Below are positions 1-64,000 of a stretch of DNA of 64,000 nt, piece after piece (positions within the stretch are counted from its first letter, which is position 1; each line of letters opens with the position of its first letter). The DNA is taken from NCBI GenBank assembly GCA_025201365.1, contig JAIXMF010000017.1, forward strand, positions 1 through 64,000, in the 5' to 3' direction. The notes below the pieces were generated by a model. That model was not told the DNA's origin, did not search any database, and saw nothing but the letters and a program-made list of their open reading frames with translations. This DNA is from Syncephalis plumigaleata (lineage: Eukaryota > Zoopagomycota > Zoopagomycetes > Zoopagales > Piptocephalidaceae). The position numbers were made by a program, and so were the translations under genes.

Positions 1-852
1 CGGAAAAGCGAGATACGTTGAATGAGCGCATAAACAGCGAGATTGGACCACAACAACGATAGTTAATGGGGGAAAGTAAAGCGCCATACAAATAGCGCTG
101 TGACTGCGTTTCTATTAATAACTATATAGGGTTAGGGTTAGGGCTGTTAATAATGGGGGATAGGTGTTAATAAATGTTAATAAATTTGTTAACTTTTTGT
201 TAACTTTTTGTTAACTTTTATTAATGGGTTCATTAGTAATTTTTGCTAGCTATTTTGCTAGTTTTAAATTGGCAATTTTTTAACTGTTAACTTTTATTAA
301 TAAATTAGTTAACATTTATTAATGGGTTCATTAGTAACTTTTTGCTAGTTTTAAGCTGCTAACCCTTGTTAATTTTACTAATGACCAATTAGTAGGTGTA
401 CTAATAGCTTTATTGCTTTTTATTAATAAACGGCTTATACGAGTGTAATGAGCATAGAAAAGTAAACAAACGGAACTTACTTGAAGCCTACACAGTATGC
501 AGAACAGCATACAGAATAGCTTAGACGCGCAAGCAATACCCGTAGCTAGTACACAGTAGAAATATAATAAACAGACGGCAGCTTACCTTGTAATACAAAG
601 AGTAGCAGATGAGCACTGTTAACGTACAAAGGAATAAACGCGCGAGTGGATCATGACGCAATTACAACTGTAAGACACTCGCAGGAACAGCACGATAGTC
701 TTGTCGCGCACAAGTGCTACAGGCTGAAGGGGAGGCGATTACAGCAGAATAAAGTGAGTATGAACGCGTGATCGTAGTGATCGTAGTGAGCGTGCGTAGA
801 AAAGCAGCGCAAACTACAAAGAAATAAGGGTAACAGGTAGGATGAATAGATC
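1..852. other. Gene-free AT-rich stretch with short duplications
   Basis: No supported reading frame. Positions 175-420 are dominated by TTAACTTTTTG and ATTAATAA words. The block TTAATGGGTTCATTAGTAA occurs twice, near 221 and 319, about 99 bases apart, so this is a two-copy degenerate tandem repeat. The ATTAATAA vocabulary recurs in the satellites at 3494-5720. From 430 to 850 the sequence is non-repetitive with no recognisable gene. Confidence 0.5.
128..143 (+). repeat. Short interstitial telomere-type tract (TTAGGG)
   Basis: The sequence reads AGGG followed by two perfect TTAGGG units. TTAGGG is the telomere repeat of most fungi and animals. The G-rich strand runs rightward into the window, whereas a chromosome end lying to the left would show CCCTAA on this strand. 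It is therefore an interstitial relic or an inverted fragment, not the chromosome end itself. Confidence 0.6.
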
Positions 853-1061
853 GCGTAGATGATGACGCGGTCTACCGTTAGATCAACAACAACAACAACA
901 AGGAGCGGTGAACAGCGAACGCGTAGATGATGACGCGAACAGCCGTTAGATCAACAACAACAACAACAACAAGAAGAAGGAGCGGTGAACAGCAAACGCG
1001 TAGATGACGACACGAACTACCGCTAGATCAACGACAACAAGAAGGAGTGGTGAACAGCGAA
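853..1061. repeat. Tandem repeat, 68-77 bp unit, three copies
   Basis: Three copies start at 853, 921 and 998. Each begins GCGTAGATGATGACGCG (with changes), then a TAGATCAACAACAAC run, then GGAGCGGTGAACAGC. The first period is 68 bases. The second is 77 because the CAA/AAG triplet tract is longer. The CAACAACAA core is a microsatellite nested inside a minisatellite. No coding potential is supported. Confidence 0.85.
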
Positions 1062-1744
1062 CGCGAGTAAAACATAAACAAGCGAGAGAGGAGAAAGTAC
1101 AAGTACGCGAGTGTGTTAAGCAAAGGTAAGCGTATACAAGGAAAAGGAATAGGAGAAAGAGAAACAAAGAACAGGTACAGCGAGCATCACGAATACGAGT
1201 AGTGAACGACAAAGAAAAAGAGAAAGGAACGAGTAAACAATAGAGAGAGAGAGGAGTGAATGTGTAAAGCAGGTGGTATTCACCAATAACCATGAATGAT
1301 TAGGAACTATTAACCGGCAGGTACATGTAACCATGCGAGTTAGTTACGCGGTATAGGTTCACGTAGGATGCACCGGTCAATATATGGAGCATATAGGCAC
1401 GTAGTCGAGAATGGCACACGTTGTTTCATAGCCTGTTGATATGTAGAGAGTGGCGTTAAACGGCGTAGACCAGGTAATAGTAGACAGAGCGGCACACGAC
1501 TGAATGTCCCTTTGACCGGGTATTATATATGCATGCTAGATCGTGAAACTAAACTGCCTTCTAGAACAGGAGTTAGTCATGATAAAGTGAAAATGTCAAG
1601 CCTCATAGGACACCCTCGAGGTCTGTTCTAGACTCACTCAGTAATAACAATAAACCTTTAGTACACCTTGCGTAGAATCACGTAGCATTAACCGATCAAT
1701 GTACGTTCCATATTACTATGTACCCGAAGACGGTATGTAACGAG

Positions 1745-3190
1745 TAACGCGGTTATTGAGCGAACGAGTAAAGAGTAAACCTTGAAGAACGAGATCGAGC
1801 GAGAGGAGTGAGTATAGTGAGTGGGGCGCATGAGCAACGAGTATATCGTGCCAGGAACGAGTATAGGGAGTATAGGGAGTAGATCGTGCAAGAGGAAGGA
1901 GTGTAGTAACTTGAACGCGCGAGGAACGAGTAGATCAAGTGAGAGAAGCGAGTACAGTGACAAGATTGAGCAAGAGGAGTGAGTAAAGCGCGCGAGGAAT
2001 GACTAGCTCGTGCAAGAGAAGTGAGTATAGTGACTTGAACGCGAGTATAGTGAGTTGCTCGAGCGGAAGAAGTGAGTAGAACGGGAAAGAAGTGAGTACA
2101 ATGACGAGCTCGTACAAGAGGAGCGAGTAGAACGAGTAAGAAGAATGAGTAAAGCGCGCAACGAACGCGATCGAGCAAGAGAAGTGAGTATAGTGGGTAT
2201 AGTGACGAGTAATGAGTTGCTCGAGCGAGAGGAACGAGTATAGTAGTAGGCTTAAGCGAGAGAAGTGAGTAGAATACGAGAGGAACAAGTATAATGACAA
2301 GAACGGGCGACTAATGAGTAGATCGAGCCAGAGGAGTAATTATAGTGACTACAACGCGCGAGGAATAAGTATAGTGAGTAGATCGAGCGCGAGGAATGTA
2401 AGTAAAGTACGCAACGAACGAGATCGAGCGGAAGGAGGGAGTAAAGCGAGTAAAGCGCGTGAGGGACGAGTATAATGAGTAAAAGAAACAAGTATGGCGT
2501 GCAACGAGCGAGTAGGTTGAACGGGAGACGAGTGTTCGAACGAGATGAGTGAGTATAAGGAGTAGGACGCACGAGTAATGAGCAGATCGAGAGAAAAACG
2601 GACAGACAGAGAGACAGACAGAGAGAGAGAGAAGTGAGTAGAACGCGAAAGCAGTGAGTATAATGACAAGATCGTGCGAGAAACAAGTAGATTAAGCGAG
2701 GAATGAGTAGAGCGCGCGAGGAAGGTAAGACGAAGGTGCGAGCGTAATGAGTATAGTGGCTAGATCCGAGCGAGAGGAGTGAACGTAGTGAGTAGACGCA
2801 CAAAGAACGAGTAAAAATAAACGCAATGACTAGAACGAGTATAACGCGTGTGACGAACGAGTAGATCGTGCAAGGGAAATAAGTATAGTGAGTAGATCGA
2901 ACGAGGAATGCGTAGAACGAGTAGATCAAGCGAGGCAAGTAAGTGGAACGGATAGAACGCGTGACGAACGTAGGAAGATGGAGCAGAGGGAGCGAGGAAG
3001 TAAGAGGAAGGAGCAGATCGTGCAAGAGGAACGAGTATAGAGAGTAAAGTGCATGAACAACGAGTAGATCGTGCGAGAGGAGTGAGTAGATCTAAAGGGG
3101 AATGAGTAGAACGCGTGAGAGAAGTGAGCGTAATGTATAGAACGCGCAACGAACGTAAGAGGAGTGAATAGATCGTACAAGAGAAACTGT
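1745..3190. repeat. Degenerate GA-rich minisatellite array
   Basis: About 1.4 kb is built from imperfect copies of phrases such as GAGTAGATCGTGCAAGAGG, AACGAGTATAGTGAGTA and GAGCGAGAGG, spaced irregularly at roughly 20-45 bases. The purine-rich strand is the plus strand. On the minus strand the bias produces several long but compositionally empty open frames rich in L, S, T, Y and R, which do not look like proteins. The region 1062-1744 is similarly GA-biased but less repetitive. Confidence 0.75.
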
Positions 3191-3493
3191 AAAAGGTATA
3201 CTAAGTAGCATTGCTATCAACGCTCGTTAGCAGTATTGTTGACTGCTATTAGTAAAGCTGTCGATCATCCATTAGTAGCATCCATCATTAACCAGGCATT
3301 AGCAATCTTATTAATATCTATTGATGTTTATTAACCATTGATTAACCATTGATGCTGATCATACACAGCTACACTCGAAGGTGGCATGTGCTTTCGACAT
3401 GCGTCCAATGATTGCACAATGCATAGCGTCGTGTTCCCCGTTGCCATGCGCGTCGAACGAATGTACATACCGCGCTCTAGCTCCATTGCCCAA

Positions 3494-4110
3494 TTTATTA
3501 ATAAAGATGTCCATTTCAGTGTGGATTATTGCAACGTCAGTGCCTCGGTCATCGATGTAGATGGCATCATTCGACGCGTAATTGATCAATTGACCATCAC
3601 TGGTGTATTAAAAATAATCGGTGATGCTGACGTTGCACAGCACTGCATCAAATCGAGTAGAATGCACTAGTGAAATAGCAAATAAAACACATGATTTATT
3701 AATAAAGATGTCCATTTCAGTGTGGATTATTGCAACGTCAGTACGCCGGTCATCGATGTAGATGGCATTATTCGACGCGTAATTGGCCAATTGACCATCA
3801 CTAGTGTATTAAAAATAATCGGTGATGCTGACGTTGCACAGCACTGCATCAAATCGAGTAGAATGCACTAGTGAAATAGCAAATAAAACGAGTGATTTAT
3901 TAATAAAGATGTCCATTTCAGTGTGGATTATTGCAACGTCAGTGTCTCGGTCATCGATGTAGATGGCATCATTCGACGCGTAATTGGCCAATTGACCATC
4001 ACTAGTGTATTAAAAATAATCGGTGATGCTGACGTTGCACAGCGCTGCATCAAATCGAGTAGAATGCACTAGTGAAATAGCAAATAAAACACATGATTTA
4101 TTAATAAAAG
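3494..4110. repeat. 201-bp satellite, three full units
   Basis: Units begin with TTTATTAATAAAGATGTCC at 3494, 3695 and 3896, exactly 201 bases apart. A fourth start at 4097 diverges after about 15 bases. Each unit carries a 12-base perfect palindrome (AATTGATCAATT at 3580; AATTGGCCAATT at 3781 and 3982). The block 3400-3493 upstream is non-repeat. Because 201 is a multiple of three, repeated 60-codon open frames appear on the minus strand, and these are by-products of the repeat. Confidence 0.92.
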
Positions 4111-4317
4111 TACTTGGTTTAATGCGGATTTCTTAGTTGTTACAACCACTAATTGCAGTGTAATTAGTACCATTAGATGGCCAAGTGACTAGGCTACATT
4201 TATTAACAAATAGACGAGCGGGAATTGATACTAATGTTGCACAAGCTGAGTGTAAACATTAATAAAACATTACTCGAATAGGCAATACCATTAATAAACG
4301 ATCGATTTTACCGCTAT

Positions 4318-4500
4318 TTATTATTAATAATGCATGTGATTCGCCGTAGTATTGAGTGACGTCAGTACCGATTATTGCTCATCTGTCGACTATTAATGGC
4401 TAATACGGACATTGCGCATCTAATGGTACTAATTACACGGTCACTACGACATCCAAATATTCAGTAGTCCATGCTAAAGTGAGCAATTTTACTAATAAAT
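4318..4500. repeat. Left flanking block of the 191-bp satellite
   Basis: Two sub-blocks recur on the far side of the array. ATGCATGTGATTCGCCGTAG lies near 4331 and again near 5676. CACGGTCACTACGACATCC lies near 4437 and again near 5582. The order of the two sub-blocks relative to the array is swapped between the sides, so this is a larger duplicated framework and not a simple inverted flank. Confidence 0.7.
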
Positions 4501-4520
4501 TACTATAATAATCGTTGATC

Positions 4521-5540
4521 TTTATTGATAATTACGCGTATGATGTGCCATATCGGTACTATAAATGTCCACTAATCTGCTAATAGCTGGTTAATACGAC
4601 GATTACGCGTCGAATGGTACTAACTACGCGGTGATTAAGACATGTGACAATGCAGTAATCGGCATTGAATCGGACATTTTTACTAATAAATTACTATTTT
4701 AATCGTCGATCTTTATTGATAATTGCGCGTATGATGTGCCATATCGGTACTATAAATGTCCACTAATCTGCTAATAGCTGGTTAATACGACGATTACGCG
4801 TCGAATGGTACTAACTACGCGGTGATTAAGACATGTGACAGTGCAGTAATCGGCATTGAAACAAGCAGATTTACTAGTAAATTACTATAATAATCGTTGA
4901 TCTTTATTGATAATTACGCGTATGATGTGCCATATCGGTACTATGAATGTCCACTAATCTGCTAATAGCTGGTTAATACGACGATTGCGCGTCGAATGGT
5001 ACTAACTACGCGGTGATTAAGACATGTGACAGTGCAGTGATCGGCATTGAATCGGACATTTTTACTAATAAATTACTATTTTAATCGTCGATCTTTATTG
5101 ATAATTACGCGTATGATGTGCCATATCGGTACTATAAATGTCCACTAATCTGCTAATAGCTGGTTAATACGACGATTACGCGTCGAATGGTACTAACTAC
5201 GCGGTGATTAAGACATGTGACATTGCAGTGATCGGCATTGAAACAAGCAGATTTACTAGTAAATTACTATAATAATCGTTGATCTTTATTGATAATTACG
5301 CGTATGATGTGCCATATCGGTACTATGAATGTCCACTAATCTGCTAATAGCTGGTTAATACGACGATTGCGCGTCGAATGGTACTAACTACGCGGTGATT
5401 AAGACATGTGACAATGCAGTAATCGGCATTGAATCGGACATTTTTACTAATAAATTACTATAATAATCGCTGATCTTTATTGATAATTACGCGTATGATG
5501 TGTCATATCGGTACTATGAATGCCCGCTAATCTGCTAATA
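4521..5540. repeat. 191-bp satellite with 382-bp dimeric higher-order structure
   Basis: The anchor TTTATTGATAATT occurs at 4521, 4712, 4903, 5094, 5285 and 5476, exactly 191 bases apart each time. Two monomer types alternate. Units at 4903 and 5285 share the ACAAGCAGATTTACTAG linker, TATGAATGTCC and GATTGCGCGTCG. Units at 4712 and 5094 share CGGACATTTTTACTAAT, TATAAATGTCC and GATTACGCGTCG. The unit at 5476 has a hybrid upstream linker, type A on its left and type B on its right. No transcript or protein is supported. Confidence 0.93.
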
Positions 5541-5880
5541 GCTGGTTAATACGGACACTGCGCATCTAATGGTACTAATTACACGGTCACTACGACATCC
5601 AAATATTTAGTAGTCCACGTTAAAGTGGGCCGTTCTATTAATAAACAAGTATTTTATTTGCTATTTATTATTAATAATGCATGTGATTCGCCGTAGTATT
5701 GAGTGACGTCAGTGCCAATTCCAGCCTGTTTTAATTAGCAAATAAATGTAGAGACGCCTCTTGGCTATCTAACAGTATTAAGTACAATGCGATTAGTTTA
5801 ACGTGGATTATTGCAACGTAGAACACTCGGCCATCGATGTAGGTGACATCATTCGACGCGCAATTGGCTGATTAATTATT
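5540..5880. repeat. Right flanking block and relic 201-bp unit
   Basis: 5545-5640 repeats the CACGGTCACTACGACATCC block. 5663-5720 repeats the ATGCATGTGATTCGCCGTAG block seen left of the array. 5798-5875 (GTGGATTATTGCAACGT ... CATCGATGTAGGTGACATC) is a diverged copy of the 201-bp satellite in which the 12-base palindrome is broken. The two satellite families are therefore interleaved at one locus. Confidence 0.7.
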
Positions 5881-6130
5881 ATTCACCCTATACGCACTAC
5901 CCCCTTCACTTTCCATCCTCTAACTCATCACTATCATCTCCCTTCATCCATTTCATCGGTGCATCTATCCATCCACTCAACGCTCTTTCATTCCACGTAT
6001 GTTATATGCTATTCTATGTACGCTTTATTACACACCATTCCATGTTCCTTCTCTTCTTCTCTCTTGCCTTCTCTTCTCCCACCATAAACAATCCTTTGTT
6101 CACTTGTCGTTTGCATATCCATTGCCGTGA

Positions 6131-6420
6131 CACTCATAGGAGGTGGATATGTTCACTAGTGCACTTGTGAACGCACTCGCTTTGTTTATTAACTGACTCG
6201 CTGACTAGTTCACTCGTCAACCGCGTATCTATCACCGTGACACTCGTAGGAGGTGGATATGCACACTCACACACTCGCTAACCTGCTTGTTTGTTTACTA
6301 GCTGACTAGCTGACTAGTTCACTCGTCAACCGCGTATCTATCACCGTACCACTCGTAGGAGGTGGATATGTTCACTCATACACTCGCTAACTACTTGTTT
6401 GTTTACGCGTTACTTCTTTA
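6131..6420. repeat. 110-bp tandem repeat, about 2.6 copies
   Basis: The phrase CACTCGTAGGAGGTGGATATG (first copy CACTCATAGG...) starts at 6131, 6241 and 6350. Between copies lies CTGACTAGTTCACTCGTCAACCG followed by GTATCTATCACCGT. Periods are 110 and 109. The repeat is unrelated to the 191 and 201 bp families and has no coding potential. Confidence 0.85.
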
Positions 6421-8337
6421 TTACTCTCACTATTTGATCTGCCAATCATCATTCCTGCTTCCCTTGATTCTTTTGCTTACTCTTCCACCTCTACCCGTCT
6501 TTCCCCGTTAGCCACTCTCCATCTGCTCCTCGCTACGCTAACACTACACGTTCTTACCTGAATACACTCCCATCTCTGTACTCCTCTTCTCATTACTCGT
6601 TTGTTGTTCTCGGTCACCTTCACTATTCGTATATTCCTATTCCTATTGTTGCTGCTGCTGCTCTAGCAATAAGTCAACGCCACGTCATACGTTTACGCGT
6701 TCTATTCGTTCTCTCTATTGCCTTTACTTATTTGCGGCTTGTGGTGCTTCTCTACGGACAGCCACTGCAATTACACGTTATACGCACTTTATTCCGCTGT
6801 GTTTGTCCTCCACTCTATAGCACTCGTACACGATAAGGCTACACTGTTTATTTGTATTGTAGTCTGGTGCTTGTACCTGTGCACGATACTCCTGCTACTT
6901 GTTGACCCTCTCCCTTGTTTATCAAACTACGATACTGCACTCTCGTCAGATCCGTACCATTTACCCGTATTCTATCACTGTATGCTCCTATGGAATACTC
7001 GCACTGTTTGCTTACCAGTCCGTATTCGTATTGTTATTAGTTTGTATTGACTATTAGAAGTAGCTTTATATACGTACATGCAGGTTAGTCGATCAGGAAT
7101 GTACTGCTATAGCTTCTCCCGGTAGTATGCCATTTGCTAAAGCATATTGTTTGGTCAATATCACTCACAGCAAACGCTGCTTCTCAATAGTTATTGACAG
7201 CACTGCTTGTTGCTTGTACTGATAGCTCGTTCGCTTACTCGTCCACTACTCTATTCATACACTCGTATCTCTATTGTTTATTTGTAATCTACACGGTAAG
7301 TGGTGTATACGCGGTATTCACTCTATTCACTAGCTGCTGCTGCTGCTCCTCTTTCTTGTTCTGCCAACTCTGTTTGTTTGTTTGTTTGTTTGTTTGTTTA
7401 TATTCTATAAGCATACGTGCTCATTCGCTCTATTCACTCCTACTGCTATCCATACTACTTTTCTCTCTGCTTTATTCTCATTCAGCCAATAAACACCATA
7501 TCAACTTCATACATATTGCTGTATTCTCTACACTCTATTGAACATGCTTTGCTTTCAACCAATACAACTAGCTACTACTACTACTACCACTGCTATTTCT
7601 ATCATTCATATTCAGTTATCAGCAGTATACAATCAACTAGAATATATCATTCATCCACTCACTGATGATGCATTAATATCGATGGATGTATGCTTATCTG
7701 TAGTCATTGTAATGAGTTGTATAGCAAATCATCGAACAACACAATAGATACTGACCATCTGACGTGATCGTGCGTGCATTGACATGGATACACTACTACT
7801 ACCTGATACTTGAATCACGAACTATAACTGAATGACAGCATAACTTACAAGTAGAAACAATGGTTTAATGGTCATTGCCATCATAGTTGGAGTGTATTCA
7901 ATGACTTGTCTATTATCTTGAATGCTCTAATGCTAGCTAGTTGCATACCAATGCATTATGTGATTGAGCTATTATTGGAGCTAAATCGAATTCCATTGAT
8001 TTCCATTTCAATATCAATCATGCATGTTTCAATCGCAGCTGAATTCAATACACTATTCTGGGTTTCACATATGGTAGCGGTAACAGAATCGAAACAGTAA
8101 TGACTATCGTAAATGGCATTCAATATCTATAATTGGTAATTACACATGGTAAGCAATACCGTTTCTGTTTATTTTATATTCCGCTTAAAAGACGTTTCAG
8201 TACCGCTACCATCGATTACTCACCTATAAATGAGCAGCCATTTGCCGTGAACAATTCGATAGCTCACTATACTCTTCTCATTTACACGCACAACATACGC
8301 ACATTCACTTCTTTATTCTTAGACCGTAACGATCAAT
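6421..8337. other. Pyrimidine-rich gene-free region
   Basis: The plus strand is C/T-rich with GTTTGTTTG runs (7371-7398) and CTGCTGCTG/CTACTACTA triplets. Open frames here are leucine/serine/cysteine-rich, mostly lack ATG starts and match no family I recognise. The right-hand part, 7900-8337, directly precedes the kinase-like gene and probably contains its promoter. Confidence 0.4.
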
Positions 8338-9643
8338 ATGCGAGTAACTCCACATTCTGCATTGGCTATTAGCACTTGTGCTTTAGCATTGTTATCCCAA
8401 ATATCCAGCGTTCACTCATATAATGGTGTTTTCGAAGAAGGTAAGCTATACATGCGTAGTCTATCCGCTGTCCGCTAACTTGTTTATAGGTGAGAGCGCT
8501 CTTCCTCCAACTTTTGCCCAGCAACACGTTATGAAACACCAAAAAGAGCTTGGACTATCGGATATCCGCTGGTCCAGTAAGAATAACAAGATGCTCAGTA
8601 TAGCTCGGGTAACATGGGATAAACAAGATGCTATTATGAAATGCGCTATAGTATCAGTATCTGGCCCAATAAGTAGTGAATCAGGGATAAATATACATGA
8701 ATTAACTACAGCAGAGGTTAATGCATTCAGCGTAAGTATATCGATGTATTAGTCAAATAACTTCACTCATCATAGTGTATAAAAATAGGCATTGAAGGAA
8801 GCAAAAGACAAGTTGATAGCAAAGAAGTTGGCAGATGTCTACGCAGCAGGTCAAGAAAATGTCATGGATCCATTGCATCGATTTGATTTCTACGAGGAAA
8901 ATCGTATTAGATACTTCTGTCATCTTTACGGCTTCATTCATGGAGAAACACTTGAAGACTACTTCAAGAAGCAAACCGTTACTCAAACATTTATTACTGC
9001 TGCCGGGATACTGCCTAAAATTATAAAAGGTAAGCATTATGATTGTTCATCTAGCATGCTTACTAATTGTCTTGTAGGCTTGATTTATCTTTACAATGCC
9101 GGATTATTCATAATGATATGTTTCCGAAAAGTAAGCATCCATTACAATAATGAAATACGCTAACAATGAAATATAGATGTCATGCTGCAGCTAGATTCAA
9201 ATCGTAGAATAATTGGTGTAAAGATCATTGATTTGGATTCAGCGTCCATACTTAAAAAGGAACAAGACTGGCAGCCTATAAATTTGTTTGACGACAGGAA
9301 CTTATCGCCAAATCCGCCTCAGAAATACGAGAGCTGCAACGAGCTTAAGAAGACAATAACCTTTTTAATGGGGATGTTTGTTCCCTTAGGAAAAGAAGAT
9401 CCCAGCCATAAGCGTAAACTGACCGAACAAGATGCATTAAAGCACTTAAAAAAGGTTACTCAATTCCAGGCAATTTCGGGAGGTTCTAAGCCAACTCAAG
9501 CGCAGACTAATTCAGAGCAAAGTGATATAAGGCGGCCGTTCCTGCAATGCTTTTCCTTACTCAAGCTCATCGTACAATGTGCAAGACAACTTTTCTTGCT
9601 CCTCCCCTATACTCGCATTAAAAGGACTACCACCGCGTGTTGA
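8338..9643 (+). CDS. Secreted/ER protein-kinase-like protein
   Basis: Proposed exons are 8338-8440, 8490-8731, 8789-9029, 9078-9130 and 9177-9643. The ATG at 8338 gives a hydrophobic signal peptide (about residues 7-25) that the first exon contributes alone. A divergent kinase fold follows: an AIMK strand that may supply the beta-3 lysine, a hinge-like HLYGFIHGETLEDYF, catalytic loop HNDMFPKN (HxD...N) and IIDLDSA in place of the DFG motif. This resembles fungal kinase-like or FunK/phosphotransferase-type families, and the exact family is not identified. Exon 4 needs one additional base: GLIYLYNAG is in one frame and HNDMFPK in the next, and the exon sum is 1106, one short of a multiple of three. 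The C-terminus after about residue 300 is uncertain, since a second open frame runs to about 9692. Confidence 0.6.
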
Positions 9644-11540
9644 TACAACTGGTAAATCACGCTTTTCCTGGTCCAAATTGCGTTGCTTTTAATATATGGT
9701 AAGTATCGAGCAATAACTGATTTATTCTACTAAAATACTAATAGTCATTGAATGGATTAGCAATCATATAGATAATGAGAATGTGATGACACTCGCACAG
9801 CATGCCATACACTGCTGGTATTGCTGTATGTTTATGATTTCATTATCAATAAATATGTTCACTATTTCGATATAATATATTCTAGCTTTTAAATGTACTG
9901 CTGCAATATGATGTGTCGTCATTAGGAGTATAGCCAGCAATGGACTTGACTACGTGTATACAACTAGATATACAATGACTATACAGAATGACTGATGTTA
10001 ACTGATAATTATGAATGGTGAATGCTTGCTTACCGGTATGTGTACACTCAACATGTTGCTTGTATTTCTCTTCATTTCATCGGCATTTGCAATAACTATT
10101 GTAGGAATAGTGGTTGATGATATCACGTATACCTGTCATCATCATTATGATTGATTATTCTATGGCACACTGGTACTTGACAGGAGAAAGGCATCCCGCC
10201 CATTGAGGTACTCGTCACAATCAACACGATGAAGCGGCAGACCTTCACGAATGGTTGGTTCATCATTTGTATAACAGGAATACCGCGGCTTCCAAGTCTT
10301 GTACCTCATCTCGAATGGCTAATGTCAACTGGAAGGCAGTGTCACGTCGTGGTTGATCATCGTGTGCAAATGACCATTGCAGACAAGTAATCGGACCTGT
10401 AAGCATGCTTTAAGTGGACGACTAGAAGTGATTGAGCATAGCGAATATATCCACAGCCATTCACTTAGGCCGTTGGATATCTTCGCCATATGTCATCATC
10501 GTGGTGTGTGAGTTAGTCTAGTCATATTATATCAGCTATGTCATTTTGATTATAGCTGATGTCTTGTAGAGTTATTAATATCGACTACAATTACCATTTA
10601 TTTGTAAATACACGTCTAGCATTACATTGAAAGAGAAATAAGGATCACTTTTGTTGGAGTAATATAGCAAATCAGATAGAGCCACATAGATTGAATTGCA
10701 ACTGTTTGTCAACCATTTACACGCTTCAATTTATGTCAGTTCCTAGACTAATGATGGTTGCATTGATAATTCCAAGCAAATAAACACTCCCTCCTTCGAC
10801 AGACATCATATTCCCCAGCTTGCTTACATTGGACTGACTGCTCTGACCGCTTTGAAAGCAAAGAGCATCGTGAAACACTCGTACATTGTTGTATGCTTGC
10901 ATTGTATCAATATATCATAGACGACGGTTACCTCACTTCTCTTTCAATGCTTGGCTATTCTAATGGCTTGGTTTGGACTTCTATTTAGAAATGAAATGGC
11001 TACAACACGTTCTATTGAGCCGATCGGTTCTCTTTGACCAAAGTTGACTAATCAAACCTTAGCTAGCAAATGCCCGTTTAGTTTCCTCGTATGAGGTTGG
11101 CAAGCATATGGACAATACTCATGACATTGAGGCCTTCTAGTTCTCTTCTTACGAAAACGGCCTATCTGGATATCAACTCGGATACTATTGAATGGTGGCA
11201 ACTCCCAACACGTCATCGAGATAATTCTAGTGCAATTGTTACTCCCCGGGAATAGCAGGAAGAAGAAGAAAAGGAAAAGACGATGATATAGAATTAGATT
11301 GCAATATCTAGTAATAAAGAAATAGATTCTGCTAATGCTACATTGAGCATAATAGCAGAGTATCAGCTATTAATCGTGTAATACAATGGCAGTCTAGTAT
11401 GTGTACCTTACAAAACGGTTCAAGGACATTGTTGCACCATTTCTGATTTAGCATAAGCATTTAATGGAGATGATGACAGTGGTGACGTAGCAAGTTATCC
11501 TCTAGTTCCTCTCTTTCACCCTCTCTCTCCCTCTTTCACA
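9644..11540. other. AT-rich intergenic stretch with one possible gene relic
   Basis: Apart from the minus-strand fragment at 10165-10320, nothing coding is supported. The sequence is generic AT-rich with short direct repeats. The 11450-11540 part ends in a CT-rich leader (CTCTCTTTCACCCTCTCTC) immediately before the paraoxonase ATG. Confidence 0.4.
10165..10320 (-). pseudogene. Possible decayed gene fragment
   Basis: On the minus strand a short open stretch reads [20 protein letters not shown] and continues GLPLHRVDCDEYLNGRDAFL, with protein-like composition unlike the surrounding AT-rich noise. The same strand upstream shows coding-like pieces (for example [11 protein letters not shown] near 10330) in another frame. 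There is no start, no clear splice frame and no family match. It could be a relic or a chance open frame. Confidence 0.25.
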
Positions 11541-13008
11541 ATGACTTTGAGTAAAGGTGATTCCAAACAAACGACAAAACCCGTAGCTACAACAGCCGGT
11601 TGGAGCAAGCTGTCTATCATATTTGTAGTGGCTCTGGTACCGCTTACCGCTTTTCTGTGCTATGACGTGCTACGGCTTTACAAGATTACGGGAATTACCC
11701 GTAGCGTACCGTTCACCCAGCAGAACTGTAAACATATCACGCAAGAGAGTAGGCTAGCCATATTGCCACTTGATTATGCTATACTAACACCATGATATCT
11801 AGAGCTAGAAGGCTGCGAGGATCTAGCCATCCATCATCGATCGGGTCAAGCGTTTCTAGCGTGTGGCAGCGTGGCTACACGTCGTGCACACATGAGCGTA
11901 GGCACTTACGCCACCAATGCTACCGATAGTCTATTCAGCTATGATTTAAAGGTATAGCCGGTGTAGTTGGCAGGTGATCCACTTTCTGTATTTATATACT
12001 TATATATTGACTATAGACAGGCAATCTAAAAGAGATTACCATCGAGGGTCTCGGCGATGATGGCTATCATGCACTAGGCATCGGTATATGGGATCCATAC
12101 GTGGAGCATGCAAAGCCACAGAATAAGGATAAAGGAGCAGCACCCGAGGATACCATCATTATTATGGCCATCAATAGTCGACGTAATGAGAGTGTAGTGG
12201 AAATCATGGAATATCAACTGGGAACGAGCAAGGCCAAGATCGTGGAGACAGCACGTCATCCACTCATCAGTACACCCAATGGCGTATTACCGACATCGGC
12301 GTAAGTTATCTCGATTGATCACTCTCAATTGTACCTCTTAACATGCGTGAATAGACGTTCATTCTACATTTCAAATGATCTATGGGGTCGTAAGAACTTT
12401 ATTCGTACATTCGAGATGGTAACCGCGAGAGAGTGGAGCAGCGTTGTCTATCGCAATGAACATGGAAATGCCATGGTTGTAGCAGATCATTTGGGATTCC
12501 CTAATGGTATAGGCACTAGCTACGATGATCAACTACTGTACGTTTCATCCTCGCATGCTTACGTGCTCATTTACAAGCGTCTCCCGATGGTAAATTGATA
12601 CTACGCGACCGTATTGATGTGCCCATCTAAGCGATAATCTACGCGTCAATCCGGTGGATGGCTCATTCCTCGTATCGGGTAAGCTATGCGTTTGCTCTGT
12701 GCATGTATGCGTGCGTGTGGTGCGCTATTACGTGCTAACCATGTATGACAGGTAATGTGAAATTCCTAGATTTTGTTGCAGCAATGAGAGATCCGAACTA
12801 TGCTGCTCATGGTGCAGTGGTAAGGATAGCCAACAACACCGATGCCGATCTTTATTTCGGCGTCAAGTACAAGCAAGAGATTGTATTCAGTGAAAGCACC
12901 AAAGAGATCACCCCGCTATCAGTGGCCGATTACAGTCCCGAGTACAAGAAGCTTCTACTGGGCAGTATTGTCGGGTCAGGTTTCCACGTTTGCGATGCGG
13001 AACTTTGA
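11541..13008 (+). CDS. Paraoxonase/arylesterase-like membrane-anchored protein
   Basis: Proposed exons are 11541-11748, 11803-11951, 12017-12300, 12355-12678 and 12752-13008. The protein of about 407 residues starts with a cytosolic tail and a single hydrophobic segment (LSIIFVVALVPLTAFLC), then NCKHITQEKLEGCEDLAI, which matches the paraoxonase N-terminal pattern. Later come GDDGYHALGIGIWD, FYISNDLW, DHLGFPNGI and a C-terminal GSIVGSGFHVC, all expected propeller positions. Paraoxonases are calcium-dependent six-blade beta-propeller hydrolases or lactonases, and substrate cannot be told here. Exon 4 contains two single-base losses, near 12590 (LP/DGKLILRDRIDVP) and near 12630 (before DNLRVNPVDGSFL). 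The exon sum is 1222, two short of a multiple of three. It converges on the ceramidase gene 285 bases downstream. Confidence 0.75.
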
Positions 13009-13293
13009 ATCGACGTCTAAGTTAAAAAGTACAAGGGATCAAGTATTACTTGCTACTCTCTGTCTTGACTGGAAATAAAAGACAATCAATCGTAGTTACT
13101 ATTTATTCCGTATGATTCTAAGCGTATAACAAGTAGCGTAGCAGCAGTATCCTTGCCTTCTCGGACTATTTCATAAGTATCGTAATAGTTATATATCTAA
13201 TAGCTATTCTTTATTACTAAACAAATTTACAATCAACTGACTAGCCTATACAGATTGATGGCAAAAGAATGCCATGCAATGCGTATACGCTGA

Positions 13294-14597
13294 CTAGAGC
13301 AACTTTGCTTTCTTGGCCGATCTTGACACTAGTGTCGGTATGATCTTCATCGTCCATTCCACTACGTAATCGTTATGCTTATCGAGTCGACTTAGACGGA
13401 GATACTGGCAAAAGACAATGAATCCGTAGCCACCCAAACCAGCTAGGATATGCCACCAGCCATGCAGTTGCAATAGACCATTCCACGGTTCACCAATGCT
13501 GGCGCGTGCTGCACGTAATTGCGAGCAAAGTTGTTGTCAATATTCCAGACGAGAAATCCGAGCGTGTAGGAACCGCAACTGATCAACAGGAGTTTACGCA
13601 GCTCTTGCTTGGCGAGCGAGTTTGCCGGCAGCTGATTAAATGCGTAGGCCGCCTTCATCACGGTAGTAATGGTGAGTGCACCATAACAACATTGGTAGTA
13701 TAGCGAATGATTTACGAACAAATAGGTGGCCGTGATAAACAACGAGATGGCCGCCAATCCCCAGGGCAAGAGTTGACGCTGACGTTTCGACATGTTATCC
13801 GTATCAAATCTAATTGTACAAATTGGCCATTAGTCCATCGATGAGAATAGCCTTGTATATGATAAATATATATATATGATAAATCACTCACGTCAAGTAT
13901 AGAAGCATGCTTGTTGTGAAAACCACTGTATTGTTGTTCAATAATCACAGCATTAGTAGTGCCAATGGCTTGATCATTTACAAGAATACCACTTACTTGG
14001 CAGTTCGTCCATGAGTTGCATTTCATATAAGAGTGTCATATGGAAACCCCATCTACATATATAGATATAAGCATGACATGTCAATTAAATACATTGTCCT
14101 ATAGTGGGATACACACACACACACTTACGATCCAACACCTATTAACATATAGGAGGCAAACGTCAAGGCAAATCGTCTCTCCAATTTCAGCTTTTGTGCC
14201 GTGTAAATACCATAGATGGCAAAGACAACTGTATACAACGCGGTCTATTAGTCATCATGTCTGGAAGAGAAAGGACATACGTCATTGTTACATACTAAAT
14301 AAGGCATTTGTAATTGTATTGTAGAATTCAGCAATGTATTTGCAGGTGGCGTAGTTTTCCTACATTCCCATTCCATGGTAGGATTGGAAAAGAAAGCACA
14401 TCAGTTCTCCGCAATAGCATAGAATAGCGAGGAATGTACCGTCTCTCGTCGCTTACCTCGCACCATTCAATATTCGCCGTTCTATATACAATGGCAATTT
14501 AGTCAGTGATTCTACATTGATTGATTATCGTATAATTCATACTAATCTACCTTTTACCCCAGTAGCTGTAACTGGTGGCATTAAGACTTTCCATCAT
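13294..14597 (-). CDS. ACER: Alkaline ceramidase, paralogue A
   Basis: Exons in gene order are 14597-14551, 14481-14457, 14359-14296, 14228-14129, 14052-13997, 13925-13892 and 13809-13294. The protein (about 280 residues) reads through the ceramidase signatures ENYATCKYIAEFYNTITNA, WGFHMTLLYEMQLMDELP (conserved Ser/His), WNIDNNF (conserved Asp) and LHGWWHILAGLG (metal-binding HxxxH region). The family is a seven-pass ER/Golgi hydrolase cutting ceramide, dihydroceramide or phytoceramide to sphingoid base and fatty acid at alkaline pH. It has three more introns than the copy at 55435. One base is missing in exon 7 (TTTGC read as TTGC near 13530): IDNNF and CSQLRAARA lie in adjacent frames, and the exon sum of 842 becomes 843 with one base. 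Confidence 0.85.
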
Positions 14598-16067
14598 ATA
14601 TAGATGCATAGTGACAAAGCAGTATCCTCTTTATCTATGACTAGCCTGACAACAACAACAACACGAATAAGTGTATCCAGTATCGAATCTTCTTATACAA
14701 AGAACAGTTGAGTAGTAGCAACAACAACAAGTCAAATACAAGTAGACAGAATGCCGATTGAGTGTCAACAATAATCAATGCTTATTTAAACCTAACAACG
14801 TCTGCAACATTATTGGAACTTTTATACTTGCATGTTTGGCAGTTGAGACACAATAGTTTTGCCCAAGACTTTATCCGAATTCCTCTCATTTGCTGCATTA
14901 GTAACGGCGTTATTTCACCGATCATCCGCTAAATAGGAGTGGTAAGAAAGATGACAGCAACGCTCCTAATGCTACTACTACTGATGATGATGACGGTGAT
15001 GACGATGATGATTCATCTGTCCTACAAGCATTCAGCCATCACGCCTTTGTAGAAAGAGCTCCGCGTTATTCACGTGGCTTTACATCGATAAATGTAGTTG
15101 TTGGATGCACGTACCGCTCCATTCAATCCACTTGATGTTTGCTTTGTTTGCTTTCCTCTCTTTCTTGATTACTAATTCTCGTGTGGATTCTATCGCTGTT
15201 CCGATGTAGTATCTGTGAGTATAACCAGTCAATTCCCATAAAATATGTAAATGACTCGTCTATTAGATATAATTGGACAAGTCATTGTTTTAGCGCAATA
15301 AGTTCGTACGATGTTTTGATTAGTTTTACGTGCACACTTTAACGCTCGCCTAGGTTTAACATAATTAAAGGAGAAAAGAGCAAGCACGTATGTTAATCAA
15401 ACGGTGGCTGACTAGCATGCTTGCCAGTAGAATTAGATTTGACTCAGATGCTGTGCGTAGGATGCCATAGCAACGCTGTGGGATACACTGCTTAGCAAAT
15501 CAATAGAAACATGCTACAATAGCTACAGATGCACACAAGATAATTGCTTATGATATTCACAGTAGGATTAATAGTCATGCTGCTTACTTGATCCATTGAT
15601 TATCTCATTTTTATGATTATTACAGATAGTCATCATCGATATCGTAGGGTAATCAAGTACTCGATACACCTTCTGAGTAAGTAGTCAACAATTGACTCTC
15701 CTACTTCACATATCGGAATACCTGCTAGCTATTTGAATGGCGAAACTTTGCCGGATAAACCATCCGAATGTACTCCAAATGATCCGAGCATCTTGATACG
15801 ATGAATCTACACATCGATAAAGCAAGTGCACATTTAGATTGACAAATACACACGTCATACTACTGCTAATGTATCATGTATTTTGCTTTGTTCATTGAAA
15901 TCAAATAAATCGAATGCAATGTCATAAACAGTTCTACAATTACTTCATATCATTCATATAATAATATCCGATAGATCAACCATATTCCTACTAAATCTAT
16001 TTATTGTCGTATTTTGTCAATATCCCTATTGTTAGTGACCAAGTAGAATCCATTACTGTGCCGTATA
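14598..16067. other. Intergenic region without recognisable gene
   Basis: Between the divergently oriented ceramidase A start and the PRP18 3' end. It holds CAACAA microsatellites (14650-14730) and a GATGAT run (14980-15012). Long frames are absent and no RNA gene is evident. Confidence 0.5.
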
Positions 16068-17785
16068 TTAACCGATTGCTCGTGCCAAATCCTTGGGTGG
16101 ATACTTTGTCTGAGAGAATGTCATTAAACGTTTAATACACTGGATCCATTTACGTTGTGTCTCATCGTTAAGTACATCTATTATCAGGTAGAGTTAGGGC
16201 GTATTAACCAATTGACTAGCATGAAACATCAGTTAGTTAGTTAGGTAAATAAAAGACAAAAGGATACGAGCCACTTGACTGGCAAAAATCTTTTCACGCG
16301 CTGAACGTTCGTGAATACTAAACAATTAATAAGTAATATTAGTATCACGACAATACTCATAGCCACTCCACTTACCCAACCATAGTAACACCTATTATAT
16401 TGTTATGATGTTGATCGAGTTAGTATGTCAGTTGCACTTTGCATCAACTCGTCTTGCTTACCAATAGGCCATGGTGCATTGCCAATAGATAGACGTAGAT
16501 AGGAATCATTAGCTTGTAAGTAGTCTCGCTTCAAACAATAATGAACAATCTCCGTGATACGTGCTAGTACATCTGGCTCCATACTCTAATGACAAAGCGT
16601 TAAGCTGGAATTATGACAGTGATCATCTGCTACAACATGCATAAACTTACCTTATGTTTAAGCTGTTTGAAGTATGGCTTCAAATATTCTTTGGATTGTC
16701 GCTGCGTTACCGTCTGATGTTTACCTTGATTGCTACGCTTCACCTCGGCTAATCCATTGGAGATCGTCAGCCTAATCATCATCATTGCTATCACTATTCT
16801 ACTTACGTGGCCTAGACTCCAATTCCGCCTCCCATTCATAAAGCATACGCTATAGTACACTGATCAGTCACACTATTATTTGCTACGATAATTCATGCCA
16901 CTCACTTTGGTCCATATGTAGATGGCGCTACACACTTTATCTGGATCTGTTTTCAGGGTTTCTGGCGAGATAACATTCTCGTTGATTTGATCAACTACAT
17001 CGGCTTGTAGCCAGCGACTACCACCTGACGTGTTCTCCTCCTTATGCTTATGTACACTGTGATCCATCATTTCATCTACCTTCTCCAGTTGCTTCATGAA
17101 ATCATTACGTTGTCCCTAACAAAGAAAGAAGGCAAGCAAGAAATAGCACGATCAATGAGTATAGCCTTCTTACGTATCTCTCATTGTTTCCTCTAGTCAC
17201 CTCTGATCGCTCCTCAATAACTTCCAAGGCACGTAATCGAATACGTCGTTGCTTTTCCGTTTCGCCGAATAATCGAATTGGCTCGTCCTTCTTACGAAGT
17301 CGACGAGTTACTTCTTCGTTGGATAGATTACGTAATTCCTCCACATTAACCTGTACATCCTCCGTCTATTTCCTCGTTAGTATACATTATTAAGCTGCCT
17401 CGTTCATTGCTATCTCTTCTTCTGCTTGCACTCTACCTGTACTGATTCCTTGGTTGTGTCTTTGATTTTTGGTGTTGCATTGCTGGACGACGATGGCGAC
17501 GACGACGACGATTCCTCGCTAGATTCCTTTTGCTTCTTCTATACGACAATAGTAGAGGAGGTCAACGAGGTATTCCGTACGTTTCTTTTACCACTAGCTT
17601 ACCTGTCGTGCTTGCTGTTCTAGCGCTTGCTCCTGCCAATAAGCCTCTTCACGCTGTCGTTCCAGATCTGCTCGTCTCACATATTTCTTACCGCCATTCT
17701 TGCTCTTAGTGGCAGTGGCCACCTCATCAAGTTGTCGCTTCTTAGACTTGATCTCTGATTGTAGCAGAGATGTGAATGCATCCAT
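16068..17785 (-). CDS. PRP18: Pre-mRNA-splicing factor 18
   Basis: Ten exons in gene order: 17785-17603, 17538-17437, 17365-17174, 17115-16906, 16849-16807, 16748-16651, 16585-16462, 16391-16376, 16317-16268, 16177-16068. The total of 1128 bases gives 375 residues with no frame break. N-terminal lysine/glutamate-rich segment MDAFTSLLQSEIKSKKRQ, then the PRP4/PRP18 small motif SNEEVTRRLRKKDEPIRLFG (about residues 100-120), then the helical Prp18 domain with WEAELESRP, QSKEYLKPYFKQL and the highly conserved ANDSYLRLSIGNAPWPIG loop, ending AHVLNDETQRKWIQCIKRLM. Prp18 acts in the second transesterification step, with Slu7 in the U5-containing spliceosome, in the nucleus. A microexon of 16 bases (16376-16391) splits the conserved loop. 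Confidence 0.95.
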
Positions 17786-18295
17786 GGTGCACGCTATTTG
17801 AATGCGAAATGGGAATAAGGAACAATTTTGATGTCAATAAAATCATTCATTTCTTCTTGTTTCAGTAACAACATTCAACATTCGACATTAGTAGTAGTAT
17901 CACTGTTCTATAGTTTAACGGATAAACAGCAACGACAAGATTATATTCAATGGCAATTGAGCATAGACCTGCATCCATGAAGGCAATGTCTACGTATGAT
18001 AATGGCACGCACATATAAACAAAGAATGGAACGTAATTATACGTGTGCCAAGTGTAAGTGTAATTATTTAGCCATGAGCTGAGCCATCATCTCTCTTTGC
18101 GATATACTAACTATTACTAGTCGACAAGTAGAGATAGAGATAGAGATAGAGAGAGAGAGAGAGAGGGACACAGACTAATAGACTGACTGACAGATCGAAC
18201 GAAAGAATCAATGAGTGATAGACAGATAGACAGATAGGGGGAGGAACAAGAGAAAGAAGCGCGTGTATAAATACTTGTCCACTATCCAGCTCGAC
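17786..18295. other. PRP18-ARP1 intergenic spacer with GA microsatellite
   Basis: 18131-18175 holds GATAGA repeats passing into a pure GA run, followed by GACTGACTGACAGA and GATAGACAGATA words to 18240. PRP18 (upstream side) and ARP1 (3' end) both read on the minus strand, so the PRP18 promoter should lie near 17790-18100. Confidence 0.5.
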
Positions 18296-20009
<1,714 letters not shown>

Positions 20010-21846
20010 TGTATATAAACAGTAAGATAGATGATAATAACCAGTAAAGGAAAGAAAGGAAAGAAAGAAAGAAAGAGTAAGCCGATAAACAACGAAGGCG
20101 ACAATAGATGAGTCGATAATAGGTATATAAAAAAAGAGAGAGCGAAAGAGAGAGCGAGCGAGCAAGCAAGTGAGTTAGGCCACTAGTGACGCGGCACAAA
20201 CAATCCTCTCCGCTCGCATATATTTACTACTCATTTGATGATTCGTCCATTCGTAATAGATGAATGCAAGTCGACTGGATTCGTATCTTTAGGTTGGATT
20301 GACACAAAGGCAGTTAGACGAGTGTGAATTCACTCAACATTTATGACGAATGCAATGTAAGTGTGATATGATCGGCATAGCTGTCTGCATTTTTGTTATA
20401 TAAACATGTATATCACACTGCCTTCAAAGGATGATGAGCATCAGTATAGTTCAGGCAGTACACGTACATCCACCTACATGCACCCTTACTACTATCAGTG
20501 CTGCAAAGTGATGGCAGCACCACCATCCTCATCCTCATCCTCATCACCATCACCAGTGCCATGTTGCCACATGCTATAAAAAGATCACGCGGTTGTTGTC
20601 CAACCAATTGTAGTTACTACGCTGCCATTTACGTATGTGCTCCTTGACCAGTCTAGCATCTTTCTCCTGCTTTATCCTTGTCCGAATGTATCCCTATGCA
20701 GAGTGAACGAAGCGAACAAGGATGCAACGAAGGATAGTATCGTTGGTGTACAAAGTAAACAGACGAGCAGTGCAGAGGCATCAAAGTTTAAATACACTTT
20801 TACACGGCGACTACTACAGTAGCAATAGTGTAGTTATTCTATTCAATAAATACATATTATATATTACTCTAGCAATCAATTAAGCATACGAATGACTATC
20901 AATGATTATCACGTCAATAACGCGCTATATCACTCTTTATCGATCTAGCTATTTATATAGATATGTACGTATGTACTTGCGTTACTTGCTTTATTCCTTA
21001 TAATGTGGCCTTGTACAATGATCATCATGTATCGTGCGATTCGGAGACTTTACCTGCAACTCACAGCATGTGCGAGTGGATGAGCAGTTATAAGCATGGC
21101 ACGCTGTCTCTAGACGAGCAGTGTCTATCTAGTGACCTGCACGCACGCACGCACCCATCCACCTTGTCACCCGTTAGATACTCCCACATGGATTGATAGC
21201 TTACATGCTGACCAGCAACAACAACAACTACCACTGCTCTGCTGCTGCTACACTTGCTTGATCAAGCAATTCTACTTGCCTGCTTGCCTGCTTATCAGGC
21301 TGTATACGAACAACACCCCCTGATAATAGCGACATACTTGTTCATTCACTCTACTAGGAAAAAGAAGCCAAATAGCGCTATTATTGTTGTTATTATACCA
21401 ACCAACCAACCAGACCATTCCATATTAACGCATCCCTCACTCACTCACTCAATCAATCACACTTTCATTCTTATTCTGACTCTGTACACTCACTCACTCA
21501 CTCAGTCAGTCAGTTCACTCACTCGACTACTCACTCACTCGTTCTAGTGTTGTTTCCTCTCGCTCTCCCTCTCTTTCTCTCTTTCTCTCTCCCTCTCCTC
21601 TCACTCTCACTTTCACTTTCATCGACCCTTCGGATTACACTTTCATCTTTACTACGTTTTCCTTTTGTCGACGGCCTTCAACACGTATTTACATTTGTTT
21701 CTTTACTATTCTTCCGTCACTCCTCATCTACATCTCCCTTTAAATACCTCTTTATTTGTTGAGAACGTATCCTGTTTCATCTGTTGATCTCTTATACTCT
21801 TAGTGTGTTATCTCACTCTTGTTTCCACCATTGATACGTCAACAAA
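20010..21846. other. Divergent promoter region of ARP1 and the PKA regulatory gene
   Basis: Contains a GA/CT-rich block next to the ARP1 start (20045-20175, AAGAAAGAAAG and GAGCGAGCAAGC) and a long CT-rich leader before the PKA gene with CACTCACTCACTC and CAGTCAGTCAGT runs (21440-21545) and CTCTCTCTCCCTC (21555-21605). Short frames in it are low-complexity. A weak gene candidate at 20343-20822 is listed separately. Confidence 0.5.
20343..20822 (+). CDS. Possible small gene, weakly supported
   Basis: A MTNAM start at 20343 with a GTAAG donor, an S/P-rich open stretch near 20460-20575 and a last piece (20699-20822) ending VGVQSKQTSSAEASKFKYTF then TRRLLQ stop. The final piece has protein-like composition and lies just after a CAG acceptor-like site, and AATAAA follows at 20844. 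I could not join the pieces into one convincing frame and recognise no family. It could be noise in the ARP1-PKA promoter region. Confidence 0.2.
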
Positions 21847-23487
21847 ATGGCAGAACCGCAACCCATCTGCTTGCCACCGGCATATATCGAGCTGGTGGAG
21901 GAATTGTCGGCTATTATAGCGGCCACTCAACCAGAGGACATTTACCAATTCTGCTCAAACTTTTTTCAACATAAATTAGAAGAACAACGTGCCGAACTCG
22001 TGGCCATCGGTAAGTGTCCACCCCTTACACGAGTGCTAATAGGATATTGTATAATACACGCGTGTTATTGACCTGCTACTACTTTGTTTCTATAGCCAAA
22101 TCGGCACAAGAAGCTGGATTCCAATTTGTAGAGGCTAATCCGGCTGCAGATGCTCCGGCCGCACCTGTGGCAGATAGCAATGGACATCCAGTAGCCATTG
22201 ACAACATGGTACTATCCGAGGCACAACTACATCACACAGCGAATGGAGGCCAACCTATTCACGCGGCATCGTCTACACTAGCCACCGATATACACCAAGA
22301 CACGCATAGCCAACATCAGCAACATCATCATCACCATCATCATCATCATCAAGACGATGAACGACACCATGAAGATGACGACGACGATGACGACGATGAC
22401 GATGAAGAAGAAGAAGAGGAAGCCGATGATGAAATGTCAGATGCTCTTCCTGAAATGCAAGCTGCTGCCGCTGCTCTCAATCGCGGTCGTCGTACATCCG
22501 TCAGTGCTGAATCCATGGTACCTAGTGCTGGTGACGACTTCGCCAAAATCGTTATTCCAAAGACCGAACAACAGCGCGAACGTATTGAGGCATCCATCGC
22601 GAACAACTTTCTGTTCAGAAACCTCGATGAAGAACAGTACAAGGATGTTATCGATGCCATGGCCGAGAAACGCGTCTCCCCCGGTGAAATCGTTATTCAA
22701 CAAGGTGGCGTGGGTGATTACTTTTACGTAGTAGAAATGGGTGCTCTAGACGTCTACGTGACACGCGAGGGCATTCCTAACGAATCCGAATTCGGCACCA
22801 AAGTACTCTCCTACACCTCAGGTGGCAGTTTCGGTGAACTGGCCCTCATGTACAATGCACCGCGTGCCGCCACCATTATCGCCACCGATGACTGTGTGCT
22901 CTGGGCGTTGGATCGCGTCACCTTCCGTCGTATCCTAATGGAACGCACCTCGCGTAAACGACGCATGTACGAATTATTCCTCGAGGAAGTGCCACTGTTG
23001 ACTTCACTTGAAGCTTATGAACGACACAAAATTGCGGATGCTTTAGAGTCCGTTATCTATAACGAAGGCGATGTAGTTATTCAGCAAGGTGACGTGGGCG
23101 AGAACTTTTACATTATCGAATCGGGTGATGCAGGCGTCTGTCAAATAGACGAGAATGGAGTACGCCACGAATTACCCGGATTAGGCAAGGGTGACTACTT
23201 TGGAGGTAAGCGTAATACTAGGATCAAATCGATTCTATTAGTAAATACTGTTGGTTATCTAATGTGTTTATTGAATGAATTGATTAACGACTACTACTAT
23301 AATCATTTACCATTTAGAATTGGCCTTGCTCAACAATAAGCCACGCGCTGCTACCATCTACGCCAAAGGTCGTCTTAAATGCGCCACCTTGAACAAAAAG
23401 GCATTCAACCGACTACTCGGACCTGTAGTGGACATTATCAAGCGCAACACGGTACAATACAAGCGAAGCTCCAAGATTGCCCTTTAG
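21847..23487 (+). CDS. PKAR: cAMP-dependent protein kinase regulatory subunit
   Basis: Exons 21847-22009, 22096-23205 and 23318-23487 give 480 residues with no break. An RII-type dimerisation/docking helix pair sits at the N-terminus (PPAYIELVEELSAIIAAT ... IYQFCSNFFQHKLEEQRAEL). A low-complexity insert follows, with a histidine run, then aspartate and glutamate runs (about residues 125-165). The inhibitor site RGRRTSVSAES mimics substrate and is type II because serine follows the RRxS-type arginines. Two cyclic-nucleotide-binding domains follow with phosphate-binding cassettes FGELALMYNAPRAAT and FGELALLNNKPRAAT. It holds the PKA catalytic subunit inactive until cAMP binds. The second cassette is split by intron 2 directly after FG. 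Confidence 0.95.
22320..22425 (+). repeat. Coding CAT/GAC/GAA triplet repeats
   Basis: CATCATCATCACCATCATCATCAT near 22322-22352 encodes a histidine run. GACGACGACGATGACGACGATGAC and GAAGAAGAAGAG at 22376-22420 encode an acidic run. They sit between the docking domain and the inhibitor site of the PKA regulatory subunit, a linker known to vary in length among fungi. Confidence 0.9.
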
Positions 23488-24886
23488 CTCATTGAGTCTT
23501 TGCCCTATTCTGCGAGAGTACTAGTGTGTGCGTGTGTGTGTGTGTGCTATAGGGATGTTACTGTTGTCATTTATGATGATGATAATAATGTTTATTAGTA
23601 TCAGTATACAATTAGCAGTAAGATCAATGAATTAACAGTGATAATAATAATAATGGAGATATACTATGTTGATATTAGCATTATATATACGAGATTATTA
23701 TTAAATGGGATGGAGAGAGTGAGAGAGAAGGGGGAGAGTAAACAAACAGGGTAAACTCATGGGCTTAAAGGGCAATAACACGTCCATCATCGTACTTACC
23801 TTGCGTTATATATATATTTCTTGTCTTGTCTTCTTTCTTTTTGTAGGCCACTGTATGCACGCATATCTTGTCTACAGTTGTAGCCTAAGGCGCTCATTCT
23901 TCTTCCTCTTTGTTGTTGTTGTTGTCACCTTTGTTGATTACTACTACTACTACTACTACTGCTGTTGCCATAGCCTTCCCTTCCTGACCACTACACTCCT
24001 ACACTCCTACACTACTACTACTACTACGCTTACTATTCTTATTATTCTTATTTCTTTGACTATAATTCGGTTAAATTTGGTCCTTTCTTCTTATATACAC
24101 GCACGTTTACACGCGCTTACACACACACTTTACATACACACTTTACATACATACAAACACGCATACAAACATATATTGACACGCATCACAACTGCTGACG
24201 CTTACACACGCTCCCGTTTCTTTATCTGCATATGATGTTATGGTAATATGGTAGTCGATGTTCCATATACACACATACGCATACGTGATTCACTTGTCTA
24301 CACGCATATGTCGCTGAACTTGTATTGATTTTCTGACATAAACTACAAAGGCATTGGCAACAGTGGCGGTAAACGCGCACGTCAGCAAAGTGGTAAGATA
24401 GATGAGCAAAGCAAAATAGTGCAATAGCTGTTTCAAGATTCCAAGTAACCAACAAGTATTCAAGTAGTGATGGCCATAATAATGGTCATGTTATTAGCTG
24501 TATGATAGATAGATAGATAGGATAGATAGGATAGAATACGTATAGGATATTAGTAGTACTGCTGCCACTGCGTGTCTTAACAGCGTGTCATCTCCTTGAT
24601 TCGAATCATGTTGATATAGCCGTAGACAGGCAATATACGCGTATACATACATATACATATATACACCTCTATACATATATATATATAGGATAGAAAGCGA
24701 AAGAGAGATGATTTAGATTTCCATTAGAAGCCATACCGTACCAACCATTCATTCATTCATTCAGTATACTATTGATATTTATATTTATATATATTAGTTT
24801 ATACAATTATATTCACTTTATTAAACATAAACAACCAAATCCCCAAAATCTTGACGTTTTCTTGTTGATCGTTCATGTTATGCTTG
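23488..24886. other. Convergent intergenic region, microsatellite-rich
   Basis: Between the PKA regulatory gene 3' end and the CDT1 3' end. Holds GTGTGTGTG (23527-23545), TAATAATAATAA (23642-23652), CTACTACTACTAC (23941-23960), ACACATACATACAAACACGC (24120-24180), GATAGATAGATAG (24504-24535) and ATTCATTCATTC (24744-24760). No gene is supported. Confidence 0.5.
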
Positions 24887-27251
24887 TTACGTACTACTAC
24901 TAGTAGCAGTAGTATCTTGAGTAGTTGTCTGTCTAAGTTCCTCTTTAATCTGTGCCGTATCTAATGGTCGATGAATACGAATGTATGCAACACCCCCAGT
25001 AGTGATGAGAGCACACCAACGAGGTGCTGTTTCCGTAAATCGTTTAACAAGCTCGTAAGCCTCGCCTATGATCAATGTATATATAATAATAATGAGATGT
25101 TATCACTTGTTCCATCATCTACGTAGAATACTAATAAATGGTATCACATACCTTCAGAAATGAGTGAATCCTCTGTACTATTAGCTAATCGACGAGCAAC
25201 ATCCTTCAATGGTAGTACGCGTTTTCCCAATGAACTAGACATACTAAGGGTCAATCTAAGTTAAGAATACTATAAATAGACGTATATCATCGAATGATAA
25301 TAGAAAGGATACAAAGCAAGTGCATCCACTACACTTGGCAATCGGCTATTTAAGGCTTTCTGACGTGATTGCGCACTCTCTTCAGCAAGTGTAAGTGATC
25401 CTCGTTGTTTACTCTTTTGTCGAATCTAAATACGTATATTATATTAATATATCATTCACTAATCATCAGTAATCTACTTACTCGATCTAGTAGAGCTGCT
25501 GCTCTAGCGGCCACTCCTTTACTAGCTGATGGTATAGGTGTAGTGGTAGGTTTCTCCACACTCTTTGATGCACCTTCTCCTCCTTTTCCTTTCCTTCTCC
25601 TTTTGCTTATTCGACGTGAGTGAAGTCGATACTGTTGCAAGTTTACTTTTCATTTCATCAATCTATACGTGTACACATCATTCAGTAATCTTCATATGAT
25701 TATCTCATATATGATATATATATATATCACTTACAGTCGATGGCTTCTTACGTCCAAATAATTGTAAACGACGTACTTTCGCTATAGGCACTTGTGTCGG
25801 TAAGGGTAGTGGTGCCAATTCAATCTCTGCCACCGAATGAAGATCGAAATCCGGATGCCATTCTTCGTCACCAAGTGCAATGCCTCGCTTGTTGTTTACA
25901 CTTTGTGTTCGTTGTTATAAACACTTGATGATGCTTACGTAGCAATGCTACAATCGATCACGTAACTGATCACGTCGTCTAGTTAATTGATCGCGTGCCA
26001 ATAATTGATCTGTATTAGATGTAGTAGTCGATGTAGATGTAGATGGTATATCAATGATAATGGATGGTTGTCGCTCGCCATTCACAACAACTGATGCACT
26101 TTCAAACACGTAAGCTTCAGGGTAGACGGTCTTCAACTGTGCTAAATGACGTAGCTCGAATTGTCGTCGACACATCTCCTCCACTGATGCACGAATCTTA
26201 TGATAAATACTGCGCTGTCGCTGTCCACGCATGAATAGAATGGTGTGATCTAATGCGGCCAATATCTTCAGTAATACTTCATAATGATCTGGTAGTGCAA
26301 CTGAAGTCTTCTGTAAAAGGGGCGTATACTGTGCGAGATGAGTAGATGGACGCGGTATCGATGATGCATTAGCTGCGGAGAATGTCTTTGGTTTATCACT
26401 AGTATCATATATATTGCATTGTTATTTACTCGTCAATATATATAGACAATATTTGCTGTATACTTACGATATCAACTGAGGTGGTGCTACTATCTTATCT
26501 TCTTCATCTACAGCTGTATTACTAGTAGTAGTAGCAACAGTAGTAGTAGTAGAAGAAGTGCTAGTCAATTCTGATACAGTGTCTGCACTTGTAACTGTTG
26601 CTGTCTCATCATCACTAACTGATACAGCTGGCTTCTCTTTAACTACTGGCACTAAAGTATCGTCGCTCTCATTGGCGTTGTCCTCCTGTTCCTTCTTTGT
26701 ATCTTCATTTGCATTGTCGTGTTTGTCATTTACATTACTGGATTTCTCTAATGCAATAGCAGCGACATCTGACTCTTGAGATGCTGTATCGTTGCTTGAT
26801 TTATCCGAATTATCCTTGGCAATAGCTAATTCACTATCCGTAGAACGTACAACTGATTGATCATTTGCATGTCTATCCACTGGTGTAGATGATTTCTCCT
26901 TAAGTGTTGGCTTCCGCTTCGTTGTAGCAACTGGTGTCACTTTACTCGTCTTAACACGGCCACTATCAATAATCGTCGATTGCTTCGTTCGTAGTGATGA
27001 TGTACGCGTACTATATCGAGTAGGTGTCACTGTTGCAGGTGTGGACGCACTGCTTAGATCACTTTCACTGCGTGTCTTCTTTAACGAATGTAACTCGTTT
27101 GCCACTTCCTTTTGTTTCGTCTATTCACATAAATATATAAATATAAATACAACAACAAGTATAATAGTGGCCAGCTTATTACCTGTTGTCCATCGTTGAG
27201 TGTTCGTTTTCGAACAGACAAAAACGAGCGCAGTGTTCTACCAGAATCCAT
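24887..27251 (-). CDS. CDT1: DNA replication licensing factor CDT1
   Basis: First exons are 27251-27183, 27120-26468 and 26398-25939, then 25887-25735 and further exons down to the stop at 24887. After a disordered S/T-rich N-terminal third, the middle winged-helix domain shows YTPLLQKTSVALPDHYEVLL, LDHTILFMRGQRQRSIYHKI, RRQFELRHLAQLKTVYPEAY and WHPDFDLHSVAEIELAPLPL. The C-terminal MCM-binding winged helix shows LPLKDVARRLANSTEDSLIS then EGEAYELVKRFTETAPRWCA. Cdt1 loads MCM2-7 at origins with ORC and Cdc6. All consensus splice junctions agree in phase, yet a TAG lies in frame at 25948-25950 just before a GTAAGC donor (RDRL-stop-HCY). The exon near 25635 is in frame only with a CAACAG acceptor. 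The N-terminus (RTLRSFLSVRKR) lacks a clear PIP degron. Confidence 0.85.
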
Positions 27252-27668
27252 ATTGCTAGAGCATTCAGCAAGGCTTATCTCCTGCTAGTATGTAATTATT
27301 TAGCTAGTCTACCGTAGACAATATATAGTAATAGTCGATGCAATAGTGAGCGGATAAACAAAGATGTGGAATAGCGACAATACTGAAAAGCAAAACAAAA
27401 AGTAGAAGCACAGCAGTAGGAAGCGGCTAGAGTGGGTAAGCGTGAAATAAACATTCACTCATTCACTCACACTCAGCAAGAAGTAAAAACTATTGATTTT
27501 CGCGTCTTTCCTATTTTACTGCCGCCACTCGTCGTTTTTTCTTCTTTCCTCGTCGACAGATCTATTATTGCAAGTGGGTATACGCTTAATTAGACGCGAT
27601 TCATCTCAGATCTCATATACAGTAAACCAGAGACTAATTAGGTTGATCCATTTGTATAGACTGCAATC
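27252..27668. promoter_or_regulatory. Shared divergent promoter, CDT1 / mitochondrial L12
   Basis: 417 bases separate the two start codons, which face away from each other. The segment contains a CATTCACTCATTCACTCACAC stretch near 27453 and T-rich runs on the L12 side. A bidirectional promoter is inferred from geometry only, and no factor site is claimed. Confidence 0.5.
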
Positions 27669-28568
27669 ATGTTGCGTGCTCTCCGTCTATCGACTGCACT
27701 CCGGTAAGTATATTACATTGATAATAAGTGTATCTATATCTATGCGAGTACAATTACGCGAACTATTGAATCAAATATGTCTATACTGGCACATACACAC
27801 ACCTACATACATGCATATACACATTGAATAACGTATTAATGGCTGAATAGTCGCTCCACCACTTCTACAAGTGTCACGATGCTATCGACAATACGTCGTA
27901 GCGGAGTCGTTCATATGAGCACTCAAACCACGACAGATGCCAATCCCAAGTTGGACGGCATAGTCGATCAAGTATCCACATTGACGCTACTTGAGACTTC
28001 GCAACTTATACAACTACTCAAGGTACAATGAATAGCATTGCTATTAGCTGTGTGTTCACCATATAGATGATATACTTATACAATAATGCTTCATCATCAT
28101 TATCTAGACTCGATTGAACATTCAGGATATTGCTATGCCTATGATGGCAGCACCAACTGGTGCAGGTGCAGCTACTCCTGCCGCAGCCGAGGTAAGCGAC
28201 ATTGATACGAATGATGAATGGCTTTAATAACCAAAGCAATGCCCATTCTATAGGAGGAGAACCCGAAGAAAAGACCGAGTTCACCTTGAAACTCGACAAA
28301 TTCGATGCAGCAAGCAAAGCGAAATTGATCCGTGAAATAAAGGGTATTCTACCCGGCGCCAATCTTATCGAGGTAAGCAGCAGTGATACACGTATACTTG
28401 GCGTGGTGTGTGTGTGGTGTGTGTGTGGTCTAACAACATGACAATCACTAGGCCAAGAAGTTCGTGGAAGGTGCACCCAAAATAATTCGTGAAAATGTGC
28501 CTAAAGAAGAGGCAGAAAAGATCAAGAAAGCGTTGGAAGCAGTTGGCGGTACTGTGACAATGGAGTAA
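27669..28568 (+). CDS. MRPL12: Mitochondrial large-subunit ribosomal protein bL12m
   Basis: Exons 27669-27703, 27851-28022, 28108-28191, 28254-28372 and 28452-28568. The protein of about 175 residues has an arginine-rich mitochondrial presequence ([14 protein letters not shown]), an N-terminal dimerisation helix ([20 protein letters not shown]), an Ala/Pro hinge ([15 protein letters not shown]) and the C-terminal L7/L12 domain ([20 protein letters not shown] ... [20 protein letters not shown], ending [14 protein letters not shown]). It forms the stalk that recruits GTPase translation factors. Exon 4 is one base out of phase at the usual TAG acceptor. One extra C in the CCC at 28262-28264 gives a 528-base frame. 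The alternative is use of the AAAAG acceptor just before TEF. AATAAA follows at 28631. Confidence 0.93.
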
Positions 28569-28926
28569 AGCCGAATGACATGTCCACTCTTGTAGATGGA
28601 AGTCCATTAACGTAAAGCAACACACGCTAATTAATAAAGTACACGTACACTTTACATAGGGAACATTCATGATAGGATATAACAATCATACACACACATA
28701 TAATGTACACATGGAAGTAACTACTATTCCACTAGTTAGTTGTATAGCAAACTACTATTCATTCACTTTAAGAAATAACGCCATCTATCGTCGTCTATTC
28801 ATGCGTGTAATACACGAGCACACAACACACAAATGATATCATTGTTTTGTCACATTGTGTATCGATAATGCGGTAGTGTATGTACGCCACATAGATGAAC
28901 CATAGATTGGCCATGGAATGCACTGC
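28569..28926. other. Convergent spacer, bL12m / RhoGDI
   Basis: Contains an AATAAA-type polyadenylation signal for bL12m and an ACACACACATA run. No gene is seen. Confidence 0.5.
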
Positions 28927-29847
28927 TTAGTTCCAGTCCTTCTTGATTTCAATTTTCTATTGATTATACACATACATGGCACATAAATGATTAGCAACTT
29001 GTATTTACGCATTAGAGGTGTGCTACACTGCCACCACTTACCCATTCCCACTCTAGATGTCTCGTCTTATCGTCATCGATAAAGGCGCTCTTGACCTCGT
29101 ATGAGCCACGGCCTAGCATGCCAGAGGGAGCCTCTTCCGGTAGGAATGTCTTTTCGTATGGTGTAGGAGATGGACCATAGCTACCCATCATCTCCTTCTT
29201 TGTATCAAGAGCTAGCATCATTGATGGCTTCATTAGTAACTGTATATATATAAGATCATATACACTCCATTCAAATAGTAAACATGACTACTTACTGACT
29301 TTCATTTTCTTGACACTGTGGACGTACTTGAGACCAGAGATGATTTCGTGTTGAACATAGAATTTGACCTTGATTTTATATTCGATGCCCTCCTTAATAA
29401 CGATGGTCTTTTTCTTGAGGCTCTCGATAGCCTCAGCTGAAGAAAGGTCCACCACTACATCGGGACGACCTTCAACTTCCAATGCCATGGAAAGAACCAC
29501 TACCTAATGACATGAACACGATTAGTGTTATCAAATAGGTTGAATCGACTACTTACTCGACGAGGATCATCGGCCGGACCTGCTTAAAATAAGCCATACA
29601 GCGTAGTAGTATCATAATCGACCAAGCCGATAATTGTTAGCGACAAGTCAATTTGCATAGTATGATAGCGTGCTATCTTACCGGTGCTGGCACCAGCAGC
29701 GGCACCTAAGCCAAGAGATTCCTTCCAGCGCTTGAGGGATTCGTCGTTCTCGTCGAGTTTACTGTACTCATCCAACGTCTTCTTCTCTCCGACTTTATAT
29801 CCCGGAGTTTCGACGGCCTCGAATTCATCAATTTCGTGGTCAGTCAT
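28927..29847 (-). CDS. RDI1: Rho GDP-dissociation inhibitor
   Basis: Exons in gene order: 29847-29682, 29582-29557, 29503-29296, 29211-29042, 28956-28927. Total 600 bases, 199 residues, no break. The flexible N-terminal arm has TPGYKVGEKKTLDEYSKLDE and DESLKRWKESLG. The immunoglobulin-like domain has PDVVVDLSSAEAIESLKKKT, IKEGIEYKIKVKFYVQHEII, SGLKYVHSVKKMKV, MMGSYGP, EEAPSGMLGRGSYEVKSAFI, DDDKTRHLEWEW and a final IEIKKDWN, all diagnostic. RhoGDI extracts prenylated Rho GTPases from membranes and keeps them in the cytosol. The fourth exon begins at an acceptor (GATGCTAG) 23 bases inside a longer open frame, the choice forced by phase. Confidence 0.96.
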
Positions 29848-31337
29848 GGTTTAAGCGCGCTTAAAAAGATAACTGTAGTTGATATAAAAAGCTTGTGGGG
29901 ATGCCAGATGAGATGTGGCACAATGCAATGAGCAAAATACTAGATAACAAAGATGAGGTGGAGGAGGAGGAGAATGAGGATGGCGGTGTCGATAAACGAA
30001 CAGATGAGTAAAGTACGGTGTAGCTAGCTAGGCGAGAGTGAGTGACTGAGTGACTGAGTGTAGGAAAGAACGCGTACTACCGTAACACGTCCTGCAATAG
30101 CAAGGCTGATGTAAGAGAGAGAGTTGAAAGCAGAAATAAAATGAAAAGAGATGAGAGATGAGAGATGAAAGAGAAGAAAAGTAAGGCTGGCGACTAACAA
30201 AGCGTAGTGACGAATATCATCGGATTTATGGAGTGACCATCAAAGCGGGTAACGGCTGCATCAGTTGGTCGGTGGGAGTAGGGTGGTCGAGGACCACGCC
30301 AAAAGGGAAGGCCACCTCACGTCCGCATTCCTCTCTCTCTCTCACTATGGATGAACGAACGAATGAACGAACGAGCGAGTGAATGAGTGAATCCATGTGG
30401 CAACGTTGTATCCATGTGCTTCATTCCACAAGTAAACCACGTATGTACATCTTGGACTAAGAAATACAAGTCCATTTCTACTTATAGCTGCATCCTAAGA
30501 ATATCGCATTGTTTATCATAGTAGTAGACTAAGGAACAAGTACTTGTCTGCTTGCTTGTTTGTTTGTTTGATTACTTCTATGTACACGCGCACGCGTCAA
30601 TAGTACAATGGCATGATAGGAAATTGGCATGTGGTCAATGCTGACACCTCCATGATGGAAGTGGAGACGGGGCGAGAGGCAGTTACGCCTTGTCAATGGC
30701 ATGACGCGTGAATGTATTCTCATATATGCACTATCATTCCTTTCTATTCAATGTTGCGCGATATTGAATCAAGTAAATAGAATACAGCTATATACGATCA
30801 TGTAAGCGTAGTCGTATTATTATTATTATTATTACTGCTATAATTGTTTCCAAATTGATACAACTTGTAAAGATACTTGATGACATCGTGTATTCATGGT
30901 ATAGGACATTTCTATTAGATGTATCATGAAAGACATGTGCTATGCATGTTTCTTTGCATACATTAATATGCAATGTAAAATGGAATATAGACCTTGTTGA
31001 TATCAATGATTGGATATTGATGCTAGCGTTGCAGAACAATAGAATATTATAACCATTTACTTTATAGTACAATCAGTTCAATAACGAACAAACAATAAAG
31101 AGAGATACACTAGAGTATATAGAATGAACATATCAGATTCAATTGACATCATCATCATCATCATTAGCATTGTTAGACAGTTTTCGGATGATATCGGTGA
31201 TAGTTTTGCATGACTCCGCAACCATCCGATGGTAGTCGATTGCTTTTTTTGTTTGCGTGCTTCATATTGCTTGTCTCGTCTCACATTCGTTCGTTGGATC
31301 TTGTTGTTTTCCTCCTACTATTGCTACGGTTGTTGTC
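29848..31337. other. Divergent intergenic region RhoGDI / MRP51
   Basis: Includes GA-rich leader repeats upstream of RhoGDI (30120-30175), GAACGAACGAATGAACGAACG at 30352-30375, GTTTGTTTGTTTG at 30556-30570, ATTATTATT near 30817 and CATCATCATCATCATC near 31149. No coding region is supported. Confidence 0.5.
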
Positions 31338-32485
31338 ATGTCGGCCGAGCAATCATTTGCTCGATTGCTACGCACCTCGCGTCTAGCAAGCTACGATCCA
31401 CGTATTGCGCAAGTCTACACCACTCATGGTTCAGCGCGTGCCAAAGGTGATTGGGGTCTAAAGCGTAATCTACCTACAGCCGTACGCACCAATTACATTA
31501 CGGTTAACGCGCTTGACACGGCACAGCATCAAACGCCGTTCGAGAGTGCCCAAGGTCAAGTATGGCGCTTGCAACGCTGGCGTGAAGCCTTCCCCGATTC
31601 ACGACCACCACAAGCGCGTCCCGCTCAACCAACCACCAATATTATGCGTCTTACCGCGACACAATGGCGCGACTTTCTACGTAAGGCTGAAGAGCGTAAG
31701 CATGAATGGCGCAAGGGTGTACGTGATCTCAAACTGCAACCCGATCAACACTTGGCATTTATGCAGGCGGTCTATCGTCCCAAGCATGTTATACGTCATG
31801 AGACGCGTCTCACTGCCACGGCACTCTACAACGAGTTACCCACCACGGCGATTGTTAACGAGTCGGGTGAACGAGCACTCGTTGGACCCACCTACGATTG
31901 GTGGCAAACACCGCAGAAACCAGTGTTGGGCCGTGTACTTAATCGCGTTACTTTCGGTTACGCTGTGGGTATTGGCGGTGTTGTCGGCCTACTCCCTCAT
32001 AGTAAGGCACTCTCCGTTAACTCTATGCGACCCACTATATCACCGTACTACGTCGAGAAGGTTCGTATGAATGAACGCGGTGCTGTCACGGTATGGCTGT
32101 CACAAACGCCATCTACCGCTGCCGCAAGACCTACACTTCCATATCGTGCAGACACTGCACTGCATAATGCTGCCCTAGGCTATCGGTATAATCCATTGAA
32201 ACGCACGCGTAATGACGCGACACATCCCAAAGCTACTGTTGATACAGAATTACTCAACTCTATCATGAGTTCCTATGATACCACTGCATCTCGTAACAAC
32301 CTACCAAGAACAATGGTAACTCTAACACGTCAGAATCATCATTCGATGTTGCCTTTAGCAGTTGGCCAGAGACACCCAACAAGTCGCGTCATTCGAATGC
32401 GACATCCAAGTCAACTGCATCATCTAACAATCGTGATGACGTGTCAATGGATGCACTATTTGATCTATTTACACCTAAACAATAA
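31338..32485 (+). CDS. MRP51: Mitochondrial small-subunit ribosomal protein MRP51 (bS1m-like)
   Basis: The ATG at 31338 starts MSAEQSFARLLRTSRLASYD, matching the conserved MRP51 opening, followed by QVYTTHGSARAKGDWGLKRN, the hallmark GDWGLKR, then WREAFPDSRPP and conserved VGPTYDWW and GRVLNRVTFGYAVGIGG. MRP51 is a fungal mitoribosomal small-subunit protein, needed in yeast for translation of mitochondrial mRNAs. No introns, unlike most neighbours. The frame from the ATG is open to 32489, but the tail after about 32310 looks protein-like in the next frame (SESSFDVAFSSWPETPNKSR ... DALFDLFTPKQ, stop at 32483-32485). The span 31338-32485 is one base short of a multiple of three, which suggests one lost base near CTACCAAG. 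Confidence 0.85.
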
Positions 32486-32489
32486 CTAA

Positions 32490-34762
32490 TCAACTAGTAT
32501 TAACTATCCACTGTCATAGTAATAAATCTATGAATGTCTAATAGGTTATATAACCGTACATTATACAGAACATCATCCATTATGTACAATCTATATGTAT
32601 GTAGGTACATGTGTGTATTATAATAGCATATGACAATAATCCCGTTTATTATGATTATTTAACCCGATAAATCGTATCAAAGTGTAGGTGCGTATACATT
32701 TTTACGTAGTTTTTATGGGTAAAAAAAAGCCACGCGATTCTCATTCCTATTCCATCTTCAATAGACAAGCATTGTTTTGCTTTTACCCCTCACTCTATTG
32801 TGGCTCATTCTCTCCTTTTTACGTTTATTAACAAGAGTAAGACAAGCAACCTAACAAGTACTAGTATATCGTCTATATATCATATGAAACACGTAGCAAT
32901 AGCGTATTTCTATATAGTTTATATGTGTAGTCATTTCATTGTTAGTAAGCTATATAACCGCTCATTAGTAAATAGTAGTGCAATAACTATTTTATTTACT
33001 ATTTACTACTAGTTTGTTTTGATTATCAGTTTGTTATTATTATTTATTATTGTTATTGTTATTGTTTTACTACACTTGTTTGTTTCGTTTCCCTTCCTTT
33101 TTCTTCCTATTCAACTAGTATTGTCGCCACATTTGCTTCTATTATTGCTTGTTAGGCCACTTCTACACTCTATGCTAACATCTATCTAGTCCTACTTAGT
33201 AAGATAGTTTATTGCTAGAATTATTCTACATTACAGTCAAGTGTTACGACGATTACTTGTCTACACGACTACACACGTACACACGCATACGCGCATACTT
33301 GTCTACTCGGATACACTACGTCTTGCTCTTGTTCTTGCTCCTACTAGTCATCGCTTTGTTTCTGCAGTAGTTGTCATCTAATAGCGACAACACTCGTCTA
33401 TTTCCTATTGCAATAGTGTTCCAGTAACCGTAGTTACCAACCACACTATTCGTCGTGTTATTCATACTACGTACCTTGATCATTACAGTGGCGATTATTC
33501 ACTCGACTCACCTACTGAACAAACAAGAAGCAACAACTCATTCTAGTCTATAATAACTGGACTCCATATATTGTTCAACTGGAGCAGCAGTATAGTAACT
33601 CGCTCTCTCTTCCTATTTCCATTCCTATTCATAATACGGTGTTGACTGATATATATGTCCACGAACCAGTAAACAAACAAACAAACAAGTAAGTGATATC
33701 ATTATTACTATTTATTGCATTATATTGAGTATTTACGTGGTATGCAAGTATAAGCATTTGACTACTATTGCTTATCGGTTCACATACTCATTGATAGCAT
33801 TCATTCATATCTCTATTGTGGTATAGTCATTATTGCTTTTTCTTTCCTTGATTAACGGACCAACCAGCACTTTCTCTTCTCTCTCTCTTTCTCTACCTCC
33901 TATTTACTTATCTACTTATCTGCTATCTCTTTACTTTCTCTTTCTCTCTTTCTTTCTTTACTGGGTGACGCATTAAAGCAAAGGCCCACCGTGTTTGTTC
34001 TCTTCCCATTCTCCTTCTTTTCTTGTTCGATACATCTTCATTTCCTTATCTTCACCACTAGTACTACTGTAGCTACTACTAGTAGTGCTATTGCTATTAT
34101 TATATTGTAGCTTACACTCAGTTTATTTTACAATTAGGATAAAGTTTAGCGAATAATACGCTGACTATTTTACAAAAGGTAAGCAGGGATTCCTCTTTTT
34201 TGAGTAGCGTGTAAGTGAGCGATTGCGTGTATATATGCATAATATTGTTATTGTTATTGTTTGTTTGTTGTTTACTTGATAACAGTGTGAGAATAGACAC
34301 TTTTTCTTTTCTCTCTCTTCTCTCTCTTCGCTCTCTCTTTTATGCTTATGCTCGGTTGACTCAGGCTAGGCGTGTCTTGGCTTTAGCATAATGACTATAG
34401 AATAATTATAGCTAATAACTACTTGATAATTAGATTATATATTCGTTTATCTATGAACATAATAGAAAGCCTGTTTTAAAAGGACCCTTTTTATTATTGT
34501 TCCTCTACTTTGCCAGGTTGCACACACATATATATACACAAATATTATTATTGATATCTTATACTCACCACGTTTGTACCTCAACTACTACACCAACTAT
34601 CTCGACAACTACAACTACAACGTATACACTTATTAGCGTAAGTAATATTGTATAATTACAAATGATGAGTAATCATGAATACTTATCATCTATCCTTGTT
34701 ACTATTGTTATCATCTAGCTTGCCTAACGAATAACGACCGATCCATCCTTATACGCTTTGTG
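32490..34762. other. Long AT- and pyrimidine-rich leader region of the forkhead gene
   Basis: T/C-rich on the plus strand, with TTATTATTATTTATTATTG near 33036, CTCTCTCTTTCTC near 33880-33960 and AAACAAACAAACAAG near 33673. A GTAAGT site at 34639 and a CTAG acceptor near 34718 could bound a 5' UTR intron. No coding gene is supported over 2.2 kb. Confidence 0.4.
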
Positions 34763-37118
34763 ATGAGCTCACCGCTAGGCAGTATCAATACTAGGGCTCA
34801 TTTACCTGATTCTGCTATGATATCTTATTCAGATTCAACTACAATTACTGCTGTCTCTCCTGCAACACCATCTACAAGAACGACCAATTCTATACATCAA
34901 CATCGACATCATCCTGTATCTGTAGCAACAACGCCATCAAATCCCATTACACCTACTAGTACTACTGCGACAAGTACAAATACTACGACAAGTGCGAGTG
35001 CAATTGATCCAATCCATCCACCTCCAGCCAATTATCGTGGTCTACCATTCCCTGCCTGGCCTGCTTTAGTTCGTCGTTCACAAGACATGCCTGTCACCCC
35101 ACCCAATGGTGTTGCCTCGTCAACGCACACTGCCTCCGAGACAATAGCATCCAATGGCACGCAGCGTGATGTTGCGCAGTATTACGATCATTCGGAAGAA
35201 CATCCAGAGAATCGAGTGCAAGCCTATGCCAAACTGGAAGGCGAGAACTTTTGCTACTTTGTACAATCACTCGAAGTGATCATCGGACGACGCACCACCA
35301 ACACCGACCTCGTTGATGTCAATCTAGGTGCGGCAAAGGCAGTATCACGTCGACACGCGCGTATTCACTACAATATGCAAGAGCAACGATTCGAGATGAC
35401 GGTATTCGGTAAGAATGGCGTATTTATTAATGAGGAATTCGTGGCATGTAATACTACCGTAGTACTACCTCATGGGTAAGTATCCATCTACTATATTATG
35501 ATATAATACGTCATACTAATACAACGATAGAACACGAATCCAGGTGGGAGAGACAAAGTTCTCATTTCTACTACCAGAGAATGGACAACCGGGTGTCATT
35601 CGTGACTATCCAAACGGCGTTATTTACGTACATCGTGGCATTACACCAGAAACACTCAATGAACAAACCGTGCATAACATAGAGAATCAACCTGATATGC
35701 TCATCAATGAACGTGGCACACATCCGCTACCTTCATTGTCGGCAGCAGTGCGTCCAGTAGTTAGATTAGCACCACGTCCAACTGAACCCACCACCGATGA
35801 ATCCTATCTAATGAATCATGGCTATGGTGCATCTACACTTACCTCGCCCACATCACATATGATTAATAATACATCGCCTAAATCACCGGTTCATAATACG
35901 CATATTCTAGCATCAACTGATCGACCTAATGGCTCTCATGAAATGCGACCATTCTCGTCACTTACTGTGAAACCGCCCTATTCGTACGCGTCGCTTATTG
36001 CACAGGCCATCAATGCCACGCCAGAAAGGAAGTGTACACTGGCTGAAATCTACGCATTTATTTCCGAGCAGCATCCGTATTATAAATTATCACATACAGG
36101 TTGGCAGGTAAATAATAGCAACGATATTTTATAGTAGAGAAGGTAATCTAACTAATACGATGACTATGATGATTAGAACTCTATTCGACACAATCTATCA
36201 CTTAACAAGGCATTTGTACGTGTACCACGAGCTAGTCACGAACCAGGTAAAGGTGCCTACTGGACAATCGATCCCAACTGTGATGCAGAGTTCCGTAATG
36301 GTATCTATAAACGAAAGCGTATGTCCTACAGTAAAGGCGCATCAACATCCAATACAGCCACACCACCGCAGCAACAACAACAACAACAAGAACATCCACA
36401 GCAGCAATTGACACCTTCAATGTCTGACTATCATGGAAAGAGTCCAGTTACACCGAAATATCCAGCACGACATGCACCGTATGCGGTAGACCATGCAGGT
36501 CATGGTAATATTACACCTCGTTCATTAGCCGTTGCAAACACACCTCCTACAGCATCTTTATCGAGGGATTCTCCTATAAACACAATGAGCACTGAGGTAG
36601 TAGCTACTCGATTGAATAGCAATGTACCCACTGTAGAATCAACATCAACATCATCTAACCATTATTATATTGAACAACAACAGCAACAACAAGTAGATGA
36701 TAAAGAATCCAATTCAGCATTCTCTCCACCTACTACTACTGCTACTACTAGTATAGAGCAAGTATCTCATTCTATACCACCATCCTATAATCATGTACCT
36801 CCTTCTTCCGCTACATCCTCATCATCCTCATCGCCTTCTGCTTCTTTTCCCACCTTATCCGTCTCACCACTAGAACGAGGTATTTACAGTGAACAATCCA
36901 ACGTATCTATGCCTGTATCACCATCGTCTATCAAGGGTAAACACTCGTCATCTTCATCACCCTCTGTGCATGTCTCTAAAGGTGTTGAACAAGCAATGAC
37001 TACACAAGTAGCAGAACTATCTACTACTACATCTACTACTACAACAAGTACAGCAACACCATCAATAGTTCAACCTATCCATTCAGCAGATGTCACCACA
37101 ACAGCATCATTATCCTAG
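34763..37118 (+). CDS. FHA-domain forkhead transcription factor
   Basis: Exons 34763-35475, 35531-36107 and 36177-37118 give 743 residues without a break. After about 145 disordered S/T/P-rich residues comes an FHA domain ([55 protein letters not shown]), then a linker, then a forkhead domain ([72 protein letters not shown]). The intron lies between W-Q and NSIRHNLS, inside recognition-helix coding. The C-terminus is S/T-rich with glutamine runs. The FHA plus forkhead order matches FOXK in animals and Fkh1/Fkh2 or Fhl1 in fungi, which control cell-cycle or ribosomal-protein genes. The actual targets are not deducible. Confidence 0.93.
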
Positions 37119-40100
37119 AATGGAGAGGCAGAAGAAGGGGAACACTACATGTTTTTATTTTGTTTGTTTGTTTGTTTTCTACTATTACTATTACTATTAC
37201 ATTGATCCATTTAACGGATAATGTCGTACAAAATTGCTCTCTCTTTTTTATTTCTAAATCTTTAACATCTTCACTCACATTGTTATTCGTATCAATTTCT
37301 CTCTTCTTTTTATTATATCGATTGGATGTTTGTTCCCCTCTAGATAATGTCAATCGATCATTTGATCCATCTTTTTGTTTATAAATAAAAGTAAAAGCTA
37401 TTCAACTATATAAGATGATGCTATCTATAAATAGATTAACTAAGAGAAATAACAGCACATTGTAATTATATTAAGCGTGAACCATTGCCAAGGCCAATGT
37501 TCTGATTATAGACATGACACGCATGTAGAAGTGCCATACTGTTACTGCAGGTGGATCATTTGATAGACCGCATGACAATGTGAAACCACCTCATTCCTTC
37601 ATCCTCTCTCTCTCTCTCTCCTTTCTTTATCTCATCTATAGACCCGCGTTTTACCATTATAGCTGCAATAATATGCCATAGTCATGATAATGATCACACA
37701 CCACACACATGACGACATGCTAGACGAGTAGTTTATTCGTCAGGTCTGTGCCATAAATGATGTATTCATTCCAGTTCTATACACGCCATTACAGTCATGC
37801 GGTGAATAGAATTGCGAATACGGCAAACCTTTTCTCCATTCCTGCATGATGGTTGTCATCATCATCATCATCATCATATCAGTATGGGTATGACAAACCT
37901 TGACTGAGTAACCCATACGTACACACACACCGTACAAGTTATACAAACAGTAACATGGTGCTACATTAACAATAGGCTAAGTAGAAAAGAGAGAAAGAGA
38001 CATTGGTTATTGAAATGATTGACAATCAATGATGGATTACCTTACTATAATTAAATGAATGAATTACCATGTCTAGTATAATCAATGAGACATCAATTAA
38101 ATGAAAGGGGTGCATGCATTAATATGCAGTAGAAAGAAGAAATGGAAGTGGAAGTAGGAAAAGGGAAAGGATAAATGTCATCACTGTACGTGCTCATGCT
38201 CTTTTTTTCGGTCATTATACGAGATGCTCGATATTGATCCATTCTGCTATCATGACGATGACGATGATGATGAATAAGGCTTTATAGTAGATAGTTTATA
38301 TTGCCATCCTTTCAATTGCAATAGATTAGTAGGACACAATTAATAGAACCATCCATTAAGGAATCTATAGGCCTTGGAATGGTTGGGTGCATGATACACT
38401 AATATAATTGTTTTAAAGTTCGTAAAACATTATGGAATGCCTGCATAGAATCTTGGCTTAAAGAAGACAAGCTCGGTCATCCACCATGTGAATGTCATTG
38501 TATCAAACGGTATAAGGAAGAGAGAAGTGAGGGGAGATGCATAAGTCGACATGCGGTTCTACAACTAATAGAACTATGCTATATTGCTGCAATTACTACA
38601 TGAGTAAGGAAGAAACATAGTGTATGTATCTGTTTGTTTCCCATTATAGTATAGACTGCATATACTACTTGTATTATCTGTACAACAAGCAAGGTTAGAA
38701 ACATCATGAGGATCCAGTCGATCGATTAATGGGAGTTTTTTTATAACAAGCAAGAAGCAATACACACATACATCTATCATTGGATGACCATCTAAAATGA
38801 AAGCAATGGTTATACAGCACATCCCATTATAATATTGTAATGACAATCCAATGGAGAGAGAGACCTATTACCAAAAGATTCGAGTTAATGGATTAAATAG
38901 TGTATTCATGTAACAACGCACATACACACGCGAAACAGAGATTGGTGCTCATCCCTGGCCAAACACGCACAGAGAGAGAAAGAGAGAGGAGATAATCCAA
39001 CCAAGAACTCCGCCATACAACGCATACGCATACGCACACACACACACGCGTGTCCACCTGGCATCGCGTCTTTCATTCATTCATTCATTCATTCTCTATC
39101 TTGTTGCTGCTGTTCTAGTAATCCTTTTTCATTCCTCGGTTATTGATACATTCAGGGTGTCACACACACACACACGCGTTGTCTGCCTTGTTTTTTTCTC
39201 TTTTCCCTCTCTCTCTTCCTCTGCTTGGCCTGCTGACTGGCTCACCTGCCCCAACAGCTGAGGCTACCATTACTATTCCGTCCTCTTTAGTATAATAATA
39301 TACTGATTATAGTTAATCTAATCTTCTATGATTGTCAACACTATTATTATAATCATCATCATTATTAGGGCTATTACTGTCATTCAACACACACACACAC
39401 ACATCAACATCCTTTTCCCCTCCTTGAACGGTACTTTTTTCATTTCTACTCAGTTCAACTCACCGTTGCTTTATTAATAGTTCTGCTACGCTTTCCCAGT
39501 CCGCGACCTCTCCTTGACTCTTTTCGGTACGGCAGCTTACCTGTTCTGTCACTTTTGTTTCTCTTTCTATTTTCTATAACTACTCCTCCTCTCTCCTTCT
39601 TACTACTACTACTACTACTACTACTATTCTTTTTCTTCTAGTGTTACTCTCTCTTTCTCTTCTACACGCAGTATGGTTTGTTATTTCAAGCTGTTTTAAT
39701 TTCATCCATTTTTGCTCTTATTCTTAGCAAAGGTTAGTTATCCTTACGCTTCTATACTCCATTCGTCTCTCTTTATTACTACTATTACTACTACTACTAC
39801 ACTATTACGCCTTGTTATTTCTCTTTGTCGTTTATTACTATACTGTCGTATTACACTTATTTCCTGTGTAAGCGATCCACCTACGAACTATTTCGTTTTC
39901 ATCATAGGTAAGTGTCGAGATTCGTGGATCTATAAGAGATGTGTGGTGCCTATACAGACCTATAAAGGATTGGTTGAATACCTTTCTTGTTATTGTTATT
40001 TGCGTTGGCATTGTTTATATTTAACTGTATACTAACGTGATCACCCTTTTCTCTTCTTTATTATCAAAGCGCTATTACCGTATCCTCCCCTTTTCGTGTC

Positions 40101-40539
40101 TAATACACCGTAATCATAAGCTATTGTTGTGGATATTGTCACTAGAATACACTAGTATTGCTTGTCCTTGTTATTAGCAAAGGGGGCACACTCGTCTAGT
40201 GGCATATACGCATACATACATACGTACATACATACACCTATTATTGTGTAGAAGTATTTGTGTGTGTGTGTGTGTTTGTGTGTGTGTGTTTGTGTGTGTA
40301 TGCATGAGTTGAGTTGAGTGAGTGTTTACCCTACTCGTTGTACTTCACTAGTCTCACTATAGTTCGCTTCTTTTTCTTTCCTCTTCACCATCATCACTTA
40401 TTCTACTAGTATTATTACCACATACACCGCTTCTACTATTACCTCTACCTCTACTACCTCTACTACTCACTAGTACCATTATTACTACTCTTATTATTAC
40501 TATTATTACACTCACTATTATTACTATTACCGATACATC
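37119..40539. other. 3.4-kb gene-free, microsatellite-rich region
   Basis: Holds AATAAA for the forkhead gene (37383), CATCATCATCATCATCAT (37858), ATTCATTCATTCATTC (39076), ACTACTACTACTACTAC (39603), a (GT)n block (40259-40299), and long T/C-rich leaders just before the next gene. Frames inside are low-complexity. No RNA gene was recognised. Confidence 0.5.
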
Positions 40540-41906
40540 ATGTCTGCCACCGTCTCTACTATTTATTCAACAGCCTCTAATAACAACTCACTGTCCAATA
40601 TGACTACAACTGCTGAAGCGTCAGCTCGTCCTCGGAGAAATCTGCATCGTCGGGTAAGTAGCATAATTTATGCCGTATATGCGGTGTTTGTGTGTGTGTG
40701 TGTGTGAATAGGAATGGTGGTTTCCTTTGCCAAGAAATGAATACACTGGTGTATTAATCATGGTCAATATATATATATATATATAGACACGCTCTACAAA
40801 CTCCGTCGATCCAACTCTACTAGCCGAACTACGTGCTAGTAAAGAAGCACCCAAGGATTTCTTTAGCGAATTGAACAGTAAACGAGTAAGTACTTTTTGA
40901 ATACTATCCGATATGATCTCATTATTAATAATGAATTGTCTCTATGATGATGATGGTGTACATTTAGGCTTCGGTAGTTTCTCTACCAGCACTTCCCAAT
41001 GGACGACGTTCGTTGGACGAACGACCACATCGGTTACCATCGGATGTGTTATCGAATGAGAAACCCAATAAGCAACTAATGCTGGACTATCAGTTTAATA
41101 AGACAACGACGACAACGACAACAAGAACAAGAACTGCTAACAATAATAATAATACGACGACGACTGACGCGTCTTCTAGAGGCATGATGTTAATAGCTCC
41201 CGCACAATCATCTGTCCTATCACCGCCCTTGTCTCTTACATCAGCTGCTACAGCACCCGCTGTATCGGATATCGACGGTGACGGTGCAGCATTGCCTCCT
41301 ACTTCACTACGTCTACCGCCAGCCATACCTAATCGACCACTTACTCGACTACCGCTACGTGGACGTAAACTACGTCTCGATCCCATCAACAATTGCGTAC
41401 GTCTCAATAACATTGAAGGTGAGATCCGTTTACGATCACCCGTCATGGAAGTAGACGAGTCGGATTTGGAGGACGAGTTCAGTACGTATAACGAGAGTAT
41501 GGCACCCACCGATGAAGTGTGCAGTCTCGGCAGCAGTAATAGTCAGCGTAGTAGTCGCGACAGCAGCATGCTACCCTCACCCTCTCCATCTCAACCCTAT
41601 CTGCCAATATGTCCACCGATATCACATCCGCCTATGGCACACCACCACAGCAATGATAGGGAGGAGATGATCGGTATTCCTGTAAAAGAGGAGGATCTAT
41701 CGCTAAAGGGTATTGGCATCGGTATTGGTATAGAGATAGACACATCAAACTACGACACAATGAACAAAAGGGTGGCAATCGAGGAATCCCCTGCTACTGT
41801 TGCCACCACCACTGTAGATTATCGTAAAACACAAGTGATCGAACGACCCACCCGTTCATCAGGCGGACTACGATGGGATATCTGGCGATTATGCTGGCAA
41901 GCATAG
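40540..41906 (+). CDS. Hypothetical disordered protein
   Basis: Exons 40540-40653, 40787-40885 and 40968-41906 give 383 residues, all junctions in phase. I do not recognise a family. It is S/T/P/N-rich and probably largely disordered. The most structured-looking parts are LLAELRASKEAPKDFFSELN in exon 2, a basic-proline stretch PNRPLTRLPLRGRKLRLDPI followed by NNCVRLNNIEGEIRLRSP, an acidic patch (MEVDESDLEDEFSTYNES), an alternating GIGIGIGIEI and a tryptophan-rich end (GGLRWDIWRLCWQA). The DFFSELN and basic/acidic mix recall regulatory proteins, but that is only an impression. Upstream is a long CT-rich leader like those of the forkhead and PKA genes. Confidence 0.7.
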
Positions 41907-43295
41907 TATATCTCCACACACACTATATTCCCTTTTTATTCTATTTACTGTAACTTTTTTTGATTTTACTGCGTGTCCTAGTTCATATGCGTATGTATAC
42001 GTGTATGTGACTCCTTTGTCTTTACTCTCTCTCTCTCTCTCTTATACTACTATCATTGTCGTTGTATGTGGCTATATAGCTCTATAGAGTTAATACTACT
42101 ATACTCTATGATTATTTACACGCCCAATCCATGATAGCTCATTATCATTTGAGCTTTCTTTTTCTTTCTTTCTTCTCTTCTCTCTTCTCTCTCCTATGGG
42201 CTTGTTTATCGATCATTCTGTGTGAATTCCATCTCTACTCTTTGCAATGTTGAAATGTTTTTTCTCATTTTTAATGGCTTCTGTCACGGTTAGAGTAGCC
42301 ATTCCTATATTCCTATATATCCTAGAGTGTTAGCAAAGTTCGTTTTGTTTGTTCGTTCGTCCATCCATCCATTCGTTCGTTCGTTTCATTTCTGTGCTTC
42401 TCCTTTACTCATCGTAATTCAGCATTTCCTTGTCCTTCTATTTCCTTCCTGTTCGTAATTCTACTCATATCTGTGTCTCTATTATCTACTATCCATTGAC
42501 TATCTATATATCCATATATCCACTATATCTCTATATCTATATTGGCGATTCCAAAAAGTACCTTACATTAATAAGGTCCTAGCTTTCTAAAAAATAATAA
42601 TATACTAATGGCTTGATGCCAACAAGCGTTGTTGTTACATCTAGTTATCGTATCAATACGAATCAACCAAAAAAATATCACTCACTATCCATCCATCTAT
42701 CTAACTAATATATGCCACTGATTGTATATTTATATGCTGTATATGCATACACATGTACACACACACACGTGTGCATGCGTGTTCAATTCAGTTATAATGC
42801 TTCAGTATGTGCTATGAATAGATTGTAACAATGATACGATGTGATCATTTTCGTTATTATCATCATCATCATCATTAGATTATCCTTAATAAATACCATC
42901 TATAGAAGCTTCACTATGAAATAATCGATTCAACTCTTTGTGACACACGTATAGTACACTATACAAAGAAGCTTACCACCAGTCAAGTTACTTATGCATC
43001 ATAGAATCATACCACAAAGTTAAATCTCAGATCTGAATACCGTCATTTAATTCATTAGCTGGATTGGTCAAATGTACAATTAAGTAAACGTGCATCGGTA
43101 ATCTACTACTACTTTTAGAGTGTAATTTGTTTGATAGTCACATGGCACTATGGCTAAAACCGTATCTCTAGAATTCTACTACTTAAACCGCTTGCTAGAT
43201 GCTTTTTCTCTTTCTAGATAGTCTTTTCTTTTCGTTTTTCGCTCTCTCTCTCTCTCGTTCTTCCGTGGTAGATCCTCGTCTCTTCATCGTCATCC
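41907..43295. other. Intergenic, pyrimidine-rich then AT-rich
   Basis: CTCTCTCTCTCTC at 42026-42040, GTTCGTTCGTCCATCC near 42351, CACACACACACGTGTGCATG at 42758 and CATCATCATCATC at 42862. CTCTCTCTCTC again precedes the next gene (43243). No supported gene. Confidence 0.5.
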
Positions 43296-43898
43296 ATGTT
43301 GATCAGTATCGCTCGTCAATCTTGTCAGTATCATGACACTTGTCATGGTCTCTTCTTCCGTATCATTTCTATTGCAATTATACTGGTTATAACTATGCAT
43401 ACAAATGTTACTGAGGCCATTTCCGGTAGAGCGGATGGTAATGTCTATAAATGATAATAGTTGTAGAAGCAATCTAATCTCTCTCATGTTCATGCTATAT
43501 ACATCTAGGCTATATGGCGGACAGTTCATTCCTTACCTTTTCCAATGAAGTCATACAGAAATTACGCGATGCAGGATTGACTATCATGAAATGGGAGCAT
43601 AAGACTGCTTATCTTGGACTGGCCAATGCTCAATGGTTGGGCCAAAATGCATTTATGAATAGCGCATTCTGCTTATGATAGAGTTGCCAAGAGTGGTGCA
43701 CCCATAGGCAGGAACAATGTGCAGCATCCACTTTATAGGTTCTCGCATAACAATGGCGTATGCTTTGTTTACACGCATGTTGGCGAGTTACGGACACTAA
43801 AGAAAGCAATACAGATCATTTACAGTTGTAGCAGTGATGTTCCCCTGCTTCTTCTCATTTCTAATGAGATTACGATAATAAAGTATTCTACACTTTGA
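43296..43898 (+). CDS. Small secreted protein, unknown family
   Basis: Exon 1 (43296-43437) encodes a hydrophobic signal or anchor (FFRIISIAIILVITMHTNV) and exon 2 begins at 43509. Its frame gives MADSSFLTFSNEVIQKLRDA, AYLGLANAQWLGQNAFMNSA and then a stop at 43677. The next frame continues coherently: YDRVAKSGAPIGRNNVQHPL, FSHNNGVCFVYTHVGELRTL, and so on to a TGA at 43896-43898, followed at once by AATAAAG. The total of 532 bases is one more than a multiple of three, so one extra base (or two missing) near 43672 is the simplest reading. No family is recognised. Secretion is inferred from the N-terminus. Confidence 0.5.
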
Positions 43899-44020
43899 AT
43901 AAAGCTGTATTAGTCAATCTCTACCAATGTACAAGAATCAAGTTTATTACTTCCTATATACTATATTGTATATATACAAGAAGCAAGAGATAACTATCCT
44001 ATAAATAATACACGAATGAA

Positions 44021-47000
44021 CTAGCGACGATGATTACTTTTACGATAGTGTTCGTTAAAGTCCAATCGAAAGGCTAGCGATTTAAAGTTCATATCAGGAT
44101 GATCGGCCAATACATTAATTAACTTTGTAGCTTGTGTCTAATTGTAACAATAATGAGTATGAGTTATTTCTAGTCATTACTAGTAGTAATCACCTTGTAT
44201 TCCTTCATGATACTATCCAACTGTTGACGTAATGGTGGCAATATCGTGGTGATAAATGTGGCAATCGCGTCATCATCTGCTTCATCCGCTGTTTGAATTC
44301 CCCATTCACCGCGTTTGGCTCGTTCCGTTGCTGTTTGACGTACTGTCTTGCGACGTGTCACCGCTGACCATGCCTCTTCGTAGATACGATCCTAGTAATG
44401 AGCGTGTTAGTCATTGATCTATGCTTGACCATCTCTCGATTTACCTGCACTTGACATGAATCTAGGATTAAATTGAATATATTCCTTAGTTCTTGCATAA
44501 GATTCTAAACAAATCATGTCAATACAATGTTATAACTGTCATTACTATTAGTTTCATACTTGTGAAGGCGAGACAGCCAATAGTGCCTTGTTTGTAATAT
44601 TCGTTAAATATCGATCGTGTGCCTGTATCAATAAATCGAGATCATCTGCCTTTTCCTTAATAAACTTGTGCAACTCCTCCCATGAACACTCTAGCACCTA
44701 ATCATATATACATTAACTACTATGCTCATTCTTCAGTTCGAATATGAGCACTTGCCTCGAATAGAATGTAATACTGTAGTTGATAGATGAAATGCACCAT
44801 TTCACTGCATTGAATATTACAGTATCTCAACTCTTTCTCAAGTTCTATATTGTACACACACAACTATAGCGATGAGTGTACTTCATTGATGCAATGTTAG
44901 ATGGCTTACCTTCAGCTTGTCTTAGTGTATGCACACTAGTCATTTGACGACGCCATCCATTGGATAATGTGTGCTCGACACGTTTCAATTTCCATAGGAA
45001 CTGGAATAGCTGTCGATATTGATCCATCGCTGATCGTTTAAACACAGTGGTGATCGGTTGCTCTACCGTGTACTCTAGACTGAATACATCCCAACCGGAA
45101 TCACCAGGTGACACCTACATAATCATGCACATTAGAATCATACTGCCAATATTAGTAACTAACTAATTAGTTATACATACCTCCAATGCTTTGACATCTA
45201 GTCGTCGTTTAATATCGGGATCTTCATATTGTACATTCGAGGAACGAATAGCCGTTTCAAGTGTCGAGGTAAGATTATGACGGAATACCATACTGGCTGG
45301 CTTGGATAATGATGGACTAAATATTCATTAAGTAAAGTGTTATACGAATATTGACACAAGTCAATTATTGACATGCTTACCCTAGTGCATCCATTAAATG
45401 TTGAACAAATTCACCCTGACCCAATAGAAGGAATCGCTTAATGGCCTCGATATGATCAATAACTCGATAGCGAGTGTATAACGTGTCAAGTAAACGACGA
45501 CTAGTCTCGCGGTAAACAGTATCGATAGATGTCTCCAATCCTTCCAGATCACTATATCGTAATACTAATACATAGATAGATATATACATTATTAATCAAA
45601 AGCAACAAACGAATAAAACGAATAACTTACTAGATCGCGTATCTTGATAACGTTGTGTGACCCATTCACTATCATTGCAGTTATAACGAATAAAATTTAG
45701 AGATTTGCCCACAGAATAAATCTAATATCATATAGATTATCTTAGTATTTACTTCTATTCATTAAAGGGTGTGTATTACCTTATGAGCCAGTGAACTATG
45801 AATAAATCCGGGTATCATACTCGATTGTATGGTGTATCGATCTCGCCATATGTCAACCTCACCATCATCGGTTATTGCCTCATTGCATATGACAAAGAAC
45901 TCTTGATGAGGATCTTCCAATTCTCCCTCGTATATCCAACGTTGTAACATCTCGTAGAATGGTCGGGATACCTAGTCATCCATAGATAATTAATCTACGT
46001 GTACATGTAGTAGGGCACACACACATATATTACTATTCCTCATTCCTCACGGATACACTTACCTCCTCCAAGGTTTCCTCTACAAATTGTCGAATAAATG
46101 GATCACCATGATCAGAGTAGGCATGAATCTGCGAGACTAATGCGCCACCCTTTTGATCTATCATTTCATAATAAATGACCAGTCAATATCCTGCTTTGAT
46201 AGTATAGACTAACAACATGGCATGATCCACTCACCTGCACAACAGTCTACCATGACATTCATTAAACGTAGTTTACGTATAAATCTTGTGTCCATATAAC
46301 AATACTGCGTAGGGTAAGCGTATCGTCATTCGATGTTGTCTCACCATTCTCTGCTGCATCTTTATTGATATGCGTGTCTAGAATGGCGAGAAATCGAAAG
46401 TAATCTGACAATTGTCGTTGCATAGCAGAACAGAAACTCTAATATGTAATAACAATACAGTGATTGCTAGTTAGTATCAAATAGATACACATGCATGCAT
46501 ACATGTATATGATATACTACACCTTACCTGACCCACTAAACCATAGTTAATATCATTCGATTTAACCTCTACGAAACGATGAATATTCGCGTAGAGCATG
46601 CCTAATTCCGTGATTTGATGCACTAAACGACGTACAGATCGACTCACGGATATCTACAAGATAGTAATAGTAATCATGTTAGATATTCGTTATTGTCATT
46701 AGTACTCAATAACTGTTCAGTAAATGATTGTTCATTACATTGGCATCAATGGCATAAGCATTTAGTCGTGGATCATATTTAACATAGTTGCCATCAATAT
46801 CTTGGAATGCATAGAGAACATCGCGAAGTATAGTCATTTCAGATAGTTCATGTCGTGCTAAATAGATGTCAATCATTGTCTCATTCGATTAGTGAATGGT
46901 AAGATTACTAATAATGCTAATAGATAACAACATACCACGACGCATTAATTGGAATTGTGGTTCTGCATTCGATGCTGCTGCAGGCATATCAACATTTCTA

Positions 47001-47846
47001 ACAGATGGACGATGGGTGTCACGTTCGTATCGTTTACTATGCGGTACTACTGATTGTTCAGATCTCGATGGTATAACGGATGGCATCTCAAATGCGTTAT
47101 CCTGAAATGTAAACAAACAAACAGGCATGAATCAATGAGAATGTACAAGGAGGGAGGAATAGTGCACTTACACTAGCATAGATAAATCCAGTCATGTCAA
47201 TACTACCATGACTCGTATTAAGATCACTAGTGGCATAGAGTAAATAGAGTATGGCCCATGTATTGGATAATGCCGTCTAGTAAATAATAATGAATTAATA
47301 AAGTGTATTACTATCATAAACGTAAATAATAAACCTACTTGTTTAGAAAGTTGACTCAATAACGTGCTCAACTGTAACACTTTGGCACTTGATCTATTCT
47401 GTCGCATTACTAGTAATAGTCGTGTTCATGATTCATTATTAGCTAGTGTACTCTACTACTAGTGGCTATAACACCCATGTACCTTTCTTCTTTATCGATT
47501 CGATAATTCGCGATTCATCCCTTATCGATGGTTCTGCAAGTCGACTAGATACTTTTGTTACTGGTTACTGAGCATAGCAACTACCGTATATATATATGTA
47601 GATATACACATATATATTGGTATAGTCATCCTACACCGCTTACCTATTCAATATGCGAAAACAATACTGGAGTAGTGCTTGTCGACGTGTCTCGTTGACG
47701 TGTTCATCCGTAGAATGGAATCCGGCGTGTTTAACAAGTTCACGATTCACTAGTCCTGCAAGATCCTTATAGAGTGCATCAACAATAGTAGTACTACTGC
47801 CATTACTAGTGTTGCCACTGCTATTGATGTTATGTAGCCTATCCAT
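44021..47846 (-). CDS. GCP3: Gamma-tubulin complex component 3 (Spc98/Alp6)
   Basis: Nineteen exons in gene order: 47846-47644, 47544-47483, 47409-47339, 47276-47172, 47101-46936, 46857-46739, 46653-46528, 46438-46235, 46157-46063, 45971-45780, 45721-45631, 45564-45381, 45316-45181, 45114-44910, 44844-44756, 44697-44560, 44504-44445, 44391-44194, 44137-44021. About 853 residues. GCP3 hallmarks: YGLVGQSFCSAMQRQL (grip1), RWIYEGELEDPHQEFF, FLLLGQGEFVQHLMDALG, SPGDSGWDVFSLEY, FLWKLKRVEHTL and LAFRLDFNEHY (grip2). It nucleates microtubules at the spindle pole or centrosome with gamma-tubulin and GCP2. One base is missing near 46285 (IWTQ and RFIRKLRLMNVMVD in adjacent frames). The sum of 2561 becomes 2562 when corrected. 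The exon 15 donor is GCAAG. Confidence 0.95.
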
Positions 47847-49290
47847 TACGATAGTAGAGAGTAAGTGTCGTTTAGTAGTTACTTGACTAATTAAACACGA
47901 GAGAAAGGAGAGCACAATATACACGGTTTTTCCAACTGATTAACAATGTTACCCTTTAACTTTTGTTTTTATTAATATTTACCTCTCTCTTTCCTTTTCA
48001 CACTTGACTACGTCCTCCATAATCACTTGTATGTGTATCGAATCGTGTTTTCACCACTCTCATTGCTCGCTGTTGTCATCACTCGCTTTCATGCTGTTGT
48101 ATCGTGTAAGCATTAAAGTATAGAAACGTAGACGTTGTCTTTGTTCCTAGCATTACAGCAACACTAGATATAGTTATGACAGGTTGTAATCCAAGTGTAA
48201 TGACAATATGTAGGAAGCATAGCTCTAAGGATACTGACATATGTGATGAAATAGCACTTGTGTAATCAATATTCGATGACCTCACTCGATATACAATGCT
48301 CATTCATGGCACACGATAAGTAATAAGCATAGCTGGAGTAGAAGAAAGAATCGAACGATGAATAGAGTAGAAGAATACCATATAGCATTACATATTTATT
48401 CAATCAATGAACCAGCCATTAGTTGATATTTATGTAATAGGACCATGGATGAATAGACGTAAGGGACTTGTAGATATACTACACGATAGCTTCCAATAAT
48501 AGAGCGTGCATGTAATTATTATTATGACTTGGCCATCACATTCATACAAATACCATTCATTATCATGACATCTACATGACATGTTCATTTGTATGTCATC
48601 TATCATTGTTCATTCCATTGTCAATTGACATGATTGATACTGATTGCAATGCATCACGACATGTCATCAAATGATCTCACGACCATATGGGCGTATCAAT
48701 AAAGCATGAACATGCCTGATGGTAGCAATAACGTGATACGACGCGCATATTCAATCAATATGATTCGTTAATGCATATCGCAGTCTTTGTTCGGCACCTC
48801 ATGCGTTGGTTGTTGCATCAGTGCTATTGCCAGTCAGTATAATCATGATTGAATGGACGATATACCTGGCTGGTTAATTTGCCATTCAAGATGATCATGA
48901 TATGAGTATACTATAGCAATACAGTGTGCATCGTTAACGAATTCAATCGTATCCCATAGCTCACAACTAATTGAATGAACTCTGCATTTGATTCAGATAA
49001 AGGAGACATGCTGGGGCCATGTCTACAGGTTCCCTTAGCAGCACTATTTTACACGGGTGCCATCAATATGCATTGCATAAACCAGTTTACCTCTATGGTC
49101 ATTGCTTTATTATCAAGCTACTATCAAGTCTATCCTTTGACGACACAGTAATACTACTAACTTTTATTCTACAGACTATCCTAATTTCATCTATGGACAA
49201 CCGTTTCCAATTTTATATTCTGTTTTCTAAACGCATCTGCCACTTTCTATCGCTCTATAGATTATTATAGTTGTATATATTTACTTCACA
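47847..49290. other. Intergenic region with no supported gene
   Basis: Divergent spacer between GCP3 and the seven-pass gene. AT-rich, with repeated CATGACAT/ACATGACATG words at 48563-48665. Nothing coding or structural is supported. Confidence 0.5.
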
Positions 49291-50282
49291 ATGCCAGTCA
49301 TCGACTACAATAATCCCGATGATATTAAGCGAATTAAAGTGCTCGAGGAAAAGTATGACATGCCGTTTGATGAAATGCCCAGACTCACTATCAGTGACTT
49401 TTACATGAAGGCCTCTGGAGATATTCCCGAACAGCGCAATCGATTATTGGGAATACAACTTGAATTATCGTTCATTCTATTCATTTTCTGCTTGTTTAGT
49501 CGGAACATCATTAGGCTATCTAGAGCGCTAATGTCAAACCCACGCGCACTACCCTTATAGTGCGCTTTCATATCCTCATTCTCGGGTATGGCCACCCAAG
49601 GCATTATTCTAATAGGATTAACGACAGGTAGCTTCAATTGCAACATATGTCTTTGGCTACAAACGGTCGGTATGAGTTTGTCGATGTTTTGTAATAGCAT
49701 AATACTGCTTCGTAAAGCGCACCTGGTGCTACTCAAGAAGAATTGGGTATTATACGTGGGGATCCCATTGATCATGCCACAGCTCGTATATTCAGCAATT
49801 TGGATATACTATAGTATAGTTATCCCAGAAGTCTACCTCGGTTGTGTCGCTTACTACACGCAGCTTATATTGTGGTTTTGGGTAGTAATTAATATTCCAC
49901 ATACCATATTATTCTCTGGTATTTTCTGTCATAGAGCCTATAATCAATACGCGCTATTTGGCTCTGACATCTGGAAACGACTGATGCATGAAGGCATACA
50001 AACAATGTGTTTTGTCTTATTATGCAACCTTGCCAGTATAACAATGGTTGTTTTCACCACTGATACCGTGAATAAGGACGTGTTCATTGTTGTAGATTGG
50101 TAAGCAATGGTAATAATAATGATAAATGCCATCCTAACACTATCATGATTAGGGTCGTAGTTACAACAATACTCGCGAATCATTGTTGTAACAATAAGGC
50201 TAAATCACCTACTGACCGTAAGTCTAGGACGGAATACTTGTTGCACGTATCACAGATCAATACGGCACATAGTTTGGATTAG
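49291..50282 (+). CDS. Seven-pass membrane protein, receptor-like
   Basis: Exons 49291-50099 and 50153-50282 (939 bases, in phase). A hydrophilic N-terminus (MPVIDYNNPDDIKRIKVLEE) is followed by seven hydrophobic segments, roughly LGIQLELSFILFIFCLF, CAFISSFSGMATQGIILIGL, CNICLWLQTVGMSLSMFCN, VLYVGIPLIMPQLVYSAIW, YYTQLILWFWVVINIPHTIL, QTMCFVLLCNLASITMVVF and VFIVVDWVVVTTILANHC. The topology and lengths suggest a G-protein-coupled-receptor-like protein, with no family motif seen. A single in-frame TAG at 49558-49560 interrupts the first loop (SNPRALPL-stop-CAFISS) while frame and topology continue on both sides. It may be a recent pseudogene, a sequence error or a read-through site. AATAAA follows near 50426. 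Confidence 0.6.
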
Positions 50283-51519
50283 CATGGCTATTAATATTGT
50301 AAGCTGCTCATTATTTATTATACAATTGCATTTACTATTAGCATTCATATCTTCCTATCTTGCTGACTAAATGATTCATTTTATTACTACTACTACTACT
50401 ATTAGTTTGATACATGCATGTAAAATAAAAGTATTCAAGTGATCTTTTGTATTAAAAGTAATTTAATGTAGAAGATACGCTTATGTTGATGCTTCACTGA
50501 ATTCCAAATGGATCAACAATCGTAGAAGAACATCTGATGGTAGTGTAAGCAGACGACTTTAACAGATTATAATAATAACTACGATCGACTACTACGATTA
50601 CTACAACCGATGGAATAGTGTCGTCATTGATGACGTGGTGCTATTCGATTCTGTCTCATCGCCACACAACTCATCCATTGCTTGATATCAAGTATCACTA
50701 TTATTTCCCTTGCAGCATGCTACTTTACATCGTACTGTTATTACATTCTTCCTACTCTAATCGGCTGGCTGCAAATAACTACACCGCATTATCTAAATGG
50801 TTACACCATAATCATATACTGTATTCGATGAGCATTGTAAATCGAGTATTTATTAAATAAACTATGTTGATAATGCTTACGATTGATTGCATAGGAGTAG
50901 CAACGAGTGAACTAATAGAATACACGATAAACAATGTAATAAGCAAGCAGTAACTAGTAGAATGACTGACTTGTCACGAATGAACAAGGAATGAGCAAGG
51001 AAGAGTGCATGAACACGTATGCCAGTTTATTTGGAGATTCGAGTATCGTGTATGGAATCGGGGTTATGGTTGCTCGTCTGGATTTCATTCAAATCACCAA
51101 CTGCCTTCGTAGTGGAACCGATGTTCCAACACACCCTCATGCAAGTGTCGTTGCTTCTAAACGTTTAATAAATGATGGACAACAACAAGCAACTTAACCG
51201 TGATGGTTATCGCCATTCACATCTAAGTACGTAAGTTTTATTATCATAGCTATTATATATTCATAAAAGCAAAAGACTAACTGCGTTAATCAGAAGGGGA
51301 AATTCTGTACAATGAATATTGCCTAGAATAAAGTTCATTGATTGGCTACAAAGAAAAGTGCTGATTTTTCTTTTTTTTTCATGAATTAATCGTTCTCTGT
51401 TCTACTCGTATTCTTCTCTCTCTTTATCGCGTACGTAGTCATTGGTTATTGTTGCTCGTAACATATATATACGTATATATCACTACTGTATCGCGTAGCG
51501 TAATAGATCTACCGACAAC
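50283..51519. other. Intergenic stretch with one orphan reading frame
   Basis: AT-rich. A 68-codon ATG frame at 50991-51197 (MSKEECMNTYASLFGDSSIV ... KRLINDGQQQAT) has fairly protein-like composition but no splice context, no family and no conserved motif that I can name. Tandem TATATATACGTATATATC near 51472 precedes the MAK16 gene. Confidence 0.35.
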
Positions 51520-53095
51520 ATGAATAGCGACGATCTTATTTGGTCTGTGATTAATAAACAATTCTGCTCGTACAAGGTCAAGTAAGTGGTGTTAACAGCA
51601 AACTGCCGATTAGCTAGCGGTGTTTTGTATAGCAATAGTTATTAATATGTATTATACAAATAGAACGGTTACTCAGAACTTTTGTCGTAATGCCTATAAT
51701 GTCACCGGTCTATGCAATCGTTCCTCGTGTCCATTAGCCAATAGTCGCTATGCTACTATTCGTGAACGTAACGGTAAGTCAAGCTATGATTTGATAGTAA
51801 TCAAGTATAATAATAATAATAATGAATACTCGATTGATATCCATACAGGTATCGTCTATCTTTACATGAAGACTGCTGAACGTGCTCATACACCGGCAAA
51901 TCTATGGGAGCGCGTTAAATTGTCCAAGAATTATGTAAAAGCCTTGGAACAGGTGAGTATTCATCATCCATTCTATTAAGAAATAGACGAACTAACGATG
52001 ACTACACATGAATAGATCAACAATGAGCTGCTTTATTGGCCAAAGTTCCTTAAACACAAATGTAAACAACGTTTAACGAAGATTACACAATATCTCATTC
52101 GAATGAGAAAATTGAAACTGAAGAACACGTAAGTAGTCCGCTATTTCCATATCATTTTGTTGCTTATTTATGTGTATATATGACAATGCATGTTCAACGA
52201 ACTAGTCCAACATTGGTGGGCATCAATAAAAAGATTGAACGTCGTGAAGCAACCCGTGAACGCAAGGCAGAAGCTGCTGCTCGTCTGGACAAGGCAATTG
52301 AAAAGGAATTGCTCGATCGATTAAAGAACAAGGCATACGGCGAGGAACCACTCAATGTCAACGAGGATGTATGGCGTGAAATTCTCGAAGAACACAAGAT
52401 CGAAGTGGAAAGTGATGTAACAACTGAAGATGAGGAAATGGAAGACGAAGACGAAGAAGAGGAGGAAGAGGAAGAAGACGAGGTAAGTATCAGTATGATT
52501 GAATAGAACATGTACAGTATGACATGTTTGCTAATTGAATGTTGTATATTTGCTATTAGTTTGAACATGAATTTGTATCGGATATTAGCGATGAAGATAT
52601 TAGTGATTTCGAGGATATGATGTCGTCGAGTAAATTCGGTGATGATATCTCGGTTAGTAATTAGATACTACATTTGTATTAACATTGTATTAATCACATA
52701 ATGATACTATTGAATAGAGTGGTGATGATGATGATGATGAGAATGATAGTATGGCATCATCTGATGAAGATGACGAAGAAGATGACACTACTACTAGAAC
52801 AGCGGATAAGGTAGCGTGTTGATAATGATTACTAACATCAATTGACTACACGATTACTTACTCGTCATCATTGCTAACATTAGAAGAAACGAAAGAAACC
52901 CGCTAATGAACCGAAACGTATTACAAAACGATCCAAGAAACGTAAGTGCCACCCTCTTCTATACCTCTGCTACCTATATTATTGTCTAATCACACTGTAA
53001 TCTATCTATTAGGTGGAGCTCATGTCGAAATTGAATACGAACACGAGCCAAGTGAATCACGAATTGCCAATGGTGCATCCTCGGCCGCTTGGTAA
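51520..53095 (+). CDS. MAK16: Ribosome-biogenesis protein MAK16
   Basis: Nine exons: 51520-51581, 51664-51773, 51849-51952, 52016-52128, 52206-52482, 52560-52652, 52718-52810, 52884-52941, 53013-53095. Total 993 bases, 330 residues, no break. Diagnostic MAK16 sequence: [40 protein letters not shown] (conserved cysteines), [70 protein letters not shown], then an acidic tail and a basic [23 protein letters not shown]16 is needed for 60S pre-ribosome assembly and 25S/5.8S maturation in the nucleolus. The acidic stretches of the tail fall in separate exons. Confidence 0.97.
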
Positions 53096-55434
53096 TCGCG
53101 CGACTCATCCTATTATTATTTACAGTACATTTGGACGCTTTTTCACCTTTTGGTTATCCGAGCTATAATACGAATTGAACTCCTTTTTATTAGTATACTT
53201 GCCAGCAATATATGAAAATAAACGAACTATCGTTACATTACTATTATGATGATTAGCAAACGATTACGTGACATGAAGTGATACTGACTACCGATGATCA
53301 TCTTAACTCCATTTGTCTATTTTGTTTTATTCAACTATGTACGCATCTTCGCGACAAATATCCCTCTAGAGTGTCACGACATTTGCACAAAAGCTAATAC
53401 ATGCGTTATATCATTCATATACCACGTTTAACCATTCCTAGGGCAAGTGCCGATAAAAGCATACCAAAGAAAAACTAGCGACTCTACAAGAGAAATCGCT
53501 CCGTGGAAGTAGATATAATTTGATACATGGTCGATACGCGAATTCGCGTTGTTTTTATGTTAAAGCAAGAAAACAGGGGTCTCACCCATGGACTTTGACT
53601 AAAATAGCAAATCTAGTAACAAATTAAGCAATGAATAAACTGCCACATTGCTATCTCGTGTTTACACGTAGTAAAACACACATATGTAATGACATACAAT
53701 CAATATTGGAAACAGTTACTACGGTTTACTTGTAACGAGACAAAGGAACAAACATATTGAACTTGAACTGGAACTGTAGTCGCCAACCAATATTACTTGT
53801 TAAATGAGCAGGCACGGCATGCATATTAATCCATTGTCGACTGTCATCAACTTGGACAAACATTGCTAGATTGGTGATACATTCACATCATACATCATCA
53901 TCATCATCATTCCTGTATGGTGTGAATCACGACAAGCAAAAAATACCTCATTGTTGAATAGGTAATGTGCTCTTTATTTACTACTATGACTGCAATATAC
54001 TAGTGTATATAGTGCTAAGTAGGATGCCGCGCCAGTAATGTCACCAATGTCGTCATCTGACCTGGTCCATTGGCGTCACCTGGCCTACTGGCTGCTGTTC
54101 TGCTGACCATCTCACCAATAACTGTGTATACCCATGATAGGAACAAGCTTCTATTTGTTCAATAACGAATGAATGGATAGTGGATTACTAGCCAAATATG
54201 TTTATACGCTTGTATAAATAATGATACATATCAATGGTATGCGTAAGAATTGCCGCTTGTATTAAGGCACGCTGTAACATTGCTCTTTTCTTTCATCATC
54301 TCTTTGTTTCTTATTGTACATCATCCAGTCACTCACTCACTTGCCCCTTCCCATTCTACGACATCCACATTGCTACATTACAAGTTGTACTTGTAGTATC
54401 CATTCTAGTGCCATTTCTTCCTCTCGTTTCTTGTAAGTTATTGTATTATTTGGTGTTGTCATTCATCGTGTTCCCACCAATTGATTGATTGCGGACCTTT
54501 TCATTTATCTGGTCTGATATTCATTCATTCATTACAGTCTGAGTGTGTAGGATATATCCCTGAGAAGCGTAGCGGTCAGTTCTTGTGACAGCAGCAGTTA
54601 CTATTCCTGTAAGGAGTTCTTGCGGTGTAGCAGTACTATTCTTACAAGTTTCCAGTTCCTATCCTGATACTGGCACTTTTCTATCCATCTCGGTAATAGA
54701 GTGCCATTATATCCGTCTGCACACACACACATTCATACATCGCATCGCATATAACATCCGATAGTTTACCAGTGTGCGAATCTGTGAGTTTGAATGTGAG
54801 TGAGTCAGTGTCTGCATTACTGCTGCTGCTTCCTCTTCTTATCCGCATTGTCCACTCATACGCACCTCATTCATCAGCAGTCCAATCTCCTTTTCGGTCG
54901 TATTCGTTTGTTTCACACCTTTGTGTTTTGGCATCACTTTTTACGCTCACACGTGTCTCCTTGTTCGAATTCACTTGCTTTTTAACCCGGCCCAACAACG
55001 ACGACATCGACTATCAGCTAGTGTTGTTACTTTTATTTCTCAGTTCTTATATATCTTCTATACTATCATATTATAGTGGTTATTCATTGTTAGCGTAGAT
55101 ATAAGCAGTCAGTCAGTCAGTGGTACGCACAACTATAACTACAACCATTCAGCATATTTAAATCGATTGACTCTTGCTATTATTCTTACTCATTATCTTG
55201 TCCTCTCCTCTCTCTCCCCTTCTACTATCTCTATCTGCTGCTGCTGCTATTCACTAGGCTATCATACCTCCTGCTTGTGTGTGTGTGCATAAACAGAATT
55301 AGTGTAATAGTCAGTCATTCTAGTTAGTTTTGCTTGCTTACTTGCCAACTAGTATCTCTCTCACTCTCTCACTCCTTCTACAACTATCTATCATTATTGT
55401 TGTTCTTTTGTATTATCGTTGAACTTACGGTACA
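53096..55434. other. Long leader and intergenic region before ceramidase B
   Basis: AATAAA-like signal for MAK16 near 53216. CATCATCATCATCATC at 53896. From about 54290 the plus strand turns C/T-rich (CTCACTCACTTGCCCC, CTCTCTCTCCCC, CTGCTGCTGCTGC near 55237). Frames here are leucine/serine-rich and do not resemble proteins. No gene supported. Confidence 0.45.
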
Positions 55435-56566
55435 ATGCATATTCATTTTGCGGAAAGTCTCAATGCCACAACACTAGGCTACTGGGGTAAACGGTAAGTA
55501 CTGCTGTTGCTGCTGTGCCGTGCAATACTCGCACGCCATTCATGCTTCATTATGAGAAACGGACAACTAATGAGACTTGTTATTATTTGATACTACAGAA
55601 CATCCACACTCGATTGGTGCGAGGTAAGCATTAGTAGCATACAGATGATTAATTCAAACGAATCTATATATCTAATGGTTTGCAATGATATATTATGATA
55701 CACGCTTTGTAGGAAAACTATGTGGTTTGCAAGTATATTGCCGAGTTCCACAACACCATCACCAATGCCGTCTTCGGTAAGTATACTTGATGATAACAGA
55801 CATATATGCGCAATAGCAATGTAACTAACTTCAATCATTATTGCTCTCCCCTGCTACGTTATCGATAGTATTGCTTGGATTGTACGGCATGTACGTTGTA
55901 AGCAAGTTGAGGCAGGAATCTCGATTCATCGCTGGATTCGCCTCCTTCTTGTTGGTAGGCATTGGCTCGTGGCTCTTCCATATGACACTCCTATACGAGA
56001 TGCAACTACTCGACGAGTTGCCAATGCTCTACGCCACCTGTGTCCTCATCTATTCCGTGTTCGAATCGGAGGAAAAGAACATTCACGGCTGGAAGTTGCC
56101 AGCCATGCTAGCTAGTGTCGCCCTACTTATCTCGGCCATCTACGTGTTCGTCAAGAGCCCGCTATTCCATCAATGGTCCTATGGTCTACTCACGGCGGTA
56201 CTCGTACTACGTGCTCTATTCTTGTTTACTCGCTTACCCGCCTGTGAGGCCAAATGCACGATGCGTCGTTTGCTCATCTCCAGCTGGAGTATGTACGCGC
56301 TTGGTTTCCTCGTGTGGAATATCGATAACGAGTTCTGCCCGCAAATCCGTGCTGCTCGTGCCTATCTTGGCTCGCCGTGGGACAGCTTGCTTCAACTGCA
56401 TGGCTGGTGGCATATCCTCACTGGACTAGGCTCCTATGCCTACATTGTGTTCAGTCAGTATATCCGTCAGATGCAACTAGGCAAGTCTGACATGTACGCC
56501 GTTCGCTGGACGATGGGTGTCATACCCACATTGGTCCTCGCTAACAGCAAGGTCAAATCCGTTTAA
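55435..56566 (+). CDS. ACER: Alkaline ceramidase, paralogue B
   Basis: Exons 55435-55493, 55599-55623, 55713-55776 and 55869-56566 (846 bases, 281 residues, intact). Signatures: NATTLGYWGKRTSTLDWCEE, NYVVCKYIAEFHNTITNAVF, GSWLFHMTLLYEMQLLDELP (Ser/His), FLVWNIDNEFC (Asp) and LLQLHGWWHILTGLGSYAYI (HxxxH). About seven hydrophobic segments, as in Ypc1/Ydc1 and human ACER. It hydrolyses ceramides in the ER/Golgi and can run in reverse in yeast. Introns 1-3 match paralogue A at identical codons and phases (exons 2 and 3 are 25 and 64 bases in both), but the last exon is continuous where A has three introns. It converges on the subtilisin gene, a layout similar to paralogue A against paraoxonase. 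Confidence 0.93.
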
Positions 56567-56984
56567 ATTACTACTCACTTTCTAGCTAGCTAGCTAGTTG
56601 ATTAGCCAATGATTAAGTTAAATGATATATGATATTAAGGATTATAACGTATTACTACACATTTATATTTTATTTCTTACGATGATAGCTCACATACTAC
56701 TTGCTGCTCGCTCTCCACACAAGTATGAAGAGTGGTGTAGAATTAATCCAAGAGAAAGAGAATAGTCATTGTTATTGTTAGTCTTTTATATTAAAATAAA
56801 CCAATTGTCTATTTTGCATCCTTTCTATTTATGAAAAAGAATACACGTCCATTTCATTTAGTAAATTATAGAGCATTCTATTGCATGTCATCAACGTACG
56901 ACGAATAATCGATCAATCAATTAATTAGCTAGCAATCAAATAAGATGATTTTTATTGATTTCTGTACGGTGTGATCATTGCTTC
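56567..56984. other. Convergent spacer, ceramidase B / subtilisin
   Basis: 418 bases, AT-rich, with CTAGCTAGCTAGCTAG near 56583 and AATAAA-like signals for both genes. No gene is seen. Confidence 0.5.
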
Positions 56985-58412
56985 TTAGATGCCTACCGGC
57001 TTGCCCTTGCCACCACCATTATCACCATCTCCTGGCTTTGGCCAAGGGAATGGCCAAGGGAATGGGTCATTAGGATCGGGCGATGGACCTGGAGATGGTT
57101 TTGGCCAGGGGAATGGCCAAGGGAATGGATCCTTGGGAGCTGGAGCTGGAGTTGGTGCTGGTGATGGTGCTGGAGATGGTGACGGTGATGGAGATGGAGA
57201 TGGAGATGGAGCTGGATTCTTGCCATCACCTGGCTGGTTGTACACCAATTTATTAGGAGTGTTGGCTGAGACACCCTTAAGAACATTAGGCGTGGCATTA
57301 TCAACGAGAGCTTTGTAAACGGCGTCAACCGAGTTAAAGGCGCCGGTACCAAGATAAAGTGCGGCAACACCGGCAATGTGCGGAGAAGCCATCGAAGTAC
57401 CGGAGATAGTATTGGTACTACCATCGGTGCCCCTCCACAATGACTTGATGTCCATACCTGGTGCGTATGCCTTGACACACTTGCCATAATTGGAGAAGTA
57501 GGCTTGCTGGTCCTTCTTGTCGCTAGCAGCAACAGCGAACACCTTGGCAGCACCGGCTGGCGAGGTCTTACACGCATCATTACTCTCGTTACCGGCAGCT
57601 ACGATAAACACGACACCGGCATCGACTGCGGCATTGACTGCGTCATCGAGTGCTCGTGACTGGGAACCACCTAACGACATGTTGGCCACGGACTTGCCAC
57701 GACGAGCATTCTGGGCAACATACTGAATACCGGCAATGACATTGGCATCCGTACCGGAACCCTGGCCGTTCAACACTTTAACACCAAAGATCTTGGACTT
57801 CTTCGCAACACCGTACGACTTGGAGGCGGCAGTGCCGGCGACATGCGTGCCATGTCCATGCATGTCCGTGTCCGCCTCGTTCTTGACGAAACTCTTGGCG
57901 AATACGGCACGTCCCTCGAAATCGGAATGTTTGGCCTCCACACCAGTATCCACCACCCAGATGTCGATACCTTCACCGGCGCTGTCCGGATACACGTAGG
58001 GTGCGCTCGTGTCAAGTGTACGCTGCGAGATACGTGGTAAACCCCAGCTTGGCGGCGAGTCTTGCTGACCTAGAATGGTGATGATGTTTTGCGGTTGCAC
58101 GTATTCAATGCGCGGATCCTGCTTGTAGCGTGCGAGTTGATCGTCCGTCAGTTTACCGGCGAATCCTTGGAATTGCTCGAGTTCGTAGGTGTGCTGAACC
58201 TCGGATCCTGGTGCGAAACTACGATGCTCGGCTACAAAGGCATGTACCTCGTTGCCGGGACGTAACTTGATGATGTAGGCACCTTGGATGCTTTCCTTCA
58301 AAGCAATGGGCACACTCTGGGCTAGCGCGGGAGATTGGATGGCGGCATTTGCCGAGACTGCAAGGAGAATGGCAGCAGTTGCCAGAGTCAGAAATGTTCT
58401 GACAAATTTCAT
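56985..58412 (-). CDS. Secreted subtilisin-like serine protease (S8, proteinase K type)
   Basis: A single 475-residue open frame with no introns. Signal peptide about residues 1-23 (TFLTLATAAILLAVSANA), an I9-type propeptide (YIIKLRPGNEVHAFVAEH ... FQGFAGKLTDDQLARY) and the peptidase domain with the triad Asp155 (WVVDTGVEAKHSDFEGRA), His187 (HGHGTHVAGT) and Ser340 (SGTSMASPHIAGVAALY). The oxyanion Asn is at 275 (AAGNES). The C-terminal tail after about residue 390 is proline-rich: PSPSPSPSPSPSP, then two copies of DPFPWPFPWPKP joined by SPGPSPDPN, then GDGDNGGGKGKPVGI. The protease is expected to work outside the cell on bulk protein. The tail is not part of the S8 fold and may act as a wall or surface linker. 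The absence of introns and the less AT-rich sequence set it apart from neighbours. Confidence 0.97.
   Translation of the reverse strand: MKFVRTFLTLATAAILLAVSANAAIQSPALAQSVPIALKESIQGAYIIKLRPGNEVHAFVAEHRSFAPGSEVQHTYELEQFQGFAGKLTDDQLARYKQDPRIEYVQPQNIITILGQQDSPPSWGLPRISQRTLDTSAPYVYPDSAGEGIDIWVVDTGVEAKHSDFEGRAVFAKSFVKNEADTDMHGHGTHVAGTAASKSYGVAKKSKIFGVKVLNGQGSGTDANVIAGIQYVAQNARRGKSVANMSLGGSQSRALDDAVNAAVDAGVVFIVAAGNESNDACKTSPAGAAKVFAVAASDKKDQQAYFSNYGKCVKAYAPGMDIKSLWRGTDGSTNTISGTSMASPHIAGVAALYLGTGAFNSVDAVYKALVDNATPNVLKGVSANTPNKLVYNQPGDGKNPAPSPSPSPSPSPSPAPSPAPTPAPAPKDPFPWPFPWPKPSPGPSPDPNDPFPWPFPWPKPGDGDNGGGKGKPVGI
57000..57215. repeat. Coding repeats of the proline-rich tail
   Basis: GGCCAAGGGAATGGCCAAGG occurs near 57040 and in near-identical form near 57104, encoding the two PFPWPFPWPKP motifs. 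Between 57135 and 57213 GGAGAT/GGAGCT/GGTGAC hexamers encode SP and AP dipeptides. Both are internal tandem repeats of the subtilisin gene. Confidence 0.85.
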
Positions 58413-59387
58413 AATGATAATGAAATGATTTTTTAGCGTTGGTTACAAGAGATAAATAGGGAAGATAAACAAAATTGCGTAAATTGTTCCGTTAAAACGC
58501 GTAGACGAATAAGAATAGAATGGACAAGTGAGTAGGTTGAAGTGAGGTAATATTCGTTAAGGTGAATGTTGTTGTGATAATTATTAAGGTGTTAGCACAT
58601 TAACAGCTGCTCATTTTATAGTGAAACAAGAACAGAAATTTGGTAAGTTTATTACATGATTAACAACGAAATACTGCTGCTTGTTTGCGTGCTTGCTTGC
58701 TACAATGATCAATACTATCATTCAATTGTTGGAATAATCTATGCATGTAAGTGGTGCGCTTGTCCAACAGTAGATTCTATAGAGTAACCACAGCAGCGAC
58801 AATATTGACGCGTCACCACCGATAATGTGCTGGGTCACACGCAATAGGACTGCGACAAGTATGCATAGCGTGCCATATTGTGTTGCTTCTATTCGTATCC
58901 TATCGATTAGTATGTCATTTATTCGTTCACTTGCACTAAACCCAATTGACGAATGGACGTAGAACAAATGGAATACGCTATTACTTTCGTCGCTTTTGCT
59001 GGTCCAGCACATGTCAATGTTGCCTAATTGGCATGGTGTCTCCTCGTGGTAGGTCAGGCGTATACACAAATAAATGCCACTTTTAGTAGTAAATGATGAC
59101 AACAGAGCGGTGCAAGCAGGGCCTTAGCTTGAAGTGGTCGTCGTTTTACATGAGAAAGGTCACGCGACATAAGTGAACGAAAGGCGCGTGTTTATGCCAT
59201 GTAACAATGGCGATTATATTACATTTACACCAAAGTGTATGCGTATGCATGAATACGACGTTTGAAGCGTGGACGATCAACTGGCTTAACGTATAGCTAA
59301 CTTACTGGTGGATATGTGGTATCACACTAGATGACATGTTCAAGTGTACACTGCATAAAATGTAACCGTGTTGTACTCGCACATAGT
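58413..59387. other. Intergenic region upstream of the subtilisin gene
   Basis: The subtilisin promoter should lie at 58413-58640, where T-rich and GTTAAG words are frequent. A 126-codon minus-strand frame at 58722-59102 has no recognised motif, no splice support and mixed composition, so it is not called as a gene. Confidence 0.4.
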
Positions 59388-59563
59388 ATGACCGTGAAAC
59401 CTATTGATATACCTTTAGCAACTTGGAGGGCATTGAATGGACCGGTACTAACCTATGGTATATTCCATCATGCCAATCCCCGAGTGGCACCGAGCTCATT
59501 ATAGAACGCAATGAATGGGCCCAGACTATTGGTAATTATGAGGGATTATCACGTCAACACTAA
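59388..59563 (+). pseudogene. Orphan exon or gene relic
   Basis: ATG at 59388 opens MTVKPIDIPLATWRALNGPV then LTYGIFHHANP in one frame. The next frame continues TELIIERNEWAQTIGNYEGL then SRQH and a TAA at 59561-59563. The 176-base length is one short of a multiple of three, like other breaks in this window. Composition is strongly protein-like. I do not recognise the family. It could be the final exon of a decayed gene or a short gene with one lost base. Confidence 0.35.
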
Positions 59564-59734
59564 TCGACACTTTGAACTAGAGCAAATAAGCATTGTATGT
59601 AAGAGATATAGTAGGATCCAAATATTTATTATTATTATTAGCAGCAATGATGCAAATAGATGTTGTTATTATTATCAAAGCATCCTATAAAATAATGAAG
59701 TCATTTCGTAAGAAGTGTATATAGAAAAATTGTG

Positions 59735-61648
59735 TTATACTCCCGCACTAAGCGGTACATCATCGAGCTTCTTCACGCTATCGGGTGATATTATCTCGCT
59801 TAGTTTGTCGTTATGTGCATTAAGTGGACATATGGTGGCGCCATCACTGAATCCCGTGTTGATGTAGAGTGCCTCGGATTTGAAGTGAGTCGCCGCGGTT
59901 GTCTTCCCTTTCGTTGTGCTTCCAACGCTAAGAATGCACAGAATAGCACCGATACGCACGAGTACAAGCGTTTCCACCAGGTAATACACGGTGGCAGTCC
60001 ATATGGGATTACTTGCCCAAACACCGGTGATAAAGATCATTCCTAGTGCCGCATGAGCTAAATAGGTGAAAAGACCAAGAGCGCATATATTGGTCACCTG
60101 CAATCGAATAGAAAATCAGTTTAGAATAAATGTCAATCCATACACATGTCAATATCAATACTTACATGATCCAGTGCAGCTGATGTTTCCTTAGAAACCG
60201 GACAGGCACGCTTCTTCCGCTGGAACACTACTGCTAAACAAAATGAAAAGTGTAAATAAATGAAATGGGTAGGTGTGCGATGGTGTACATACCGTAGAAT
60301 GCGAACAGAAAGACCGTTACGACATGTACGAGGAATGTGGTATACTGTAGCACGTTTAGCATTTCCACGATACCTAGACTCGGGACGTATGAATAGCACA
60401 CGATAGTGATCCAATTGGTAAGGTTGACGAGAAATGTCACTTTGATGAACCATTTCATGAATACTAACGACCTATTCTTTTTGACCTTGAGCAATAGTGA
60501 ATTCCTATAAATGTGTCAACACTTGACATATTGCTACTGCTGTCATTATTGCTGTTTCATGCTTCTTACCAGAGTGAGAGCAACATGTAGTAGGAAATGA
60601 GCATGAGAACATTTGTGGTATTCTCAAATACTGTAAATAGCAATGTAGAGTTCTTGTGGAATAGCTGTATCGTGTACACTGTAGACGAGTTAGTAACTAG
60701 GCCGTGTAGTAATTCTACCATGATATTCCTACCTATGGCAGCCGCAAGTGCCACGCTAAATATGACAACACGATCGGTCGATGGATAGTTGCCACGATTC
60801 AATGTCTTTACCAGAACTCTAACATTATACACGATAAAGATCAGGTTGCATCCGATAATGAAATAAATATAGCCCAGATGCGTGCTCGATAAGAGATACT
60901 CGTTCCATACGCCCGGTTCTAATAGGGTGGCATTGTATGTAAGTTTAGCTGCGTTGAATAGGCATCATTGCAATAGCTACCTTGTGTTACGGTTAGGGTG
61001 ACGGCAGTGGCGTTGTTGTAGGCTTGCAACGGCAATGCAAGATGATTCTCAGGCAAAAGTGCCATATTGATGGGTGGATATCCGTCGGGAATCGAGAAAC
61101 TATGCGACTTGTACGGTGTGCTACCGAGTCCACCATAGTAGGGTGAATCGGTGGCAGGCACGAGATAGAGGACGAGATCAATCTTGGAGATATTCGCATG
61201 TTGCGATGCCTTTGCAAATTCGACTACGGCAACACCAGCCTAAGCACATCAAGCAGCATGGTCGAGTTAGTTGATCGACGATCATTACACTTTTATTTCA
61301 TCGGTGTCATTGCGAACTTACATGAGCTACTGTTTTGCAACCGGCATTATAGGCCACCTCTTCCCTTATCGCAACAATCGCCTTCGTATCTTCGATATGA
61401 GTGTTATTTAGCAATGCAGTCACGCTTGGAGAGGGAAAGGCGAGTCTACACTTTGCGGAGTCATCGAATGATGGTGCAATGAGTATGCCATCAGTGAGAT
61501 ACGGCTTGATGGCCACCTCAAATGGATCCATCGTGGGATAGTTGTACGTATGATTGTTCATACGATAGCTCACTAGTGCCGCGATAATACCGACATGCTG
61601 AAGAAGACATGTAAACCCGATCAATGAAAGATATCGTCTATAAAACAT
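59735..61648 (-). CDS. Seven-pass membrane protein with large N-terminal ectodomain
   Basis: Exons in gene order: 61648-61322, 61239-60981, 60918-60570, 60504-60293, 60233-60166, 60097-59735. Total 1578 bases, 525 residues, intact. A signal peptide (SLIGFTCLLQHVGIIAALVS) is followed by an ectodomain of about 180 residues whose middle (TKAIVAIREEVAYNAGCKTV then AHAGVAVVEFAKAS) resembles a protease-associated (PA) fold strand pattern, with N-x-S/T sites. Seven hydrophobic segments follow, among them LGYIYFIIGCNLIFIVYNV, VVIFSVALAAAIGRNIMVEL, LLFTVFENTTNVLMLISYYM, FIKVTFLVNLTNWITIVCY, TTFLVHVVTVFLFAFYG, LGLFTYLAHAALGMIFITGV and TATVYYLVETLVLVRIGAIL. The C-tail is cytosolic. A receptor-like role is inferred from topology. 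The ATG at 61648 is the first in-frame ATG giving a signal peptide. Confidence 0.75.
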
Positions 61649-62701
61649 GATGACAACGATTGCTGCTATTACGGTCACTCGGGATTGAATGTAATGATGC
61701 GTGGTATGGTGCGTGTATAACGATGGAGAATGTGCGTATGATTAATTACGAGTGAAGTATGCCATTGCTTGGTTGTCTCGTCGATTATTTAAATATGAAT
61801 AGCATGCACATATCCTACAAGTTAAGAGCAGATATTCCACTGATAGACCTAGGCGGATAATTTGGTTGAAAGATTCTAAGAAGAAAAGATCATTGATGAT
61901 TGGTGGACTAGTTGTAGTAAGGCCTTGCAAACAAGTATTTACCATATGGTGCAGAGATATAATCCACTAATCATACTGCATGCCATAGTTCTGGCCATCA
62001 CCTAGTCCTGCATCCAAGCAGTTGCTGCACCATTTGTCGGAATCCAGGCCTTTCCTTTTTCTTTCTTTTCAACATTAGTCAAGTCAAGAAACAGAAACAG
62101 AAACTACCATAAGCGACAAGCATGTTCGAATAGTCTCTTCCTACTTTTATTGATCTATCATGCGCCTCCACAAGTTGCCAGTATGTCTCGATCTATGCTT
62201 GATTCTTGATAGATGTATAACTCGTATGGGTGATGATCTTGTTTCTAGCACGACACGAAGATTGTTACAACATAAATACGAGCAGTTGGCATTGTTCAAA
62301 TTACACTATTGCAATAACTTGTTTATTGAATGGCACATGGTAAGCAATATTGTTCATTTGGGAGCGACATCACTTCTACTATACTACCGCCATATGGATC
62401 ATGTGCAATGATAAAGAGGCAGTATTTGCTCGAGTTACACCACAGATGCCGTGTGATGATGACATACCAATGCGGCATTGCTACTGGAAATAACAACAAT
62501 GACAACAATGACAACAATGACAACAACAATACCTCATTTGAAGGAAACGGAATGTGTCAGCTGATACGATAACGTGATCGGATTCAGTAGTTTATTTAAT
62601 GTTGGACAAGGCGGCTTGTACCTTTTAGAACGTCGTTAACGCTCCCCTTTTTTGTTGTTATTATTGTTGTTACAGTTGTTGTTTTTTCTTGTTTTAATTC
62701 T
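61649..62701. other. Intergenic region, no supported gene
   Basis: An ATG frame at 62160 runs 60 codons to a GTAAGC at 62340, but the product is not recognised and no downstream exon joins it well. AACAACAATGACAACAATGAC at 62491-62530 is a 9-base tandem repeat. GTTGTTATTATTGTTGTTAC near 62655 precedes the last gene. Confidence 0.4.
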
Positions 62702-64000
62702 ATGGCACAGCCTATTGAACAAAGTGAAATAAGCCTAGCAGACCAGTATGCCTTTGACTGTCTTTTGCACTGGCGAATCTGTCTGCAATTCCTGCAAGCA
62801 GCCCGTATACGAAATGAGGATTCCTCCGTAATATCGTCAACCCTTAGTAATTCGCACCTTTCGTTTGGCAAGCAACTCCCGCTATTTTATCGCCAGTGGA
62901 ATAGTTCGGAATATGCTACGCAGCTGAAACATGTAGAAACCGTCATTAATGGTATGATTCATCGTATATTGAACATGCCTTCCTACAAACTGATTACGCT
63001 GTGTAGATTTAAAAACGAGAATGACCACGGAATTCAACACTATGATGTTGCTACGCTGGGAGTTGTCGAATTGTTTAACGCTCATGTTTGGTCGCTATGC
63101 ATTTCGTAATCCTCGTTCGTACGCATCGTCTGATCGAGGAGATATCAACAAATGTTCAGCACCTCCTTCCAATCAAGCAGAGATATATCAAGCTAGTAGT
63201 GCACCAACAATGACAAATCCATCTACTACTCATGCTACCACTGGTTCAGCTCATATGCTACGATGCAGAAGACATCGCAGTCATACATGTCATCATTGTG
63301 CAGCACGGTCTACCGATGAACAACCATTGGGCTTGCTGAAAAGCGTATCGGCATTCGTGGCATGTAGCGCGGACTATTTCGTGAATATGAATGGCGAGGA
63401 ACGTAACAACTGGTTCCGTATTTTGTTAGATCTTCAAACTCAAGTAAGATCATAATGGATCTATATAAGCATATTGAATCTTAATTTATTCATCACTATG
63501 ATTAGGCAATTATTGAGGGTTATTTATGCGACAATCAAAGTATATTTGATTTGGTACAGAAGGCATTCTTGTTACAGACACAATCAGAATTCAAAGATTT
63601 GTTCCAGCTGGATCATGAAGCATTCAGTAATTATCAGCAAGCACGAGAGGAACGAATGGACGAGGTAAGCCCAGTCTTCACGTATAATCATTGATCGTTT
63701 GCTCATTAACTTATTGTACGATGACAGATACTAAATATCAATCCAGATGAGCGGTATCTTTCGCATTTACTACGCTTAAACACCAAGTACAAGGAGCAGG
63801 ATACTATGGATACATTATTACTATATATTTATAACATGTATATTAAATTAGAAACACCTATTCTATACCAAGTAAGTGTCACTCGCTAATAGTACATGCT
63901 AATGATAACACGCCTGACCATTTGTTATTTACCAATTAGCATGCCACTCTATCCCTTACCACACTTCATCCTTATCAACGCGCTATGTTAACCTCACCAA
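62702..64000 (+). CDS. Unidentified protein, cut by the right edge
   Basis: Proposed exons 62702-63443, 63506-63664, 63728-63871 and 63940 to beyond 64000. Start MAQPIEQSEISLADQYAFDC then LLHWRICLQFLQAARIRNED. Later helical sequence is SVSAFVACSADYFVNMNGEE, GYLCDNQSIFDLVQKAFLLQ, FSNYQQAREERMDEILNINP and LLLYIYNMYIKLETPILYQH. Exon junctions 1-4 are in phase. Exon 1 is one base over a multiple of three: ELFNAH and FGRYAFRNPRSYASSDRGD are in adjacent frames near 63090. The LLHWRICLQ opening is slightly like the Bfr2/AATF LLxxRIxLQK motif, but the rest does not follow that family, so no name is given. Confidence 0.55.

Follow-up and report, generated by a model that had tools for sequence, protein, structure and literature searches.

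The window (the whole stretch of DNA analysed, comprising the first 64,000 bases of the 506,240-bp contig C79, from a mycoparasitic fungus whose assembly has 383 contigs and 32.64 Mb) carries in its first 8 kb a block of tandem units flanked by dispersed non-coding repeats. A protease encoded in the window is closest, among the matches listed, to a protein of Syncephalis fuscata (78%). In window coordinates, and with Tandem Repeats Finder abbreviated as TRF, the features are as follows.

1..1744, + strand: L and M, part of a dispersed non-coding repeat, with TTAGGGTTAGGG (TTAGGG twice) at 132-143
1260..3480, + strand: purine-rich degenerate minisatellite, matched at full length only on C315, C184 and C57 (96-99%) among the matches listed
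3494..4090, + strand: three S1 units of 201 bp (TRF, genome search, unit map)
3495..5644, no strand assigned: a phased series of twelve boxes, each TTATTAATAA or a variant of it with at most two changes, spaced 190-201 bp apart and running across all four unit types; starts at 3495, 3696, 3897, 4098, 4288, 4489, 4680, 4871, 5062, 5253, 5444 and 5635
4091..4287, + strand: one S1b unit, a type that also interrupts the S1 arrays on C184, C315 and C57
4281..4499, + strand: S3-type unit to the left of the S2 array, 92% identical to S3 over 4341-4499
4487..5441, + strand: five S2 monomers of 191 bp (lag identity, core positions, monomer comparison, TRF)
4517, 4708, 4899, 5090, 5281 and 5472: starts of the six S2 monomer cores, each step 191 bp
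4678..5441, + strand: AB-AB dimer duplication within the five-monomer S2 stretch
5442..5598, + strand: sixth monomer, its first half S2-like and its second half S3-like, the switch lying between about 5522 and 5542
5543..5720, + strand: S3-type sequence to the right of the S2 array (genome search, unit map)
5803..5868, + strand: degenerate S1 fragment (87%, S1 positions 28-93)
5880..7896, + strand: copy of R, which likewise belongs to the dispersed repeat, on the gene side of the block (genome search)

Unit types of the composite block

The S2 array forms the central part of a composite block of satellite DNA, built from four unit types of about 200 bp, namely S1 (201 bp), S1b (about 198 bp), S2 (191 bp) and S3 (about 201 bp). 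Genome searches returned at least 49 matches for S1, at least 15 for S2 and at least 119 for S3, partly fragments, with arrays running off contig ends. The S2 matches fall at three loci, on C79, C57 and C184, and at all three S2 lies between S1-type and S3-type units. The order on C184 is sixteen S1/S1b units (aabaaaaaabaaabab, where a is S1 and b is S1b), S2, and 23 S3 units reaching the contig end, the first of them partial; on C57 it is S1/S1b, four S2 monomers plus a hybrid, and 20 S3 units, again with a partial first one. The unit string on C315 reads aabaaabaabaaa, with S1b at irregular steps. Several loci carry head-to-tail units that hardly vary in length, which bears out the description of this DNA as satellite-type and non-coding in a fungus. 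The longest stop-to-stop frame in the S2 array is 36 amino acids, and a coding repeat was ruled out for want of a long frame; no coding role is indicated for the block. A repeat linked to ribosomal or tRNA genes was likewise ruled out, the window containing neither an Rfam match at gathering scores nor a tRNA.

S2 and S3 align at 62% over 213 columns with a z score of 9.3, a score reached by none of 100 dinucleotide shuffles, and on this alignment S2 is a diverged sister of S3. The corresponding values were z = 2.8 for S1 against S2 (score 78.0, under the best shuffle at 80.0) and z = 3.8 for S1 against S3 (score 82.5, narrowly over the best shuffle at 81.0), so that no clear relation links S1 with either type, a distant S1-S3 kinship being possible. 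The units have a second word in common, AATGGTACTAA. Its S1b occurrence is inverted and falls within a longer inverted match to S3 (read by eye), and it is counted as descent.

Flanking repeats and chromosomal place

The flanks of the block belong to sequences found widely in the genome. The L segment (window 1-850) gave at least 49 match rows, many of them mid-contig and some copies split into two rows (40 of 91 candidates scored), and R, for which 39 of 121 candidates were scored, gave at least 115, a good many being tandem pieces; window 6125-7896 aligns inverted to C184:3418-1647. R and L occur at many places together with a third segment, P. Together these parts form R-P-L-M, a repeat of some 6 kb that is non-coding and dispersed, seen for example at C333:24.9-30.4 kb and C109:5.5-11.4 kb. 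P has 19 matches of at least 1.4 kb, the C184 query included, the others being 89-96% alike, and TTAGGGTTAGGG lies within L both in the window and in the C184 copies. Further tandem arrays derived from part of R (query 219-527), with many steps near 215 bp, were observed at C48:4.5-11.2 kb, C271:9.5-14.9 kb and C168:114-116 kb.

Placement of the block in a subtelomere, with turnover by ectopic exchange between chromosome ends, is compatible with the explanation of the array preferred below, and we regard it as a possible proposal, rather less likely than not. Eight S-bearing contigs have their arrays at or near a contig end or are shorter than 20 kb (the length of C113 was not read), and TTAGGG occurs twice at window 132-143. 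C316, the only contig found with at least four TTAGGG in a row (a TTAGGC array followed by TTAGGG at the contig end), bears at this telomere end a short match to P (82% over 128 bp) together with matches of 72-77 bp (76-78%) to the sequence that directly precedes the S1 array. However, any repeat can break contigs, L lies mid-contig at many places, and the 895 bp next to the C316 telomere have no S-unit match beyond the first dozen bases.

The S blocks might alternatively be pericentromeric, forming the outer arms of regional centromeres. In favour of this, the L segment at window 1-850 recurs in the arms of symmetric palindromic clusters, and a Piwi-domain sequence is present, which would make small-RNA heterochromatin possible. 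Against it, L is widely dispersed, a CENP-C domain was not found in a search run without a eukaryotic positive control, and the S1, S2 and S3 searches gave, among the matches listed, none on C1, C2, C13, C223, C236 or C372, the six contigs bearing candidate centromere cores. Since S units are unmatched at these candidate cores, a pericentromeric role is rated low, as unlikely.

The palindromic clusters themselves, each with a fold-back core of 2.3-3.0 kb, lie at C1:1,528,044-1,546,913, C2:57-95 kb, C223:353-379 kb, C372:1.1-26.4 kb, C236:1.2-16.5 kb and C13:1-20.3 kb, with a core also at the start of C283. The C1 core matches its reverse complement at 94% identity, its cluster is centred at about 50.5% of the contig, and the cores of five other long clusters are 71-83% alike to it. 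Judged from coordinates, mirror-symmetric, outward-pointing L/P arms are present on C1, C2, C223, C372 and C236 and are not clear on C13. By this fission-yeast-like layout, the clusters appear to be better centromere candidates than the S blocks. Fission yeast regional centromeres (PMC6538654) resemble these palindromic clusters and not the S2 array; S units are, among the matches listed, not matched within the clusters.

A third possibility is that the tandem units are internal parts of R-P-L-M, acting as a large non-coding mobile element that moved them. R, P and L do occur together at many places, L and R flank the C79 block, and the order on C184 is R-P-L-minisatellite-S1-S2-S3. Searches with window 1260-3480 make such carriage improbable: seven matches end at position 1744, others extend further, and of the 40 matches listed that start at 1260-1262, only four (the window itself, C315, C184 and C57) reach the S1 array, with 15 ending at 1744-1818 and 21 at 2018-2477, and no S units matched beside those.

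Monomer order in S2 and in related arrays

The sequence-only reading had described six 191-bp monomers at an exact spacing of 191 bases, alternating between two types, with a 382-bp dimer as the true unit. The spacing is confirmed by the cores starting from 4517 to 5472 and by TRF, which reported a single array at 4487-5598 with period 191, 5.8 copies and a score of 1900. Within the array, a shift of 191 bp gives 93.5% identity and a shift of 382 bp gives 97.3%, with a drop to 18-20% one base off either lag, so copies at the dimer level are closer than adjacent monomers. The alternation holds in part: monomers 2-5, and only these, show an ABAB pattern at 12 of 15 variable sites, whereas monomer 1 is a mosaic (with an S3-like linker, and resembling A at sites 32-41 and B at sites 88 and 130) and monomer 6 is an S2/S3 hybrid with 82-83% identity to the remaining five. 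The dimer is present in two copies at C79; between them one monomer has 3 differences in 191 bases and the other has 2 (98.4% and 99.0% alike). Because these two copies are nearly identical while types A and B stand about 7% apart, the duplication would be recent and local. When TRF was limited to monomers 2-5 (4678-5441), period 382 was favoured (2.0 copies, 98%, score 1493) over period 191 (93%, score 1349), whereas the full array yielded 191 alone and no 382. The box in the A-type linkers (window 4871 and 5253) reads TTACTAGTAA, a perfect palindrome, and that in the B-type linkers TTACTAATAA, which is non-palindromic.

The other two S2 loci follow a different order. On C57, monomers 2-4 are 100% identical, the first is 96.9% identical to those, the fifth is an S2/S3 hybrid, and the linkers are of a single type throughout; C184 has one full monomer and one hybrid, with no alternation. 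An S2/S3 hybrid unit thus closes the S2 array at all three loci, C79 included. The last linker at C79, between the cores at 5281 and 5472, had been read as an A/B hybrid left by unequal exchange. The combination exists, yet it also precedes five of five cores on C57 and one of two on C184 (6/7 together); because it is common there, it need not be a product of A-B exchange and would most simply be an older state that gave rise to both C79 linker types. The ABAB stretch is most simply explained by local unequal exchange, or slippage, with a register of 382 bp; the hybrid linker is poor evidence of exchange between A and B. The proposed comparison of monomer order among other copies, in which random order would have counted against the claim and genome-wide alternation for it, gave neither: the order is unmixed, with one type on C57, and genome-wide alternation is refuted as well, the alternation being local by this comparison.

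Order was further assessed by permutation in ten arrays (20,000 permutations each, best of eight offsets as the statistic). For C79 S2, a weak test with five monomers, offset 2 was reached in 1,335 of 20,000 permutations and the best-offset statistic in 7,998. The best-offset counts elsewhere, again of 20,000, were 10 (C57 S3), 572 (C305 S3), 1,073 (C101 S3), 1,953 (C315 S1), 2,253 (C57 S1), 3,482 (C184 S3), 4,206 (C184 S1), 10,101 (C336 S3) and 20,000 (C57 S2); the S1 sets include S1b units, so offsets in S1 arrays reflect S1b placement. Only C57 S3, where offset 3 was reached in 0 of 20,000 permutations, survives the ten tests, showing a trimer tendency, and a higher-order unit was rejected for the remaining arrays. 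TRF scored a 604-bp period slightly above 201 in C101 S3 (10,823 vs 10,783). Near-identical or equally or nearly equally scoring stretches were seen between C305 and C101:388-398 kb, C108 and C112, and C42 and C57:368 kb, suggesting that such pairs of a small and a large contig may be haplotigs or duplicated contigs.

We also considered whether the alternation could be an assembly artefact, produced by collapse or mis-joining of a longer array. Array lengths do depend on the assembly, whose breaks fall within these arrays: five contigs (C184, C315, C101, C336 and C305) end inside an S1 or S3 array, and C305 matches the C101 end at 98.9% identity across 10 kb that include open frames, so redundant contigs exist. 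The S2 array nevertheless measures under 1.2 kb, so that a long read of typical length would span it, and a similar S2/S3 end unit recurs at 3/3 loci, which leaves an artefact with a small chance.

In dimeric higher-order satellites of plants and animals, as presented in PMC4053949, the AB dimer is itself tandemly repeated; the S2 array is like these in that two monomer variants alternate and dimers are more alike than monomers, and unlike them in having two dimer copies only, at one of the three loci found. A multimer acting as the repeating unit of the array was not found at C79 (2.0 dimer copies), nor was the same monomer order seen across the loci of the family (C57, C184). That the AB dimer is the genomic unit of a true dimeric satellite, as its identity at lag 382 and the period of 382 on monomers 2-5 would favour, is very improbable given just two copies, no alternation on C57 or C184, and 191 alone over the entire array. 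The claim of a higher-order satellite would thus have stood on two copies of a dimer.

A shared palindromic box and changes of unit type

The box TTATTAATAA is a 10-bp, AT-only sequence equal to its own reverse complement. It is exact in S1, S1b and S3 and has one mismatch in S2, and a 10-mer common to three of the four unit types was reached in 2 of 1,000 dinucleotide shuffles. The window holds nine exact boxes against 0.26 expected, eight of the nine within the first 5.7 kb. Allowing up to two mismatches, as for the twelve phased boxes listed above, is a loose standard, under which 3490-5720 contains 33 sites versus about 5 expected from the rate in 8001-64000. On C184, exact boxes recur every 201-202 bp across the 16 S1/S1b units and every 197-202 bp across the 23 S3 units, while some S3 units on C57, C101 and C336 lack an exact box. 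Genome-wide, at least 150 box pairs at 195-205 bp were found, as against 0 for the reversed pattern; among the box-pair matches listed, three places fall in the P repeat and not in satellites. The box is exact in 40 of 40 S1 units, yet 51 of 192 windows are equally invariant, and exact in 88% of 86 S3 units, where its conservation ranks 48 of 192 (the C305 S3 array, a near-copy of C101, and eight S1b units were omitted from these counts). Better conservation of the box than of its surroundings is therefore unsupported within each family, and constraint on it is suggested only by its sharing between families.

Unit types change at the box in three of four cases in the window (S1 to S1b near 4097, S1b to S3 at 4288, S3 to S2 at 4489), a count that sets aside the degenerate S1 fragment at 5803-5868 and that, as units were cut near the box, is partly a product of the chosen register. 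The fourth change, from S2 to S3 near 5540, lies away from the box. Ungapped comparison resolved 10 of the 12 S1-to-S1b changes, and in all ten the homology switches at the 12-bp box zone; at these seams the left 40 bp are 90-97% identical to S1, the box is 100% identical, and the right 40 bp are 97-100% identical to S1b and 40-42% to S1. The reverse change, S1b to S1, was resolved by the same comparison in 3 of 9 cases.

The nearest published parallel found is the satellite library of the nematode Meloidogyne, for which PMC3694981 describes changes of monomer type at conserved boxes, Box 1 being 17 bp long and CENP-B-box-like. Both systems have divergent monomers with a common short motif, adjacent simple and mixed arrays, and, here for part of the junctions, type changes at the motif; the Meloidogyne library, however, belongs to an animal and has the 17-bp Box 1 and a fixed higher-order unit, whereas here a fungus carries a 10-bp AT-only palindrome and an irregular unit order. 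The same source also cites alpha satellite with its CENP-B box (PMC3694981). With units of about 170-200 bp and a phased short box, the S units share a likeness of layout with alpha satellite. Alpha satellite itself consists of units of roughly 170-200 bp in which the CENP-B box is phased.

We consider it highly probable that, as a whole, the locus is a local AB dimer pair set in a box-phased patchwork of four unit types that would be exchanged at the box. Arrays would grow and homogenise locally through unequal exchange or replication slippage, and with such local homogenisation each locus would keep its own short-range pattern, namely the dimer pair on C79, the repeated monomer on C57 and the trimer tendency of C57 S3. 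The box, whether by offering short homology or by being bound, would act as a seam for the exchange between arrays of units that are alike in length and unlike in sequence. On the possible chromatin role put forward for the repeat, unit lengths of 191-203 bp fit nucleosome spacing and prove nothing. More speculatively, and with a low probability in our estimate, TTATTAATAA could be a protein-binding site that phases 191-203-bp units at nucleosome scale while serving as the exchange seam, a fungal counterpart to the logic of the CENP-B box in (peri)centromeric or subtelomeric heterochromatin of a zoopagomycete.

Little was found in the literature on satellites of early-diverging fungi, and this block, in a genome of 32.6 Mb, combines local homogenisation, several unit types of the same length and a shared box at many seams. 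The satellite is real and its order had been over-read; the box-phased patchwork is the part worth pursuing.
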